Assembly (NCBI GenBank): GCA_018303405.1
Contig: JAGVYD010000005.1
Coordinates: 1-47,387, forward strand
Origin: Candidatus Woesearchaeota archaeon
GTDB taxonomy: Archaea; Nanobdellota; Nanobdellia; Woesearchaeales; JABMPP01
DNA: 47,387 bases
Reading direction: 5' to 3'
The notes beneath the pieces were generated by a model. The model was not told where the DNA came from and made no database searches. It worked only from the letters and a program-made list of their open reading frames with translations. Below are positions 1-47,387 of the stretch, in pieces. The position numbers were made by a program, and so were the translations under genes. How positions within the stretch are numbered: position 1 is the stretch's first letter; each line of letters opens with the position of its first letter.

Positions 1-53
1 CATTGCTTTACTATCCAAACTCTTTTTTCAAATGTCAATTTGTACATAAACAT
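1..53 (-). CDS. Transposase N-terminus (partial)
   Basis: Seventeen codons of a reading frame start at position 53 and run off the left edge. The translation begins MFMYKLTFEKRVWIV, the short basic amphipathic start typical of the helix-turn-helix region of IS481/IS630-like transposases. The same codons occur at the right edge. The family cannot be fixed from so few residues, and no DDE catalytic region is visible. Confidence 0.6.
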   Translation of the reverse strand, partial: MFMYKLTFEKRVWIVKQ

Positions 54-96
54 CACCGAGTGAGGTTTATGTGTAAACTAATAATGGGATAGCACA
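1..96 (-). mobile_element. End of an insertion sequence, cut by the window edge
   Basis: Positions 1-96 are the exact reverse complement of 47289-47384, and the identity stops sharply at a TGTGCTATCCC terminus, which marks the outer end of the element. Only one end of the element is inside the window, so its inner part, its other inverted repeat and any target duplication cannot be seen. Reading leftward out of the window, a transposase gene begins about 43 bases from the terminus. Positions 44-72 form a hairpin that includes the first start codon. Two identical IS copies facing outward at both ends is what an assembly break at a repeated IS produces. Confidence 0.85.
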
Positions 97-113
97 GTTT
101 GTATTCGTATCCG

Positions 114-168
114 AAACCTTTAAATAGAAGTGTCTATTTTAACCTTTCTACGTTGACTTAAAGTCAAC
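114..168 (+). promoter_or_regulatory. grpE promoter with perfect palindromic operator
   Basis: A TATA-like box, CCTTTAAATAG, lies around 117-127. About 25 bases on, where transcription should begin, is the perfect palindrome GTTGACTTAAAGTCAAC at 152-168 (8-bp arms around one base). A symmetric site over the start point of a chaperone operon is the usual place for a heat-shock repressor. No regulator gene for it is identifiable nearby, and the motif does not match the TTTACA-type sites found later in the window. Confidence 0.55.
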
Positions 169-209
169 TAATCTATATGAAATTAAAGATATTTTAAAGG
201 TGCCAGAAG

Positions 210-740
210 ATGACCAAGAAAAAGCACGAGCACGCTGAGGAAAAAGAGCCAAAAAAAGAGGCCGTGCAGGATCCTAAGGATGTTCAAATTGCAGAGCTGA
301 CAGACACCCTGCAAAGGCTCCAGGCAGAGTTTGAGAATTACAAGAAAAGAGTGGACAAGGAAAAAGAGAGTTTTGCAAAGTACTGCAATGGAAAGATGGT
401 TGCAAGGCTTTTGCCGCTGCTGGACAGCTTTGAGCAGGCCATCAAGAATGGCAATGGCGCAGATATTGAAAAGTTCAGGAAAGGCATTGAATTGATTTAT
501 GCCCAGCTGTATTCACTGCTTGAGGCAGATGGCTTAAGGCCTATCAAGGCTGTTGGAGAAAAATTTGACCCTTACAGGCATGAAGTGCTGATGCAGGCTG
601 AAAGCGACAAGGATGACACCATACTTGAGGAATTCCAGAAAGGATACATGCTCGGGGATTCGGTCTTACGGCACAGCAAAGTGAAAATCGGCAAGAAAAA
701 GCCAGAAAATCTTGCAGGAGAGGAAAAGAATGAAACCTAA
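210..740 (+). CDS. grpE: GrpE, nucleotide exchange factor for DnaK
   Basis: This 176-residue protein has the GrpE plan: a charged, disordered N-terminus (about residues 1-25), a long coiled coil containing the family stretch LQAEFENYKKRVDKE, and a C-terminal beta domain ending in GYMLGDSVLRHSKVKIG, close to the classic signature. GrpE dimers release ADP from DnaK so that the chaperone can drop its client. The gene is first in a block that continues with dnaK and dnaJ, and its stop overlaps the start of the nudix gene by 11 bases. In archaea the Hsp70 system is regarded as acquired from bacteria. Confidence 0.96.
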   Translation: MTKKKHEHAEEKEPKKEAVQDPKDVQIAELTDTLQRLQAEFENYKKRVDKEKESFAKYCNGKMVARLLPLLDSFEQAIKNGNGADIEKFRKGIELIYAQLYSLLEADGLRPIKAVGEKFDPYRHEVLMQAESDKDDTILEEFQKGYMLGDSVLRHSKVKIGKKKPENLAGEEKNET

Positions 741-1146
741 AAGATATCCAATTGCAACAACAGGCGTTGTTGTGGCAAACAGGAAGAATGAGATTTTGCT
801 GCTCAAGAGAACCAATAATCCATACAAAGGCTACTGGACAATTCCCGGCGGGCATATTGAATGGGATGAAGATGTGGCAAAATGCGCCATCAGGGAAACA
901 GAAGAAGAGACTGGAATCAAGCTTGACAAGATCAGCTTCCTGAGGTATAACCAGGAGATAGACAGGAAGAGGGATTGGCACGCAATTGCAATTGTTTTTC
1001 ACGCCAAGACATCAAAGAAGCCAAAAAAGAGGACAAATGAGGCCAGCGAAATCAGGTTTTTCAGCGAAAAGGATGCAAAAAAACTAAAGATAGCATTTGG
1101 GCACGGCAAGACAATCAAGGAGTACTACTCAAAATCTGCAGGGTGA
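730..1146 (+). CDS. Nudix hydrolase
   Basis: The Nudix box is complete: GGHIEWDEDVAKCAIRETEE followed by ETGI, matching GX5EX7REUXEEXGU, with the paired glutamates that bind the metal. The fold hydrolyses nucleoside diphosphates linked to another group. The early strand VVANRKNEILLLKR and YWTIPGG resemble MutT/ADP-ribose-type enzymes, but the substrate cannot be read from the sequence. The ATG at 730 is chosen because it overlaps the grpE stop, suggesting coupled translation, and because it gives a natural MKPKRYPIATTG start. Its position inside the chaperone operon suggests a housekeeping or stress role. Confidence 0.9.
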   Translation: MKPKRYPIATTGVVVANRKNEILLLKRTNNPYKGYWTIPGGHIEWDEDVAKCAIRETEEETGIKLDKISFLRYNQEIDRKRDWHAIAIVFHAKTSKKPKKRTNEASEIRFFSEKDAKKLKIAFGHGKTIKEYYSKSAG

Positions 1147-1150
1147 TATC

Positions 1151-1501
1151 ATGAACATGGAAACAATCATGCCGGAAGGCGGGCAAAACAGGATGTACCT
1201 TTCATCAGAGCAATTGTTAAAATACCTCATCGGAAAGGATGAAACTGTTGACACATTAATTATTTGCGGCAAGGAAGGAACTTCTCTTTTTACAACGGAT
1301 CTTGCCCTGCACGAGGCGTTCGGCTCAATCAAGCCATATGACAATGTGAAGACAAACAGGATTGCAAAGCTGTTTGAGAATGTTGATGTGGAATCTTTTA
1401 GGAAGGCGGCCAAAATGGGCAAGCCTGTCCTGACTCATGAAAGGGTCGAAGAGTTGAGGAGTGTTGCATTAAAAAATAAAAATGACAATCGGGGTGGATG
1501 A
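1151..1501 (+). CDS. Conserved-looking hypothetical protein, possibly PIN-related
   Basis: This 116-residue protein lies between nudix and dnaK and overlaps the region just upstream of the dnaK start. The central part, [27 protein letters not shown], recalls the middle and C-terminal half of PIN-domain proteins, where a 'TTDLALYEA' helix is common. The N-terminal aspartate strand expected of a PIN nuclease is missing, so activity is doubtful. The ATG at 1151 was preferred over upstream codons that lie inside the nudix gene. The tight spacing on both sides suggests one transcript from grpE to dnaK. Confidence 0.7.
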
Positions 1502-1503
1502 AC

Positions 1504-3429
1504 ATGGCAAAAATAATTGGGATAGACTTAGGTACCAGCAATTCAGCAGCAGCATTTTTGGAGGCGGGCAGGCCGAAGATCATACCGAGCGCTGAAGGTG
1601 CATCTTTGTATGGAAAGGCGTTTCCGAGCGTGGTTGCGTTCACAAAAGACAACCAGATGCTCGTTGGCGAGCCGGCCAAAAGGCAGGCAGTGAGCAATCC
1701 TGACGGAACAATTTTCGCAGCCAAGCGAAAGATGGGAACAAGCCACAAGTACAAGGTGCATGGCAAGGATTACACGCCACAGCAGATTTCTGCATATGTG
1801 CTCCAGAAAATCAAGAAGGATGCGGAGGAATTCCTGGGGGAAAAGATTGAAAAGGCAGTTATAACAGTGCCTGCATATTTTGATGATAACCAGAGGCAGG
1901 CGACAAAGGACGCAGGGACAATTGCTGGCCTTGAAGTTGTGAGGATAATCAATGAGCCAACTGCAGCCAGCCTTGCATATGGCCTGGACAAGGTTGACAA
2001 GGAGCAGAAAATTCTTGTTTTTGATTTTGGCGGCGGGACGCTTGATGTGACAATAATGGAATTTGGCCAGGGAGTGTTTGAAGTCAAGTCAACTTCAGGC
2101 GATACGCAGCTCGGCGGCACAGACATGGACAAGGCTGTTGTTGACTGGGTGGTAAAGGAATTCAAGAAGCAGGAAAATGTTGACATATCCAAGGACAGCA
2201 TGGCCATGCAAAGGGTTAGGGAGGCAGCTGAAAAGGCAAAGATTGAGCTGTCAACAACATTGGATACTGACCTGAACCTTCCGTTCATTACTGCAACAAA
2301 CGACGGGCCAAAGCATTTGACCATGAAATTGAGGAGGAGTCAGCTTGAGGAGCTTGTCAGGCCGATTATAGACAAGTGCAGGCACCCTGTTGAACAGGCA
2401 TTGAAGGATGCCAAGCTCACCAGGAATGATGTTGACAAGATTATCATGGTCGGCGGCCCGACAAGGATGCCCATCCTGCAGAAATTTGTGGAAGACATGC
2501 TGGGCAAAAAAGTCGAGAGGGGCGTTGACCCAATGGAATGCGTTGCAATGGGTGCAGCCATCCAGGCAGGCGTGCTGTCTGGCGAAGTGAAAGATATACT
2601 TTTGCTTGATGTGACGCCTCTTTCCCTTGGCATTGAGACTCTGGGAGGCGTGTTCACTAAATTGATAGAGAGGAATGCGACTATCCCAACTAAGAAAAGC
2701 CAGACTTTCTCAACAGCAGCTGACAACCAGCCTGCTGTGACAATAAGGGTATTCCAGGGAGAAAGGCCGATGGCGAATGACAACAAATTGCTGGGCCAGT
2801 TTGACCTTGTTGGAATTCCACCCGCACCAAGAGGCATCCCGAAGATTGAAGTCACTTTTGACATTGATGCAAATGGCATTGTGCATGTTACAGCACATGA
2901 CTTAGGAACAGGCAAGCAGCAGTCCATCAAGATAACAGCAAGCCAGAAGCTGAGCGACGATGAGATTGAGCGGATGAAAAAGCAGGCTGAAGAGCATGCG
3001 GATGAGGACAAGAAAAGAAAGGAAGAGGCTGAAGTGATCAACCAGGCTGACACACTTGTCTATTCCAGCGAAAAATTGTTCAAGGACTTTGAAGGCAAGG
3101 TCAAGGCAGATGAGCTCGAGCCTGTGAAAGGGGAGATTGCAGAGCTGAAAAAGCTGCTTGAGGCTGAAAGCAAGGATGCATCAGCAATCAAGGCAAAGAC
3201 GGATAGCATCAATGAGAAAATCCAGAAGCTGAGCACAGAGCTTTATTCCAGGGTGCAGCAAGAGCAGGCAGCGCAGGCTGCTGATCCCGGCAACGGCCAT
3301 GCCGAGCATGGCGACAGCCATGGAAATGACAGTCCCGGCGACGAAAAAGTTGTGGATGCTGAATATGAAGTGAAGGACAAGGAAGGGAAAGGCGCGGAAG
3401 GTGACAGGAAAGCCGGGAAGAAGAAGTAA
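1504..3429 (+). CDS. dnaK: DnaK, Hsp70 chaperone
   Basis: This full-length Hsp70 (641 residues) has all landmarks in order: [11 protein letters not shown] at the N-terminus, the phosphate-2 region [13 protein letters not shown], the adenosine motif [11 protein letters not shown], the linker [21 protein letters not shown], and the substrate-binding domain with a helical lid. It ends in a Gly/His/Asp/Glu/Lys-rich tail. It binds unfolded segments in an ATP cycle driven by DnaJ and reset by GrpE, both encoded close by. The second ATG (1504) is preferred over 1498 because GGGGTGG sits at Shine-Dalgarno distance and [10 protein letters not shown] is the usual start. The preceding stop overlaps by a few bases. 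Confidence 0.97.
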
Positions 3430-3456
3430 TTAGAAAGATTAAGTTTGAATGGCAAA

Positions 3457-3834
3457 TCACTTGGATTCGAAGTTGTGTTTAAGTTGCATGAACGTGGCCA
3501 ATGGAAGTCGGAGAAGTAGTGCCAGAGGTGCACTTTTTTCCTGTTCGACCTTAACAAAACTCAAAATATCCGATATATCCGCTGGAAGATGATCATCAAC
3601 TAAGGTTTTACCACCCATTAATGCATTGGCACGATACTGTGAAAATTGATCAGGATCCGATGTTTGATAAGTAGGAGTGGCATTTTCCCATAATTTGAAG
3701 GCTTCCTTAACAGTTGGAACATAGAGTACATATGTGACTTGAGATTTTGGATTGCCTGGTGGCAACAACACTTCCGCGAAGGAATAAGCACTTCGCCACG
3801 GGAATGGTACGTCATCGAACATGGGGATTAGCAT
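3457..3834 (-). CDS. Hypothetical protein between dnaK and dnaJ
   Basis: This leftward frame of about 125 residues occupies the gap between dnaK and dnaJ, opposite to both. Its composition looks coding (for example VLYVPTVKEAFKLWENATP) and it is uninterrupted, but I recognise no family. It has no clear signal peptide or membrane span and ends in LPLATFMQLKHNFESK. The frame can be extended to 3897 only with a TTG start that would overlap the dnaJ promoter, so the ATG at 3834 is chosen, with 3822 as an alternative. It interrupts an otherwise co-directional chaperone cluster and may be a later insertion. Confidence 0.5.
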   Translation of the reverse strand: MLIPMFDDVPFPWRSAYSFAEVLLPPGNPKSQVTYVLYVPTVKEAFKLWENATPTYQTSDPDQFSQYRANALMGGKTLVDDHLPADISDILSFVKVEQEKSAPLALLLRLPLATFMQLKHNFESK

Positions 3835-3913
3835 ATGGGCAAAATTATAAATCTTTGCAAAAGAAGGCTGGACTGGATTAAATTTAAATAGAACCAAAGA
3901 AGGACTTAAGAAG

Positions 3914-5068
3914 ATGGCAGGGGAAAAAGACTACTACAAAATTCTCGGCGTTGAAAAGGGTGCAAGCAAAGAGGACATTAGAAAAGCCTACAAGAACCTT
4001 GCCAAGAAATACCACCCGGACCTCAATAAAAGCCCGGATGCCACTGAAAAGTTCAAGGAAATCAACGAGGCTGCGGCTGTGCTTGCTGACGACCAGAAGC
4101 GGCAGCAATATGATGCCTATGGCACAACAGCCGAGCAGTTCGGCGGGGCAGGATTTGACTTCCGCGATTTCATGAGCGGCCATGACTTTGATTTTGACAC
4201 TATTTTTGACAGCTTTTTCGGGGAAGGCGGCTCAATTTTCGGGGGCCAGGATATTTTTGGGAGGGGCAGGAGAAGGTCAAGAGGCCCAAGAAGGGGCGAG
4301 GACCTGAGGTATGACATCGAGCTTGAGCTCGAAGACGCTGCTTTTGGCGCAAAGAAGGAGATTGTCATACCTAAGCTGGAAACCTGCAACAAATGCAACG
4401 GCAAAGGCGCCAAGGACCATGAGGACATACAGGACTGCCCGGAATGCCACGGCTCAGGGTATGTCCAGGAAACCAGAAGGGTTGCATTCGGGGTTTTTGC
4501 AACAACATCGCCATGCAGAAAATGTAATGCATCCGGCAAGTTTATCAAAAATAGGTGCATGCACTGCGAAGGCACCGGCAGGCTTGAAAAAACAAGCAGG
4601 ATTGAGGTGGAAATTCCGCCGGGAGTGGATGAAGGGACAAGGATGAGGGTTGCGGGCGAAGGCCAGGCCGGGGAAAGGAATGCGCCTCCTGGCGACCTGT
4701 ATGTTGTCCTGCACATCAACGAGCACAGGATTTTTGAAAGAAGAGGGGAGGACATCTATGTTGAAGTGCCCATTAATTTCACAACTGCGGCATTGGGCGG
4801 TGAAATTGAAGTTCCAACACTGGAAGGCAAGGCGACCCTGAAAATACCGGAGGGAACGCAAAGCCACACTGTTTTCAAGATGAGGAACAAGGGAATGCCA
4901 AGATTGCACGGGCATGGATATGGCGACGAGCTTGTGAAGGTCAAAGTGGTTGTCCCGGAAAGGCTCACAAAAAAACAGCAGGAGATTATTGAGGAATTGG
5001 CAGATGAGCTTGGGGAAGAAGTCAAGCCGCCAAAGTCATTCTTCAAGAAGATAAGGGAAGCGTTCTAG
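3914..5068 (+). CDS. dnaJ: DnaJ, Hsp40 co-chaperone
   Basis: This type I J-protein has 384 residues. The J domain spans about 1-70 and has the essential HPD (KKYHPDLNK). A Gly/Phe-rich segment follows ([10 protein letters not shown]... [15 protein letters not shown]), then four zinc-binding repeats: [24 protein letters not shown] and CMHCEGTG. The two C-terminal client-binding beta domains include GDLYVVLHI. It delivers clients to DnaK and stimulates its ATPase. A TATA-like ATTTAAATAG around 3882-3891 sits about 25-30 bases before the ATG, so it probably has its own leaderless promoter. Its stop shares a CTAG palindrome with the stop of the converging gene at 5065. Confidence 0.97.
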
Positions 5069-5352
5069 AATTTTTGGATTTTCATAAGGAGAAAAAACTT
5101 GTTCACTCTTGTCACCGCCAATATGATTAGTGATATTGCAATGTACACGGCCAATGCATATCCAAACATGAGCATCAATGGATATAGATCCCCAAGATAA
5201 ATATATGCAACTATCAGCTGCATCGGTGCATAGGTATCCTGTACCGTGCCTCCATCCGGCAATTGTACATTCTCGTGCATGATTGGCAACAGCAATACCA
5301 GAAGCGTCAAGGTGACATTTACTATTGTGGGCCTGAGGAATCCAAATGCCAT
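5065..5352 (-). CDS. Small membrane protein, unknown
   Basis: This 95-residue protein has about three hydrophobic segments: [15 protein letters not shown], a weaker [17 protein letters not shown], and [21 protein letters not shown] short basic C-terminus follows. I do not recognise a family. It converges on dnaJ with a 4-base overlap at the shared CTAG. The spacing of polar loops and the clean ATG support it as a real gene, but no function can be assigned. Confidence 0.75.
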
Positions 5353-5403
5353 GGTGGCTAATAATCAGGCATATTTTAAAAAGGTTGCTGAAATAATAAA
5401 ATA

Positions 5404-6366
5404 TTATTTTTTCTTTATGACCGCTATGGTTACATCATCGTCACTATGCCTGCGCAGCTCTTTCATAATTGCCTGGTAAATTGTCTTGGCCTTCTCAGCC
5501 TTTACTTCCTGCAACAGAGGCTCGAGCCCGGTGCCCGCGAAGTTCATTGCGCCCTTTTTCTGCTCTGTCAGGCCGTCGGTATAAAGCAGCATTATGTCTC
5601 CCTGGCCGAGCAAGGCTATTTCGTTTACAGCATAATGGTCCTTTGTGCCAAATGTGGGCTCGAAATGCTCAATATCATGGTGGTATCTTGAGGGCAGGAC
5701 GCCGAGAAAGGTGGAAGCAGCAGTGTACTTTCCGTCCAACTTCTCGAGCCGGTTATTTTCATTGGAAAAAACAAGAGGAGGAGGATGGCCTGCAAGGAGG
5801 TACCTGAACCTGCCGTCATTTGCAACCTCGCCATAAATCATTGTCACAAAGGGCGGGCTGGCCATTGTTGAGTGGCTGACAAGGTTGTACAGCCGCGTAT
5901 TGAGCTTTTCAAAAAGCCGCGGTGTGATTTCGCCATGCTGCTCGAGCTCATAGCCAATGCCCATCTTGAAGGCGGCGTAAAGATATACGCCCATCGTGCT
6001 GTCAGTTATCCTGTGGCCAGCCACATCTGCAATCAATATGCCGAAGCGGTCAAGGTTTTTTGACAAGGCTGCTGCCAATTGCTGGTTGTTTTGCTCCAAG
6101 GCGCGCTCAATTTTCTTGGCAAGGTTATGCTCATGGAAATTTATGGTGATTGCAAGGTCACCTGACACCTTGCCCTGCAGCGGCTGGGAGCGCACATAGT
6201 AATCTATCCCAGGAAGCTGGGGAAAGCTGTCCTGGCGCGGCAGAGTCAGGCCTGCCAGATTCTGAAAATGCTCAATTTCACGCCTTAGACGCCCCAGTTC
6301 CTTTTCCAGTTCAGCCCTATCCATACCTTTGATTGGTTTCATACTTGCCTCATAAAAAGTGCCCAC
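5404..6366 (-). CDS. RsbU/SpoIIE-type PP2C serine phosphatase
   Basis: A short coiled coil (residues about 15-40) precedes a PPM/PP2C phosphatase domain of the RsbU/SpoIIE branch. Metal-binding motifs appear in order: VSGDLA, GILIADVAGH, the LLAGHPPP loop, LLYTDGLTE and the final DDDVTIAVI. These enzymes dephosphorylate serine or threonine on regulatory partners, in bacteria usually STAS-domain anti-anti-sigma factors. No sensor domain, STAS partner or switch kinase is encoded in this window, so the substrate is unknown. The start is uncertain because in-frame ATGs also occur at 6342 and 6321. The gene looks bacterial in origin. Confidence 0.88.
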   Translation of the reverse strand: MGTFYEASMKPIKGMDRAELEKELGRLRREIEHFQNLAGLTLPRQDSFPQLPGIDYYVRSQPLQGKVSGDLAITINFHEHNLAKKIERALEQNNQQLAAALSKNLDRFGILIADVAGHRITDSTMGVYLYAAFKMGIGYELEQHGEITPRLFEKLNTRLYNLVSHSTMASPPFVTMIYGEVANDGRFRYLLAGHPPPLVFSNENNRLEKLDGKYTAASTFLGVLPSRYHHDIEHFEPTFGTKDHYAVNEIALLGQGDIMLLYTDGLTEQKKGAMNFAGTGLEPLLQEVKAEKAKTIYQAIMKELRRHSDDDVTIAVIKKK

Positions 6367-6512
6367 TGGCTATTTCATAGCTCTGGCTGGTATTGATTAA
6401 TCCAGTTTAAAGTGGACGCAGATGCTGTTATTGGGAAAAATGAGGGTTAATAAAGCTATGTTTAAATTGTTTTTTCTCGACGGAGAGATGGCAGTAGTGA
6501 GTCTTGATGCCC

Positions 6513-7259
6513 TCATTCAATTATGATGTGTTTCCGCTTTTTTAGCGGAGACAATGACATTTTCTTTTCCCTGGACCTTAACAGCCGGATGAAGCGGGAT
6601 ATTTCCGGATCATCAGCTACAAGTGTATCAATTAGTTTACGGCGCAATTCAACCCCGACCAATTTTTGCCGGGGCGACTGGAAACCGATTATCAGCTGCG
6701 ACTCCGAATCGAAATTAACTCCCAGGTACACCATTTCCTTCCTGGAATTGAGTCCCAGCGGAACATAATAGTCGTGTGGAAGAAGGAGAGTGTCTGAATA
6801 CCGCATCTTAACCCCCTGGTCAGCAATTCTCTTGACCTTATAGCCAGACTCCGAAAACCTGCCAACTATGCCAAAGCTTGGGTCAACCAGAATAGGGTTT
6901 GCTGAAAGTATCTTTTCAATGCTGTCCGGACCTTTTGCAATTTGCTGATTGTCCATCAATGGCTCCTCACTAACCAGCAGGAATACATGGCTGCTGGCCT
7001 TATCGACAAAATAATTTGTGTCATGGCCTGTGGCCCTATATGCGAAACTTGCCGGGTACTGCTGGCGGATTGCATGATAAGCGGCAATCATCAGTTCAGA
7101 ACATGAGCCTGATGTGATATTGGCAGCGTGGTTATAGAAAGGGTCGAATTTGAAAACCCTGTCTTCCGGATTATAAGATATGGCCATTCCATTGTCTAGA
7201 ATGTTGAATTGCCCGTATTTGTACTGCCCAATGATTTTTTTCAGGCCTTGCTCAACCAT
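6513..7259 (-). CDS. Hypothetical protein with papain-like Cys-His-Asp pattern
   Basis: No family is recognised with certainty in this 248-residue soluble protein. Three segments recall the transglutaminase/papain-like arrangement: a cysteine at the start of a helix (SGSCSELMIAAYHAI), a histidine on a strand (SSHVFLLV) and an aspartate (ILVDPSFGIVG). Order and spacing fit such a Cys-His-Asp triad, for example arylamine acetyltransferase or transglutaminase-like folds. This is inference from pattern only. A TATA-like CTTTAAAAG about 25 bases upstream of the ATG suggests a leaderless promoter. The C-terminus is very basic (KKRKH). Confidence 0.75.
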   Translation of the reverse strand: MVEQGLKKIIGQYKYGQFNILDNGMAISYNPEDRVFKFDPFYNHAANITSGSCSELMIAAYHAIRQQYPASFAYRATGHDTNYFVDKASSHVFLLVSEEPLMDNQQIAKGPDSIEKILSANPILVDPSFGIVGRFSESGYKVKRIADQGVKMRYSDTLLLPHDYYVPLGLNSRKEMVYLGVNFDSESQLIIGFQSPRQKLVGVELRRKLIDTLVADDPEISRFIRLLRSREKKMSLSPLKKRKHIIIE

Positions 7260-7437
7260 ATCAGAGACAGAAGGTGGCGACTTTTAAAGTTTTGTATTGT
7301 AACTACTACTCTGTAAAAAATTAAGTTGAATCCAACCTAAGTCAGTGAATTTCAAAAATTCCATAGTTAGATTTCAATTCAACAAATATTTCTCATAATA
7401 CATAAACCTTTTATAATTCTGCAGCAAGGATTTCCAT

Positions 7438-8394
7438 ATGGCTATGTCATTCAGGGGATGGGCTAAGAATTACCTGTCAGGTCTGCTTGTATACACTTCG
7501 GGAATGGCATTGTTCAATTTCTTGCCATACTACCAGTCCGGCCTCTCCTGGCAAACCCAATGGACACTGATGTATCTCTATCTTTCCTATGTGATTTTGT
7601 CCCCGCTTTACTATGCATTCCTGAAAAATGGTTCGGGGGAAGGCAAGCCTTTCCTTTTCCTGAGGGCCGTAAAAAAATATTTTTCCACAGTTTTCTGGCC
7701 AGGCAAGCATTCTGAAATTTCAAGGGAAGAGAAGGTGGCAACTCTTTTCATGGCAGTGAAGCTCTTCTACCTGCCGACGATGATCAATTTCTTCTGGAAC
7801 AACCTGGGCATTGCCAGGCCTTTTTATGAGAATTTCCAGTGGTATCCCTTTGCGCTGAATTTCCTGTTTGTTGTGGACACGCTTATTTTTGCATTTGGCT
7901 ATGCCTTTGAATTCAGGTTCCTGAAGAATGTTGTGAAATCAGTTGAGCCCACCATATTCGGCTGGGCAGTGACACTGATTTGCTATCCACCTTTCAACAT
8001 GTTTGCAGGAAAATATGTGCCATGGGGGGCAAATGACTATGCTGATTTTGGGAATGTGACAATTTATGCCCGGATAATTTTGGTGCTGTTGCTTGCAATA
8101 TTTGTGGCTGCAAGCATTTCGCTCGGATTCAAGGCGTCCAACCTCACGAACCGGGGAATTGTGTCAAAGTTTCCTTACTCAGTTGTCAGACATCCTGCCT
8201 ATGTCAGCAAGATTTTGATATGGTGGATTACATTGGTCCCCGTCATGAGCATCCCGTTTGCGCTGGGCATGTGCTTCTGGACAATAATCTATTTTTTCAG
8301 GGCAATGACCGAGGAAAGGCACCTGATGCAGGACCCGGATTATGTTGCGTACTGCAGGAAAGTGAAGTATAGGTTTGTGCCGGGGATATTTTGA
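7438..8394 (+). CDS. Membrane protein with isoprenylcysteine/phospholipid methyltransferase-like C-terminus
   Basis: This 318-residue protein has about seven hydrophobic spans. The C-terminal third carries the ICMT/PEMT-family signature: FPYSVVRHPAYVSKI (the RHPxY loop), two hydrophobic helices, then MTEERHLMQDPDYVAYCRKVKYRFVP, with the acidic pair and Tyr-rich end typical of integral membrane SAM methyltransferases. The methyl acceptor (lipid, prenylated protein or other) cannot be read from sequence. The N-terminal half has several extra spans not seen in minimal family members. A TATA box, CTTTTATAAT near 7408-7418, and an ATG at 7438 point to leaderless transcription. Confidence 0.78.
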   Translation: MAMSFRGWAKNYLSGLLVYTSGMALFNFLPYYQSGLSWQTQWTLMYLYLSYVILSPLYYAFLKNGSGEGKPFLFLRAVKKYFSTVFWPGKHSEISREEKVATLFMAVKLFYLPTMINFFWNNLGIARPFYENFQWYPFALNFLFVVDTLIFAFGYAFEFRFLKNVVKSVEPTIFGWAVTLICYPPFNMFAGKYVPWGANDYADFGNVTIYARIILVLLLAIFVAASISLGFKASNLTNRGIVSKFPYSVVRHPAYVSKILIWWITLVPVMSIPFALGMCFWTIIYFFRAMTEERHLMQDPDYVAYCRKVKYRFVPGIF

Positions 8395-8490
8395 TTTGAT
8401 GCTATAATGTTCTTCACTTGCAAAATGTTCATCACTCTGAAAGGACTACGTTCACATAGCTTTATTAATCATAGATAGATTCAGTTTTTT

Positions 8491-9240
8491 ATGAATAAAA
8501 AACAGATGGCATACCAAACAACAAGGATTTTGTATGGCAAAGAGGATATTATCCTTCTTGGCTCTGCCGCGCTTTTTGGCTGGAACTCCGCTGATTATTT
8601 AGCCAACGCCCAGGATTTTATGCGCTATGCAATAGGAGGGGCATTTGGCCTTGCATCCCTGTCTGTTGGCTTTTTTGCTTTCCTTACAGTAGGAACAAGG
8701 CATTACCTGAATAAGGATCGGAAAAAACTCGAAAATGACGGGGCAAGCTATCCTCTCCAAAATTCAGAAAGAATAACAATAGAAGATGCAGATGGCTTGG
8801 AAAACCTGCTAGAAAGGACCCGTGCGGGCGAAAGAAAGGAATGGGGAACTTTGCTGAAAGCTTACGATGATAAAGGAACGACAGTTGTTACAGAGATACT
8901 TCACCCCGGGATTGCTGAAGCAGAAGGATTGATATTTTTTTTGACTGGAGGGACCGGCCAAGTAAATTCTGCATTGGCACGGCAGCAAGGGTATAATGGA
9001 TTCCACCATTACCATCCAAATCATGGACCAGGATGGGCTGGCGCAGGGAATTTTTCGATTGGACTGGTGGATAGGAATAAACCATTGGACTGGATAAACC
9101 TTTTGACCTTCAACATGCCTGATGGCCCTGAAATAATCGGATTTAACCAGCGATTTGTATATGTGCCATTAGAAAAAGGGAGCAAAAATGAGCTTGTGAG
9201 AGCTGACCACGGCAAAATAATGGAATATTTGGGGGCATGA
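8491..9240 (+). CDS. Membrane protein with possible JAMM/MPN-like C-terminal domain
   Basis: Two hydrophobic segments (about residues 20-35 and 48-68) are followed by a cytosolic region. The C-terminal part contains GFHHYHPNHGPGWAGAGNFSIGLVDR. The HxHP, a short Gly-rich loop, and a Ser/Asp-bearing strand resemble the zinc site of JAB/MPN (JAMM) metallopeptidases (HxHP...SxxD), with VVTEILHPG as a possible source of the upstream glutamate. The assignment is inferred from motif shape and needs a profile search. A TATA-like GCTTTATTAATC lies about 25 bases upstream of the ATG. It converges with nadM, 17 bases apart. Confidence 0.72.
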   Translation: MNKKQMAYQTTRILYGKEDIILLGSAALFGWNSADYLANAQDFMRYAIGGAFGLASLSVGFFAFLTVGTRHYLNKDRKKLENDGASYPLQNSERITIEDADGLENLLERTRAGERKEWGTLLKAYDDKGTTVVTEILHPGIAEAEGLIFFLTGGTGQVNSALARQQGYNGFHHYHPNHGPGWAGAGNFSIGLVDRNKPLDWINLLTFNMPDGPEIIGFNQRFVYVPLEKGSKNELVRADHGKIMEYLGA

Positions 9241-9257
9241 ACTGGATTTCCACAAAA

Positions 9258-9755
9258 TTATTTCCTAACCTTGCCAAGCAGATGATTCTGCTCCAGGAAT
9301 TCCGCAACCATTTTGTCGACGTATTTCTTCCAGTTTCCGTTCCTGGTGATAATTCTCCTGACTTTTGTGCCGGAAATGCCGCGATAGATGTCGACTTTCC
9401 TGATAGGGAATTTGTGTTTTCTGAACAAGACCAGCATGTCATTGTTGCCCGAAAACATGATGGAATTGTTTGGCACAGCCTTTCGGAATTTTCGCATCCA
9501 GACTGCATCGCTTTTGGTATCCGGGATTCCAATAAGCTGGCAATTTTTTATCTTGAGCTTTCGCAAAGCAGCTTTTATCATCTGATTTCTTTCAGAATAA
9601 GTGAATGGGTTGTTCCTGCCTTTTTTCTGGCGTGTCCCGACAAGGATTAAAACCTCGGTATAATCCCTGCTTAGCTTCTTGACTACCCAAAGGTGGCCCA
9701 GATGGAATGGCTGGAACCTTCCTAAAAACAAGGCTGTCCTTGTGCTTTTTTTCAT
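9258..9755 (-). CDS. nadM: Nicotinamide-nucleotide adenylyltransferase (archaeal type)
   Basis: This 165-residue protein is the usual size for archaeal NMN adenylyltransferase. The nucleotidyltransferase signature GRFQPFHLGHLWVVK (HxGH) is at residues 12-26. The conserved RNPFTYSER-like stretch is NNPFTYSERNQMI, and the C-terminal ISGTKVRRII corresponds to the ISGTxIR phosphate-binding motif. It transfers AMP from ATP to NMN to make NAD+, the last step of NAD synthesis and salvage. It overlaps nothing on its 5' side and lies just downstream of an EamA-type transporter on the same strand, with about 40 bases between. Confidence 0.93.
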   Translation of the reverse strand: MKKSTRTALFLGRFQPFHLGHLWVVKKLSRDYTEVLILVGTRQKKGRNNPFTYSERNQMIKAALRKLKIKNCQLIGIPDTKSDAVWMRKFRKAVPNNSIMFSGNNDMLVLFRKHKFPIRKVDIYRGISGTKVRRIITRNGNWKKYVDKMVAEFLEQNHLLGKVRK

Positions 9756-9793
9756 TTTTCAGTTTTAGTTCCACAATCATAAAAACTTTTGCA

Positions 9794-10663
9794 TTATGAG
9801 ACTAACAAGAAAACCCCCCAAACCATCAACGCTGTTCCGGCAAGATGGTAGACAAAGTTCTTCCTTTCCCTGAAAAGGAAAAATGCCACGACAACGGAAA
9901 ACAGGATTGCCAGGCGCTTTATTGCAATGACATAAGCCACATATGTCAATGTCAAAGTGTACAAGTGGATTGCATACACAACAACCAAAATTGCGGCATA
10001 TATGGCGCCATGCCGTAATTCCCATTTGTACTTTGAAAAATCAATGCGCTGGTGGTGCTTTCTCACATAAAAGGCTGCAAATGGAAGGACAAAAAAAGAC
10101 CACAACATGAGGTATGACTCAAAATTTGTGTGGGTGACCATGTACTTGTCAATGACAGAGCCCAGGCCATAGAGCAATGCGACATAGAACATATACCTTG
10201 AGCCCCTGTTCCGGAAAATTGTCATGATTGGGGTGAGCAAATTTCCGCCACTGTCCCCTGCGTTGAGGATGTACGTTCCAAGAACTATCGCACTAATCCC
10301 GATCAACCCTGTTTGCCCGGGCGCTTCCCCGAGCCAGTAGAAAGCCAGGAGCGTGGTGAATAATGGTGTGAGGGAAAGCAGGGGAATTGTCTCGCCAACT
10401 GAAGCATACTTCAAGGATTTGAGGAACAGAAGTTCTTCTATGAGGATCAGGATTCCTGAAAATATGTAGAGAGGGATGAGGGCTAACGGCAGCGACACCT
10501 TGTCCCAGAAAATAATCATGCCAATAAGGCTCAGAATGGCAAATACCGAGTTGTAGATGAGAAAGAAAATCAATGCATCAGCCTTTTGCATGGATTTCTT
10601 TGCCCAAAGCTGGGCCACAGAGTAAGCGGCTGCAAGGAGCAGCCCGAAGATGATCCATTCCAT
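9794..10663 (-). CDS. EamA/DMT-family transporter
   Basis: A 289-residue integral membrane protein with about ten hydrophobic helices in two halves, the plan of drug/metabolite transporters. Characteristic pieces include the second-helix region LILIEELLFLKSLKYASVGETIPLLSLTPLFTTLLAFYWLGE in the first half and YVAYVIAIKRLAILFSVVVAFFLFRER in the second. The latter has the positively charged loop after helix 9 usual in this superfamily. Substrates range from amino acids to metabolites and cannot be inferred. It may be co-transcribed with nadM. Confidence 0.9.
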   Translation of the reverse strand: MEWIIFGLLLAAAYSVAQLWAKKSMQKADALIFFLIYNSVFAILSLIGMIIFWDKVSLPLALIPLYIFSGILILIEELLFLKSLKYASVGETIPLLSLTPLFTTLLAFYWLGEAPGQTGLIGISAIVLGTYILNAGDSGGNLLTPIMTIFRNRGSRYMFYVALLYGLGSVIDKYMVTHTNFESYLMLWSFFVLPFAAFYVRKHHQRIDFSKYKWELRHGAIYAAILVVVYAIHLYTLTLTYVAYVIAIKRLAILFSVVVAFFLFRERKNFVYHLAGTALMVWGVFLLVS

Positions 10664-10769
10664 GCAGGAAGAGAGTTGTGCTTGCTATTTATTGTTTTTG
10701 GAAACTGCAGTGCATGGCCGAAACTGGATGGCAAAATTTTTAAAGTGTGACAGCTCAAAGCGCCTGTAG

Positions 10770-11285
10770 ATGGGACTTTTAGGCAAGCTGAAGTTTTGGA
10801 AAAAAGAGGACGACAGCCTGGATGACCTGGGCTTGGGTGGCGGTGACTTAGGTAGTGCTCCGGGAACTGACCCTTTCGGCGGTGCGAATGACCCATTTGC
10901 AAGTGCAGGCGATAATCCTTTTTCTGACATGCCAATGAATTTGCCAGGCCAGGGAATGCGCTCGCCCCAAGGCATGCCGCCAATGAGGCCCCAGATGAGG
11001 CCAAGCATGGACAGCCCTAATTTTGGGCAGCCTGGTTTTGGAAGCCAGCAAGCGCAACAGCCATTGGAGCAGCCGGATTTCAACAGGCCATTTACAATGA
11101 GTGCCCAGCAACAGCAGCAGGGCCAGGCCATGGCAAATAACAATTATGCGCTGTCAAAAGACATAGAGCTAATATCAAGCAAGCTTGATTCCCTGAGGGT
11201 TTCACTTGACATGATTAACCAGAGGCTTTCGAATATTGAGCGCATGAATGAAAGGGAACAGGTCAGGAAAAAAACAGGATGGTAG
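10770..11285 (+). CDS. Low-complexity protein with C-terminal coiled coil, unknown
   Basis: The 171-residue protein starts with MGLLGKLKFWKKEDD, a basic amphipathic start that might sit on a membrane. A long disordered stretch rich in Gly, Pro, Met, Gln and Asn follows (about residues 18-125). It ends with a predicted coiled coil of about 35 residues (ISSKLDSLRVSLDMINQRLSNIERM). I know this layout from DPANN genomes only as uncharacterised protein and assign no function. A TATA-like ATTTTTAAAGTG lies about 30 bases before the ATG. The next gene on the same strand is lspA. Confidence 0.82.
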   Translation: MGLLGKLKFWKKEDDSLDDLGLGGGDLGSAPGTDPFGGANDPFASAGDNPFSDMPMNLPGQGMRSPQGMPPMRPQMRPSMDSPNFGQPGFGSQQAQQPLEQPDFNRPFTMSAQQQQQGQAMANNNYALSKDIELISSKLDSLRVSLDMINQRLSNIERMNEREQVRKKTGW

Positions 11286-11362
11286 GCTTTTCTCAAGCTT
11301 TTTTTGGCGTAGTCCCGCAAGATTCCCAGTAAATTTTTATACAGGCAGGCCAATGAACGCTT

Positions 11363-11803
11363 ATGAAGATTGATAATGACAGCAAGAAATTTTTTATTGC
11401 GGCGATTATTGTGATTGCGCTTGATTTGTTCTCCAAGATCCTGGTGCGAAATTTTATAGCATTGGGGCAGGAGATAAGGATTTTTGGGATTTTCAGCCTG
11501 ACGCATACAACGAATACCGGTGCCGGCTTCAGCATTCTGCAGGGCTACAATGCAGTCTTGATATGGGTTGCTGTCATGGCAATGGGAGCTCTTGCCTATT
11601 ATATCAATGAGTTTAAGGGCAAGAGTGCCGTATGGATTGGAATGGCTTTTGGCGGGATTGCAGGCAATTTGGTTGACAGAATTGCTTTTGGGAGGGTAAC
11701 TGATTTTCTTGATTTTCATTATTGGCCTGTGTTCAACATAGCGGATTCAGCCCTGGTTTTAGGAGTAATCTTCTATGCATGGCAGACTATGCGGGAAAAA
11801 TAA
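11363..11803 (+). CDS. lspA: Lipoprotein signal peptidase II
   Basis: Four hydrophobic helices in 146 residues and the family blocks are present: NTGAGFSIL, then GNLVDRIAFGRVTDFLDF with Asp105 and FNIADSAL with Asp128, the two catalytic aspartates. The enzyme removes the signal peptide of diacylglyceryl-modified prolipoproteins at the membrane surface. It fits the lgt gene at 38006 and the lipobox proteins encoded elsewhere in this window (PEGA lipoproteins, TlpA, a small lipoprotein). The bacterial-type pathway is unusual in archaea. A TATA-like box, AATTTTTATAC, about 25 bases upstream predicts a leaderless transcript. Confidence 0.95.
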   Translation: MKIDNDSKKFFIAAIIVIALDLFSKILVRNFIALGQEIRIFGIFSLTHTTNTGAGFSILQGYNAVLIWVAVMAMGALAYYINEFKGKSAVWIGMAFGGIAGNLVDRIAFGRVTDFLDFHYWPVFNIADSALVLGVIFYAWQTMREK

Positions 11804-11950
11804 GTAGTGCCATTTAGTTCTTACATTTATTGTTAAATTTATGCTTTTTGTTAAGAGTTATATAACACAATAATTAAATGAATATACATAATAAGTATAC
11901 TAATATATAAAAACATAAAATTTATATACTAGTTCTGTAATTAATATATT

Positions 11951-12147
11951 ATGCAAAACATCCAAGTGTTTTGCGCCACCTAACCTATGCAGGAAATTTG
12001 CAAAGGTAGCAAGAAATTGCTAACAAAGCAAGAAATCCGCTATATCACATCAATGGAAGATGGGCACAACCACTATCGATTGCCTTCGTGACAATTCTGA
12101 TACGTGCCGAGTCCGCCTCAGCCCATCTTCCATAATTCTAATTATGG
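11951..12147 (+). ncRNA. Candidate structured RNA of about 200 nt, unidentified
   Basis: The 393-base gap between lspA and aIF-1A holds an AT-rich stretch (11804-11950) and then a chain of stable hairpins. GCAAAACA/TGTTTTGC lies at 11953-11974. ACCTaTGCA/TGCAaAGGT lies at 11983-12007. TAGCAA/TTGCTA at 12007-12022 is capped by GAAA, a GNRA loop. A 13-bp helix (12053-12065 with 12121-12133) encloses CACTATC/GATA-c-GTG, and a 7-bp hairpin lies at 12130-12147. AAATTTATATA near 11922-11932 is a plausible TATA box for rightward transcription starting near 11953. I looked for RNase P, SRP and 5S signatures and saw none. The strand is inferred only. Confidence 0.5.
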
Positions 12148-12197
12148 ATAATTGATTATTCAGATTGAAACAGATACCGTTAGAAATAAGATTAAAC

Positions 12198-12542
12198 CTA
12201 GAATTCCTCGAAATCCTGCAGATTCTTCAGGTAGCCTTTCCTTTGCAGGAAATCAACCTGGGTTTTCCTGTATTTGAAAATTATATCGCCTTTGTCATCC
12301 CCGCTAAGCTCCCATGGCTCAATCAGCACAAGATCGCCTTCCCTTACCCAGAGCTTTCTCTTGAGCCTGCCGGGAATCCTGCAGATTCGCATCTTTCCGT
12401 CCAGGCAGCGCACTTTTGCCCTGCTCCCTCCAACCCTTTGCTCAAGAATGCCAAACACCTCATTTCCGCGCGGGAGTTTTACTCGCCTTATCTCTTCCTC
12501 AATCTGCTCCTGCCTTGCGAGTTCTTCCTTTTTCTTGCTCAT
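12198..12542 (-). CDS. Translation initiation factor aIF-1A
   Basis: This S1-like OB-fold factor of 114 residues has the sequence landmarks of archaeal IF-1A: an N-terminal basic tail, [59 protein letters not shown], and the C-terminal helix. It binds the A-site region of the small ribosomal subunit and helps select the start codon. An upstream in-frame ATG at 12560 exists. The TATA box ATATATAAAA near 12568-12578 would place transcription start at about 12545, so the ATG at 12542 (leaderless) is preferred. This gene is good evidence that the organism is an archaeon. Confidence 0.93.
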
Positions 12543-12639
12543 GGCTTCCTCGGAATGCATGGGGTTTTATATATGTTTCTAATTGAAGTTTTGAATCCTA
12601 AGACAAAGGCTTTTATAGATTAATTTTTTTGACATTGAG

Positions 12640-13158
12640 ATGCCACCCAAACCAAAGGTATACCTGGCCAATGCCGGCACAATCAAGAGATTACTGGCAT
12701 TCATGCTCGATTTGTTGCTGCTCAATCTTATTGTATTGACTCCATTCCGAGGCCTGCTGAACAGCTCACTTCCAGAGGGAGACTTTGAATCAATGTACAA
12801 TTTAATGCTGCAGAATGACGGCGTATACAGTACTGTTTATGCAAGCGCCGTGGCCATAGCCCTGATCATATTGTCCTATTTTGTATTTACTGAATGGAAA
12901 TTGGGGCAGACGCTCGGGAAAATGATGTTTGGGCTGTTTGTTGTTGCTGAAACTAATGGCAGGCAGGAAAAACTTGACATTAAGGAAAGGGTGAAATTTT
13001 GGCAGGCTCTTGTGAGGTCTGCCTATTTTGTTCCAATATTCCCCTTGTTTTTCCTGATAATTATTGACCCGATTTACATGCTATTCAATAAGAATGGCCA
13101 AAGGCTCAGTGAAAGGCTGAGCAGGACAAGGGTTGTTGAGATGTACAGGTGGATGTAA
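12640..13158 (+). CDS. RDD-family membrane protein
   Basis: The 172-residue protein has the RDD features: IKRLLAFMLDLLLLNL, with Arg and Asp in the first helix, and WKLGQTLGKMMFGLFVV, the second conserved block. There are three main spans plus a basic end. RDD proteins are widespread small membrane proteins; some have been linked to ion or proton exchange, but no activity can be inferred here. CTTTTATAG near 12609-12617 is a probable TATA box for a leaderless start at 12640. Confidence 0.88.
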   Translation: MPPKPKVYLANAGTIKRLLAFMLDLLLLNLIVLTPFRGLLNSSLPEGDFESMYNLMLQNDGVYSTVYASAVAIALIILSYFVFTEWKLGQTLGKMMFGLFVVAETNGRQEKLDIKERVKFWQALVRSAYFVPIFPLFFLIIIDPIYMLFNKNGQRLSERLSRTRVVEMYRWM

Positions 13159-13224
13159 GATGATCATTAGGTTTTTAATGTGCACAGATTTTCAATGGGC
13201 ATTGGATTTTAAGGAGTGAACAAT

Positions 13225-14199
13225 ATGGCAGCGCAGAACAATATGGGAAAAAACACAGCATCGGGTGGAAAGTCCAAATGGATTTTTATTATAGGCATAT
13301 TATTTATTTTATGGCTGATAAGCATTGTTGCTGCGGGCGCAATAAGCCTGTATTTTGGAGGGGATTATAGCATTGAGAGCAAGATGGGCCAGGGAAATGT
13401 GGCAGTGATTTCCGTAAAGGGCGAGATTACCGGCGATAAAACAGGCAGCTTATTGCTTGATGAAGGAACTGCGTCAACAACTGTTGTTAAGTTCATCAAG
13501 GCTGCAGACAAGGATCAGGGGGTTAAGGCCATACTTCTGGAAATCAACAGCCCAGGAGGGGCAGCGGTTGCCAGCGAAGAGATCATGGCAGCTTTTTCCA
13601 AATCACAAAAACTCAAGGTGGCTGTGATAAGGGATGTTGGGGCATCAGGAGCCTATTGGATTGCCTCACCCGCAGACAGGATTTTTGCAAGCAGGATGTC
13701 CCTGACAGGGAGCATAGGGGTCATATCCAGCTACCTCCAATTTGAAGGCACAATGCGCAAGTATGGCATCACATACGAAAGGCTCGTGGCTGGTGAATAC
13801 AAGGATATTGGCTCGCCCTTCCGAAATATTACAGATGAGGAAAAGACCATGTTCCAGGAAAAAATTGACAAGATCCATGAATATTTCCTGAAAAGTGTTG
13901 CAGACAACAGGAACATGAGCAAGGAAAACATTGCAATTGTGTCGCACGGCAGCTTTTTCCTCGGGGAGGAGGCGCTGGAGTTAGGCTTGATTGATGAGAT
14001 AGGCAATAAGGATGATGCTGTCAAGTATATTGAACAGGAAATCAATGCAAGCGCCAAATTGGTGCAATATGAGGAAAGAAGGGGGCTTTTCAACAGCATT
14101 ATTGACACAATGTCCCACCAGTCATTTTATGTCGGGCAGGGAATTGGCTCTGTGATTTCGCGGCCAGGCATTGAGGAAAGCATTAATATCAGGACCTGA
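13225..14199 (+). CDS. sppA: Signal peptide peptidase SppA (short type)
   Basis: One N-terminal membrane span (about residues 17-42) is followed by a single ClpP-like serine peptidase domain, 324 residues in all, the short form of archaea and Gram-positives. The nucleophile is Ser141 in DVGASGAYWIA and the general base is Lys193 in GEYKDIGSP; EINSPGG is the oxyanion region. SppA degrades signal peptides left in the membrane after cleavage, which suits a genome that makes many secreted and lipid-anchored proteins. ATG 13225 is chosen because AAGGAG lies at the right distance; GTG at 13216 overlaps that site. Confidence 0.93.
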   Translation: MAAQNNMGKNTASGGKSKWIFIIGILFILWLISIVAAGAISLYFGGDYSIESKMGQGNVAVISVKGEITGDKTGSLLLDEGTASTTVVKFIKAADKDQGVKAILLEINSPGGAAVASEEIMAAFSKSQKLKVAVIRDVGASGAYWIASPADRIFASRMSLTGSIGVISSYLQFEGTMRKYGITYERLVAGEYKDIGSPFRNITDEEKTMFQEKIDKIHEYFLKSVADNRNMSKENIAIVSHGSFFLGEEALELGLIDEIGNKDDAVKYIEQEINASAKLVQYEERRGLFNSIIDTMSHQSFYVGQGIGSVISRPGIEESINIRT

Positions 14200-14251
14200 T
14201 CCAGGTTAAATATTGGGATTGGAATATTGATAGAGAGGAGTGTTGCTTGTT

Positions 14252-14542
14252 ATGGTAACAAAAGAAGAAGTGATTGAAACATTGAAAACATGCATGGATC
14301 CCGAACTGCAGATGGATGTCTGGACATTGGGATTGATATATGACATAAGCATTGCCAATGAAAGGGATGTTACCATACAGATGACTTTTACAACTCCCAT
14401 GTGCCCATATGGCCCAATGCTGATGGATGAAGTGTATAAAAAAGTGCGCAGCATTGAGACAAGCAATAAAGTCAAGATTGACATAACCTTTGACCCCCCA
14501 TGGAAGCCGAGCGATGAACTCAGGGCGATGATGGGCATTTAG
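14252..14542 (+). CDS. MIP18/DUF59 family protein (iron-sulfur assembly-like)
   Basis: This small 96-residue protein has the MIP18 pattern: MDPELQMDVWTLGLIYDI, the central strands VTIQMTFTTPMCPYGPML with a conserved cysteine, and the end VDITFDPPWKPSDE. Relatives (SufT, PaaD, MIP18) help insert Fe-S clusters into target proteins. It lacks a fused partner domain. The ATG at 14252 is preferred because GAGAGGAG sits about 12 bases upstream; the GTG at 14240 directly abuts that site. It follows sppA on the same strand. Confidence 0.9.
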   Translation: MVTKEEVIETLKTCMDPELQMDVWTLGLIYDISIANERDVTIQMTFTTPMCPYGPMLMDEVYKKVRSIETSNKVKIDITFDPPWKPSDELRAMMGI

Positions 14543-14599
14543 TTTTCTAACATATGCGGCGAGAGTGGCAAAAAGTAAGCTGCCAAGAGTCAGCAGGCA

Positions 14600-15070
14600 T
14601 CAATGCTCCTGAGAAATACGGCTAATCCTGTCATTCAGTTCGGGGATAGTGTTGCCATTGCCAGCATTGGCACCTGCATTCACGCCGAGTCCGGAATCAT
14701 CCTCCACAAGCGAAACTGTCAGGAAAGTTGTCTTGCCCGGCAAAACAATGAAGTTCGCCTCATAAGAATAGTAGCCTTCAGCTGATATTGTGAGGCTGTG
14801 CCCGCCAGTAGGCAGGCCAATTATTGTCCTTGGCGAATTGCCCCTGATTTGTCCATCAATATAGAACAGTGCATCAGGGGGGTCAAATTTAATATCAAGC
14901 ACACCAAATTCTGAAGAAGCTGCTGTAGCCTGGCCCTGTATCTCCTGCCCTCGCGGCACCAGGAGCACAGCGGTAATCAATGCTGCAAGCACCACTAAAA
15001 CAGTAACATTGAAGGACGAATTCCTGTGTTCAGGACTGCTGCCGGATTTTTTTTGGGTTTGCTTTGCCAT
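14600..15070 (-). CDS. Membrane-anchored PEGA-domain protein
   Basis: A basic cytoplasmic start, one membrane span (FNVTVLVVLAALITAVLLV) and an extracellular PEGA domain (GVLDIKFDPPDALFYIDGQIRGNSP... GLPTGGHSLTISAEGYY) make up this 156-residue protein. A Gly/Asn tail and a short helix end it. PEGA domains are small beta sandwiches common in surface proteins. It lies directly downstream of the giant GH5/GH18 lipoprotein with about 50 bases between, so the two are probably co-transcribed. ATG 15070 is favoured by GGGTGAGGT at Shine-Dalgarno distance; an upstream ATG at 15103 is the alternative. Confidence 0.85.
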   Translation of the reverse strand: MAKQTQKKSGSSPEHRNSSFNVTVLVVLAALITAVLLVPRGQEIQGQATAASSEFGVLDIKFDPPDALFYIDGQIRGNSPRTIIGLPTGGHSLTISAEGYYSYEANFIVLPGKTTFLTVSLVEDDSGLGVNAGANAGNGNTIPELNDRISRISQEH

Positions 15071-15122
15071 TCTTACCTCACCCGACCTGTTGGGTTTTTT
15101 CATTGCATGAGGCCAGATGCCC

Positions 15123-18100
15123 TTAATTTTCAGCTACTGCCTCTTTCACTGCCTGGAGCAGCTCATCCCTCTGGAGGTTAGGATAGCTCGCTGCCGGAAA
15201 ATTATTCTTTCCTAAGTATCCGCCACCGATTTCCCAGAGTATCATGCCGCCCAGGTTATTCTTCTTGATTACCCGGACGCCATTCTTGATTGTATTGGCA
15301 TCCTGGAAAGTTATGAAAATGTCATTTGCCGTGCCGGAATTGTCCATGCTGAAATATGGAGCCTGATTGTATTGGTCGTATTTGATGTATTGCGGATACT
15401 TGTCAAGATAGCATTTTCTAATGGCAAAATACCTGGATTCAACTGCATTCCTGATCGTGCAGTCAGTTTGGCCTGCTTTCCCAACTGACAGCCATGTTGG
15501 CACAGTGCTCCATGTTTCACGAGGATTCAGCAGCCCATTTGTGCCAGCTGAATTCACTCCGCCCTGCCAGTAATGGCCATTGAAATCAATCCCGCCGCCA
15601 AGCTTATTTCGCGGGATCCCATAGCCAAGATATTCATTGATTTTTTTCTCAACGGTATTCATGCAATCGGCTTTGCCCACCCTGTAGTCAACAGAACTGC
15701 AGGAGCCATCCGGGTTCTTTACATTCTCAGCGGCATTGTTGTGCCACATCTTGCCCCACCAGGTGCCCATGAGATCATAGGACATTATGTTAAGCTGGTC
15801 GATATATTGATGCGATTGGCCCCAGTACGTACCGGCAAAGCCCATTGCAGCAGTTATGATGGGCCGTTTTGTATTATCATAATAGGCATACTGTTGATTG
15901 AGCCTATTCCTAAGCTCCTGGGCAAATAGAGGCAGTGGCGGGCCCCAGACAGACACTGTACCGCCTTCTGGGTCCAAATCAATGCCATCAAACTGGTATT
16001 TGTTCATGAAAGCGACCAAGTTGTTAATAGCCTTGGTTCGCAAGGCCGGGTCAGGCATGACCTCATCCCAGCCTCCTTTGCCAGCGCCTCCAACACTGAA
16101 AAGAACTGGCTTACCGTGCGCATGGGCTGCCTGGACAATAGTCCTGAGCCTCAAATCAACCCAATTTCCATAGGGATTCGTATCCACATTACAGCAAGTG
16201 CCGTCTATATTAATGCTTGTTGCAAAGAATATCAAGTGCGTAAATGCGTCCCAGTCGATTTCGTCGACTGTCAGCGCACCTTCATTTGAAGCAGTGCCGG
16301 GAATATTAAGCTCCCATGATGGGAGATAGGCAGTGACCCACAGGCTGGAGTTGGTAATATTAGGAGGGGGCGGCACGCTGGATACTGTTACAAGGATTGC
16401 ACTGGATGATGCAGAGTTGCCTGCTGCGTCAAATGCCTTTGCTGAAAGAGTCTTGCTTCCTGAAAGGCCTGCTGTGTTCCATGCAAAATTATAAGGCGAG
16501 GAAGTGTCAGTGCCCAGCAGGGTTGAGCCAAGATAGAACTCGACTCTTGTGACGCCGACATTGTCCGATGCTGTTGCTGCAAGATTAACAGTGCCTGAAA
16601 CAGTCTGGCCATTGGCTGGATAAGCCAAGCTGACACTTGGAGGCGTTGTATCTGTAACTGAGGTTGATTTTGTAACTCGGACAGCTGAACTTGATGCAGT
16701 GTTGCCAGAAGTGTCCACTGCCACTGCGCTCAGGAAATAAGTTCCATCTGATAATCCTGAAGTTGACCATTGTATGCTGTAAGGCGAGGCTGTGTCTTCG
16801 GCTATTAGCGTTGTGTCGCGGTAGAATTGCACTTTCGCAATTCCAACATTGTCTGATGCTGTTGCGCTTATGGCAACTGTGCCGGAAACAACGCTTCCCA
16901 TGGTTGGTGTTGTGATTGAAACAGTTGGTGGCGTTGTGTCAGCTGGAGGCAAGTTAGACACTGAAAAGCTTGAGGCTTCTTCAATTATTGAGCCTGTTGA
17001 AGTTGTTATAACTGCCTTGATTTGCCGTGGGGAAGGCCCTGTGACAGCCCAGGGTATTGCAAGAGCTGCATCCCCTCCCTGGAAATCCCAGGGAGCAGCG
17101 CCCTCATCCTTAACATAAGTGTTGTCAATGTAAAATGAGATTCGGGTGATTCCTGTTTCAGGTAAGACAAAGATGTAGGCATTTGTGCCTGCGCTTAGAG
17201 TAGCCCCATTTAATGCCTTGGCTGAAGCCCTGTCAGCGGAAAGGCTGTACAGGATGTTATAATCAGTCGGTGGGATGTCATTGCATATTCCATTGCTGCA
17301 CATCTGGTTTGCTGAGCACAAAGCTGTTGAGCTCCATTCCAGGCATGAATCAGGGTCATAATTTCCGCATGTTTGGACTCCACTGCCTGAGCACTGCTTT
17401 GCGCCGGCTGTTGAACATTGGTTAGTGCAGGGCGGCACAACACCGCCTGATTTTGCGTTCATAATCGCATTGTGGTCGATTATTATGTACTCATCAGATG
17501 CACCTTCCCTTATCTGCATCCCATTATTGCTCAGCCACCAGCCAGGCACTTCAGTTGCGCCATACTGCCATAGGAAGGCACCGCCATACGCATCTTCTTG
17601 CTCTACCACATCAAGCCAGGAGATATATTCCGTATGATCAGTCTTGTAGCCATATTCCCCCAGTATCACCGGCTTGTTCAATTCAGCTGACACCTCAGCA
17701 TGGTCCCTAATCCAATTTATTGAATCATCATGAGTCATTCTCCAGCCGTCATCTGGGTACATATGGAGCTGGCCAAAGTCTATTTCCGGAATTGCGGTAT
17801 TAAGGTAGAAGCTTGACCCCTCATCTCCGCCCATGACCCAATTTGCAAGGCTGCTGTAGGTGGAATATTTGCTATTATACGGGCTTCCGTCAAACCCTTC
17901 CTCACCGGTTGTGACCAGATGCTTTGAATCAATTGATTTTATGTATTTGGCAATGTCCCTGTAAAAATCCCTAAGCACAGTTCGGTCAGCATAGACAAAC
18001 CTGGCTTCATTGACAATTTCCCATGCCATTATTGCAGGGTCATCCTTATACTTGATGCCATTGTATGTATTAACCCGGTTAAGCATGACAGATATGTGAT

Positions 18101-21100
18101 TCTTGAAAAGCTGCCTCACATCAGGGTCCGTATAGAATAGGGTCTTCTCTCCTGTTTTGCCGGCCCAGCCAACATAAGTTGCAATGCTTCCATATTCCTT
18201 GTTGGCATTGACAAATGGGAGTATGAGCTTGATATTGCGCTTGCCAGCCTCGGCAATCACATAATCCAGGGCCTTGAAAGTGTTTTCATCGTAAATGCCT
18301 GCGCTTGATTGGAGTGTCACCGAGCCAGGATCAGCAGGGCCATCAGCGAATGCCCAAGTTCGTATTACACGTATTCCAATTTCATTTGACCTATCCAGCT
18401 GCTGGAGGACTGCATTTTGGTACCCCAGCGCTTTTGCCTGCATGAGGAAATAAGCGTTATTTCCTCCGAAATAGAATGGCTTGCCGTTGAGCATGAAATT
18501 TGTTCCGCTCACTGTTACAAAGCCGCTCAGATTAACAATCGGAGGGGTAATGCATGATCCAGCCTGGCATATTTTTCCAGCTGTGCATGATGTCCACTGT
18601 CCATTCTGGCAGTATTCGTTGGGATTGGCTGGATTGCATGTAAGGCCTGTACAGGCTGTAGGTGTTTTGCAGGCACCGTTTTGGCATATTTGCCCTGATG
18701 CGCAGGCTGACCATTGGCCATTGAGGCAGTATTGACTGCTGTTTGCCGGATTGCAGGATGGCGCATTACAGGTTTGAGGTGGCACGCTTATTACACTAAT
18801 TGATACAGGAGATGATGTTCCGACATTGCCAGCAGCATCATAAGCCTTTGACACTAAAATTTGCGTGCCGGACAATCCAGCTGTGTTCCATGAGTATGAA
18901 TAAGGCGAGGATGCGTCAGCGCCCAAAAGTGTTGTGCCCCTGTAGAATTCCACTTTTGTGACAGCTTTGTTGTCTGACGCGGAGGCAGATATTGTGGCAA
19001 TGCCTGACACGGTCGCGCCTGAAGTTGGAGAGGCAATGGAAACTGAAGGTGCAATTTGATCTTCTACAACCGGGCCTGACTCGCCTGTAAACTTGATATT
19101 GTCAATAAAAAAGATTCTTGTTGCGCCATTGAACTCCTGGACATAAAATGATGTAATGCCGTAATTATTGGGATTTAGCTCGCTGAGCGGGATGGAAATT
19201 GTGTTCCACGTGTTCGCAGCAATTGTTCTTTGAGAACTAGGGAATGCCAGGCCATCATCATTTTCCATCCTGACATTGATTTTTCCTCCTGTGGTGCCGC
19301 CATGTATCATGAATTCAAAGTTTTTGTATTGAGCCGGAAGTATATCCTGGCCAAGACCCCATGGCCCATTCCTAATCCTTAGCGCGCCCCATGGACCAAG
19401 AGAGGATTTGATACTATACGAATCTGAGAATACTGTTTCAGTGCTGGAATATTCAATGGACGCCCCCCATGGAGCGCTATACCAGGGTGAGTTCAGTGCA
19501 TCTGAATAGACAACAAGTTCTTTGGTTTCAGTTGGAATTACAGCACAATTTCCAGATTGGCAGGTTTGCCCTGAGGGGCATGAGGCCCATTGGCCGTTCA
19601 GGCAGTATAGATTGGTGGTTGTTGGATTGCAATCACCTGATTCACAAACTGCAGGAGTCACACATTTCCCCTCAGCGCATATCTGGCTGGAGGAACAGGA
19701 TGCCCATTGGCCGTTCAGGCAATACTGCTGCCTGTTGGCAGGATTGCATGTATTGGCATTGCAAACTGATGGTTTTACACAAAGGCCGCCATCGCAAACA
19801 AATCCGGATGAGCATGCTGTCCATTGGCCATTTGCGCAGTATTCGCTTTTATTTGAAGGGTTGCAGGAAGGTGAGCTGCATTCTGCTGCAGGCGGCATCG
19901 TGCATCTTCCGGCGTCACATATCTGATTTGTCGTGCAAGAAGCCCACTGGCCATTGAGGCAATACTGCTGCCTGTTGATGGGGTTGCATGCCCCTGCTTC
20001 ACAAACAGGATGTACAGCACAAATCCCGCCGAGGCAGGTCTGGCCCTCCGGGCATTTAACCCATTGGTTGTCCAGGCAGTAATGCTCTGCAGAGTCAGGA
20101 TTGCAAGATGGCACCGCACATTGGGTGTAGGGTGCGTATTGGATTGTAACTGCTGCCGTATCCGAAGAGGCGCTGTAAATATCAGTTGCCTGTGATTCAA
20201 TTGTATTGCTGCCTTCAGCAAGACTGACAGTTGTGCTCCATGATGCGGTCTTGCCGGAAAGCTGGATGGTTTTTTTAACAGCATTGTTTACCTTGACATC
20301 GACCTTGCTCAGCCCATTATCGTCAGTAGCTGTGCCAATCACCGCCACTGCAGATGTAGTGAATGTCTCGCCAGTAGTGGGGGAGCTTATCATTATTCTC
20401 GGTGGATTTGCTGTGCCCAAGGTGTCAAGCTCCCCTATTTCGATATTGTCAATCCTGTAGCCGCTGGTTGTTCCGCCAAGGCTAGAAACGTATTCAAATG
20501 AGATGAAATTCCTGCCGTCCCTAAGCATTTGCCTGCTAAGCGGAATGACTGCTGTTTTTGTTTGCATATCGCCGACAATTGAGCCAGGAAGATTCAACGC
20601 ATAGCCATTTATTTTTAAGCGGGCTTCATTCAGGGAATCTATGTCATAGGCTGTTATCAGTATTGCTGGCTGGCTGATGGCTGATGGATCCAAATAAGTT
20701 ATGTAGCTTTTGACTGTCCCGACTGTTGTTCCAAAAAAATTCAAAGGCAGGGTGTTTGTGGTCTTGCGGATTTCAGTATCAATGGATGCCTGCGTTATTC
20801 TGAAACCATATGTCGAGCCGCCCAAATCCGATGAATATTCAATTGTCAGGTCATTGAGGCCGTCCTTGAGGTGGGTTGCGCTGATTGGGATTTCAGCAGT
20901 CATGGTCTTTTCATTTGAGTATATTGCTGACGGCAGAGACATCTCATAGCCATTGACATATACCCTGGCTTCAGCAGCGGAATCAAGGTCATATGCAGAT
21001 AATGTCAAGGTCGGCTCAAGGGTCTCGTCTGCATTGTATTCAAAGCTTGTGGACATCTGGGTGCCGACCGGCTTTCCATAGAAGTCAAAAGGAATTCTGT

Positions 21101-22646
21101 CAAAAGCTTTGGCGCCCAGGACAATTTTGTAAATCCTGAAGCCAGTTGTTGTTCCATCGAGATTGCTTGCAAATTCAAACGTGACTTCATTGACCCCGTG
21201 CTTGAGAACCGACTTGGGGATTGGGACTGTTCCCTTTATTGTATTTTGGTCAGAGAATATGTTCGCTGGCAGTGGTATAAGGTTGCCATTGACATACATC
21301 TTGGCTTCAGCTTTTGCGTCGAGGTCAAATGCAGCAAGGGTGATATATGGCTCAACTGCTGTGTCCAGGTTGAATTTCAATGGGACAGTTTTCTTGGTTC
21401 CGACCGGCTGGCCAAAGAAATCCAAGGGCAAGATAGAATAGGCAGCAATGCTTCCACCAGCTGTTGATTCGCCAAGGCATTTGCCATCCCCACACCCTTT
21501 GGCGCAATTGAACAGTTGCATGTTATATGCCCCATTCTGCAGACAGGTGTATTCCTGCAAAGCATTGGCATTTGACTTGGAGCAGGAATCAGAAATTTTG
21601 AAAGGCTTGCCGCCAAGCGCGCCGGAAACAGTTCCCCTTTCATAGTAGGATAATCCGCCGTCACTGTCATCGCAATATGTCATCGACTTGTTCAAATCGG
21701 CAAGCGAGGCAACGACATTGAAGCGGGAGCTGGTGCCGGTCAGCTGGTTTCCAGAAGGTTCGCGCGCAATTATGATAATTTTTCCAGAGCCAAGATATAA
21801 TGCCTTCAGGTCTTCAGGGATGTACCAGTCATAATAATTGCTGTCAGCTATATTGCTTGCAATAGTGTATGGCGCGAGTTGTGCAAGGCTGCATGGCGGA
21901 TCCATGTCAAGGCAGGCTGGGTACACGGGCTCAAGCACAACGGATATCAGAGTTCCCTCTGCAAGCGCATTGGAAATCCATTGAATCCTGTACCCACGGC
22001 CTAATTGCCATATGCCATTTTCCTTAGGCGAGAAAACTTGGATGTACTTTGCGCTGCTGTCTGTTCCTGTATCCATGCCAGTGTTGGTTCCGGATGTGCC
22101 TTTTATCAAAGTAGCTTCAACAGTGGTAACATCGTTATAGATGACTTCTACGGTCCGCATATAGTCCTGGTAGCCATCCATCGACAGTTTGAGCTGGTAA
22201 GGGCCAGTTGGCATGCTGGTCAATTTCAATGGAGTCCTGCCCTGGTATTTTCCATCAAGATAAATGTCTGCGGCATTGGGCACAGAAGTTATGAACAGGC
22301 TGCCTTTCCTGGAAGTCAGCTCAGCCTTGATAGTTGTCTGCTGGCCAGCGTTTAGGTAAAGCGTTTTCTTGTAGTCAAAATGATTGGTCTTTTCAATCCG
22401 AAGTGAATGCTTGCCTTCGGCCAAGCCGGATATTTCAAGAGGGGTTTTGTCGGCCAATAATGTTTCATCCAGGTATACATTTGCGCCGTCGGGAACTGAT
22501 TGGACAATAAGCGATGCCCCATTTTCAACTGCAACCAAATTTCCTGTGATCCTGTCAAAAGTCACTTTATTTTCCGGAGGGGAGCAAGCGGACAGGAGAA
22601 TTAGCAAAAAGGAAACAGCGACGAGGCTAAGATATGCTTTTTTCAT
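15123..22646 (-). CDS. Giant surface lipoprotein with GH5 and GH18 glycoside hydrolase domains
   Basis: About 2,507 residues. A signal peptide ends in a lipobox, LLSAC, with the lipidated Cys at 21. Then come two PEGA domains (43-112, 115-180), a beta domain (200-313), a Cys module starting CDDSDGG (324-390), three related beta-sandwich repeats (405-740), an Ig-like domain (748-838), five Cys repeats of the type CNP...YCxNGQWxxC (845-1034), a carbohydrate-binding-like module (1042-1190), another Ig domain and two more Cys repeats. A GH5-like (beta-mannanase-type) catalytic domain follows (1376-1732; acid/base Glu1547 in WEIVNE, nucleophile Glu1664 in LGEYG). Two Ig domains (1905-2090) lead to a GH18 domain (2100-2507; DGIDLDPE at 2220-2227 with catalytic Glu2227). 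All catalytic residues are present. It probably degrades extracellular or host-surface polysaccharide. Upstream ATGs at 22670 and 22712 are possible starts. Confidence 0.93.
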   Translation of the reverse strand: MKKAYLSLVAVSFLLILLSACSPPENKVTFDRITGNLVAVENGASLIVQSVPDGANVYLDETLLADKTPLEISGLAEGKHSLRIEKTNHFDYKKTLYLNAGQQTTIKAELTSRKGSLFITSVPNAADIYLDGKYQGRTPLKLTSMPTGPYQLKLSMDGYQDYMRTVEVIYNDVTTVEATLIKGTSGTNTGMDTGTDSSAKYIQVFSPKENGIWQLGRGYRIQWISNALAEGTLISVVLEPVYPACLDMDPPCSLAQLAPYTIASNIADSNYYDWYIPEDLKALYLGSGKIIIIAREPSGNQLTGTSSRFNVVASLADLNKSMTYCDDSDGGLSYYERGTVSGALGGKPFKISDSCSKSNANALQEYTCLQNGAYNMQLFNCAKGCGDGKCLGESTAGGSIAAYSILPLDFFGQPVGTKKTVPLKFNLDTAVEPYITLAAFDLDAKAEAKMYVNGNLIPLPANIFSDQNTIKGTVPIPKSVLKHGVNEVTFEFASNLDGTTTGFRIYKIVLGAKAFDRIPFDFYGKPVGTQMSTSFEYNADETLEPTLTLSAYDLDSAAEARVYVNGYEMSLPSAIYSNEKTMTAEIPISATHLKDGLNDLTIEYSSDLGGSTYGFRITQASIDTEIRKTTNTLPLNFFGTTVGTVKSYITYLDPSAISQPAILITAYDIDSLNEARLKINGYALNLPGSIVGDMQTKTAVIPLSRQMLRDGRNFISFEYVSSLGGTTSGYRIDNIEIGELDTLGTANPPRIMISSPTTGETFTTSAVAVIGTATDDNGLSKVDVKVNNAVKKTIQLSGKTASWSTTVSLAEGSNTIESQATDIYSASSDTAAVTIQYAPYTQCAVPSCNPDSAEHYCLDNQWVKCPEGQTCLGGICAVHPVCEAGACNPINRQQYCLNGQWASCTTNQICDAGRCTMPPAAECSSPSCNPSNKSEYCANGQWTACSSGFVCDGGLCVKPSVCNANTCNPANRQQYCLNGQWASCSSSQICAEGKCVTPAVCESGDCNPTTTNLYCLNGQWASCPSGQTCQSGNCAVIPTETKELVVYSDALNSPWYSAPWGASIEYSSTETVFSDSYSIKSSLGPWGALRIRNGPWGLGQDILPAQYKNFEFMIHGGTTGGKINVRMENDDGLAFPSSQRTIAANTWNTISIPLSELNPNNYGITSFYVQEFNGATRIFFIDNIKFTGESGPVVEDQIAPSVSIASPTSGATVSGIATISASASDNKAVTKVEFYRGTTLLGADASSPYSYSWNTAGLSGTQILVSKAYDAAGNVGTSSPVSISVISVPPQTCNAPSCNPANSSQYCLNGQWSACASGQICQNGACKTPTACTGLTCNPANPNEYCQNGQWTSCTAGKICQAGSCITPPIVNLSGFVTVSGTNFMLNGKPFYFGGNNAYFLMQAKALGYQNAVLQQLDRSNEIGIRVIRTWAFADGPADPGSVTLQSSAGIYDENTFKALDYVIAEAGKRNIKLILPFVNANKEYGSIATYVGWAGKTGEKTLFYTDPDVRQLFKNHISVMLNRVNTYNGIKYKDDPAIMAWEIVNEARFVYADRTVLRDFYRDIAKYIKSIDSKHLVTTGEEGFDGSPYNSKYSTYSSLANWVMGGDEGSSFYLNTAIPEIDFGQLHMYPDDGWRMTHDDSINWIRDHAEVSAELNKPVILGEYGYKTDHTEYISWLDVVEQEDAYGGAFLWQYGATEVPGWWLSNNGMQIREGASDEYIIIDHNAIMNAKSGGVVPPCTNQCSTAGAKQCSGSGVQTCGNYDPDSCLEWSSTALCSANQMCSNGICNDIPPTDYNILYSLSADRASAKALNGATLSAGTNAYIFVLPETGITRISFYIDNTYVKDEGAAPWDFQGGDAALAIPWAVTGPSPRQIKAVITTSTGSIIEEASSFSVSNLPPADTTPPTVSITTPTMGSVVSGTVAISATASDNVGIAKVQFYRDTTLIAEDTASPYSIQWSTSGLSDGTYFLSAVAVDTSGNTASSSAVRVTKSTSVTDTTPPSVSLAYPANGQTVSGTVNLAATASDNVGVTRVEFYLGSTLLGTDTSSPYNFAWNTAGLSGSKTLSAKAFDAAGNSASSSAILVTVSSVPPPPNITNSSLWVTAYLPSWELNIPGTASNEGALTVDEIDWDAFTHLIFFATSINIDGTCCNVDTNPYGNWVDLRLRTIVQAAHAHGKPVLFSVGGAGKGGWDEVMPDPALRTKAINNLVAFMNKYQFDGIDLDPEGGTVSVWGPPLPLFAQELRNRLNQQYAYYDNTKRPIITAAMGFAGTYWGQSHQYIDQLNIMSYDLMGTWWGKMWHNNAAENVKNPDGSCSSVDYRVGKADCMNTVEKKINEYLGYGIPRNKLGGGIDFNGHYWQGGVNSAGTNGLLNPRETWSTVPTWLSVGKAGQTDCTIRNAVESRYFAIRKCYLDKYPQYIKYDQYNQAPYFSMDNSGTANDIFITFQDANTIKNGVRVIKKNNLGGMILWEIGGGYLGKNNFPAASYPNLQRDELLQAVKEAVAEN

Positions 22647-22682
22647 CTTTTGAACCAGCCCTTTTTTCATGCCAGACCGTGC

Positions 22683-22815
22683 ATGCCAAGCAATATTGGC
22701 ATGGCGCCACACTAATAATTTTCAACCCTGTATTGAACCCTAGCTCATATTAACTGTAAAGTCATTTACATTTGATATAATTGCATATATCAGTTTACTA
22801 ATCTGTATATAAATA
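22683..22815 (-). promoter_or_regulatory. Promoter region of the giant lipoprotein with two inverted repeats
   Basis: The leftward promoter lies in an AT-rich block with TATA-like boxes near 22775-22783 and 22801-22815. At 22755-22770 is TGTAAAGTCATTTACA, a 6-bp inverted repeat around 4 bases. Its half-sites are those of the TTTACA/TGTAAA operators elsewhere but in the reverse arrangement. A second palindrome, ATGCCAA-N6-TTGGCAT, lies at 22683-22702 just before the coding region and may be an operator or an RNA hairpin in the leader. Neither is assigned to a known regulator. Confidence 0.35.
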
Positions 22816-22955
22816 TTTTGGTGGTTATGGCTGTAAACAGAACCGGTGGTTATGCGAATAAAAACAACCCAGAAGAGATTGAAAATAACAAAAAAAGAAA
22901 ACAGGCAGGCAAATTGGGCCTGCAAATATTATTCTGCTTAATAGCCGTTTCCTGG

Positions 22956-23804
22956 CTAGCCTTTGACCATGTCTGCATTAATTTCAAGGACCTGGCCGGG
23001 CTCAAGCGTGAATTCCTGGACAAAATCCGCGTACAGCGGCTTGCTTACAGTGAGTGAATAATTGCCGGGCTTCATCCTGATGATGTTCACAGGAGTAAGG
23101 TCTTCACGGACCAGCTCATTTGTAGCTGGGTCATAAAGCTTGGCCGAGGCAACTATTGCAGTCCCGTTTTCAGTTGCTGTAATGGTCACATTGGTGGGGG
23201 GAATGACTTTTAGGTCTCCGTGAAAGCTGGAAACTTTTCCTGCGCTTACAACAACAATTCCCGTATAATCATAGTAACCCGACTTGGTCAGGCGGATATT
23301 GTGCTGGCCAGGTGAAATCCCCGGGATTCTGATATTGGTTGTGCCCTTGATGCCGCCGTCAATATATACCTGCGCCTGTGCCGGATTTGAGGTTACGCTG
23401 AGGTTTCCATATGTTATTCCGCCCTCGGCCACAGCCATAGTAAGGTTCACCGAAAGGCTTGTAACCTGGTCTTTCAGGATTGAAACTGATGCGTAATGCT
23501 CAACATAGCCTTCCTTGATTATTTTGAGATTGTAATCGCCCGCTTCAAGGGAAATTTTTGTTGGTGTGGTGCCAATGACTTCATCGTCGACAAGAATGTC
23601 AGCGCCATCGGGAATGCTGGTGATATCCAGATCCCCCCTGTATTCAGGCTGCTGAACGACAATTGTCTCCTCGCCTCCGGTTTTGGTGTCATCTGCCGGC
23701 GGAGTCTCTGTCTGTGTCTTCTGAACTGCGCAGCTTGCCATTAAAACAACAAGAGCAAAAGCCACGAGATGCAATATCCTTATGTTTCTGAAAATATTTT
23801 TCAT
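22956..23804 (-). CDS. PEGA-domain lipoprotein
   Basis: A signal peptide with lipobox VVLMASC (lipidated Cys25) is followed by a Thr/Glu/Gln-rich linker. Two clear PEGA domains come next (about 56-122 and 132-200), each with the GTTP or GTTN turn and an EGY or SGY strand. A third, more divergent one follows (205-282). Mature protein would be held outside the cell by Lgt/LspA-made lipid. It has no catalytic motif and may be a structural or binding partner of the giant lipoprotein just downstream, which shares its PEGA type and strand. The ATG at 23804 gives the standard signal peptide; the frame opens at 23819. Confidence 0.88.
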   Translation of the reverse strand: MKNIFRNIRILHLVAFALVVLMASCAVQKTQTETPPADDTKTGGEETIVVQQPEYRGDLDITSIPDGADILVDDEVIGTTPTKISLEAGDYNLKIIKEGYVEHYASVSILKDQVTSLSVNLTMAVAEGGITYGNLSVTSNPAQAQVYIDGGIKGTTNIRIPGISPGQHNIRLTKSGYYDYTGIVVVSAGKVSSFHGDLKVIPPTNVTITATENGTAIVASAKLYDPATNELVREDLTPVNIIRMKPGNYSLTVSKPLYADFVQEFTLEPGQVLEINADMVKG

Positions 23805-23840
23805 CAAACATCCCCCCAATTCGGTATTAAATAAATCTGC

Positions 23841-23871
23841 TGTGTAATATTATATCTGTGTAATATTATAT
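23841..23871 (-). promoter_or_regulatory. Tandem 15-bp repeat containing duplicated TATA box
   Basis: TGTGTAATATTATAT occurs twice in direct order (23841-23855 and 23857-23871), separated by one base, just upstream of the leftward PEGA lipoprotein. Each copy contains an ATATAATATT sequence on the minus strand that could act as a TATA box, so the repeat may give two promoters or a tandem regulator site. Immediately beyond it, at about 23931-23944, TTGCC-TTCG-GGCAA forms a short stable hairpin that may end the dph2 transcript. Confidence 0.4.
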
Positions 23872-23948
23872 TAATATGACAGAGGGTATTAAAGATTTTG
23901 CTTTTGTATCGGGCCTTGTCCGGCCTGATTGCCTTCGGGCAAGAATAA

Positions 23949-24692
23949 TCATTTCTTTGCCCTGCTTTTTGCAAGCATTGCATTGGGCTTGTCTGCCCTG
24001 TAGGCAATGCTCGTCTTGAGGATGCCTTCCGCGACATCATCAAGGTTCACAACTGGCTTCTGGAATTTGTAGACGTCATCGATGCCTATCCTTGGACAGG
24101 CTGTGTTGACCCAGCATTGGACAAACGGAAAATTCTCAAGCTGCGAGAAATCCACGTTGTTGTTGATTATAAAGTAGAAATTCTTTTTTGGGTAAAGTTC
24201 TTTCAATTTCATTGCATATTTCAGGAAATTCTGGCCTGGCTTGGTGGAAACAAGGACTCCGATGTTGTCTGCTGCGTGAAACTTCAGGATGCCTCCTTTT
24301 TTCCGCTTCAGCTTATCCGCGACGATTTTGGTGTCCAGCATTTCCCATTTCTTATTGTCGCCGAAAGGGTCAAAAATGAAAACGGGCTTGTTGTTTTCAA
24401 CAACAAGCGTCTGGGGGTGGAATACGCCGTCCCCGACATACAGGAATGCATCAAATTTTTCATTGAACTTTTTTATTCCGCAGCCCAGGAGCTGGCCGGG
24501 ATATTTTGAATGGGGGGCAGTGGGGAGCACCACTTTTTTTCCTTCTGCCTCAATCTGCCCCTTCATCTTTTGCTGTGAATTTGTGAATTGGACCGAAGTG
24601 AAAAGCGCCACTGCGCCTGGCAATGCCTCGACAAGGTCAGTTGGCAAAGTGATAATTTTCCTGTACAGTGCTTCGATAAAAATCGCTTTCAT
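23949..24692 (-). CDS. Dph2-family protein lacking the N-terminal domain
   Basis: The sequence matches the second and third domains of archaeal Dph2, the radical-type enzyme that starts diphthamide synthesis on EF-2: ALFTSVQFTNSQQ... GQLLGCG near the middle and CWVNTACPRIGIDDV at the C-terminus. The usual family length is about 320-340 residues with three cluster-binding cysteines, one per domain. This protein has only about 247 residues and lacks the first domain and its cysteine. Cys in LGCG and in ACPRIG remain. It is either a shortened lineage form or needs a partner. The start codon is a clean ATG with no upstream extension. Confidence 0.8.
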   Translation of the reverse strand: MKAIFIEALYRKIITLPTDLVEALPGAVALFTSVQFTNSQQKMKGQIEAEGKKVVLPTAPHSKYPGQLLGCGIKKFNEKFDAFLYVGDGVFHPQTLVVENNKPVFIFDPFGDNKKWEMLDTKIVADKLKRKKGGILKFHAADNIGVLVSTKPGQNFLKYAMKLKELYPKKNFYFIINNNVDFSQLENFPFVQCWVNTACPRIGIDDVYKFQKPVVNLDDVAEGILKTSIAYRADKPNAMLAKSRAKK

Positions 24693-24756
24693 GGAAATCA
24701 GATTGCAAAGGTGGTTAAAAATCTTTGTTAAAATTAACCATTGTAATGCAAAACAT

Positions 24757-24788
24757 TATATAGGACTTACTTTTACACATTTTGTAAA
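24757..24788 (+). promoter_or_regulatory. TTTACA-N5-TGTAAA operator, site A (dsbA/desulfurase)
   Basis: A TATA box (ATTATATAGG, about 24755-24764) is followed by TTTACACATTTTGTAAA at 24772-24788, which would cover the start of transcription. This is one of five sites with the same half-sites, spacing and position relative to TATA. A second TATA-like stretch, ATTATATATAAG (about 24852-24863), lies closer to the dsbA start, so a second promoter is possible. Confidence 0.65.
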
Positions 24789-24801
24789 GGTTTCGGGTAA
24801 T

Positions 24802-24852
24802 ATGGATAATATTAGTGCATACGGAAATAAGCCAGTGGCTGGCATTGGTTAA
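24802..24852 (+). CDS. Possible 16-residue leader peptide
   Basis: A short frame, MDNISAYGNKPVAGIG, starts about 18 bases after the predicted transcription start of the site A promoter and ends before dsbA. Its 3' part contains GCCAGTGGCTGGC, a small hairpin, and the stop lies within a second TATA-like region. It might be a leader peptide or chance. No Shine-Dalgarno sequence is evident. Confidence 0.2.
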   Translation: MDNISAYGNKPVAGIG

Positions 24853-24911
24853 TATTATATATAAGCCAGCAAATACAGAGAGGCAAGGCAGTTTAGTGGA
24901 GGCATCCGGGA

Positions 24912-25832
24912 ATGATATGCATTATCGCTTTGGTTGTTTTTGGGATTCTTGCTATTTTCAGTGCCAGGCACAGGCCAATGGCTAAAGAGGCCCTGGACTG
25001 CGTCCTGAGAAGGATAAGCTTCAGAAAATGCGAAAGCAGGCTGGATGTGAGGCTGAAAGGCGAGCTGACTGGCAAAATCATGAGAACCCATCCCGGCCTT
25101 GCAAAATTTGTCTTCAACTATTTTGAATGGCTTTCGTGGGCTTTTATCATCCTGACTGTCCTGAGCCTGGTCTATACAGGCATTGGAGGGTATAATTTTT
25201 ACAAATATGGCAATTGCAATGGCAAGGTGAACGGGGAGGATTTTTGCATCTTTGACCCGGCAGGGAAAGGCAAATTTTCAGGATTGGTCAGCAATTATAC
25301 CGGGCCCGTTGTTTTGCCCAGCCTGGGAAAGAACCCGACATTGGGGCCAGCTGATGCCAAAGTCGAAATGATTGAATTCGGCTGCTACATGTGCCCTTTT
25401 ACCAAGAAAGCAGAGCCGACTGTGAAAATGGTTTTGCAGGCCTATGAAGGCAGAATTTTATTTACATTCAGGGATTTCCCGATAACCGAAAAGCATGAAT
25501 TTGCAGAGCTGCATTCGCTTGCAGCAAGGTGCTCAAATGACCAGGACAAATACTGGGAGTTCAGGGATTTCCTCTTCGAAAAGCAGGGGAACATGAGCCA
25601 TGATGCAGATGGCATGAAGTCATTGGCGCTGGAATTTGGCCTTGACATGGAGCAATTCAATGAATGCATGGACAGCAAAAAGCATATAGCCACAATTGAG
25701 GAGGATGTCATGGCAGGGATAAAAGCAGGGGTCTATGGCACGCCAACATTTTTTATAAATAACAGGACCCTGGTAGGCCCGCAGGACTTTGAAAAATTCG
25801 AGAAGATTATTGAACAGGAGCTCGCGAAATGA
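24912..25832 (+). CDS. Membrane-anchored DsbA-like thiol oxidoreductase
   Basis: Two hydrophobic segments (about residues 1-16 and 74-92) precede an extracytoplasmic DsbA/thioredoxin-fold domain (about 140-306). The active site is CYMC (Cys158, Cys161) in IEFGCYMCPFTKKAEP. The cis-proline loop is YGTPTFFIN, and the helical insert between them is typical of DsbA. It would make or shuffle disulfides in secreted proteins, of which the Cys-rich giant is an obvious client. GTGGAGG is located about 10-15 bases before the ATG. It overlaps the cysteine desulfurase by 4 bases and is preceded by operator site A. Confidence 0.9.
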   Translation: MICIIALVVFGILAIFSARHRPMAKEALDCVLRRISFRKCESRLDVRLKGELTGKIMRTHPGLAKFVFNYFEWLSWAFIILTVLSLVYTGIGGYNFYKYGNCNGKVNGEDFCIFDPAGKGKFSGLVSNYTGPVVLPSLGKNPTLGPADAKVEMIEFGCYMCPFTKKAEPTVKMVLQAYEGRILFTFRDFPITEKHEFAELHSLAARCSNDQDKYWEFRDFLFEKQGNMSHDADGMKSLALEFGLDMEQFNECMDSKKHIATIEEDVMAGIKAGVYGTPTFFINNRTLVGPQDFEKFEKIIEQELAK

Positions 25833-27040
25833 ACATTGAGAAAATCAGGCAGGATTTTCCTGTACTGGGTGACAAGATTAAAGGAAGGCCTGTAATATAT
25901 TTTGACAGCGCATGCATGGCGCTCAAGCCCCGCCAAGTGATTGAGGCGATGAATGATTATTACCTCCATTACCCTGGATGCGGCGAAAGAAGCGAGCACG
26001 CTTTTGGCAAAAAAGTAACTGAAATGGTTGAGCAAAGCCGGAAAACAATGGCCAAGTTTATTGGCGCAAAAAATCCCGGGGAAATAATTTTCACCAGGAA
26101 TGCAACTGAAGGCATAAATATTGTTGCAAATGGCTTTGACTTTGGAAAATCCAAATCCAATGTTGCATTGCTGAGTGAGAAAGAGCACAACAGCACACTG
26201 CTGCCATGGCAAAAAAGAAAAATGAAGGGCAATGCAAGGATGGAATTTGCCGAGTTTGGAAGAGAGGGCTTTAATCTGGACGATTTCTCCAGGAAAGTGA
26301 AAAATGCAGGGATTGTGTCAGTGGTTTACACGTCCAATATGGACGGAAGCTCAGTTCCTGCAGGAGAAGTTGTGAAAATCGCGCATGAAAATAAGGTTCC
26401 TGTGCTTCTTGATGCTGCACAGGCAATCCCGCATAAGGAGATTGATGTGAGAAAGCTGGATGTTGATTTCCTTGCATTTTCAGGGCATAAAATGCTCGGC
26501 CCGACCGGCACAGGCGTGCTGTACGGCAAAAAAGACATGCTGGAGAAATTGGACGGGCTGTCTGTTGGCGGCGGGACAGTAATGGACTCAAATTACGATT
26601 CGGCAAAATGGGAAAATGCGCCTGAAAGGTTTGAAGCAGGATTGCAGAACTATGCAGGGATAATTGGCATGGCAAAGGCAGCTGAATACCTCAAGACAAT
26701 AGGCATGGACGAAATTGAGAAGCATGAAATAATGCTGAACAAAAAAGCTTCCGATGCCGTGTCAGGCATTGGCGCTGAAATATTGGGGCCAGAAAAGGCC
26801 GGACAGAGAGGGGGCATACTGAGCTTTAATTTGCCTGGCATGGACCCGCACGCAATCACAATCATGCTGAATGAAAGCAGGAATATTATGATAAGGGCTG
26901 GAAGGCACTGCGTTCATTCGTGGTTCAACCATTACAAGGTTGATGGCAGCGCAAGGGCTTCGTTCTACATGTACAATACTGAAGAGGAAGTTGACGCATT
27001 TATTGATGAGATGAAGAAGATTTCTGGAATGATGAGATAA
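25829..27040 (+). CDS. Cysteine desulfurase (SufS/CsdA type)
   Basis: This class-V PLP enzyme of 403 residues has the expected landmarks: YFDSACMALKPRQVIEAM near the N-terminus, TRNATEGINIVA, the Asp of VLLDAAQAIPH, the PLP lysine in DFLAFSGHKMLGPTGTGVL, and the catalytic cysteine in RAGRHCVHSW. The RxGxHC form is that of SufS/CsdA. It removes sulfur from cysteine for Fe-S clusters or other sulfur carriers. Its ATGA overlap with the DsbA-like gene suggests strict co-expression, an unusual pairing of a cytosolic sulfur donor with an extracytoplasmic thiol oxidase. No SufBCD or IscU is encoded in the window. Confidence 0.93.
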   Translation: MNIEKIRQDFPVLGDKIKGRPVIYFDSACMALKPRQVIEAMNDYYLHYPGCGERSEHAFGKKVTEMVEQSRKTMAKFIGAKNPGEIIFTRNATEGINIVANGFDFGKSKSNVALLSEKEHNSTLLPWQKRKMKGNARMEFAEFGREGFNLDDFSRKVKNAGIVSVVYTSNMDGSSVPAGEVVKIAHENKVPVLLDAAQAIPHKEIDVRKLDVDFLAFSGHKMLGPTGTGVLYGKKDMLEKLDGLSVGGGTVMDSNYDSAKWENAPERFEAGLQNYAGIIGMAKAAEYLKTIGMDEIEKHEIMLNKKASDAVSGIGAEILGPEKAGQRGGILSFNLPGMDPHAITIMLNESRNIMIRAGRHCVHSWFNHYKVDGSARASFYMYNTEEEVDAFIDEMKKISGMMR

Positions 27041-27078
27041 GGATTTTTAGCTTAATAACCATGGATAGAAAATTTTTC

Positions 27079-29397
27079 TTAATTTGTATACCAAATTTCG
27101 AGGGTAATTGCGTCCACATATGCTGTCGCAGTTGCGTTGGTGGAATTCAAGAGATTGTTCATTGCTGCAAATTTAACACCAAAATCCGGGTGGTTAATCA
27201 TGCTCGGGGACCAAAAAGAATACCCCCATAAATCATCAGGACCGCCATATTTTTGGAAAACATTGTCATCTGTGGGCCATGAAAAAGATGAGTATCTTGG
27301 ACCAGCGATGGGACTTTCGAAGTACATTAAGTGTACCGCATTATCATTAATAGAGTTTGGAGCGCTGGCTTTTCTTTCAATTCCCACCATGATACCTTGA
27401 ATGATGGCACCAGTCGGAATTGTGAAGCCAAAGGATTTTGCTTCCAGCCAATTTGATGATTCTTGATATAGTTGTTTGGGCAACACCACTGTAGCAAATT
27501 GGTTATCACTGTAGGCAGCATACGTAGGAGTGGACCAGGCCTGGGAACTTGGACCAAATTGAGAGGTGCCAATTATACCGGGACTGAACGGACCCATAGT
27601 ATTTGTCGTGTTTGTCTGGTTCTGGCAGGCGCCGTCAGAGCAGCCAGATGGGCAGTCATAAATTGTGGAGCTCCAGTTATTACCATTGCAATAAAACTCA
27701 TTGACCCAATTAGTGCCTGGCTCGCATTCATCCCATCTGGAATATTGCTCTCCATTTTCTGAGCCAGCCACGTAGCCCTTGTTATAATAATTGAGATTAT
27801 CGCTATCCCTGCAAGAATTGTTGGCCTGAAGGGTAACATAAATATCCGTAGTTTGTCCGGCAATAACTGTTTTAGTCCCGGCCCATGAGTTGTAACCTTC
27901 CTTTGAAATGTCGACACGATAATTGCCCTGCTGAAGGTTTGTTGCATAATGAGTGGTATAGCCAGTAAGAATATACTGCCAGCCTGCAACAGGTGTTAAA
28001 TCCTTGTATAAGTAGAATTTTGCTCCGGTTGGCGTTGAATGGATACCAAGTGTGCCTGTTGTGTTAGTTGCGTTGATGCATACATTGTTTTCATTGCATC
28101 CATTCGGGCATAAATATGGCTTAGAGTAATATTCTCCTGTTGCATTACATGCCATCTCATAAAGATATCCGCTGCCGAGACTGCATGAATCATAATGAGT
28201 GTATGGGTCTCCATATTGATAGCCAGATACCCAGCCAAACGTGTAATAGTTCAGCCCATTGTCGGAATCTGTACAGTTGAATTGCGTTGTGTTGGTTGTT
28301 GTATTAAGCACCATTGCGTGGGTTAAAATTGTATTTTGATTAGCCTGAATTGTAACTCCCTGTGTTACAAAATCCTTATAACCATCTTTCGATAATAATA
28401 TGTTGTAAGTTCCAGGTTGGAGGCCGCCGAGGGTAGTTTGACCTGTTGCAGCTGTTGTGGTCAAAGGCTCGGGGGGGTACCAGTATCCTGGCGGATACAT
28501 CCTTACATCAACATAATAAACCGGAGCTGTATTAATTGTAAGTGAACCTGTGGTGTTTGTTTCATTTACGCATGCGCCGTTTAGGCAGTTACAGCTCTTG
28601 CTAGTCTGCGTTGGTGTTGTTCCGTCACAGTAATATTCGGTCAATGTTAATCCGTTTCCGGAACAAAAATCATACCAATGTATGGGCTCTGGCCCACCAG
28701 CCCAGGCGTCGATATATCCTATAGCATAATAGTTAAGACCGCCATCAGAGTCAGTGCAACTATTTGGTTGAACAACTTCCTCCTGTTCAAGATAGGCAAT
28801 CACGCTTGTTGTATAACCGGCATTGACATAGGTAGTGTTAGACCAATTTTTGTAGCCATCAAGAGTGACTTTGAGGTAATGGTAGCCGGAGGCCAGGCTG
28901 TAGACTGTCAGTGGCGTTGTGCCCCTGTATATATTGTCCACATAAGCCTTTGCGCCAGTCGGGTTTGAATTAAGGTAGATATTGCCTGTGGTGACAATTG
29001 GCTGCAAGGTTGCAATGATTTTAACTGTCTGCCCTTTACCGACGTAAATATTTGACTGCGTATAATCCTTGTAACCTGATTTTGTTAATTTCAGGGAGTA
29101 AGTTCCAGCTTTAACCTTAATAATTTTAGAGGTCAGGCCCTGATATGCGCCATTGAGGTAGATTGCTGCGCCGCTGGGGGTAGAGGAAACTGAGATATAA
29201 CCATAACTATATCCACCTTTCACAGGCATGACTTCTACAGGGGAGGTTGCTGCGCCTGTCAAATCATTTCCCTGGTAGGTTTGGGATGAAAGCACAAACA
29301 AGCCGATTATTATCAGGCTTGCGGCGAGAAAATGAATACTCAGTTTTGCATGGTGGTAATGAGTGTTTGCATGAATATTTTCTTTTTTAGTCGACAT
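27079..29397 (-). CDS. Large secreted PEGA protein with Cys modules
   Basis: About 772 residues. An N-terminal hydrophobic signal (IHFLAASLIIIGLFVLSS, 21-38) lacks a lipobox, so it is likely a membrane anchor or a cleaved signal. Then come PEGA domains at about 66-132 and 138-204, a Cys module (CTDSDGGLNYY..., 214-277), a PEGA with insertion (284-364), a second module (375-441), a fourth PEGA (449-524) and a third Cys module (529-592). Last is a C-terminal beta domain (about 600-772) of a kind also seen in phage and surface proteins (FGFTIPTGAIIQGIMVGIERK). No catalytic motif is seen. The Cys module is related to the one at 324-390 of the giant lipoprotein. Confidence 0.88.
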   Translation of the reverse strand: MSTKKENIHANTHYHHAKLSIHFLAASLIIIGLFVLSSQTYQGNDLTGAATSPVEVMPVKGGYSYGYISVSSTPSGAAIYLNGAYQGLTSKIIKVKAGTYSLKLTKSGYKDYTQSNIYVGKGQTVKIIATLQPIVTTGNIYLNSNPTGAKAYVDNIYRGTTPLTVYSLASGYHYLKVTLDGYKNWSNTTYVNAGYTTSVIAYLEQEEVVQPNSCTDSDGGLNYYAIGYIDAWAGGPEPIHWYDFCSGNGLTLTEYYCDGTTPTQTSKSCNCLNGACVNETNTTGSLTINTAPVYYVDVRMYPPGYWYPPEPLTTTAATGQTTLGGLQPGTYNILLSKDGYKDFVTQGVTIQANQNTILTHAMVLNTTTNTTQFNCTDSDNGLNYYTFGWVSGYQYGDPYTHYDSCSLGSGYLYEMACNATGEYYSKPYLCPNGCNENNVCINATNTTGTLGIHSTPTGAKFYLYKDLTPVAGWQYILTGYTTHYATNLQQGNYRVDISKEGYNSWAGTKTVIAGQTTDIYVTLQANNSCRDSDNLNYYNKGYVAGSENGEQYSRWDECEPGTNWVNEFYCNGNNWSSTIYDCPSGCSDGACQNQTNTTNTMGPFSPGIIGTSQFGPSSQAWSTPTYAAYSDNQFATVVLPKQLYQESSNWLEAKSFGFTIPTGAIIQGIMVGIERKASAPNSINDNAVHLMYFESPIAGPRYSSFSWPTDDNVFQKYGGPDDLWGYSFWSPSMINHPDFGVKFAAMNNLLNSTNATATAYVDAITLEIWYTN

Positions 29398-29465
29398 TTT
29401 GCCCATTCACCACAACTAGTAGGGGAATTAACCACACATTAGTATAAATATTTTTCGGTGCTTTA

Positions 29466-29683
29466 GCTTAGCAGAAAACTTCGCCTGAAGGCTCAGGTTT
29501 TGCCATCGGCTCGCATGGGCATCTTATTCACGAGAGCAGTTTTCTCCCTGGAACTTAACGATTTTTGGAATCGCTTAAGTGCCGAACGAGCAGAGCGAGT
29601 GACCGCACTCCGAAAACTGCTGTCTGCCTTATTTCCAGATGCTCGCAGAATTGATGGCAAAACGTAAACTTTTCTGCTAAGCA
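29466..29683 (-). mobile_element. Structured hairpin element, copy 1, with 9-bp flanking repeats
   Basis: The 308-base gene-free gap holds a folded element. Its ends pair over 13 bp (GCTTAGCAGAAAA, 29466-29478, with 29670-29682). Further helices are GTTTTGCCATC/GATGGCAAAAC (29497-29507 with 29653-29663) and AGCAGTTTTC/GAAAACTGCT (29535-29544 with 29612-29621), plus inner hairpins. GGTGCTTTA flanks it directly at 29457-29465 and 29684-29692, like a target-site duplication. Read on the minus strand it aligns with the element at 37796-37961: shared unpaired blocks, such as CATCAATTyTGCGA, and helices that differ by compensating changes. No protein is encoded. Strand is set by that alignment. Confidence 0.6.
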
Positions 29684-29706
29684 GGTGCTTTATTAACGGA
29701 ACGAGC

Positions 29707-29952
29707 CTAGAATCCCCCACTCATAAGCTGCTGGACTTTTTTTTCAGCCTGGATTTTGTCCGGAAACTGGTGGTTGCAGATTTCCCTGGCATTGCTGTCA
29801 CGGCCGTGCCTGGCTATGACGGACCAGCCCTTATCTTGCCTGGCAATCTCAACTGACTTGTCGTAGTAATGCGGGTCGTCATCAGTTTTGTGCACATAGA
29901 TGTGCTCATCTTCATCCTGGTCCAGCTGGTGCCATTGCTCCGGAAGCTTCAT
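29707..29952 (-). CDS. Small hypothetical protein
   Basis: This 81-residue hydrophilic protein, rich in His, Asp and Lys (for example QDEDEHIYVHKTDDDPHYYDKS), has no membrane span and no recognised family. Its start overlaps the end of the upstream leftward gene by 41 bases, which suggests a translationally coupled pair. The region GWSVIARHGRD is the most ordered-looking part. Confidence 0.6.
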   Translation of the reverse strand: MKLPEQWHQLDQDEDEHIYVHKTDDDPHYYDKSVEIARQDKGWSVIARHGRDSNAREICNHQFPDKIQAEKKVQQLMSGGF

Positions 29953-30721
29953 AATTCTGAGAAACCATGTGAGGTTTATAATTCTTTTGGGGCCCGTATT
30001 CCAGCACTTGAACCCCTATGTCATTGCCAGTTGGATGAGTGGAAACGAACAGCAAATGGCTGTTATCATACAACAGTTGCCAGCCTAATCCGCCTCTTAC
30101 CATCTTAGGGGTGATATGACGGCGCTGCTCGTCCGGAATTATTTTAATATCTTCATCCTTGAGCTGATTAACGCCTCCGTCCCTGGTTGAAAAAAATAGG
30201 AGATGGTAATCCGGATAAACCAGATGGCTTACAGAAGCATATACCCGCCGGGATGCATCCCCTCCATTGCCGTGCCGAAAATTATTTTGGATAGCCTCCT
30301 CAAACTTACGATTGGTTGTATCAGCAATAATGTCATCAAAGCCCCAGCTCATCATTTGGGCATACAATTCCTGCCTGGCTTCAGACATGTTTCCCATAAA
30401 AGTATTTCTCAGGACTGTGTGAGGGATTATTGAATATATTGGCGCAAGGCTGCCGGGAAAATCAGGGCTGTTGACTGCCTCATTTATTTTTTCCTTGTCA
30501 GGCGCGCTTAAATCCTGGCCGGATTCTTTTGCCCACTGAACTGCATTTTTCATAAGGTTTTTTCGAAAATAGCTTCTTTCAGGCAGTGTTCTCCAATAAC
30601 TGTCCGTGTGTATGGCCGGGCCAGGAAGAAAAACAAGTTCCGGAGTGACTTTTAGCAGGATATTGTCTGTAGATTGGATGGACTGGAGCAGATGTTCAAG
30701 ATTGCCGCCTTGAGAATCCAT
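29912..30721 (-). CDS. Hypothetical protein, unknown family
   Basis: About 269 residues with no membrane segment. Two similar stretches, YPDYHLLFFSTRDGGVNQLKDEDIKIIPDEQRRH and NSHLLFVSTHPTGNDIGVQVLEYGPQ, hint at a repeated beta element. No catalytic motif is recognised. The frame opens further upstream with TTG at 30760 and ATG at 30745. The TATA-like CATTTATAATG at about 30741-30753 puts the transcription start near the ATG at 30721, so that leaderless start is preferred. It overlaps the small downstream gene. Confidence 0.65.
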   Translation of the reverse strand: MDSQGGNLEHLLQSIQSTDNILLKVTPELVFLPGPAIHTDSYWRTLPERSYFRKNLMKNAVQWAKESGQDLSAPDKEKINEAVNSPDFPGSLAPIYSIIPHTVLRNTFMGNMSEARQELYAQMMSWGFDDIIADTTNRKFEEAIQNNFRHGNGGDASRRVYASVSHLVYPDYHLLFFSTRDGGVNQLKDEDIKIIPDEQRRHITPKMVRGGLGWQLLYDNSHLLFVSTHPTGNDIGVQVLEYGPQKNYKPHMVSQNYEASGAMAPAGPG

Positions 30722-30772
30722 TCCGTAACTATAGTTATTAAACATTATAAATGTTTGCAAAAGCTCGAGGGG

Positions 30773-31537
30773 TCACTTCAGGTCATTGTAATTCCTGAAA
30801 AACTCGTCTGTTTTTTTGCGTGCAGAAAAAATATGGCGCCGTGTTCCCTGGACCCCGACTGCGAATTTGTCCGCGTTCCTTTCCTCTTCATCGATTTCCC
30901 TGCCAAAGCTTGCGAATTTGGACAGTGGCGACAATATCCTGAGGAAAAAGCTTGAAATCTTCAGGGAAGGGGTATTGTCCTTCAGGTGGCTCAATTCATG
31001 CAACAGCACTGCCTCAATCTCCTTCCTGCCCAGCAGGTCTATCATGCCCACAGAAATGAATATGCTCTTTCTAAAATGTGAAAATGACATTGCCAAAGGC
31101 TTTGCCGTCTTTAGCAGGTAAAGCTTGACTTCCTTCAGGCCGTAGCTGACTGCATTCTGCTCGACAAAGTCTGAAAGATAACTGCCCTGCAATTGCTTTG
31201 ACTTTTTCTTAAAGCTCTGATAGATTACCAAAGGTGAGACAAGCATTGCAGCAATGAGCGCAGATAGCAAAGCCAGGGCTGTAATGTACATGATTGCCTG
31301 GAATCGATGGCATGAGCTGAAAAGCATCCTGCACCCGGTTGAATATACAAAGTATAGCACCGGAAACACAAGGGCAAAAACATGCATGTATGCCAGCATA
31401 AGCTTATGACTGTTGGATGCTTTTTTGTTGAACTTCATAATCAGGAAAAAAAGCAGCGATGCCATGACAGACGCCAAAGTAACATAAAAATTGGAAGGAT
31501 TGTAGAAAAAAACCTCGAGGTCAAAGAGCAAGCCCAT
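30773..31537 (-). CDS. Membrane M48/M56-like metallopeptidase, BlaI partner
   Basis: About four N-terminal membrane spans are followed by a zinc-peptidase domain with HELSHLKDN (His180, His184 in this numbering), the HExxH motif. A conserved Asn/Asp lies after it, and a further span-like region follows near LKISSFFLRILSPL. Order and location directly behind a blaI-type gene (TGA, one base, ATG) match the BlaR1/MecR1 arrangement, in which a membrane peptidase relieves the repressor. There is no penicillin-binding sensor domain, so the signal is not a beta-lactam via that route. It could equally be an HtpX-like M48 enzyme. The start at 31537 is set by this spacing. Confidence 0.83.
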   Translation of the reverse strand: MGLLFDLEVFFYNPSNFYVTLASVMASLLFFLIMKFNKKASNSHKLMLAYMHVFALVFPVLYFVYSTGCRMLFSSCHRFQAIMYITALALLSALIAAMLVSPLVIYQSFKKKSKQLQGSYLSDFVEQNAVSYGLKEVKLYLLKTAKPLAMSFSHFRKSIFISVGMIDLLGRKEIEAVLLHELSHLKDNTPSLKISSFFLRILSPLSKFASFGREIDEEERNADKFAVGVQGTRRHIFSARKKTDEFFRNYNDLK

Positions 31538-31538
31538 T

Positions 31539-31907
31539 TCAGCCTCCCCTTCTTTTTGAGAATCTATCGTTGAAGTAGCTGACTGCTGTCGGCCCGAATT
31601 TGTCAATAAGGCTGTCCACTGCCTTTTCTATCACTGAAACCTCGAACTGCGCCTCGTTTTGCTTTGGAAAATAAAGGTACCTTATCCCTCCCCTGCCCGT
31701 CTCAACTTTCCTGTCTACAACGCCTTTCTCGTGCAGCCTGTCAAGGATCACAGCAATGCTGCTCAATGCGACTTTTCTTTTCGGCCCAAGAATTGAATAG
31801 ATCTCCCTAACCTTCATGGTCTTGTTCGGCCATATCACGCAAAGTACATCGCGTTCCAATGGTGAAAGTATTGATTCATATTGTGAATTTGCCTTGAGTT
31901 TCTTCAT
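31539..31907 (-). CDS. BlaI/MecI/CopY-family transcriptional repressor
   Basis: The 122-residue protein has the BlaI layout: LSPLERDVLCVIWPNKTMKVREIYSIL, then the recognition helix region KVALSSIAVILDRLHEKGVVDRK, the wing GRGGIRYLYFP, and a C-terminal dimer helix. These repressors bind TACA...TGTA inverted repeats as dimers. Its own promoter carries TTTACAAGCCTTGTAAA, and four further operons in the window carry the same type of site, so it is the best candidate to control them. It is co-transcribed with the membrane peptidase downstream, which may cleave it or signal to it. Confidence 0.88.
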   Translation of the reverse strand: MKKLKANSQYESILSPLERDVLCVIWPNKTMKVREIYSILGPKRKVALSSIAVILDRLHEKGVVDRKVETGRGGIRYLYFPKQNEAQFEVSVIEKAVDSLIDKFGPTAVSYFNDRFSKRRGG

Positions 31908-31951
31908 GATAAATCCCCTATTGAGGGCATCTTTATATATTTTACGTTTTT

Positions 31952-31980
31952 TTTACAAGCCTTGTAAAGCTTTAAATATA
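31952..31980 (-). promoter_or_regulatory. TTTACA-N5-TGTAAA operator, site B (blaI autoregulation)
   Basis: TTTACAAGCCTTGTAAA at 31952-31968 (a perfect palindrome around the central C) follows, on the minus strand, the TATA-like TATATTTAAAG (31970-31980). Transcription from it would start near 31950, within or beside the site, leaving a leader of about 43 bases before blaI. A second TATA-like ATATATAAAG (about 31931-31940) could give a leaderless blaI transcript. Confidence 0.68.
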
Positions 31981-32070
31981 AGGCTTTGATGAGAGTGATT
32001 ATTGACTGAAACTCCGCACAGCTTAATAATGATTCATTGATTAATCCCTTATGGACAGGTTAAGGATAAC

Positions 32071-32112
32071 ATTTATATAGTACGCATGGCATTGTTTTAC
32101 AGAAGTTGTAAA
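32071..32112 (+). promoter_or_regulatory. TTTACA-N5-TGTAAA operator, site C (tlpA-ccdA)
   Basis: The TATA box ATTTATATAG (32071-32080) is followed by TTTACAGAAGTTGTAAA at 32096-32112, which overlaps the expected start point. It precedes the ATG of the TlpA-like lipoprotein by about 10 bases. The sequence after the site, GGTTAGG, resembles that after sites A and D. Confidence 0.68.
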
Positions 32113-32122
32113 GGTTAGGCAA

Positions 32123-32734
32123 ATGATGGCACTAAAGCTGCATGGGAAAAAGAAATCAATGGTTTATGCTATTGCAATAGCCGGCGCAATAATGATGCTG
32201 ATAATCCTGCAGGGCTGTGCCAGGCAGGGCAATGCTGATGCTGAAAAATCAAACCAGGCTGCCCTGGCAAGGCTGGATGCATTGCAGGAAAGGCTCATAG
32301 GCGCAAAGACGCTTGACCACATAGATGCGCCGGAATTCAGCTTGACCGGGATCAATGGAGAAAAAGTTACAAAACAAAGCCTGTTGGGGAGCCCATATAT
32401 TTTGCAGGGCTTTGCAAGCTGGTGCGCCACATGCATTGAAGAAGCCAAGAAGATGAGGCAAGTTTACAGCGAGTATTCGGATAATGGCCTGAAAATTGTG
32501 TATGTGAGTGTCTGGGACGGGGAAACGAATGAAACCATAACAGAATTCAAGAATAGGGTCAGCGGGCCTGATGACTGGAGCTGGCATGTTGACACTGACC
32601 AGGTTGCGCTTAAATTTGAAATGATTTCAACTTCTTCGACCATAATTATTGACAGGGAAGGCAAAATGGTTTACAGGGATGATGATGAAAGCAGGCTTGA
32701 CAGGATAATTGCCGAAGTGCAGGATGTCGTTTAA
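32123..32734 (+). CDS. TlpA-like thioredoxin lipoprotein
   Basis: A signal peptide ends in the lipobox ILQGC (Cys32), so the protein should be lipid-anchored outside the membrane. A short helical linker leads to a TlpA/peroxiredoxin-like thioredoxin fold: APEFSLTGINGEKV, the active site SWCATC (Cys101, Cys104), VYVSVWDGE and the cis-Pro-equivalent region STSSTIIIDREGKMVY. The usual Pro before the strand is replaced by Ser/Thr, which may alter redox behaviour. It would take electrons from the CcdA encoded next and reduce exported targets. ATG occurs twice at the start (32123 and 32126). Confidence 0.9.
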   Translation: MMALKLHGKKKSMVYAIAIAGAIMMLIILQGCARQGNADAEKSNQAALARLDALQERLIGAKTLDHIDAPEFSLTGINGEKVTKQSLLGSPYILQGFASWCATCIEEAKKMRQVYSEYSDNGLKIVYVSVWDGETNETITEFKNRVSGPDDWSWHVDTDQVALKFEMISTSSTIIIDREGKMVYRDDDESRLDRIIAEVQDVV

Positions 32735-32795
32735 CCGGTTTTTCGAGAGGGGCATCATAATAATTTCATTGATTATATGATTACAGGGGAATAAA

Positions 32796-33524
32796 ATGGC
32801 TGACTACGCTTTAGGGGGGCTGGCATTTTCTGCTGGCCTGATCGCATTTCTCAATCCTTGCGGCATAGCCATGCTTCCTGCCTATGTCTCTTATTACATT
32901 GAGAAGAAGGAAAGGGAAAATGAAAGCAAGGCCATTAGGGTTTTGAGAGGGCTTTTGCTCGGAACTGTTGTCAGCGCAGGCTTTCTTTTTGTGTTTGGGC
33001 TAACTGGACTGGCAGTGGCTTTTTTAGGCTCGGGCTTTGTCAGCTTCGCCCCTCTTCTTACATTGATAATGGGATTTGTCCTCGCCGGCCTAGGTGCTTA
33101 CCTGCTTGCAGGAAAGGAAATTTCAATCCTGCCAGGGCTCAACCGAATAGGAGGCAGGCTGCAATCCACAAAAAATTCAAATGAATACCTTGCATTCTTT
33201 CTTTATGGGATAGGATATGCCATTGCCTCAATCAGCTGCACGATTCCGATTTTCCTGTATATTGTCACGGCTGCCTTGACGCTTAATGGGATTGTGCAGG
33301 GCCTGGGCGTTTTCCTGCTCTATGGCGCGGGCATGGGCATATTTATGCTCGCTGTTTCAGTGGCAACGGCCATATCCAAGGAGTTGATGATAGGCTACTT
33401 AAAAAAACACATGCCACTGATAAGGAAGCTAAGCGCAATTGTCGTATTATTGGCAGGAATGTATATTATATATTATGAAGTGTGGATTGCCAGAGTGCTT
33501 GAATTGTATTTTGCCTGGAAATAA
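32796..33524 (+). CDS. CcdA/DsbD-type membrane electron transporter
   Basis: Six membrane spans in 242 residues. The two redox cysteines lie in the family positions: LIAFLNPCGIAMLPAY in the first span and AIASISCTIPIFLY in the fourth, each followed by the helix-breaking proline. The protein passes electrons from cytosolic thioredoxin to extracytoplasmic thiol proteins, here presumably the TlpA-like lipoprotein 61 bases upstream. The second motif is ISCTIP rather than TPC, a variant seen in divergent CcdA proteins. A canonical second CcdA is encoded at 41888. Confidence 0.9.
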   Translation: MADYALGGLAFSAGLIAFLNPCGIAMLPAYVSYYIEKKERENESKAIRVLRGLLLGTVVSAGFLFVFGLTGLAVAFLGSGFVSFAPLLTLIMGFVLAGLGAYLLAGKEISILPGLNRIGGRLQSTKNSNEYLAFFLYGIGYAIASISCTIPIFLYIVTAALTLNGIVQGLGVFLLYGAGMGIFMLAVSVATAISKELMIGYLKKHMPLIRKLSAIVVLLAGMYIIYYEVWIARVLELYFAWK

Positions 33525-33532
33525 TGGAAAAC

Positions 33533-33565
33533 TTTATATATAGGTAGTTTTACAAGCTTTGTAAA
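33533..33565 (+). promoter_or_regulatory. TTTACA-N5-TGTAAA operator, site D (Cys-protein operon)
   Basis: The TATA box TTTATATATAGG (33533-33544) is followed by TTTACAAGCTTTGTAAA at 33549-33565, covering the predicted start. It is nearly identical to site B and shares TGTAAAGGTT with sites A and C. It heads the run of envelope Cys and thioredoxin proteins that starts at 33630. Confidence 0.68.
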
Positions 33566-33629
33566 GGTTGGGTGTTTCGACAGCATCATATCATGTTGTC
33601 AAAAAATTGACTTGGAGGCGGATGGCAGG

Positions 33630-34358
33630 ATGGATAAGAGTGAAACAGTGACAATTTTTCTGATCATAGTCGTGACAGCAGTTGTACTTTTCAACCAGTA
33701 CCAGATTTTCTCAGTGAATAACATGATTTCAGGCAAATCAACGGGAGTGGGAGTGTCATTTTTTAACTCTGGCGGGTCATCTGATATTGCAGATGTCAAT
33801 GTCCTGGAATCCAAGTCAACGGCCCAGTCAATCTCATTGCTGTTCCCAGTGGAACAGATTGCTACAGTCGATGACGCAATTGCAGTAATGCTGCCGGCCG
33901 GGACTCCTGAGTATGGCGATGCAATGGGCGTAAGCTTTGATGACCCTGTTGGCTCACTGACAAAACTGCAAAGGGCTTTTCCAGGGCTTCAGAAGGAAAT
34001 GAAGGAAAACCATCCAGAAGCATGGCAGAGGTATCTTAACCTGGCCACAAAGCCGGTTGGGATTTCATGCGAATATTGCTGCGGAGTTGGGCCAATCGGG
34101 ATTAATCCGGATGGAAGCTCAAGATGCGGATGCAGCCACAATCCGGCTGTGCATTCTGTGACAATGTGGCTTATGATGAATACTGAGTACACTGATGCTG
34201 AAGTTTTGCGGGAAGTGCTTAAGTGGAAAACTGCATGGTTCCCGAAAAATATGGTGACATTGGCCTACCAGGTTGCGACCCAGGGCGCGCCAACAGCAGG
34301 AGATGCAGGAGGGGCCTCTGGCCTTGACCAGCTTGGCAACATGGTAGGGGGTTGCTGA
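33630..34358 (+). CDS. Membrane-anchored Cys-rich protein ending in MVGGC
   Basis: One N-terminal span (about residues 8-23) is followed by an extracytoplasmic region of about 215 residues. The core has GISCEYCCGVGP... SRCGCSHNPAVHSVTMW, with five closely spaced cysteines and two histidines, resembling a metal or redox site, then a helical segment (EVLREVLKWKTAWFPKNMVTLAYQ). A flexible Gly/Ala linker leads to the terminal GLDQLGNMVGGC. The same MVGGC ending occurs in the next gene. I recognise no characterised family. The ATG at 33630 was chosen over TTG at 33612; it is the first gene after operator D. Confidence 0.8.
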   Translation: MDKSETVTIFLIIVVTAVVLFNQYQIFSVNNMISGKSTGVGVSFFNSGGSSDIADVNVLESKSTAQSISLLFPVEQIATVDDAIAVMLPAGTPEYGDAMGVSFDDPVGSLTKLQRAFPGLQKEMKENHPEAWQRYLNLATKPVGISCEYCCGVGPIGINPDGSSRCGCSHNPAVHSVTMWLMMNTEYTDAEVLREVLKWKTAWFPKNMVTLAYQVATQGAPTAGDAGGASGLDQLGNMVGGC

Positions 34359-34433
34359 TAATATTGTGAATTTTACGGCAAACCTGCTTGAAAATCAATA
34401 AACCCAATAAAAAGAAAAATATGGAGGGAAAAA

Positions 34434-34664
34434 ATGGAAAACAACACAATTTTGATCATTGTGGTTTCAGTGCTTGTTGTAATTGCCGCAGTGCAGGCAG
34501 TTGAGCTTGGAGTGCTGAAGAGCAAGATAGAATCAGGCAGCTTCAGGGCCAGCGGATCAGCATCCACAAGCGTTAATGCCCCGGCCGGCGGGCCTTCTGG
34601 TGGAGCAGTTGGCAGCGGTGCACCGAGCCTGGACAGCCTTAGCGGAATGGTCGGCGGCTGCTAG
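34434..34664 (+). CDS. Small membrane-anchored protein ending in MVGGC
   Basis: This 76-residue protein consists of one N-terminal span (ILIIVVSVLVVIAAVQAV), a short linker helix, a Ser/Gly/Ala/Pro-rich unstructured arm and the terminal SLDSLSGMVGGC. That ending matches GLDQLGNMVGGC of the upstream protein, while the rest is unrelated, so the short C-terminal segment itself seems to be the functional part. The only cysteine is the last residue. GGAGGG lies just before the ATG. Confidence 0.8.
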   Translation: MENNTILIIVVSVLVVIAAVQAVELGVLKSKIESGSFRASGSASTSVNAPAGGPSGGAVGSGAPSLDSLSGMVGGC

Positions 34665-34777
34665 AAAGTTTTTTACATAGTTTTTTATATTTGCATGGAT
34701 TTCGCTGATTGCATAACAGGAAATTTGCTTACACGGGCAAAAGAATCCAAAGCACTTTTTGGATAGGGGTGGAAGAA

Positions 34778-34981
34778 ATGAACAAAAAAATGTTTATTGT
34801 TGTGATGGCAGTATTGATTGTTGGGACATTGATGATTTCCGGCTGTGCCAGCTCAAGCGACTCTTATGATTATAGGGGGAGCGAGGGAGCAGCGCCTGTT
34901 GGCGGCGGATGCGGAGTAAGCCTTCCGGCAGACAGTGTGGGGGCAGCGAGCCAGCCAGCAGCAAGCCAAGATTCTTTCTAG
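34778..34981 (+). CDS. Small lipoprotein with GGGCG segment
   Basis: This 67-residue protein has a signal peptide and lipobox LMISGC, so the mature protein is a lipid-anchored arm of about 45 residues rich in Ser, Ala and Gly. One further cysteine sits in APVGGGCGVSL, recalling the GGC tails of the two genes upstream. No folded domain is expected. The frame opens upstream at 34709, but the ATG at 34778 gives the canonical signal peptide. T-tracts and a TATA-like stretch at about 34668-34690 may mean a partial terminator and an internal promoter ahead of it. Confidence 0.75.
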   Translation: MNKKMFIVVMAVLIVGTLMISGCASSSDSYDYRGSEGAAPVGGGCGVSLPADSVGAASQPAASQDSF

Positions 34982-35023
34982 CTGAAGCCAGGATTATCAG
35001 AATACAATGGGTGAAGGCCTGAG

Positions 35024-35464
35024 ATGGGAAAGCAGTTCGTGAGCAAGAAAGTCGAAGAGGAGCGAAAGGAAGCTCAGGAAAGAAGGGTTAAGATTGATGA
35101 GGATATCAATGCCACAAAGAAAACAAAAAGGGGCAAGCGCCTGAGCATGATGTGGATTCTGCTGATAATTTTAATTGCCGGCACTGCTTTTGGCGCATAT
35201 TTGCACTACAAGCCCGGGAGATATGACTCATTTGCGAAATGCCTTACAGAAAAAGGGGTTATTATGTACGGTGCAGACTGGTGCCAGTATACAGCTGCGC
35301 AAAGAGGAATGTTCGGCAAGTCGTTCAAATATATAACATACAAGAATTATGATGCAAGGGATGACATCAAGATTACCCCGACATGGGAAGTTGATGGCCA
35401 ACTTTATGAGAGAGTGTTGGCATTTGACAGGCTTGCGGGCTTGTCAGGGTGCACCTTAAATTAA
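35024..35464 (+). CDS. Thioredoxin-like membrane protein with altered active site CQYT
   Basis: A charged cytoplasmic N-terminus (residues 1-40) and one span (42-60) precede a short thioredoxin-like domain: YDSFAKCLTEKGVIMYGADWCQYTAAQRGMFGKSF, KITPTWEVDGQLYERV and LAGLSGCTLN. Proteins of this type usually read WCPHC here. Here the second cysteine is threonine (Cys87-x-x-Thr90), leaving a single-thiol site. Cys73 and Cys143 might substitute. It therefore may act as a thiol transferase or binding protein rather than a dithiol oxidase. It sits in the operator D operon just before the triple-thioredoxin gene. Confidence 0.85.
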   Translation: MGKQFVSKKVEEERKEAQERRVKIDEDINATKKTKRGKRLSMMWILLIILIAGTAFGAYLHYKPGRYDSFAKCLTEKGVIMYGADWCQYTAAQRGMFGKSFKYITYKNYDARDDIKITPTWEVDGQLYERVLAFDRLAGLSGCTLN

Positions 35465-35480
35465 GAGGAGAGGGATATCA

Positions 35481-36911
35481 ATGGCTAAGAATGAAGATAT
35501 GATTCCGGAAGAGATGGATGACATGGAGCAAATGGACACTGCCGATGCAGCAGAAGACAGCCGGGCAGATTCAGATGAGGCACAGGATAATGATGCAGGC
35601 AGCAATAAGCAGCAGGCAAGCAAGGGAAAAAAACAGAAGCCTGGCAATGCCCATAAGGCAAAGCATGCCCTGAGCCACAAGAAAGCTGAGAAAAAAACCA
35701 CAGCAAAACACAGGCCCAAGCACGCAGGCAAGGCGCATGTTGAAAAAAAGGCAGCGAAGCCTGGCAAAGATTCATTAAAAGTGTGGCTTTTTGTGATCCT
35801 TGGAGTAGTCCTCGTTGTTAATGTAGCGCTGTTATACCAGATTTTGAAAGTGGCCGGCGAAAAGGAAAAGCAGGCAACAGAAGCCCAGGTCTTGCCAAAG
35901 CTGGAAATGGTGTCGCTTGTTGATTCAACCTGCGAGATGTGCTTCTCACTGAATGAGGCGGAAAGCGGCATTGTCAGGTCCAACTACAATATCACAGGCA
36001 AGAGGGTTGTGGAATACTCTTCAGCCGAAGGCAAGGAACTCATTGCAAAATATGGGATACAGAAGATTCCAACAATTGTTCTGACAGGCGAAACAGATAA
36101 AGTGACAATTGCGGGGTTTGGGGTTTCTTCTGATGGGATGGTGTTTGCCGGAACAGCGGCACCCTACGTCAATGCAGCAGATGGCCAGGTCAAGGGACTG
36201 GTGACTGTAACCTACTTAAGGCCAGGCAACTGCGCAGAATGCAGCGACCTGAATGACCTCATTTCACAACTGAGCGCATCCGGGATACAGATTGCAGACA
36301 AGAAGGAAATTGAAGTTGCGGGGAATGTTGGCAGGATGCTTGTTGACAAATATGCCATAACAATGGCGCCGACCCTCATCCTGTCGCCGGAACTTGCAGA
36401 ATACCCAGATGCAATTGGAAGCTGGTCGCTGATAGGAACAGTTGAGGAGGACGGCAATTATGTCATCCGAAACGCACAGGCAATTGGCATCCCCTATTAT
36501 GATATAACAACCAACACGCTTGGCGGCTTGCTCGATGTTACTTATATTGTCGACAAATCATGCGACGCGTGCTACAATGTCAGCATACACAGGGCAATCC
36601 TGCTGAGGTTCGGGGCCGAGTTTGGCAGCGAGACAACTGTTGATGTGTCAGACCCTGAGGGCAAGGCATTGATTGAAAAATACTCAATTACCAAGGTGCC
36701 TGCCATTGTGATGTCAGGCGATGCTGCGGCATATAGCGGCTTGGTCGAGGCATGGAGGCCTGTTGGAAGCGTAGAAGAGGATGGCACATTTGTCTTCAGG
36801 AACCCGCAGGTAATGACCGGGTCGATTTACAAGGACCTGGAAGTGGGCCAGGTGCTCGGCCAGGCCGAGACGGATGCTGCCACAGAAAACACAGCAGGCG
36901 CGACTGAATAG
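35481..36911 (+). CDS. Membrane protein with three tandem thioredoxin-like CxxC domains
   Basis: An acidic then very Lys/His/Ala-rich cytoplasmic tail (1-97) leads to one span (100-122) and three extracytoplasmic thioredoxin-like domains. Their active sites are CEMC (151-154), CAEC (251-254) and CDAC (361-364). The first and third are followed by a cis-Pro-like YGIQKIPTIVLTGE or YSITKVPAIVMSGD, and the second by YAITMAPTLILSPE. All three pairs are intact, unlike the preceding gene. It could store or pass electrons along a chain of sites or act as a disulfide isomerase. A T-rich stretch follows the stop. Confidence 0.85.
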   Translation: MAKNEDMIPEEMDDMEQMDTADAAEDSRADSDEAQDNDAGSNKQQASKGKKQKPGNAHKAKHALSHKKAEKKTTAKHRPKHAGKAHVEKKAAKPGKDSLKVWLFVILGVVLVVNVALLYQILKVAGEKEKQATEAQVLPKLEMVSLVDSTCEMCFSLNEAESGIVRSNYNITGKRVVEYSSAEGKELIAKYGIQKIPTIVLTGETDKVTIAGFGVSSDGMVFAGTAAPYVNAADGQVKGLVTVTYLRPGNCAECSDLNDLISQLSASGIQIADKKEIEVAGNVGRMLVDKYAITMAPTLILSPELAEYPDAIGSWSLIGTVEEDGNYVIRNAQAIGIPYYDITTNTLGGLLDVTYIVDKSCDACYNVSIHRAILLRFGAEFGSETTVDVSDPEGKALIEKYSITKVPAIVMSGDAAAYSGLVEAWRPVGSVEEDGTFVFRNPQVMTGSIYKDLEVGQVLGQAETDAATENTAGATE

Positions 36912-36950
36912 GCCGCGATTTTTTATTTCTATTTTTTTATTGCTGAAATC
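36912..36950 (+). terminator. Poly-T terminator after triple-thioredoxin gene
   Basis: Directly after the stop the sequence is GATTTTTTATTTCTATTTTTTTATTG, i.e. several T-tracts, the usual signal for archaeal transcription termination. It probably ends most transcripts of the operator D operon. Confidence 0.5.
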
Positions 36951-36984
36951 ATGATTTTTGACAAAAACTACTGGCAGAGCGGGC

Positions 36985-37767
36985 ATGGCATTGAATAGGG
37001 CATCAAAAAAATGGAAAGCATCCTTGATGAGGAGTACGCTGCAAAATATTGTCTCACAGCCTAGAAACCTGCTGCTGGCATTTTTGTTTGACCTTGCGTT
37101 TGTCTTTATAGCCTATATCCTGAGATTCACAATTCTGGACATGCTGGCTTCAACAATGCCAGTCGCGGCGGGCTGGGCGGCTGCGCTGCACCTTTTGGCC
37201 ATAATAATTTTTTACAGTGCAATCAAGTTCATTGTGCTGGTGCTTATCAGCGAATACAGCCAAAAAAAGCAAAGGCAGGACTACAGCAGGATCATGCCTT
37301 TCATCATACTGAATGCAGCGCTTGGCTTAATCCTTACAATTCTGCTCCTGATGCCTATCCTGGTTAACCTTATTCCTGTGTCCCAGGGATTGGCCATTTT
37401 TATCTATTGGGCGTATATGGCAACTGCATTGGCATTTTTTTATTTGTGGCTGAACCTTTCACATTCGTTTTTCATAATTGGCAATGGCGCCTTCGGGAGC
37501 CTGGGAAAAGGCCTGAAATTTACGCTCACGCAGTTCAGAAAGCATTCAGGAGTGGCTGGATTATTTGTGTCCGCGGCATTGGTGATAGCAGTGTTGGTGC
37601 TGCTCATGGACTTGGGGCTGCGGCTGGCGCTCAATGCAGAGACAATTAACATCTCCTATCCAAGAATTGCCATGTGGCTGACTTATGCCACCCTGTTTAT
37701 TTTCTATTTATTGCACGCTTTTTGCAGGGCTTACTTTTTGGACATTTGCCTAAAAAGCAAAGCATGA
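36985..37767 (+). CDS. Polytopic membrane protein, unknown
   Basis: About six hydrophobic helices in 260 residues with a basic N-terminus (ALNRASKKWKAS). Segments such as LLLAFLFDLAFVFIAYILRF and LFIFYLLHAFCRAYFLDICL are typical of uncharacterised archaeal membrane proteins. No transporter or enzyme motif is recognised. The ATG at 36985 is preferred to an upstream TTG at 36958. A T-rich terminator separates it from the thioredoxin operon, so it may be transcribed on its own or by read-through. Confidence 0.75.
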   Translation: MALNRASKKWKASLMRSTLQNIVSQPRNLLLAFLFDLAFVFIAYILRFTILDMLASTMPVAAGWAAALHLLAIIIFYSAIKFIVLVLISEYSQKKQRQDYSRIMPFIILNAALGLILTILLLMPILVNLIPVSQGLAIFIYWAYMATALAFFYLWLNLSHSFFIIGNGAFGSLGKGLKFTLTQFRKHSGVAGLFVSAALVIAVLVLLMDLGLRLALNAETINISYPRIAMWLTYATLFIFYLLHAFCRAYFLDICLKSKA

Positions 37768-37795
37768 GTTTTGCCTGTTGAAGACCTGAGAATAG

Positions 37796-37961
37796 TGGCC
37801 TTGCCCGAAACGTGAGTTTGGGCATCAATTTTGCGAAGCCCATTCCCGGAGGGGTTATGCATTTTTCGGGGTTGCAGAGGAGAAAAATGCAATTCGCGAG
37901 AAGATGCAAAGCTGAGCAGATGCCCAAACCGAGCCGGAAGGCGAGTTTTCGGACAAGGCCA
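37796..37961 (+). mobile_element. Structured hairpin element, copy 2, with 7-bp flanking repeats
   Basis: The gap before lgt holds a folded 166-base element. The ends pair as TGGCCTTG/CAAGGCCA (37796-37803 with 37954-37961), continued by CCGAAA/TTTCGG. Inner helices are GTTTGGGCATC/GATGCCCAAAC (37816-37826 with 37919-37929) and TGCATTTTTC/GAAAAATGCA (37858-37867 with 37882-37891), plus GCC-GGAA-GGC. AGAATAG abuts it on both sides (37789-37795, 37962-37968). It aligns with the minus strand of 29466-29683: the same unpaired blocks (CATCAATTTTGCGA; AAGATGC; ACC-GAGCC; AGGCGA; GTTTTC) and helices that covary. It ends just before the lgt TATA-like box. Confidence 0.6.
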
Positions 37962-38005
37962 AGAATAGGCAAACATTAAAATATGCATGAGAGGTTATTG
38001 GTGCC

Positions 38006-38761
38006 ATGTTCGAACACAATATTAATCCGGTGCTTGTAAGCTGGGGATTTTTGGAAATAAGGTATTATGGGATTATCTATGCCCTTGGGTTTGTATTTGC
38101 ATTGTGGTACCTTTTGCAGAGGAGCAGGCAGGGCAAGCTTTCACTCACTGAGGAAGAGATTTATGATTTCATGGTTTACCTTGTAGTCGGCGTTGTTTTG
38201 GGCGCGAGGCTTTTTGAGGTTGCATTTTACCATCCTGATTATTACTTTTTGAACCCTGGTCAGATTTTTGCTGTTTGGAATGGCGGCCTGTCATTTCACG
38301 GCGGATTTGTTGGCGGCGTGTTTGCATTGGTGCTGTTTCTCAGGAAAAGAAAGCATGATTTTTACGAAGTGGCGGATGCATTGATGGTCCCTTTGGCATT
38401 GGGTTTGGCCTTTGGGCGCCTGGCAAATTTCATCAATGGCGAGCTGTACGGCAGGGTAACAACAATGCCATGGGGGGTAAAGTTCCCGGGCGCAGATGGG
38501 TTCAGGCACCCCACACAAATCTATGAAAGCCTGAAAAATTTCCTGATATTCGGCACTTTGTTTTCAATCAGGGACAGGAAATTCAAGAAAGGCTTTTTGT
38601 TCTGGGGCTTCATCACATTGTATGGCATATTGAGGCTTGTCATTGAATTTTGGAAGGAGCCGGAAACAATTTTCCTTGGAATTCCCATGGGCCAGCTGAT
38701 GAGCGGGATTATGATTTTAACAGGAGGGTATGTGCTTTATAGCAAATATTTAAAAAAATAG
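38006..38761 (+). CDS. lgt: Prolipoprotein diacylglyceryl transferase
   Basis: About seven spans in 251 residues with all signature blocks: IRYYGIIYALGF, GGLSFHGGFVGGV, GLAFGRLANFINGELYGRVT (the Lgt signature with its essential Arg), FRHPTQIYES and the final GQLMSG. The enzyme moves diacylglycerol from a phospholipid to the lipobox cysteine of prolipoproteins. With lspA in the same window it completes the first two steps of bacterial-type lipoprotein making, in a genome that must handle archaeal ether lipids, so the donor lipid is an open question. A TATA-like TTAAAATATG about 25 bases upstream suggests a leaderless start. Confidence 0.96.
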   Translation: MFEHNINPVLVSWGFLEIRYYGIIYALGFVFALWYLLQRSRQGKLSLTEEEIYDFMVYLVVGVVLGARLFEVAFYHPDYYFLNPGQIFAVWNGGLSFHGGFVGGVFALVLFLRKRKHDFYEVADALMVPLALGLAFGRLANFINGELYGRVTTMPWGVKFPGADGFRHPTQIYESLKNFLIFGTLFSIRDRKFKKGFLFWGFITLYGILRLVIEFWKEPETIFLGIPMGQLMSGIMILTGGYVLYSKYLKK

Positions 38762-38843
38762 CCCAAGTAAGAAGTTATATAGCCTGGCATGGCATATGGA
38801 AGATTACGGCAGGATAAGAGGGATTAAGAGGGGACATCCAAAA

Positions 38844-39338
38844 ATGAAAGAAATTGACAATACGACCAAGATCATAGCAATAATTGTTATCGCAATAGTC
38901 GTCTACCTGTTGTCTTTTCTTGTCCTGAGAAATATTTTTGCCGGAGACCTTAACACAATCCAGCACATGGCTGCGATGAGGGGAGGAAGCGCAAATTATT
39001 ATCATACACTGATAACAACTTCATCCTTGCTTATTGCTGCTGTTGTTGCATTGATTGCAAGCCTTTTGCTGAAAAGCCAAAAAACAGCAGAACAGGGGAA
39101 GCCAGGCAAGGCTGACAAATCAAATGAGCTCAAAATAATAAAGAAAGCCCTGAGCGCAGATGAGAAAAAAATTGTAGAGGAAGTTGAAAAGGCAAGGGAG
39201 ATAACACAGGATTCCCTGAAGTTCAGGCTTGACTGGAGCAAGGCAAAGGTTTCGACAATACTGACCAACCTTGACAGGAAGGGGATACTGCAAAGGGAAA
39301 GGCTTGGAAAGACATACACAATCAAGCTTCAGAAATGA
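38844..39338 (+). CDS. Membrane-tethered winged-helix protein
   Basis: Two spans (IIAIIVIAIVVYLLSFLVL and LITTSSLLIAAVVALIASLLL) are followed by a basic linker and a C-terminal winged-helix domain: LSADEKKIVEEVEKAREITQDSLKFRLDWSKAKVSTILTNLDRKGILQRERLGKTYTIKL. The fold is MarR/TrmB-like, a layout common among archaeal membrane-bound regulators. It may regulate genes from the membrane in response to an envelope signal. Targets are unknown. The frame begins upstream at 38796 with an ATG close to a TATA box, which is a real alternative start; 38844 is chosen because MKEIDNTTK leads straight into the first span. Confidence 0.8.
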   Translation: MKEIDNTTKIIAIIVIAIVVYLLSFLVLRNIFAGDLNTIQHMAAMRGGSANYYHTLITTSSLLIAAVVALIASLLLKSQKTAEQGKPGKADKSNELKIIKKALSADEKKIVEEVEKAREITQDSLKFRLDWSKAKVSTILTNLDRKGILQRERLGKTYTIKLQK

Positions 39339-39358
39339 TTTTGCGAATTATGCACGGA

Positions 39359-40084
39359 TTATGATTCTGCCAGACGCGCAACAAGGCTGTTTCTGCTGAT
39401 TCTTCTTGCATTCCACCCTTCAAGGGCCAGCGCCTCAAGTGCTGGCGCAATCCTGTCAGATAATGGCATTGAGCGGAGTATAGCGCCCGGCTTTGCCACA
39501 CGCCTTAATTCACGGGCAAGTGCATTGGAATCTGAATAGCTAAATGCTGCCTGGACATCCATTATCCTGTCTACGCTTTTGTCTGGTATTTGCTCCAGTG
39601 CAGCAACGTCACTTTGCGCGAATTGAAGTGAGCCCCTTTTGCCAACATCAAGATGATTCGAGGAGTACCGTTTGTCAACACCTATCCATACTATCGTGTC
39701 ATTTTTCCTGTGGGCATTATAAAGCTGCGTCAAAGCCAAGCCTTCGCCAGCCCCCAGTTCCAGGATTGATGTATCAGGTGCGAAAAATTCGTGTACATAA
39801 GGGCGAGGGGAATGGCTTTCACCTTTGAGATTGTTATTGGCCCTGATTCCAATAGATTCCAGGAATTCCCGGTCGTTCGGGAAGAGGGACCGAAGATAGT
39901 ATGCTGCTGTGTGGTTGGTGTACCACAGGGGATTTTGGCCGTCGTAATGGTAATCTGGCAGAGCCTGCGGGGCTTCAAATAGCTTTCTTAAGCTAAAAAT
40001 ATCGTCTGGAGATAGCCAATCATGCCTGGTGGATTCAAACATCTGTTTAAGGAAGTCATAAAATGGAAAAAGTGGAGGTGCCAT
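39359..40084 (-). CDS. Class I SAM-dependent methyltransferase
   Basis: About 241 residues. The SAM-binding motif I is TSILELGAGEGLALTQLY, and motif II ends in the acidic residue of VWIGVDKRY. Later blocks are FAQSDVAALEQIPDKSVDRIMDVQAAFSY and ELRRVAKPGAILRSMP, matching the Methyltransf_11-like order. The N-terminal about 90 residues are probably a substrate-recognition region with no familiar motif. Substrate unknown. The ATG at 40084 is chosen because a TATA-like GCTTTATTAA lies about 25 bases upstream; an upstream TTG (40102) extends the frame. Confidence 0.85.
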   Translation of the reverse strand: MAPPLFPFYDFLKQMFESTRHDWLSPDDIFSLRKLFEAPQALPDYHYDGQNPLWYTNHTAAYYLRSLFPNDREFLESIGIRANNNLKGESHSPRPYVHEFFAPDTSILELGAGEGLALTQLYNAHRKNDTIVWIGVDKRYSSNHLDVGKRGSLQFAQSDVAALEQIPDKSVDRIMDVQAAFSYSDSNALARELRRVAKPGAILRSMPLSDRIAPALEALALEGWNARRISRNSLVARLAES

Positions 40085-40134
40085 GCATGAGCTAGCCTGC
40101 AAAAATTAATAAAGCTTGCCAATTGTGCATAGGG

Positions 40135-40187
40135 AAACGGTTCTTAAACCGTTCAGAACGGTTTAACTGGCAAGGAATATATATACC
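40135..40187 (+). promoter_or_regulatory. Three-half-site palindromic operator and TATA box
   Basis: AAACGGTT (40135-40142), AAACCGTT (40146-40153) and AACGGTTT (40157-40164) form two overlapping palindromes. The right-hand pair is perfect over 10-bp arms around CAG (40144-40166). The TATA box GGAATATATATACC follows at about 40174-40187, and transcription should start near 40210. A site just upstream of TATA suits either an activator or a repressor. The motif is unrelated to TTTACA-N5-TGTAAA. Confidence 0.6.
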
Positions 40188-40228
40188 CACCGGCTACTAA
40201 AAGCTAATCAAATTAAAAGGTGATGAAC

Positions 40229-40666
40229 ATGAAAAATAACACAATTTTGGCTGTTGTTGGAGTAATAGCTGTGCTTGCATTGGCAGGCTTTGCGGCCGGG
40301 CACGGCTTTGGAAGAGGCTATGCAACATATGGCACAACTGACGCTGGTGCATTTCAGGGCATGGGAGGCATGCATGGCATGATGGGCCAAGGCTTCAAGA
40401 ATGGCGGCATGATGGCAATGCACACTGAAGTTGAAGGAGCCCTGGAAAGCGGCGATTACCAGGCTTTCCTCGATATCCATGAAGAGTATGGCATGAGCAT
40501 GGACATAACCGAGGAGCAGTTCCAGCAGATGGCCAAATGGCATGAAGCCATGGAAGAAGGCGACTATGACACCCTCAACCAGATGAAGGCTGATGGATTT
40601 CAGCCAGGCTTTGGCAAAATGGGAGGCATGGGAAGGCATGGCGGCTGCCCCATGATGCAGGGATAG
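40229..40666 (+). CDS. Secreted Met/His/Gly-rich protein, possible metal binder
   Basis: This 145-residue protein has an N-terminal hydrophobic signal (ILAVVGVIAVLALAGFAAG). A Met/His/Gly-rich segment follows (GMGGMHGMMGQGFKNGGMMAMH), then a helical, acidic middle (YQAFLDIHEEYGMSMDITEEQFQQMAKWHEAMEEGDYDTL), and the end is KMGGMGRHGGCPMM. Clusters of Met, His and a terminal Cys are typical of Cu(I)-binding exported proteins, so copper handling is a reasonable guess, not proven. ATG 40229 is chosen because AAAAGGTG lies at the right distance. The unusual palindromic operator upstream implies tight control, and a strong hairpin terminator follows. Confidence 0.78.
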   Translation: MKNNTILAVVGVIAVLALAGFAAGHGFGRGYATYGTTDAGAFQGMGGMHGMMGQGFKNGGMMAMHTEVEGALESGDYQAFLDIHEEYGMSMDITEEQFQQMAKWHEAMEEGDYDTLNQMKADGFQPGFGKMGGMGRHGGCPMMQG

Positions 40667-40675
40667 TTCTTTGAT

Positions 40676-40722
40676 CCAAACTTTCTTTCAAAGAAAGTTT
40701 GGCATTTTACTTTTTCTTTTTG
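40676..40722 (+). terminator. Hairpin plus T-rich terminator
   Basis: A perfect 13-bp inverted repeat with a single central base (40676-40688 with 40690-40702) is followed by ACTTTTTCTTTTTG. Position and form fit a strong terminator of the Met/His-rich gene. GAAAGTTTGGCATT at its right arm (40693-40706) recurs as GAAAGTTTGACATT at 40992-41005, bracketing the hairpin array that follows. Confidence 0.65.
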
Positions 40723-40729
40723 TCAAGAA

Positions 40730-40976
40730 CCACCGGTCAGAGACCGTGGAATGCCATGTTTAGTTCCATAGACCTCGTGGTTAGTTTGGAATGCTTCGCA
40801 TTCCTAACTCCATAGAAACCTCGCGGTTTCTAGGGCACCGAAAATGCCGTGCATTTTCCAGTGTCCCAAAAATTGTTTCACAATTTTTGAGGACTTGAAC
40901 ATCATGAAAATGCAAAGCATTTTCATGATCCTGAAAATCGCTTTATGCAATTCAAAAATGCGATTTTCATGATGTT
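40730..40976. repeat. Tandem array of distinct perfect hairpins
   Basis: The 491-base gap between 40666 and 41159 contains no plausible gene. After the terminator come at least seven hairpins in about 240 bases: 40730-40749 (CCAcCGGTC/GACCGTGG), 40788-40804 (GGAATGC/GCATTCC), 40813-40832 (TAGAAACC/GGTTTCTA), 40840-40858 (GAAAATGC/GCATTTTC), 40867-40889 (CAAAAATTG/CAATTTTTG), 40901-40929 (13-bp arms) and 40933-40968 (GAAAATCGC/GCGATTTTC). A larger alternative pairing joins 40898-40910 with 40964-40976. Loops are mostly 3-5 bases. Each stem has a different sequence, so this is not a simple tandem repeat. Positions 41006-41048 hold nothing notable. Confidence 0.65.
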
Positions 40977-41048
40977 AGGAATTTTTCACTTGAAAGTTTG
41001 ACATTGGCTTTCCAGCCACCAGTTAATTTTCCTCCGAAATTGCCAAGG

Positions 41049-41081
41049 TTTATATATTAGAAGCTTTACAATATTTGTAAA
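41049..41081 (+). promoter_or_regulatory. TTTACA-N5-TGTAAA operator, site E (CARF-ccdA operon)
   Basis: The TATA box GTTTATATATTAG (41048-41060) is followed by TTTACAATATTTGTAAA at 41065-41081, covering the predicted start near 41078. It differs from sites A-D in the bases after the right arm (ATATC rather than GGTT). The leader to the first gene is about 80 bases. Confidence 0.66.
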
Positions 41082-41158
41082 ATATCAAGCTTGATATTAT
41101 AAAATTAAATTTAGTATTGATTAATAAATTGTGGATTTAGCGCAGTTAGGAGGTGGCA

Positions 41159-41803
41159 ATGATGAAACATATCATGGTTGTGCCTGTTGGGGAAAAGACA
41201 GACACAGATGCATTATATGTAGGCATACGTGAGTTTCCGACAGAAAAAGTCTATCTCATTGCCAGAAAGGACAGGATGGATTCAATGCGCGAGGTCCGCA
41301 AAGACCTTGAGAAGTTCAAGCTGCCTGTCTCTGTGATTGAGATGGCAGAGTCAAACCACTGGGAGGAGACTTTCAGGGCAATAAATGAGATTACCCACAT
41401 AGAAAAAGGCAAGGATATCATAATCAATGTCGCAACAGGAGACAAAGGGGCCAGGTGCATAGCCATAAGCGCGGCATTTGTCAATGGCCTCAAGGCATTT
41501 GATGTGACAGGCAGCGAGGTCATGATGCTCCCTGTGCTCAAGTTCTCATATTACAGGCAGCTGACGGACAAGAAAATGGATATCCTTAAGATCCTGAACA
41601 ACAAGGACTGCTGCTCATCACTTGAGATGCTTGCCAAGAAGACAAAAATGAGCCTGCCATTGATTTCTTACCATATCAACGGCAACCTGAAGTCAGAGGG
41701 ATTAAAGGCACTCGGGCTTGTGGAAACAGCAGAAGCCAAAGGAAGGCTTGAGGTTAGGCTGACAACATTGGGCAAGCTGCTGATTAAAGGATATGTAAGC
41801 TAA
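41159..41803 (+). CDS. CARF-HTH transcriptional regulator
   Basis: The N-terminal part (about 1-130) is a Rossmann-like CARF domain: HIMVVPVGEKTDTDALYVGI, EKVYLIARKD, and INVATGDKGARCIAISAAFVNGLKAFDV, whose Gly-rich loop is the nucleotide-binding region in Csa3/DUF6293-type proteins. A C-terminal winged helix follows (MDILKILNNKDCCSSLEMLAKKTKMSLPLISYHINGNL). Such proteins bind cyclic oligoadenylates or other nucleotides. No CRISPR array or cas gene is present here. It leads an operon with ccdA, dipZ-like and tlpA genes and has its own operator E. TTAGGAGGTGG precedes ATGs at 41159 and 41162. Confidence 0.82.
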   Translation: MMKHIMVVPVGEKTDTDALYVGIREFPTEKVYLIARKDRMDSMREVRKDLEKFKLPVSVIEMAESNHWEETFRAINEITHIEKGKDIIINVATGDKGARCIAISAAFVNGLKAFDVTGSEVMMLPVLKFSYYRQLTDKKMDILKILNNKDCCSSLEMLAKKTKMSLPLISYHINGNLKSEGLKALGLVETAEAKGRLEVRLTTLGKLLIKGYVS

Positions 41804-41887
41804 CATTTTTTCACCTATGAATTGTGGAGACAATTATTTTAGGGCTTAAGAAAAAAATATTAATAGGAGGAGTTAAGGGGTTGTTCC

Positions 41888-42595
41888 ATGGCAGCAGAGA
41901 TGACAGTGAGCATTTGGATTGCATTCATTGGCGGGTTTCTCGCATTTTTTTCGCCATGCATTATTCCGCTGATTCCCGCGTATCTCAGCTACCTCAGCGG
42001 AACCACTCTTTCAGATGTTGAAAAGAAAGGCAAGAGGATAAACTGGGGCATATTCATCAATTCAGTTTTTTATTCGCTGGGATTTGCAGTGATATTCACA
42101 GCGCTCGGCCTTTTGACCGGATTGCTGGGCAGCAAGATTGGAAACTTCCAGCTTTGGCTTTCACGGATAGGGGGGAGCATAATAATTATTTTCGGGCTGC
42201 ATACAGTTGGCCTTCTTGAAATACCATTTTTGGGCAGGGAAGTGAAGATAGGCAAAACAGTCAGGGCTGGAAATTATTTTTCATCCTTTCTTCTCGGGGC
42301 AAGCTTTGGAGTTGGCTGGACGCCGTGTGTGGGCCCAATTCTCGCCAGCATCCTTCTCTTGGCCGGAACGAGCAATTCTGCCCTGCAGGGAGGCTATTTG
42401 CTGGCATTCTTTTCGCTTGGATTGAGCCTGCCATTTATGCTGACAGGACTGTTCACAGGCAGCGTTGCAAGATTCATCGACAGGAACAATGCGCTTTTCA
42501 GGATATTCAATATCATAGCCGGAATCCTGCTCATAGCGCTGGGGATAGTGGTTTTCACGAATAATTTTACCAGGCTGATTTCGTACATATTGTAG
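41888..42595 (+). CDS. ccdA: CcdA, thiol-redox membrane transporter
   Basis: A canonical CcdA of 235 residues with six spans and the paired cysteines in FFSPCIIPLIPAYLSYLSG (first span) and GWTPCVGPILASIL (fourth span). It brings electrons from cytosolic thioredoxin to extracytoplasmic acceptors, most likely the two TlpA-type proteins encoded downstream. AATAGGAGGAG lies ahead of the ATG. It follows the CARF-HTH gene and is the second CcdA of the window; the first (32796) is more divergent. Confidence 0.94.
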   Translation: MAAEMTVSIWIAFIGGFLAFFSPCIIPLIPAYLSYLSGTTLSDVEKKGKRINWGIFINSVFYSLGFAVIFTALGLLTGLLGSKIGNFQLWLSRIGGSIIIIFGLHTVGLLEIPFLGREVKIGKTVRAGNYFSSFLLGASFGVGWTPCVGPILASILLLAGTSNSALQGGYLLAFFSLGLSLPFMLTGLFTGSVARFIDRNNALFRIFNIIAGILLIALGIVVFTNNFTRLISYIL

Positions 42596-42639
42596 GATGG
42601 ATTTTCGTTAATTGCGTCGCCAACAAGAGGCACGGAAAA

Positions 42640-43779
42640 ATGGACAAAAAATCAATAAGGAGCAACCTGCTTATTATTGCTGTTGCAATAATCATTGGAA
42701 TAATTTTGTATGTGGAAAAGCCATTCCAGAAGCAAAGCGATCTTGGCACAGGGAGTGGTGGCCTGGCCATGACTGAAGACGGCCTTGTCGAGGATACGAG
42801 CAGTTATCCTGATGCCCCTGAATTGCAGGGGATTTCGCATTGGATTAATTCCAATCCGCTTGAAATAAGCAGGCTGAAAGGCAAGGTGGTATTGGTTGAT
42901 TTCTGGACATACAGCTGCATTAATTGCATCAGGACACTGCCCTATCTCAAGGACTGGCACGATAAGTATGCAGATGACGGGCTGGTCATCATTGGAGTCC
43001 ATACCCCTGAATTCAAGTTCGAAAAAGAAATCGCGAATGTCGAGGCTGCTGTAAAAGGCTTCGGGGTCATGTATCCGGTTGCCATGGACAATGACTACCG
43101 AACCTGGAATGCCTATGGCAACAGGTGGTGGCCGCACAAATATCTGATTGACAAAAATGGAAAAGTGAGGTATGACCATATTGGGGAAGGCGGCTATGCA
43201 GAAACAGAATCGCAGATTGTGAGATTGTTAAAAGAGATTAATCAGGATGTTGAAAAAAAGGACAGCGACGTTAAGGATGAAAGCGGGGGATTGGGACGCC
43301 TTTTCCAGACCCCTGAATTGTACGCAGGATATGACTTTGCAAGAGTTGACCTGGGCAATGATGAGGGTTATGCCCCTGACCAGATTGTGGATTACAAGGA
43401 ACCAGAATCAATCTCTGCTGACAGGATTTATGCAGCTGGCAAATGGCTCAACAATGGCGATAACCTAAAGCATGCTGAAAATGCAGAGGGCAAGATACTG
43501 TTAAGATATACAAGCAGGGCTGTGCATGTGGTGGCGGACACAGCTGAGCCAAACAGCCCTGCAATGATAGAAGTCCTTCTGGATGGCAACAGCCTGAATG
43601 TGAAAAATGCTGGCAGGGATGTAGAGATTGATGCTGAATCAGGCAAAAGCATGATGAAGGTTGACAGGGCACGGCTTTACAATGTCATCAGCGAGAATGC
43701 AGATTATGGCAGCCACATGCTCACTTTGGCAAGCAATGACAATAAGTTCATGATTTACACTTTCACATTTGGAAGCTGA
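42640..43779 (+). CDS. DipZ-like protein: TlpA thioredoxin domain plus C-terminal beta domain
   Basis: An N-terminal span (residues 10-26) leads to a TlpA-type thioredoxin domain with the active site YSCINC (Cys93, Cys96) in VLVDFWTYSCINCIRTLPYL. The DipZ family hallmark follows: VIGVHTPEFKFEKE... YPVAMDNDYRTWNAYGNRWWPHKYLIDKNG. The last about 150 residues are a carbohydrate-binding-like beta domain, as in mycobacterial DipZ, where the CcdA part is fused. Here CcdA is the separate gene just upstream, so the two together equal a split DipZ. It probably reduces exported proteins. Confidence 0.92.
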   Translation: MDKKSIRSNLLIIAVAIIIGIILYVEKPFQKQSDLGTGSGGLAMTEDGLVEDTSSYPDAPELQGISHWINSNPLEISRLKGKVVLVDFWTYSCINCIRTLPYLKDWHDKYADDGLVIIGVHTPEFKFEKEIANVEAAVKGFGVMYPVAMDNDYRTWNAYGNRWWPHKYLIDKNGKVRYDHIGEGGYAETESQIVRLLKEINQDVEKKDSDVKDESGGLGRLFQTPELYAGYDFARVDLGNDEGYAPDQIVDYKEPESISADRIYAAGKWLNNGDNLKHAENAEGKILLRYTSRAVHVVADTAEPNSPAMIEVLLDGNSLNVKNAGRDVEIDAESGKSMMKVDRARLYNVISENADYGSHMLTLASNDNKFMIYTFTFGS

Positions 43780-43815
43780 GTGGAGAAGTTTATCCTTGAT
43801 AGATGAGAAGAAAAC

Positions 43816-44418
43816 ATGGCCGGGAAAAACAAAAAATCTGAAATCAAGGATGCTGGACCCAGGAATAAGAATAGGACTGCACTGCTGGCAGTGGCGGTTG
43901 TGATAATAGCTGGGTTGATATTATGGCTGGAAAATCCCTTCAAGGAAAGGCCGGCCAAGATCTCAGATGTTTATCTGGCTGCAAATGAGGCAAAGCCTGT
44001 TGCAATTGGGGAAATGGCCCCTGACTTCGGGCTTGAGGCATTGGATGGAAGAACTGTTAAATTGAGCGAGTTCAGGGGAAAGCCTGTCATTATCAATTTC
44101 TGGGCCACATGGTGCCCTGACTGCCTGATAGAAATGCCCTGGTTCGAGGAAACCCACAGGGAATCCAATGGCAGCATAATCCTCCTCGGCGTGGACCTGC
44201 AGGAAAGCAGGGAGGACATGATTAGGTTTGTCCAGGAAAATGGTATTACTTACCCTATACTTTTGGATCCTGACAGGGTTGCCAGGGATATGTACAAGTC
44301 AATGGGTGTGCCGACAACATATTTTGTGAGCAAGGAAGGCATTATTGTTGACCTTAAGCAAGGCGGGCTTACAAAGGAAGAATACCAGGAAAAACTCAGG
44401 GCACTGATTGAATCCTGA
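43816..44418 (+). CDS. TlpA/ResA-like membrane-anchored thioredoxin
   Basis: One N-terminal span (TALLAVAVVIIAGLILWLE, 21-39) and a thioredoxin-like domain of about 140 residues: MAPDFGLEALDGRTVKLSEF, the active site WATWCPDC (Cys100, Cys103), and the cis-Pro loop MGVPTTYFVSKEG. The N-terminal span and the 'LENPFKERP' stretch resemble those of the DipZ-like neighbour ('YVEKPFQKQ'), so the two may be related by duplication. Likely receives electrons from CcdA and reduces exported disulfides. Confidence 0.92.
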   Translation: MAGKNKKSEIKDAGPRNKNRTALLAVAVVIIAGLILWLENPFKERPAKISDVYLAANEAKPVAIGEMAPDFGLEALDGRTVKLSEFRGKPVIINFWATWCPDCLIEMPWFEETHRESNGSIILLGVDLQESREDMIRFVQENGITYPILLDPDRVARDMYKSMGVPTTYFVSKEGIIVDLKQGGLTKEEYQEKLRALIES

Positions 44419-44449
44419 AAGCCTGGCAGAATTGTTGGAGGAAGAGTGA

Positions 44450-44692
44450 ATGGCAAATATGCCTGTTCCTGAAGAAAATTTTATTAACACCCCAAAAAAG
44501 ATTGTTTCGGTGGGAATTTATGGCCTGGCCTTGTCCGGGATTCTTTATGCCCTGACAACCTGGATTGCCTTGGGAGCGGCATATCTCCAGCTATTTTGGG
44601 TAATCAGGGCATGGCCGTGGATAAATTTGGCAGCTGCATTGGGCTCTGTCGCATTAATTGCATTGGGATTTGCCAGGGGCTACAGGGTTTAA
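44450..44692 (+). CDS. Small two-span membrane protein
   Basis: The 80-residue protein has a short cytoplasmic N-terminus and two or three hydrophobic segments (IYGLALSGILYALTTWIALGAAYLQLFWVI and WINLAAALGSVALIALGFARGY). No family recognised. GGAGGAAGAG precedes the ATG, and it follows tlpA by about 30 bases, so it is probably the last gene of the operator E operon, perhaps an accessory subunit of the redox system. Confidence 0.72.
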   Translation: MANMPVPEENFINTPKKIVSVGIYGLALSGILYALTTWIALGAAYLQLFWVIRAWPWINLAAALGSVALIALGFARGYRV

Positions 44693-44720
44693 GGCATGGC
44701 AAGAGTAGGTAAGATTGTTT

Positions 44721-45146
44721 CTAGAAAAAGAAGCTATAAAGCCCTTCAATCAGTATGAATGATGCAAAAACAAGGGGAAACGAGGCAACGATATTCTGCG
44801 GCAGTGTGACAACCAGTGAGAGGAAATACAGCACTGATGGAAAAATCAGGAAGAAATGGATTATGTATGAAAGCGCGATATAATCACCGGTGATATGCGC
44901 GCCAAGAATGTTTGAAATCTGGATAGCGATTACAGTCAATGCGGCAATCACCAGAATATTGATGCCCAAAAACTTGTCCATGTGGGTGTAGCCATACTCA
45001 TTCAGGAAGAGGATAATCCCCACTGGAAGGCCCGCTATCCCGACAATGTTGTCTATCATGGCCAAACAATTGAACTTTGAGTATAAAAAATTTTCTGCAA
45101 TCGGCATTTCCAATGTCATTGTGAAATTGACGGCAGCACCTGCCAT
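44721..45146 (-). CDS. Integral membrane protein, unknown
   Basis: About four spans in 141 residues (for example FLGINILVIAALTVIAIQISNIL and FPSVLYFLSLVVTL). No family recognised. The frame opens further upstream at 45263, which would overlap the FTR1 gene. The shared AT-rich promoter has TTTATAAAT at about 45167-45176, placing the leftward start of transcription at the ATG at 45146. It is divergent from the FTR1 gene and may be co-regulated with it. Confidence 0.72.
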   Translation of the reverse strand: MAGAAVNFTMTLEMPIAENFLYSKFNCLAMIDNIVGIAGLPVGIILFLNEYGYTHMDKFLGINILVIAALTVIAIQISNILGAHITGDYIALSYIIHFFLIFPSVLYFLSLVVTLPQNIVASFPLVFASFILIEGLYSFFF

Positions 45147-45201
45147 TGGAAAAATTGGATACAAAGATTTATAAATAATCCAATTAAACTTAACAATCGT
45201 T

Positions 45202-46044
45202 ATGTTAACCAGCTTTTTGATAATGTTTCGTGAAAGCCTGGAAGCTTCGCTGATAGTAGGCATAATCCTTGGCTACCTTGCAAGAACCAAGCAGCAGAAG
45301 TACAACAACATTGTTTATCTGGGCATTATTTCCGGAATTGTCAGCAGCGTAATTTTTGCATATCTGTTCAGCATGATTGCCGGAGGATTTGAAGGCGTCG
45401 CTGAGCAGGTTTTTGAAGGCGCAACCATGGTTATAGGCGCTGCACTGTTGACATTCATGATATTCTGGATGATGAAGCAAAAAAATGTTTCTGCATCCTA
45501 TCACAAAAGGATGCAGCGCAGCATTGAGGCAGGGGCATCCTTCGGCCTGTTCACTGTGGGATTTATCTCAATCCTGAGAGAAGGCGTTGAAACAGTAATT
45601 TTCCTGAACGCGGCACGGTTCGCCGCAGGCTCCACCAGCATTCTCGGCGCATTTCTTGGCATAATTGCAGCAATTGTCCTGGGCTATGTTGTCTTCACAG
45701 GCATGGCAAAAGTCAGCGTAAAAAGATTTTTCAATGTTTCGAGCATTGTCCTTGTGCTGTTTGCAGCTGGGCTTGTGTCCCACGGCATACATGAATTCCA
45801 GGAAGCAGGCGTCATCCCAGTATTGCATGGCCAGGCATGGGACATCAATCCCCTGCTCAACCCGGATGGAAGTTTCCCATGGCTGCATGAGGAGGGCATA
45901 ATTGGCAGCATCCTGAAGGGACTGTTCGGATACAATGGGAACCCAAGCATACTCGAAGTCATGAGTTATGGTGTGTACCTGGGAGGCATCTTTATCATTT
46001 ACAACAAAATGAACAGGATAAGCTCAGTTCCCGACAAATCTTGA
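45202..46044 (+). CDS. FTR1-family iron/lead permease
   Basis: Seven spans in 280 residues with two copies of the REGxE iron-binding motif: FRESLEASLIVGIILGY in the first span (RESLE variant) and ILREGVETVIFLN in the fourth. These glutamates carry Fe3+ or Fe2+ through the membrane in FTR1 and EfeU proteins. No multicopper oxidase or EfeO partner is seen in the window. A TATA-like TTATAAATAA about 30 bases before the ATG is shared with the divergent gene. Its end overlaps the ThiF-like gene by 21 bases on the opposite strand. Confidence 0.92.
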   Translation: MLTSFLIMFRESLEASLIVGIILGYLARTKQQKYNNIVYLGIISGIVSSVIFAYLFSMIAGGFEGVAEQVFEGATMVIGAALLTFMIFWMMKQKNVSASYHKRMQRSIEAGASFGLFTVGFISILREGVETVIFLNAARFAAGSTSILGAFLGIIAAIVLGYVVFTGMAKVSVKRFFNVSSIVLVLFAAGLVSHGIHEFQEAGVIPVLHGQAWDINPLLNPDGSFPWLHEEGIIGSILKGLFGYNGNPSILEVMSYGVYLGGIFIIYNKMNRISSVPDKS

Positions 46045-46941
46045 GTATAGGCTCCTTGCATGTTTTTCGTCCCTGGCAGAAACCAGGGCCCTTCCATTCC
46101 TGAATAGGGTGAGATGCCCAAAGCTTATGCATTGGCCAAAATCCCTGAAGCCTTTTTTTCGCGATAAAGCCTTCTTGATGGCATTGAATTTTGCCGGGCT
46201 GAGCTTTCCGTGGATTTGAAATGTATTCCTGCTGCACAATTTGACAGCGCGCGTCGTGGCCTTGCCGGAAAGGTAATCGTATTTTCCAGAACAGGCATTG
46301 CATCCTTTCCTGAAATTGACCTTTATCCTCAGCAAATCATTGCTTTTGAGGTTAAAGCGGACCATGTCTGTGCTGGCCTTGCCATTTGAAACTATTTTTT
46401 CTGCTTCAGATGCCTGGTAAGCGGAGGTTATCATCGCTGCCTGAAACATAATACCCAAAGTCTCGCATGTTTCTGCATTGGATGGGCGGCCAAGTGCACA
46501 TTCAAGGCACGGGCCGCCAGGCAAGATGCTCATTGCAGTGCCTATCCGGCCTGCTGCGGCAGAATAGATCCATGGAATCTTGTTCTTTCTGCAATAATCA
46601 TTTATCAGAAACCGGGTTTCAAGGTTGTCTGTGCAGTCAAGAATCAGGTCATGCCCTTCCAAAATATGGATATTCCCAGATGTCAGGTCAGCCACAATCG
46701 GAAGGCTTTTGCACCGAGGATTGATTTCTGCCAGGTGTTCCGAGGCAGCCAATGCCTTTGGCTTGCTCAAATCCGTTGAGCTGTACAACAACTGCTTTGC
46801 GAGGTTGTGTTTTTCCACAATGTCGCGGTCAATAAGGGTGAGCTTCTTAAGGCTGAATTTAGCAACATGTCCGGCTGCCAGGCACCCCAGGGTTCCAAGG
46901 CCTACAATCGCGATTCTTGCCTGATTCTCAAATTTTGCCAT
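46024..46941 (-). CDS. ThiF/HesA/MoeB-family E1-like enzyme
   Basis: The ATP-binding fold begins IAIVGLGTLGCLAAGHVAKFSLKKLTLIDRDIVEKHNL and continues with ILDCTDNLETRFLIND, both typical of E1-like adenylating enzymes. Two CxxC pairs, CLEC and CNAC, probably bind structural zinc. The catalytic cysteine may lie in ETCETLG. A C-terminal extension of about 70 residues looks like a separate small domain. Such enzymes adenylate the C-terminal Gly-Gly of ThiS/MoaD/ubiquitin-like proteins to start sulfur transfer or conjugation. No such carrier is encoded nearby, so the pathway is open. ATG 46941 preferred over 46950. Confidence 0.88.
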   Translation of the reverse strand: MAKFENQARIAIVGLGTLGCLAAGHVAKFSLKKLTLIDRDIVEKHNLAKQLLYSSTDLSKPKALAASEHLAEINPRCKSLPIVADLTSGNIHILEGHDLILDCTDNLETRFLINDYCRKNKIPWIYSAAAGRIGTAMSILPGGPCLECALGRPSNAETCETLGIMFQAAMITSAYQASEAEKIVSNGKASTDMVRFNLKSNDLLRIKVNFRKGCNACSGKYDYLSGKATTRAVKLCSRNTFQIHGKLSPAKFNAIKKALSRKKGFRDFGQCISFGHLTLFRNGRALVSARDEKHARSLYSRFVGN

Positions 46942-47043
46942 TGATTTCATGAATATGAAAGTTAAATATTATGCATTATATGTTGATAGCATATTTTGAC
47001 AATAATTATCATAGAAAAAAGGATTTAGCCAGGTATATTAAGC

Positions 47044-47238
47044 CTATCTGTACTTGCCCATCTCTTCCCTTGTGTCCTGCAAGGTGTCGTCCATTTCTGT
47101 CAAAGCGTCAAGGAGCTCCTGCGCTGTCTTGCTCTTTTCAACGCTCCCGGTAGCGCCGCAGTAAGGGCACTTGGTGACTTCCTTGTCGCGCTGGAACTTG
47201 TAATTGCATTTTGTGCAGTGGTATGAGGTTTTCATCAT
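47044..47238 (-). CDS. Small zinc-ribbon protein
   Basis: A 64-residue protein with a zinc ribbon, YHCTKCNYKFQ... KCPYCGATGSV (four cysteines), and a C-terminal helical, acidic tail (ELLDALTEMDDTLQDTREEM). Such ribbons are common in archaeal nucleic acid or ribosome-associated proteins; nothing more specific can be said. Two adjacent ATGs begin the frame. AAAATATATAAATAAC about 20-30 bases upstream is a plausible TATA box. Confidence 0.82.
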   Translation of the reverse strand: MMKTSYHCTKCNYKFQRDKEVTKCPYCGATGSVEKSKTAQELLDALTEMDDTLQDTREEMGKYR

Positions 47239-47288
47239 AATTGCATTGGTGTATGTTATTTATATATTTTTTGCTTGTAATAAAACAT

Positions 47289-47387
47289 TGTGCTATCCCA
47301 TTATTAGTTTACACATAAACCTCACTCGGTGATGTTTATGTACAAATTGACATTTGAAAAAAGAGTTTGGATAGTAAAGCAATGGCA
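47289..47387 (+). mobile_element. End of an insertion sequence, cut by the window edge
   Basis: The inverted twin of positions 1-96: 96 of 96 bases are identical, starting sharply at TGTGCTATCCC. A hairpin with ACATAAAC/GTTTATGT outer and TCAC/GTGA inner arms around TCG (47313-47341) overlaps both possible start codons of the transposase and could limit its translation. Only one end of the element is visible. Confidence 0.85.
47332..47387 (+). CDS. Transposase N-terminus (partial)
   Basis: Eighteen codons running off the right edge, beginning MFMYKLTFEKRVWIVKQW, the same as in the left-end copy. This looks like the first helix of a helix-turn-helix transposase (IS481- or IS630-like). The ATG at 47332 or 47338 may be the start; both lie in the 3' arm of the hairpin. 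Confidence 0.6.
   Translation, partial: MFMYKLTFEKRVWIVKQW

Follow-up and report, generated by a model that had tools for sequence, protein, structure and literature searches.

A family of folded mobile DNA elements lying next to promoters in Woesearchaeota

The DNA analysed here, called the window below, is a stretch of 47,387 nucleotides from the 1.6 Mb genome of a Woesearchaeota archaeon, and it carries two members of a large and hitherto undescribed family of mobile DNA, about 164 bases long, in which one elaborate fold goes together with a changing sequence. The new and unexpected part of this finding is the promoter target of the family. We put at roughly 60% the probability that the family consists of DNA elements that are non-autonomous and depend on their fold, and that they are mobilised in trans by a promoter-directed transposase of the DDE type, an unidentified enzyme that is inferred.

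The two elements and their family

The two elements (A and B, for which cmsearch gives the bounds 29465-29683 and 37797-37960) have the following surroundings in the window:

29406, minus strand: start of the gene served by the promoter on the side of element A
29443-29450, minus strand: TATA box TATTTATA, beginning 6 bp outside the duplication
29451-29456, minus strand: BRE-like stretch, within 29443..29456
29457..29465: first copy of the target duplication of element A, GGTGCTTTA
29466..29683, minus strand: element A, which measures 218 bp and represents the long form of subfamily A, an additional hairpin block of about 54 bases lying inside the inner loop
29684..29692: second copy of the target duplication of element A, GGTGCTTTA
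37788..37796: first copy of the target duplication of element B, GAGAATAGT
37797..37960, plus strand: element B, subfamily B, 164 bp
37961..37969: second copy of the target duplication of element B, AAGAATAGG
37970-37975, plus strand: BRE-like CAAACA, within 37970..37983
37976-37983, plus strand: TATA box TTAAAATA
38006, plus strand: start of an lgt-like gene, 46 bp from the edge of element B

The preliminary description of this DNA had reported that the two elements share unpaired blocks while their helices differ by compensating changes, and both features are indeed present. The repeat that it had seen around element A is an exact one of 9 bp, and the one claimed for element B is real as well, being a 9-bp duplication in which 7 of the 9 positions match. 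A covariance-model search of this and other DPANN genomes, which it had suggested, did find further copies. The genome of the window gave 66 matches at E<=0.05, of which about 57 are real elements, and the family was found in 45 of the 371 genomes sampled across the phylum (16 of 59 in a smaller sample), the hosts being Woesearchaeota by name. The copies, which have no gene-sized ORF of their own, start with GGC, end with GCC and mostly measure 156-167 bp (the forms span 137-308 bp), a length that is near-constant throughout the archaeal order.

In the genome of the window, subfamily A comprises five long copies that are 95-98% identical and five short ones of about 163 bp that lack the extra block, and subfamily B about 25 further full copies with 89-95% identity to element B. 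In one relative (G159), nine copies lie at assembly breaks and do not differ in those visible parts that were examined, which, judging from the sequence only, would indicate recent activity. Partial covariance-model matches in that genome were considered as a longer autonomous element and rejected, since they represent 5' portions of near-identical copies situated where contigs end. In places the same core is found between outer ends that are unrelated, such as TATGTATTAGGC in G056, which may hint that it is the core, and not the terminal inverted repeat (TIR), that makes up the element. No Rfam family scored above its gathering score, the only match being a chance-level one to sR46 (18 bits for a cut-off of 50), so that the elements do not belong to a known RNA family, and no match was obtained in the phage, plasmid and viral-contig collections.

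The fold and its covariation

Elements A and B fold well beyond their dinucleotide shuffles (z = -6.0 and -6.5, respectively, with none of 200 shuffles as good). The parts of the fold in element B are the following:

37797..37811, plus strand: 5' strand of P1, the terminal inverted repeat, pairing with 37946-37960
37816..37826, plus strand: 5' strand of P2, GTTTGGGCATC, pairing with 37919-37929
37827..37836, plus strand: conserved joining segment AATTTTGCGA
37837..37913, plus strand: P4, variable core and P5
37837-37839 with 37911-37913, plus strand: P4
37859-37867 with 37882-37890, plus strand: P5, the inner hairpin, with the conserved apical loop GGGGTTGCAGAGGA
37914-37918: GAGCA, forming with the AATTTTGCGA segment G-C and Y-R pairs and a GA/GA step under P4
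37919..37929, plus strand: 3' strand of P2, GATGCCCAAAC
37930..37945, plus strand: P3 side hairpin, CGA-GCC-GGAA-GGC-GAG
37946..37960, plus strand: 3' strand of P1

The claim that covariation reveals selection on the fold is now supported statistically in two sets of sequences. The covariation score is 0.448 for 24 representatives from the genome of the window (0.175 +/- 0.011 when shuffled, 0 of 500 reaching it) and 0.568 for 108 distinct sequences from other genomes (0.153 +/- 0.005 when shuffled, and at most 0.077 in slid controls), and in the latter set double-sided changes are seen at 42 of 43 pairs. P1, which is 14-15 bp long, is paired in 94-95% of cells and P2 in 100% of those of the own genome, the P3 stem covaries between GCC/GGC and GGC/GCC, and P1, P2 and P4 are recovered de novo by RNAalifold. 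The joining segments (TGYGA / GARC, with their GA/GA steps) are asymmetric and are the most conserved part of the element, and GA/GA surrounds P4 in 50 of 57 rows in one set and in 93 of 108 in the other. The loops of P3 are GNRA-like (GAAA, GGAA, GATA). G.T mismatches exceed A.C ones mildly, in 41 versus 24 column types overall, in 28 versus 10 cells of P2, and not clearly among the recent B copies (20 versus 15); we discount the excess in cell counts because fixed G.T pairs in subfamily C inflate it. To the extent that alignments can establish it, the fold is under selection and is kept by compensatory change.

Insertion upstream of promoters

The direct repeats had been taken to imply insertion, and this holds: a target duplication of 8-9 bp flanks 37 of 54 copies in the own genome and 56 of 95 in relatives, far above random pairing, since left and right flanks taken from different copies gave 1 and 0, respectively. 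The comparison with relatives, which had also been proposed, yielded two pairs of congeners with an occupied and an empty orthologous site (G269 occupied and G195 empty; G201 occupied and G210 empty). With many copies, target duplications and two empty sites, the elements of the window belong to a mobile family.

The insertions do not interrupt real ORFs. In 56 of 97 copies a TATA 8-mer starts at an offset of exactly 6 bp on the outer side of the duplication, and in 11 more at an offset of 7, where the control is flat; a strong TATA is found at 81% of the copies versus 10% of the controls, with BRE-like A-A at +3,+4. The adjoining promoters are directed away from the element, so that an insertion downstream of TATA could be rejected, and in 16 of 42 cases 43-49 bp separate the element edge from the start codon. 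With TATA 6 bp outside the duplication, the element therefore stands immediately upstream of BRE/TATA, next to the presumed TFB/TBP footprint, although this proximity could in part result from selection instead of targeting.

TFB is the archaeal homologue of TFIIB/Brf. The closest likeness in target choice is with TRE5-A of Dictyostelium, which inserts at a distance of about 47 bp on the upstream side of tRNA genes, immediately before the region that TFIIIB occupies (PMC5391098), and with the yeast retrotransposon Ty3, which targets Pol III promoters (PMC5911963). As in such integration, the spacing to the site of the TBP complex is fixed, and, as with TRE5-A, the distance is short, the start codon following the element edge after about 46 bp, with the element just upstream of the presumed footprint; TRE5-A and Ty3 are, however, long retroelements that code for proteins and reside at Pol III genes of eukaryotes, whereas here a 164-bp non-coding DNA is found at general archaeal promoters.

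Possible modes of movement

In the preferred reading, the ends (P1) and the interior (P2-P5) would together make one conserved multi-helix fold, and an unidentified DDE-type transposase acting in trans would cut the paired ends and join them to a 9-bp staggered target. This enzyme would be led to promoters by the complex of TFB, TBP and BRE-TATA, or would read BRE-TATA itself (an inference made without contact data), and, with genes so densely packed, promoter-side sites would offer a safe harbour. The fold, whose role as RNA or DNA is undecided, is probably extruded as a DNA hairpin or cruciform, because the neighbouring promoters are directed away from the element. We propose that the fold contributes to recognition by the machinery, which would explain why the stems vary only in a paired manner and why the joining segments stay fixed. 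Target duplications of 8-9 bp are the usual product of DDE transposases. It had been argued that covarying ends are an awkward fit for a TIR-reading transposase; the ends do vary as matched pairs, but this alone is no argument against such reading, since GGC....(A)AAAT is kept at both termini, the variation is matched and the duplications are of 8-9 bp.

The enzyme was sought among known families. IS6, IS5/IS4, IS256, ISL3 and IS1595 have TIRs beginning with GG and duplications of 8-9 bp, and thus similar termini and duplication length, but a derivation from them was rejected, as their transposase genes occur neither in the own genome nor, where checked, in the highest-copy genome, G052 (IS6 was checked in the own genome only). 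PF01609, PF00872, PF12762, PF01610 and PF13610 are all absent from the own genome, the first four from G052 (PF13610 was checked in the own genome only), and PF12762 and PF01610 from G159. No transposase was recognised by eye among the basic ORFs listed for the own genome. A scan of that entire genome and of the loci fetched from relatives gave no element above 330 bp with matching ends and bounded by TIR and duplication, only chance-level long pairs; nor was an autonomous IS sharing the ends found in the own genome, the fetched parts of others, or by TIR pattern in G159, G018 and G032, in assemblies that are incomplete.

A bolder formulation, which we hold only tentatively and would not bet on, is that the family represents a hitherto unknown class of mobile element, in which a nucleic acid folded as a hairpin, with a fixed architecture, is read by its shape and a few unpaired bases, persists across an archaeal order without a parent transposon and is integrated by unknown machinery guided by TFB/TBP. 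Integron attC sites and the ends of IS200/IS605 are single-stranded DNA read by structure, and they would be alike in that a folded strand of variable sequence with fixed unpaired bases is recognised; they differ in lacking 8-9 bp target duplications and in not being promoter-targeted.

The elements could instead be ordinary MITEs, each subfamily a deletion derivative of an IS, with arms matched by hairpin-templated repair and a nearness to promoters that merely reflects where insertions are tolerated by selection when genes are densely packed; we consider this reading unlikely. Prokaryotic MITEs, including the Correia elements of Neisseria, which lie upstream of genes (PMC10969869), are similarly short (<~600 bp), ORF-less, intergenic and of high copy number, with TIRs, short target duplications and stem-loops, and the family also has the empty orthologous sites expected of them; the near parity of G.T and A.C mismatches in recent B copies further suggests that single inserted copies drift. 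However, the interior (P2-P5, GA/GA steps and apical loop) is conserved across the order at near-constant length, which is not expected of independent deletion derivatives, and arm correction would erase the asymmetric joining segments. The exact, base-pair-fixed BRE/TATA offset is too sharp for mere tolerance, and the source IS was not found in the searches above. A stronger case against plain MITEs than that made from the covarying ends rests on the conservation of the internal fold, on the near-constant length and on the promoter targeting.

A mobile structured RNA, the transcript of which would fold, be reverse transcribed or otherwise copied, and be inserted in the manner of a SINE or a ribozyme, its fold being selected as RNA, seems improbable to us. 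It would suit the strong covariation, the GA/GA steps, the GNRA-like loops and the mild G.T excess (weak among recent B copies), and the own genome has two reverse transcriptase fragments, located at the ends of contigs; yet the adjoining promoters point away, so the element is not their transcript, its ends are precise and symmetric without a tail or a 5' truncation bias, and the fragments may resemble the reverse transcriptases of diversity-generating retroelements. Finally, a host regulatory or chromatin element kept upstream of promoters for gene control, with duplications arising by chance, would fit the spacing of about 46 bp between the elements and the start codons downstream, but it can hardly be maintained against the empty sites in congeners, the target duplications, the identical recent copies and the patchy occurrence.

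We know of no earlier archaeal mobile element that integrates at a fixed distance from a BRE/TATA core promoter. The non-autonomous DNA element that we favour would be the first, and a counterpart of the TBP-associated targeting of eukaryotes, so that its promoter targeting would provide testable evidence on whether targeting through basal factors dates back to archaea or evolved twice. Strong covariation is rare for an element that probably acts at the level of DNA, and it calls for caution in discovering RNAs by covariation alone. The family also offers a route to a new transposition enzyme. For the Woesearchaeota themselves, the many promoter-side insertions would be a source of regulatory variation, and in genomes of uncultured organisms they point to promoters and leaderless start sites.

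The two elements and their relatives

Both elements lie in the window where the preliminary description had placed them, and each is bounded by direct repeats:

29466-29683, minus strand: element A, a long form of subfamily A; starts TGCTTAGCAGAAAA, ends TTTTCTGCTAAGC; exact 9-bp repeat GGTGCTTTA; 59-60 bp from the gene start at 29406
37797-37960, plus strand: element B, subfamily B, 164 bp; starts GGCCTTGCCCGAAA, ends TTTTCGGACAAGGCC; 9-bp repeat pair matching at 7 positions; 46 bp from the start codon (38006) of an lgt-like gene

As single strands they fold far better than shuffled sequences (z of -6.0 and -6.5), and they match no Rfam family. In the 1,605,204 bp of their own genome (23 contigs, 95% complete), we found about 10 relatives of element A and about 27 of element B, which supplies the further copies that the preliminary description had called for. 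Subfamilies with other ends and stems emerge once these relatives serve as queries. A covariance model built on 24 representatives gave 66 matches at E<=0.05 in this genome, or about 57 real elements once opposite-strand duplicates and fragments are dropped. None of these copies contains a gene. Their lengths cluster at 162-166 bp, and the long forms (218-219, 305 and 308 bp) carry additional hairpins inside a variable core. Examples of these palindromic blocks are GACAGGGGGATGTCCCTTACGGGGATGTC and GTCACTCG..CTCGTTCG; some are common to elements of different genomes, and the core hairpins look as if they had been gained and lost there.

Long forms with extra palindromic core blocks (own genome)
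Contig C14, 112135-112442
Contig C20, 44098-44355
Contig C9, 265218-265522
Contig C10, 33633-33850
Window, 29466-29683

On contig C3 (32240-32600, minus strand), a truncated subfamily B element retains its 3' half, and a subfamily A element has inserted immediately behind it; this nested insertion fixes the order of the two events. The same genome holds a dispersed repeat of about 260-310 bp (at most 6 copies, no convincing ORF; C14:70193-70461, C14:73924-74180, C15:77907-78216) that has no sequence relation to the family. It also holds two reverse transcriptase fragments at contig ends (C2:59901-60503, minus; C3:2-598, plus; 82% DNA identity) that are reminiscent, by resemblance only, of those of diversity-generating retroelements.

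Elsewhere, the family occurs in 16 of 59 relatives and in 45 of the 371 genomes of the phylum sample. The listed positive genomes all belong to the same order, across many families, and one host, G052, has 73 matches. Among named genomes, a strict DNA pattern matches only in Candidatus Woesearchaeota. A very close element (148 bits; JACOZO010000134.1, locus L137:164-326) marks the Woesearchaeota MAG NC_groundwater_207_Ag_S-0.1um_44_9 as a candidate near relative.

A conserved fold

The terminal stem P1 (14-15 bp) is followed by about 4 bases and by P2 (9-12 bp; for example GTTTTGCCATC/GATGGCAAAAC, GTTTGGGCATC/GATGCCCAAAC, GTTTTGGCACC/GGTGCCAAAAC, GTTTTGCTGCC/GGCAGCAAAAC). A joining segment, AANTNTGYGA opposite GARC, leads from P2 to P4, which encloses a core with hairpin P5, whose apical loop resembles GG.G.TTGCA.AGGAG; a side hairpin, P3, lies on the 3' side between P2 and P1. 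The 24 representatives have standard pairs in 90.1% of pair cells and double-sided changes in 29 of 43 pairs, with a covariation score of 0.448 against 0.175 +/- 0.011 after shuffling and at most 0.17 with partners slid. The covariation first proposed from two copies persists in 108 distinct sequences of other genomes (0.568 against 0.153 +/- 0.005, slid at most 0.077; 92.0% standard pairs; double-sided changes in 42 of 43 pairs), an alignment fitted to the model and hence biased towards the structure. Without any structure as input, RNAalifold recovers P1, P2 and P4 and adds two pairs, G38-C130 and Y39-R129. GA faces GA at the entry to P4 in 50 of 57 own rows and 93 of 108 others, and a CGA...GAG frame is also common in P3. 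Stems that change freely yet stay matched, around fixed unpaired or non-Watson-Crick positions, are what selection on a folded strand leaves behind. The P2-core structure also stands within very different outer ends (TATGTATTAGGC...GCCTAATACATA, GTACGTATTAAG...CTTAATACATAC) at L224-L226 of genome G056, where the side hairpin is longer, and at L227 of genome G119.

Is the folded strand RNA? Across subfamilies, a hand tally of G.T against A.C column types (41 vs 24) is a mild hint of RNA selection. In recent B copies the two mismatches are about equal (20 vs 15), as expected of neutral drift following insertion, and the adjoining promoters are directed away from the elements, which are thus not transcribed by them. 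We lean towards DNA, in the form of a hairpin or cruciform that belongs to the substrate being recognised; this is the least certain step of our reading.

Insertion at promoters

Duplications of 8-9 bp bound 37 of the 54 copies in the own genome and 56 of the 95 in other genomes; mismatched flanks give 1 and 0. The insertion that had been suspected is borne out by two orthologous empty sites, found among the congeners that allowed a comparison. In G269 the element lies between GGATATGCC repeats, and G195 runs straight into CCCAACATTTATATA, element-free; G201 is occupied and G210 is not (its intergenic sequence aligns only loosely). The comparison of a third pair, G301/G299, gave no clean result. 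Nine left ends in G159 have identical terminal sequence, and the seven that were read have identical visible 5' parts, each cut off by the end of its contig, the pattern that a recent burst would give. Same-family elements adjoin or lie a few bases apart, with GGCTCTGT-like ends adjacent, at L123 (G016), L184 (G024) and L257 (G107), suggesting that one promoter site was used repeatedly.

Reading outward from the duplication in the 97 copies where it is clear, A-A stands at positions 3-4 and TTTAWAWA at positions 7-14, a motif that, judged by its sequence, is a BRE-TATA promoter. On the better side, 56 of the 97 copies have the TATA 8-mer starting precisely 6 bp out, and 11 more have it at 7 bp; control sequence taken 150-600 bp away shows a flat distribution of offsets. 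A strong TATA is found in 81% of copies, against 10% in the controls. Element orientation matters little (offset 6 in 30 left and 44 right). On the side that has the TATA, 43-49 bp separate element edge and start codon in 16 of 42 own-genome cases. Such spacing is that of leaderless genes, and together with the TATA offset it places the duplication at about -45 to -37, BRE at -36 to -31 and TATA at -30 to -23. No substantial ORF is interrupted in this genome, the five apparent cases being ORFs of at most 136 codons and probably spurious. Purifying selection alone should permit any position further upstream, so the single-base sharpness of the offset points to insertion targeted to promoters.

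An inferred enzyme and known parallels

DDE transposases produce precise symmetric ends and 8-9 bp duplications. We infer that an enzyme of this type, supplied in trans, mobilises the family and that TFB/TBP, or BRE-TATA itself, guides it to promoters; the enzyme has not been found. Neither the own genome nor G052 has transposases of the IS4/IS5 (PF01609), IS256 (PF00872), IS1595 (PF12762) or ISL3 (PF01610) families. IS6 (PF13610) is missing from the own genome, the only one searched for it, and no long element there combines matching ends with a duplication. The search took in about 95% of a single genome, plus fragments of other genomes, and absence is not proof.

The family shares the life style of MITEs and meets those of their criteria that could be tested, except for the parent element, which is unresolved. 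Its target choice resembles that of TRE5-A and Ty3: the best-studied parallel, TRE5-A of Dictyostelium, inserts about 47 bp upstream of tRNA genes, just upstream of TFIIIB-covered DNA (PMC5391098), and Ty3 is the other (PMC5911963). We know of no counterpart, and found none in the open-licence literature, for the conserved fold, a length kept constant across an order, the outer ends exchanged around one core (as with the TATGTATTAGGC ends of G056) or the base-pair-exact promoter offset. There is a substantial chance that the family is more than a variation on what is known.
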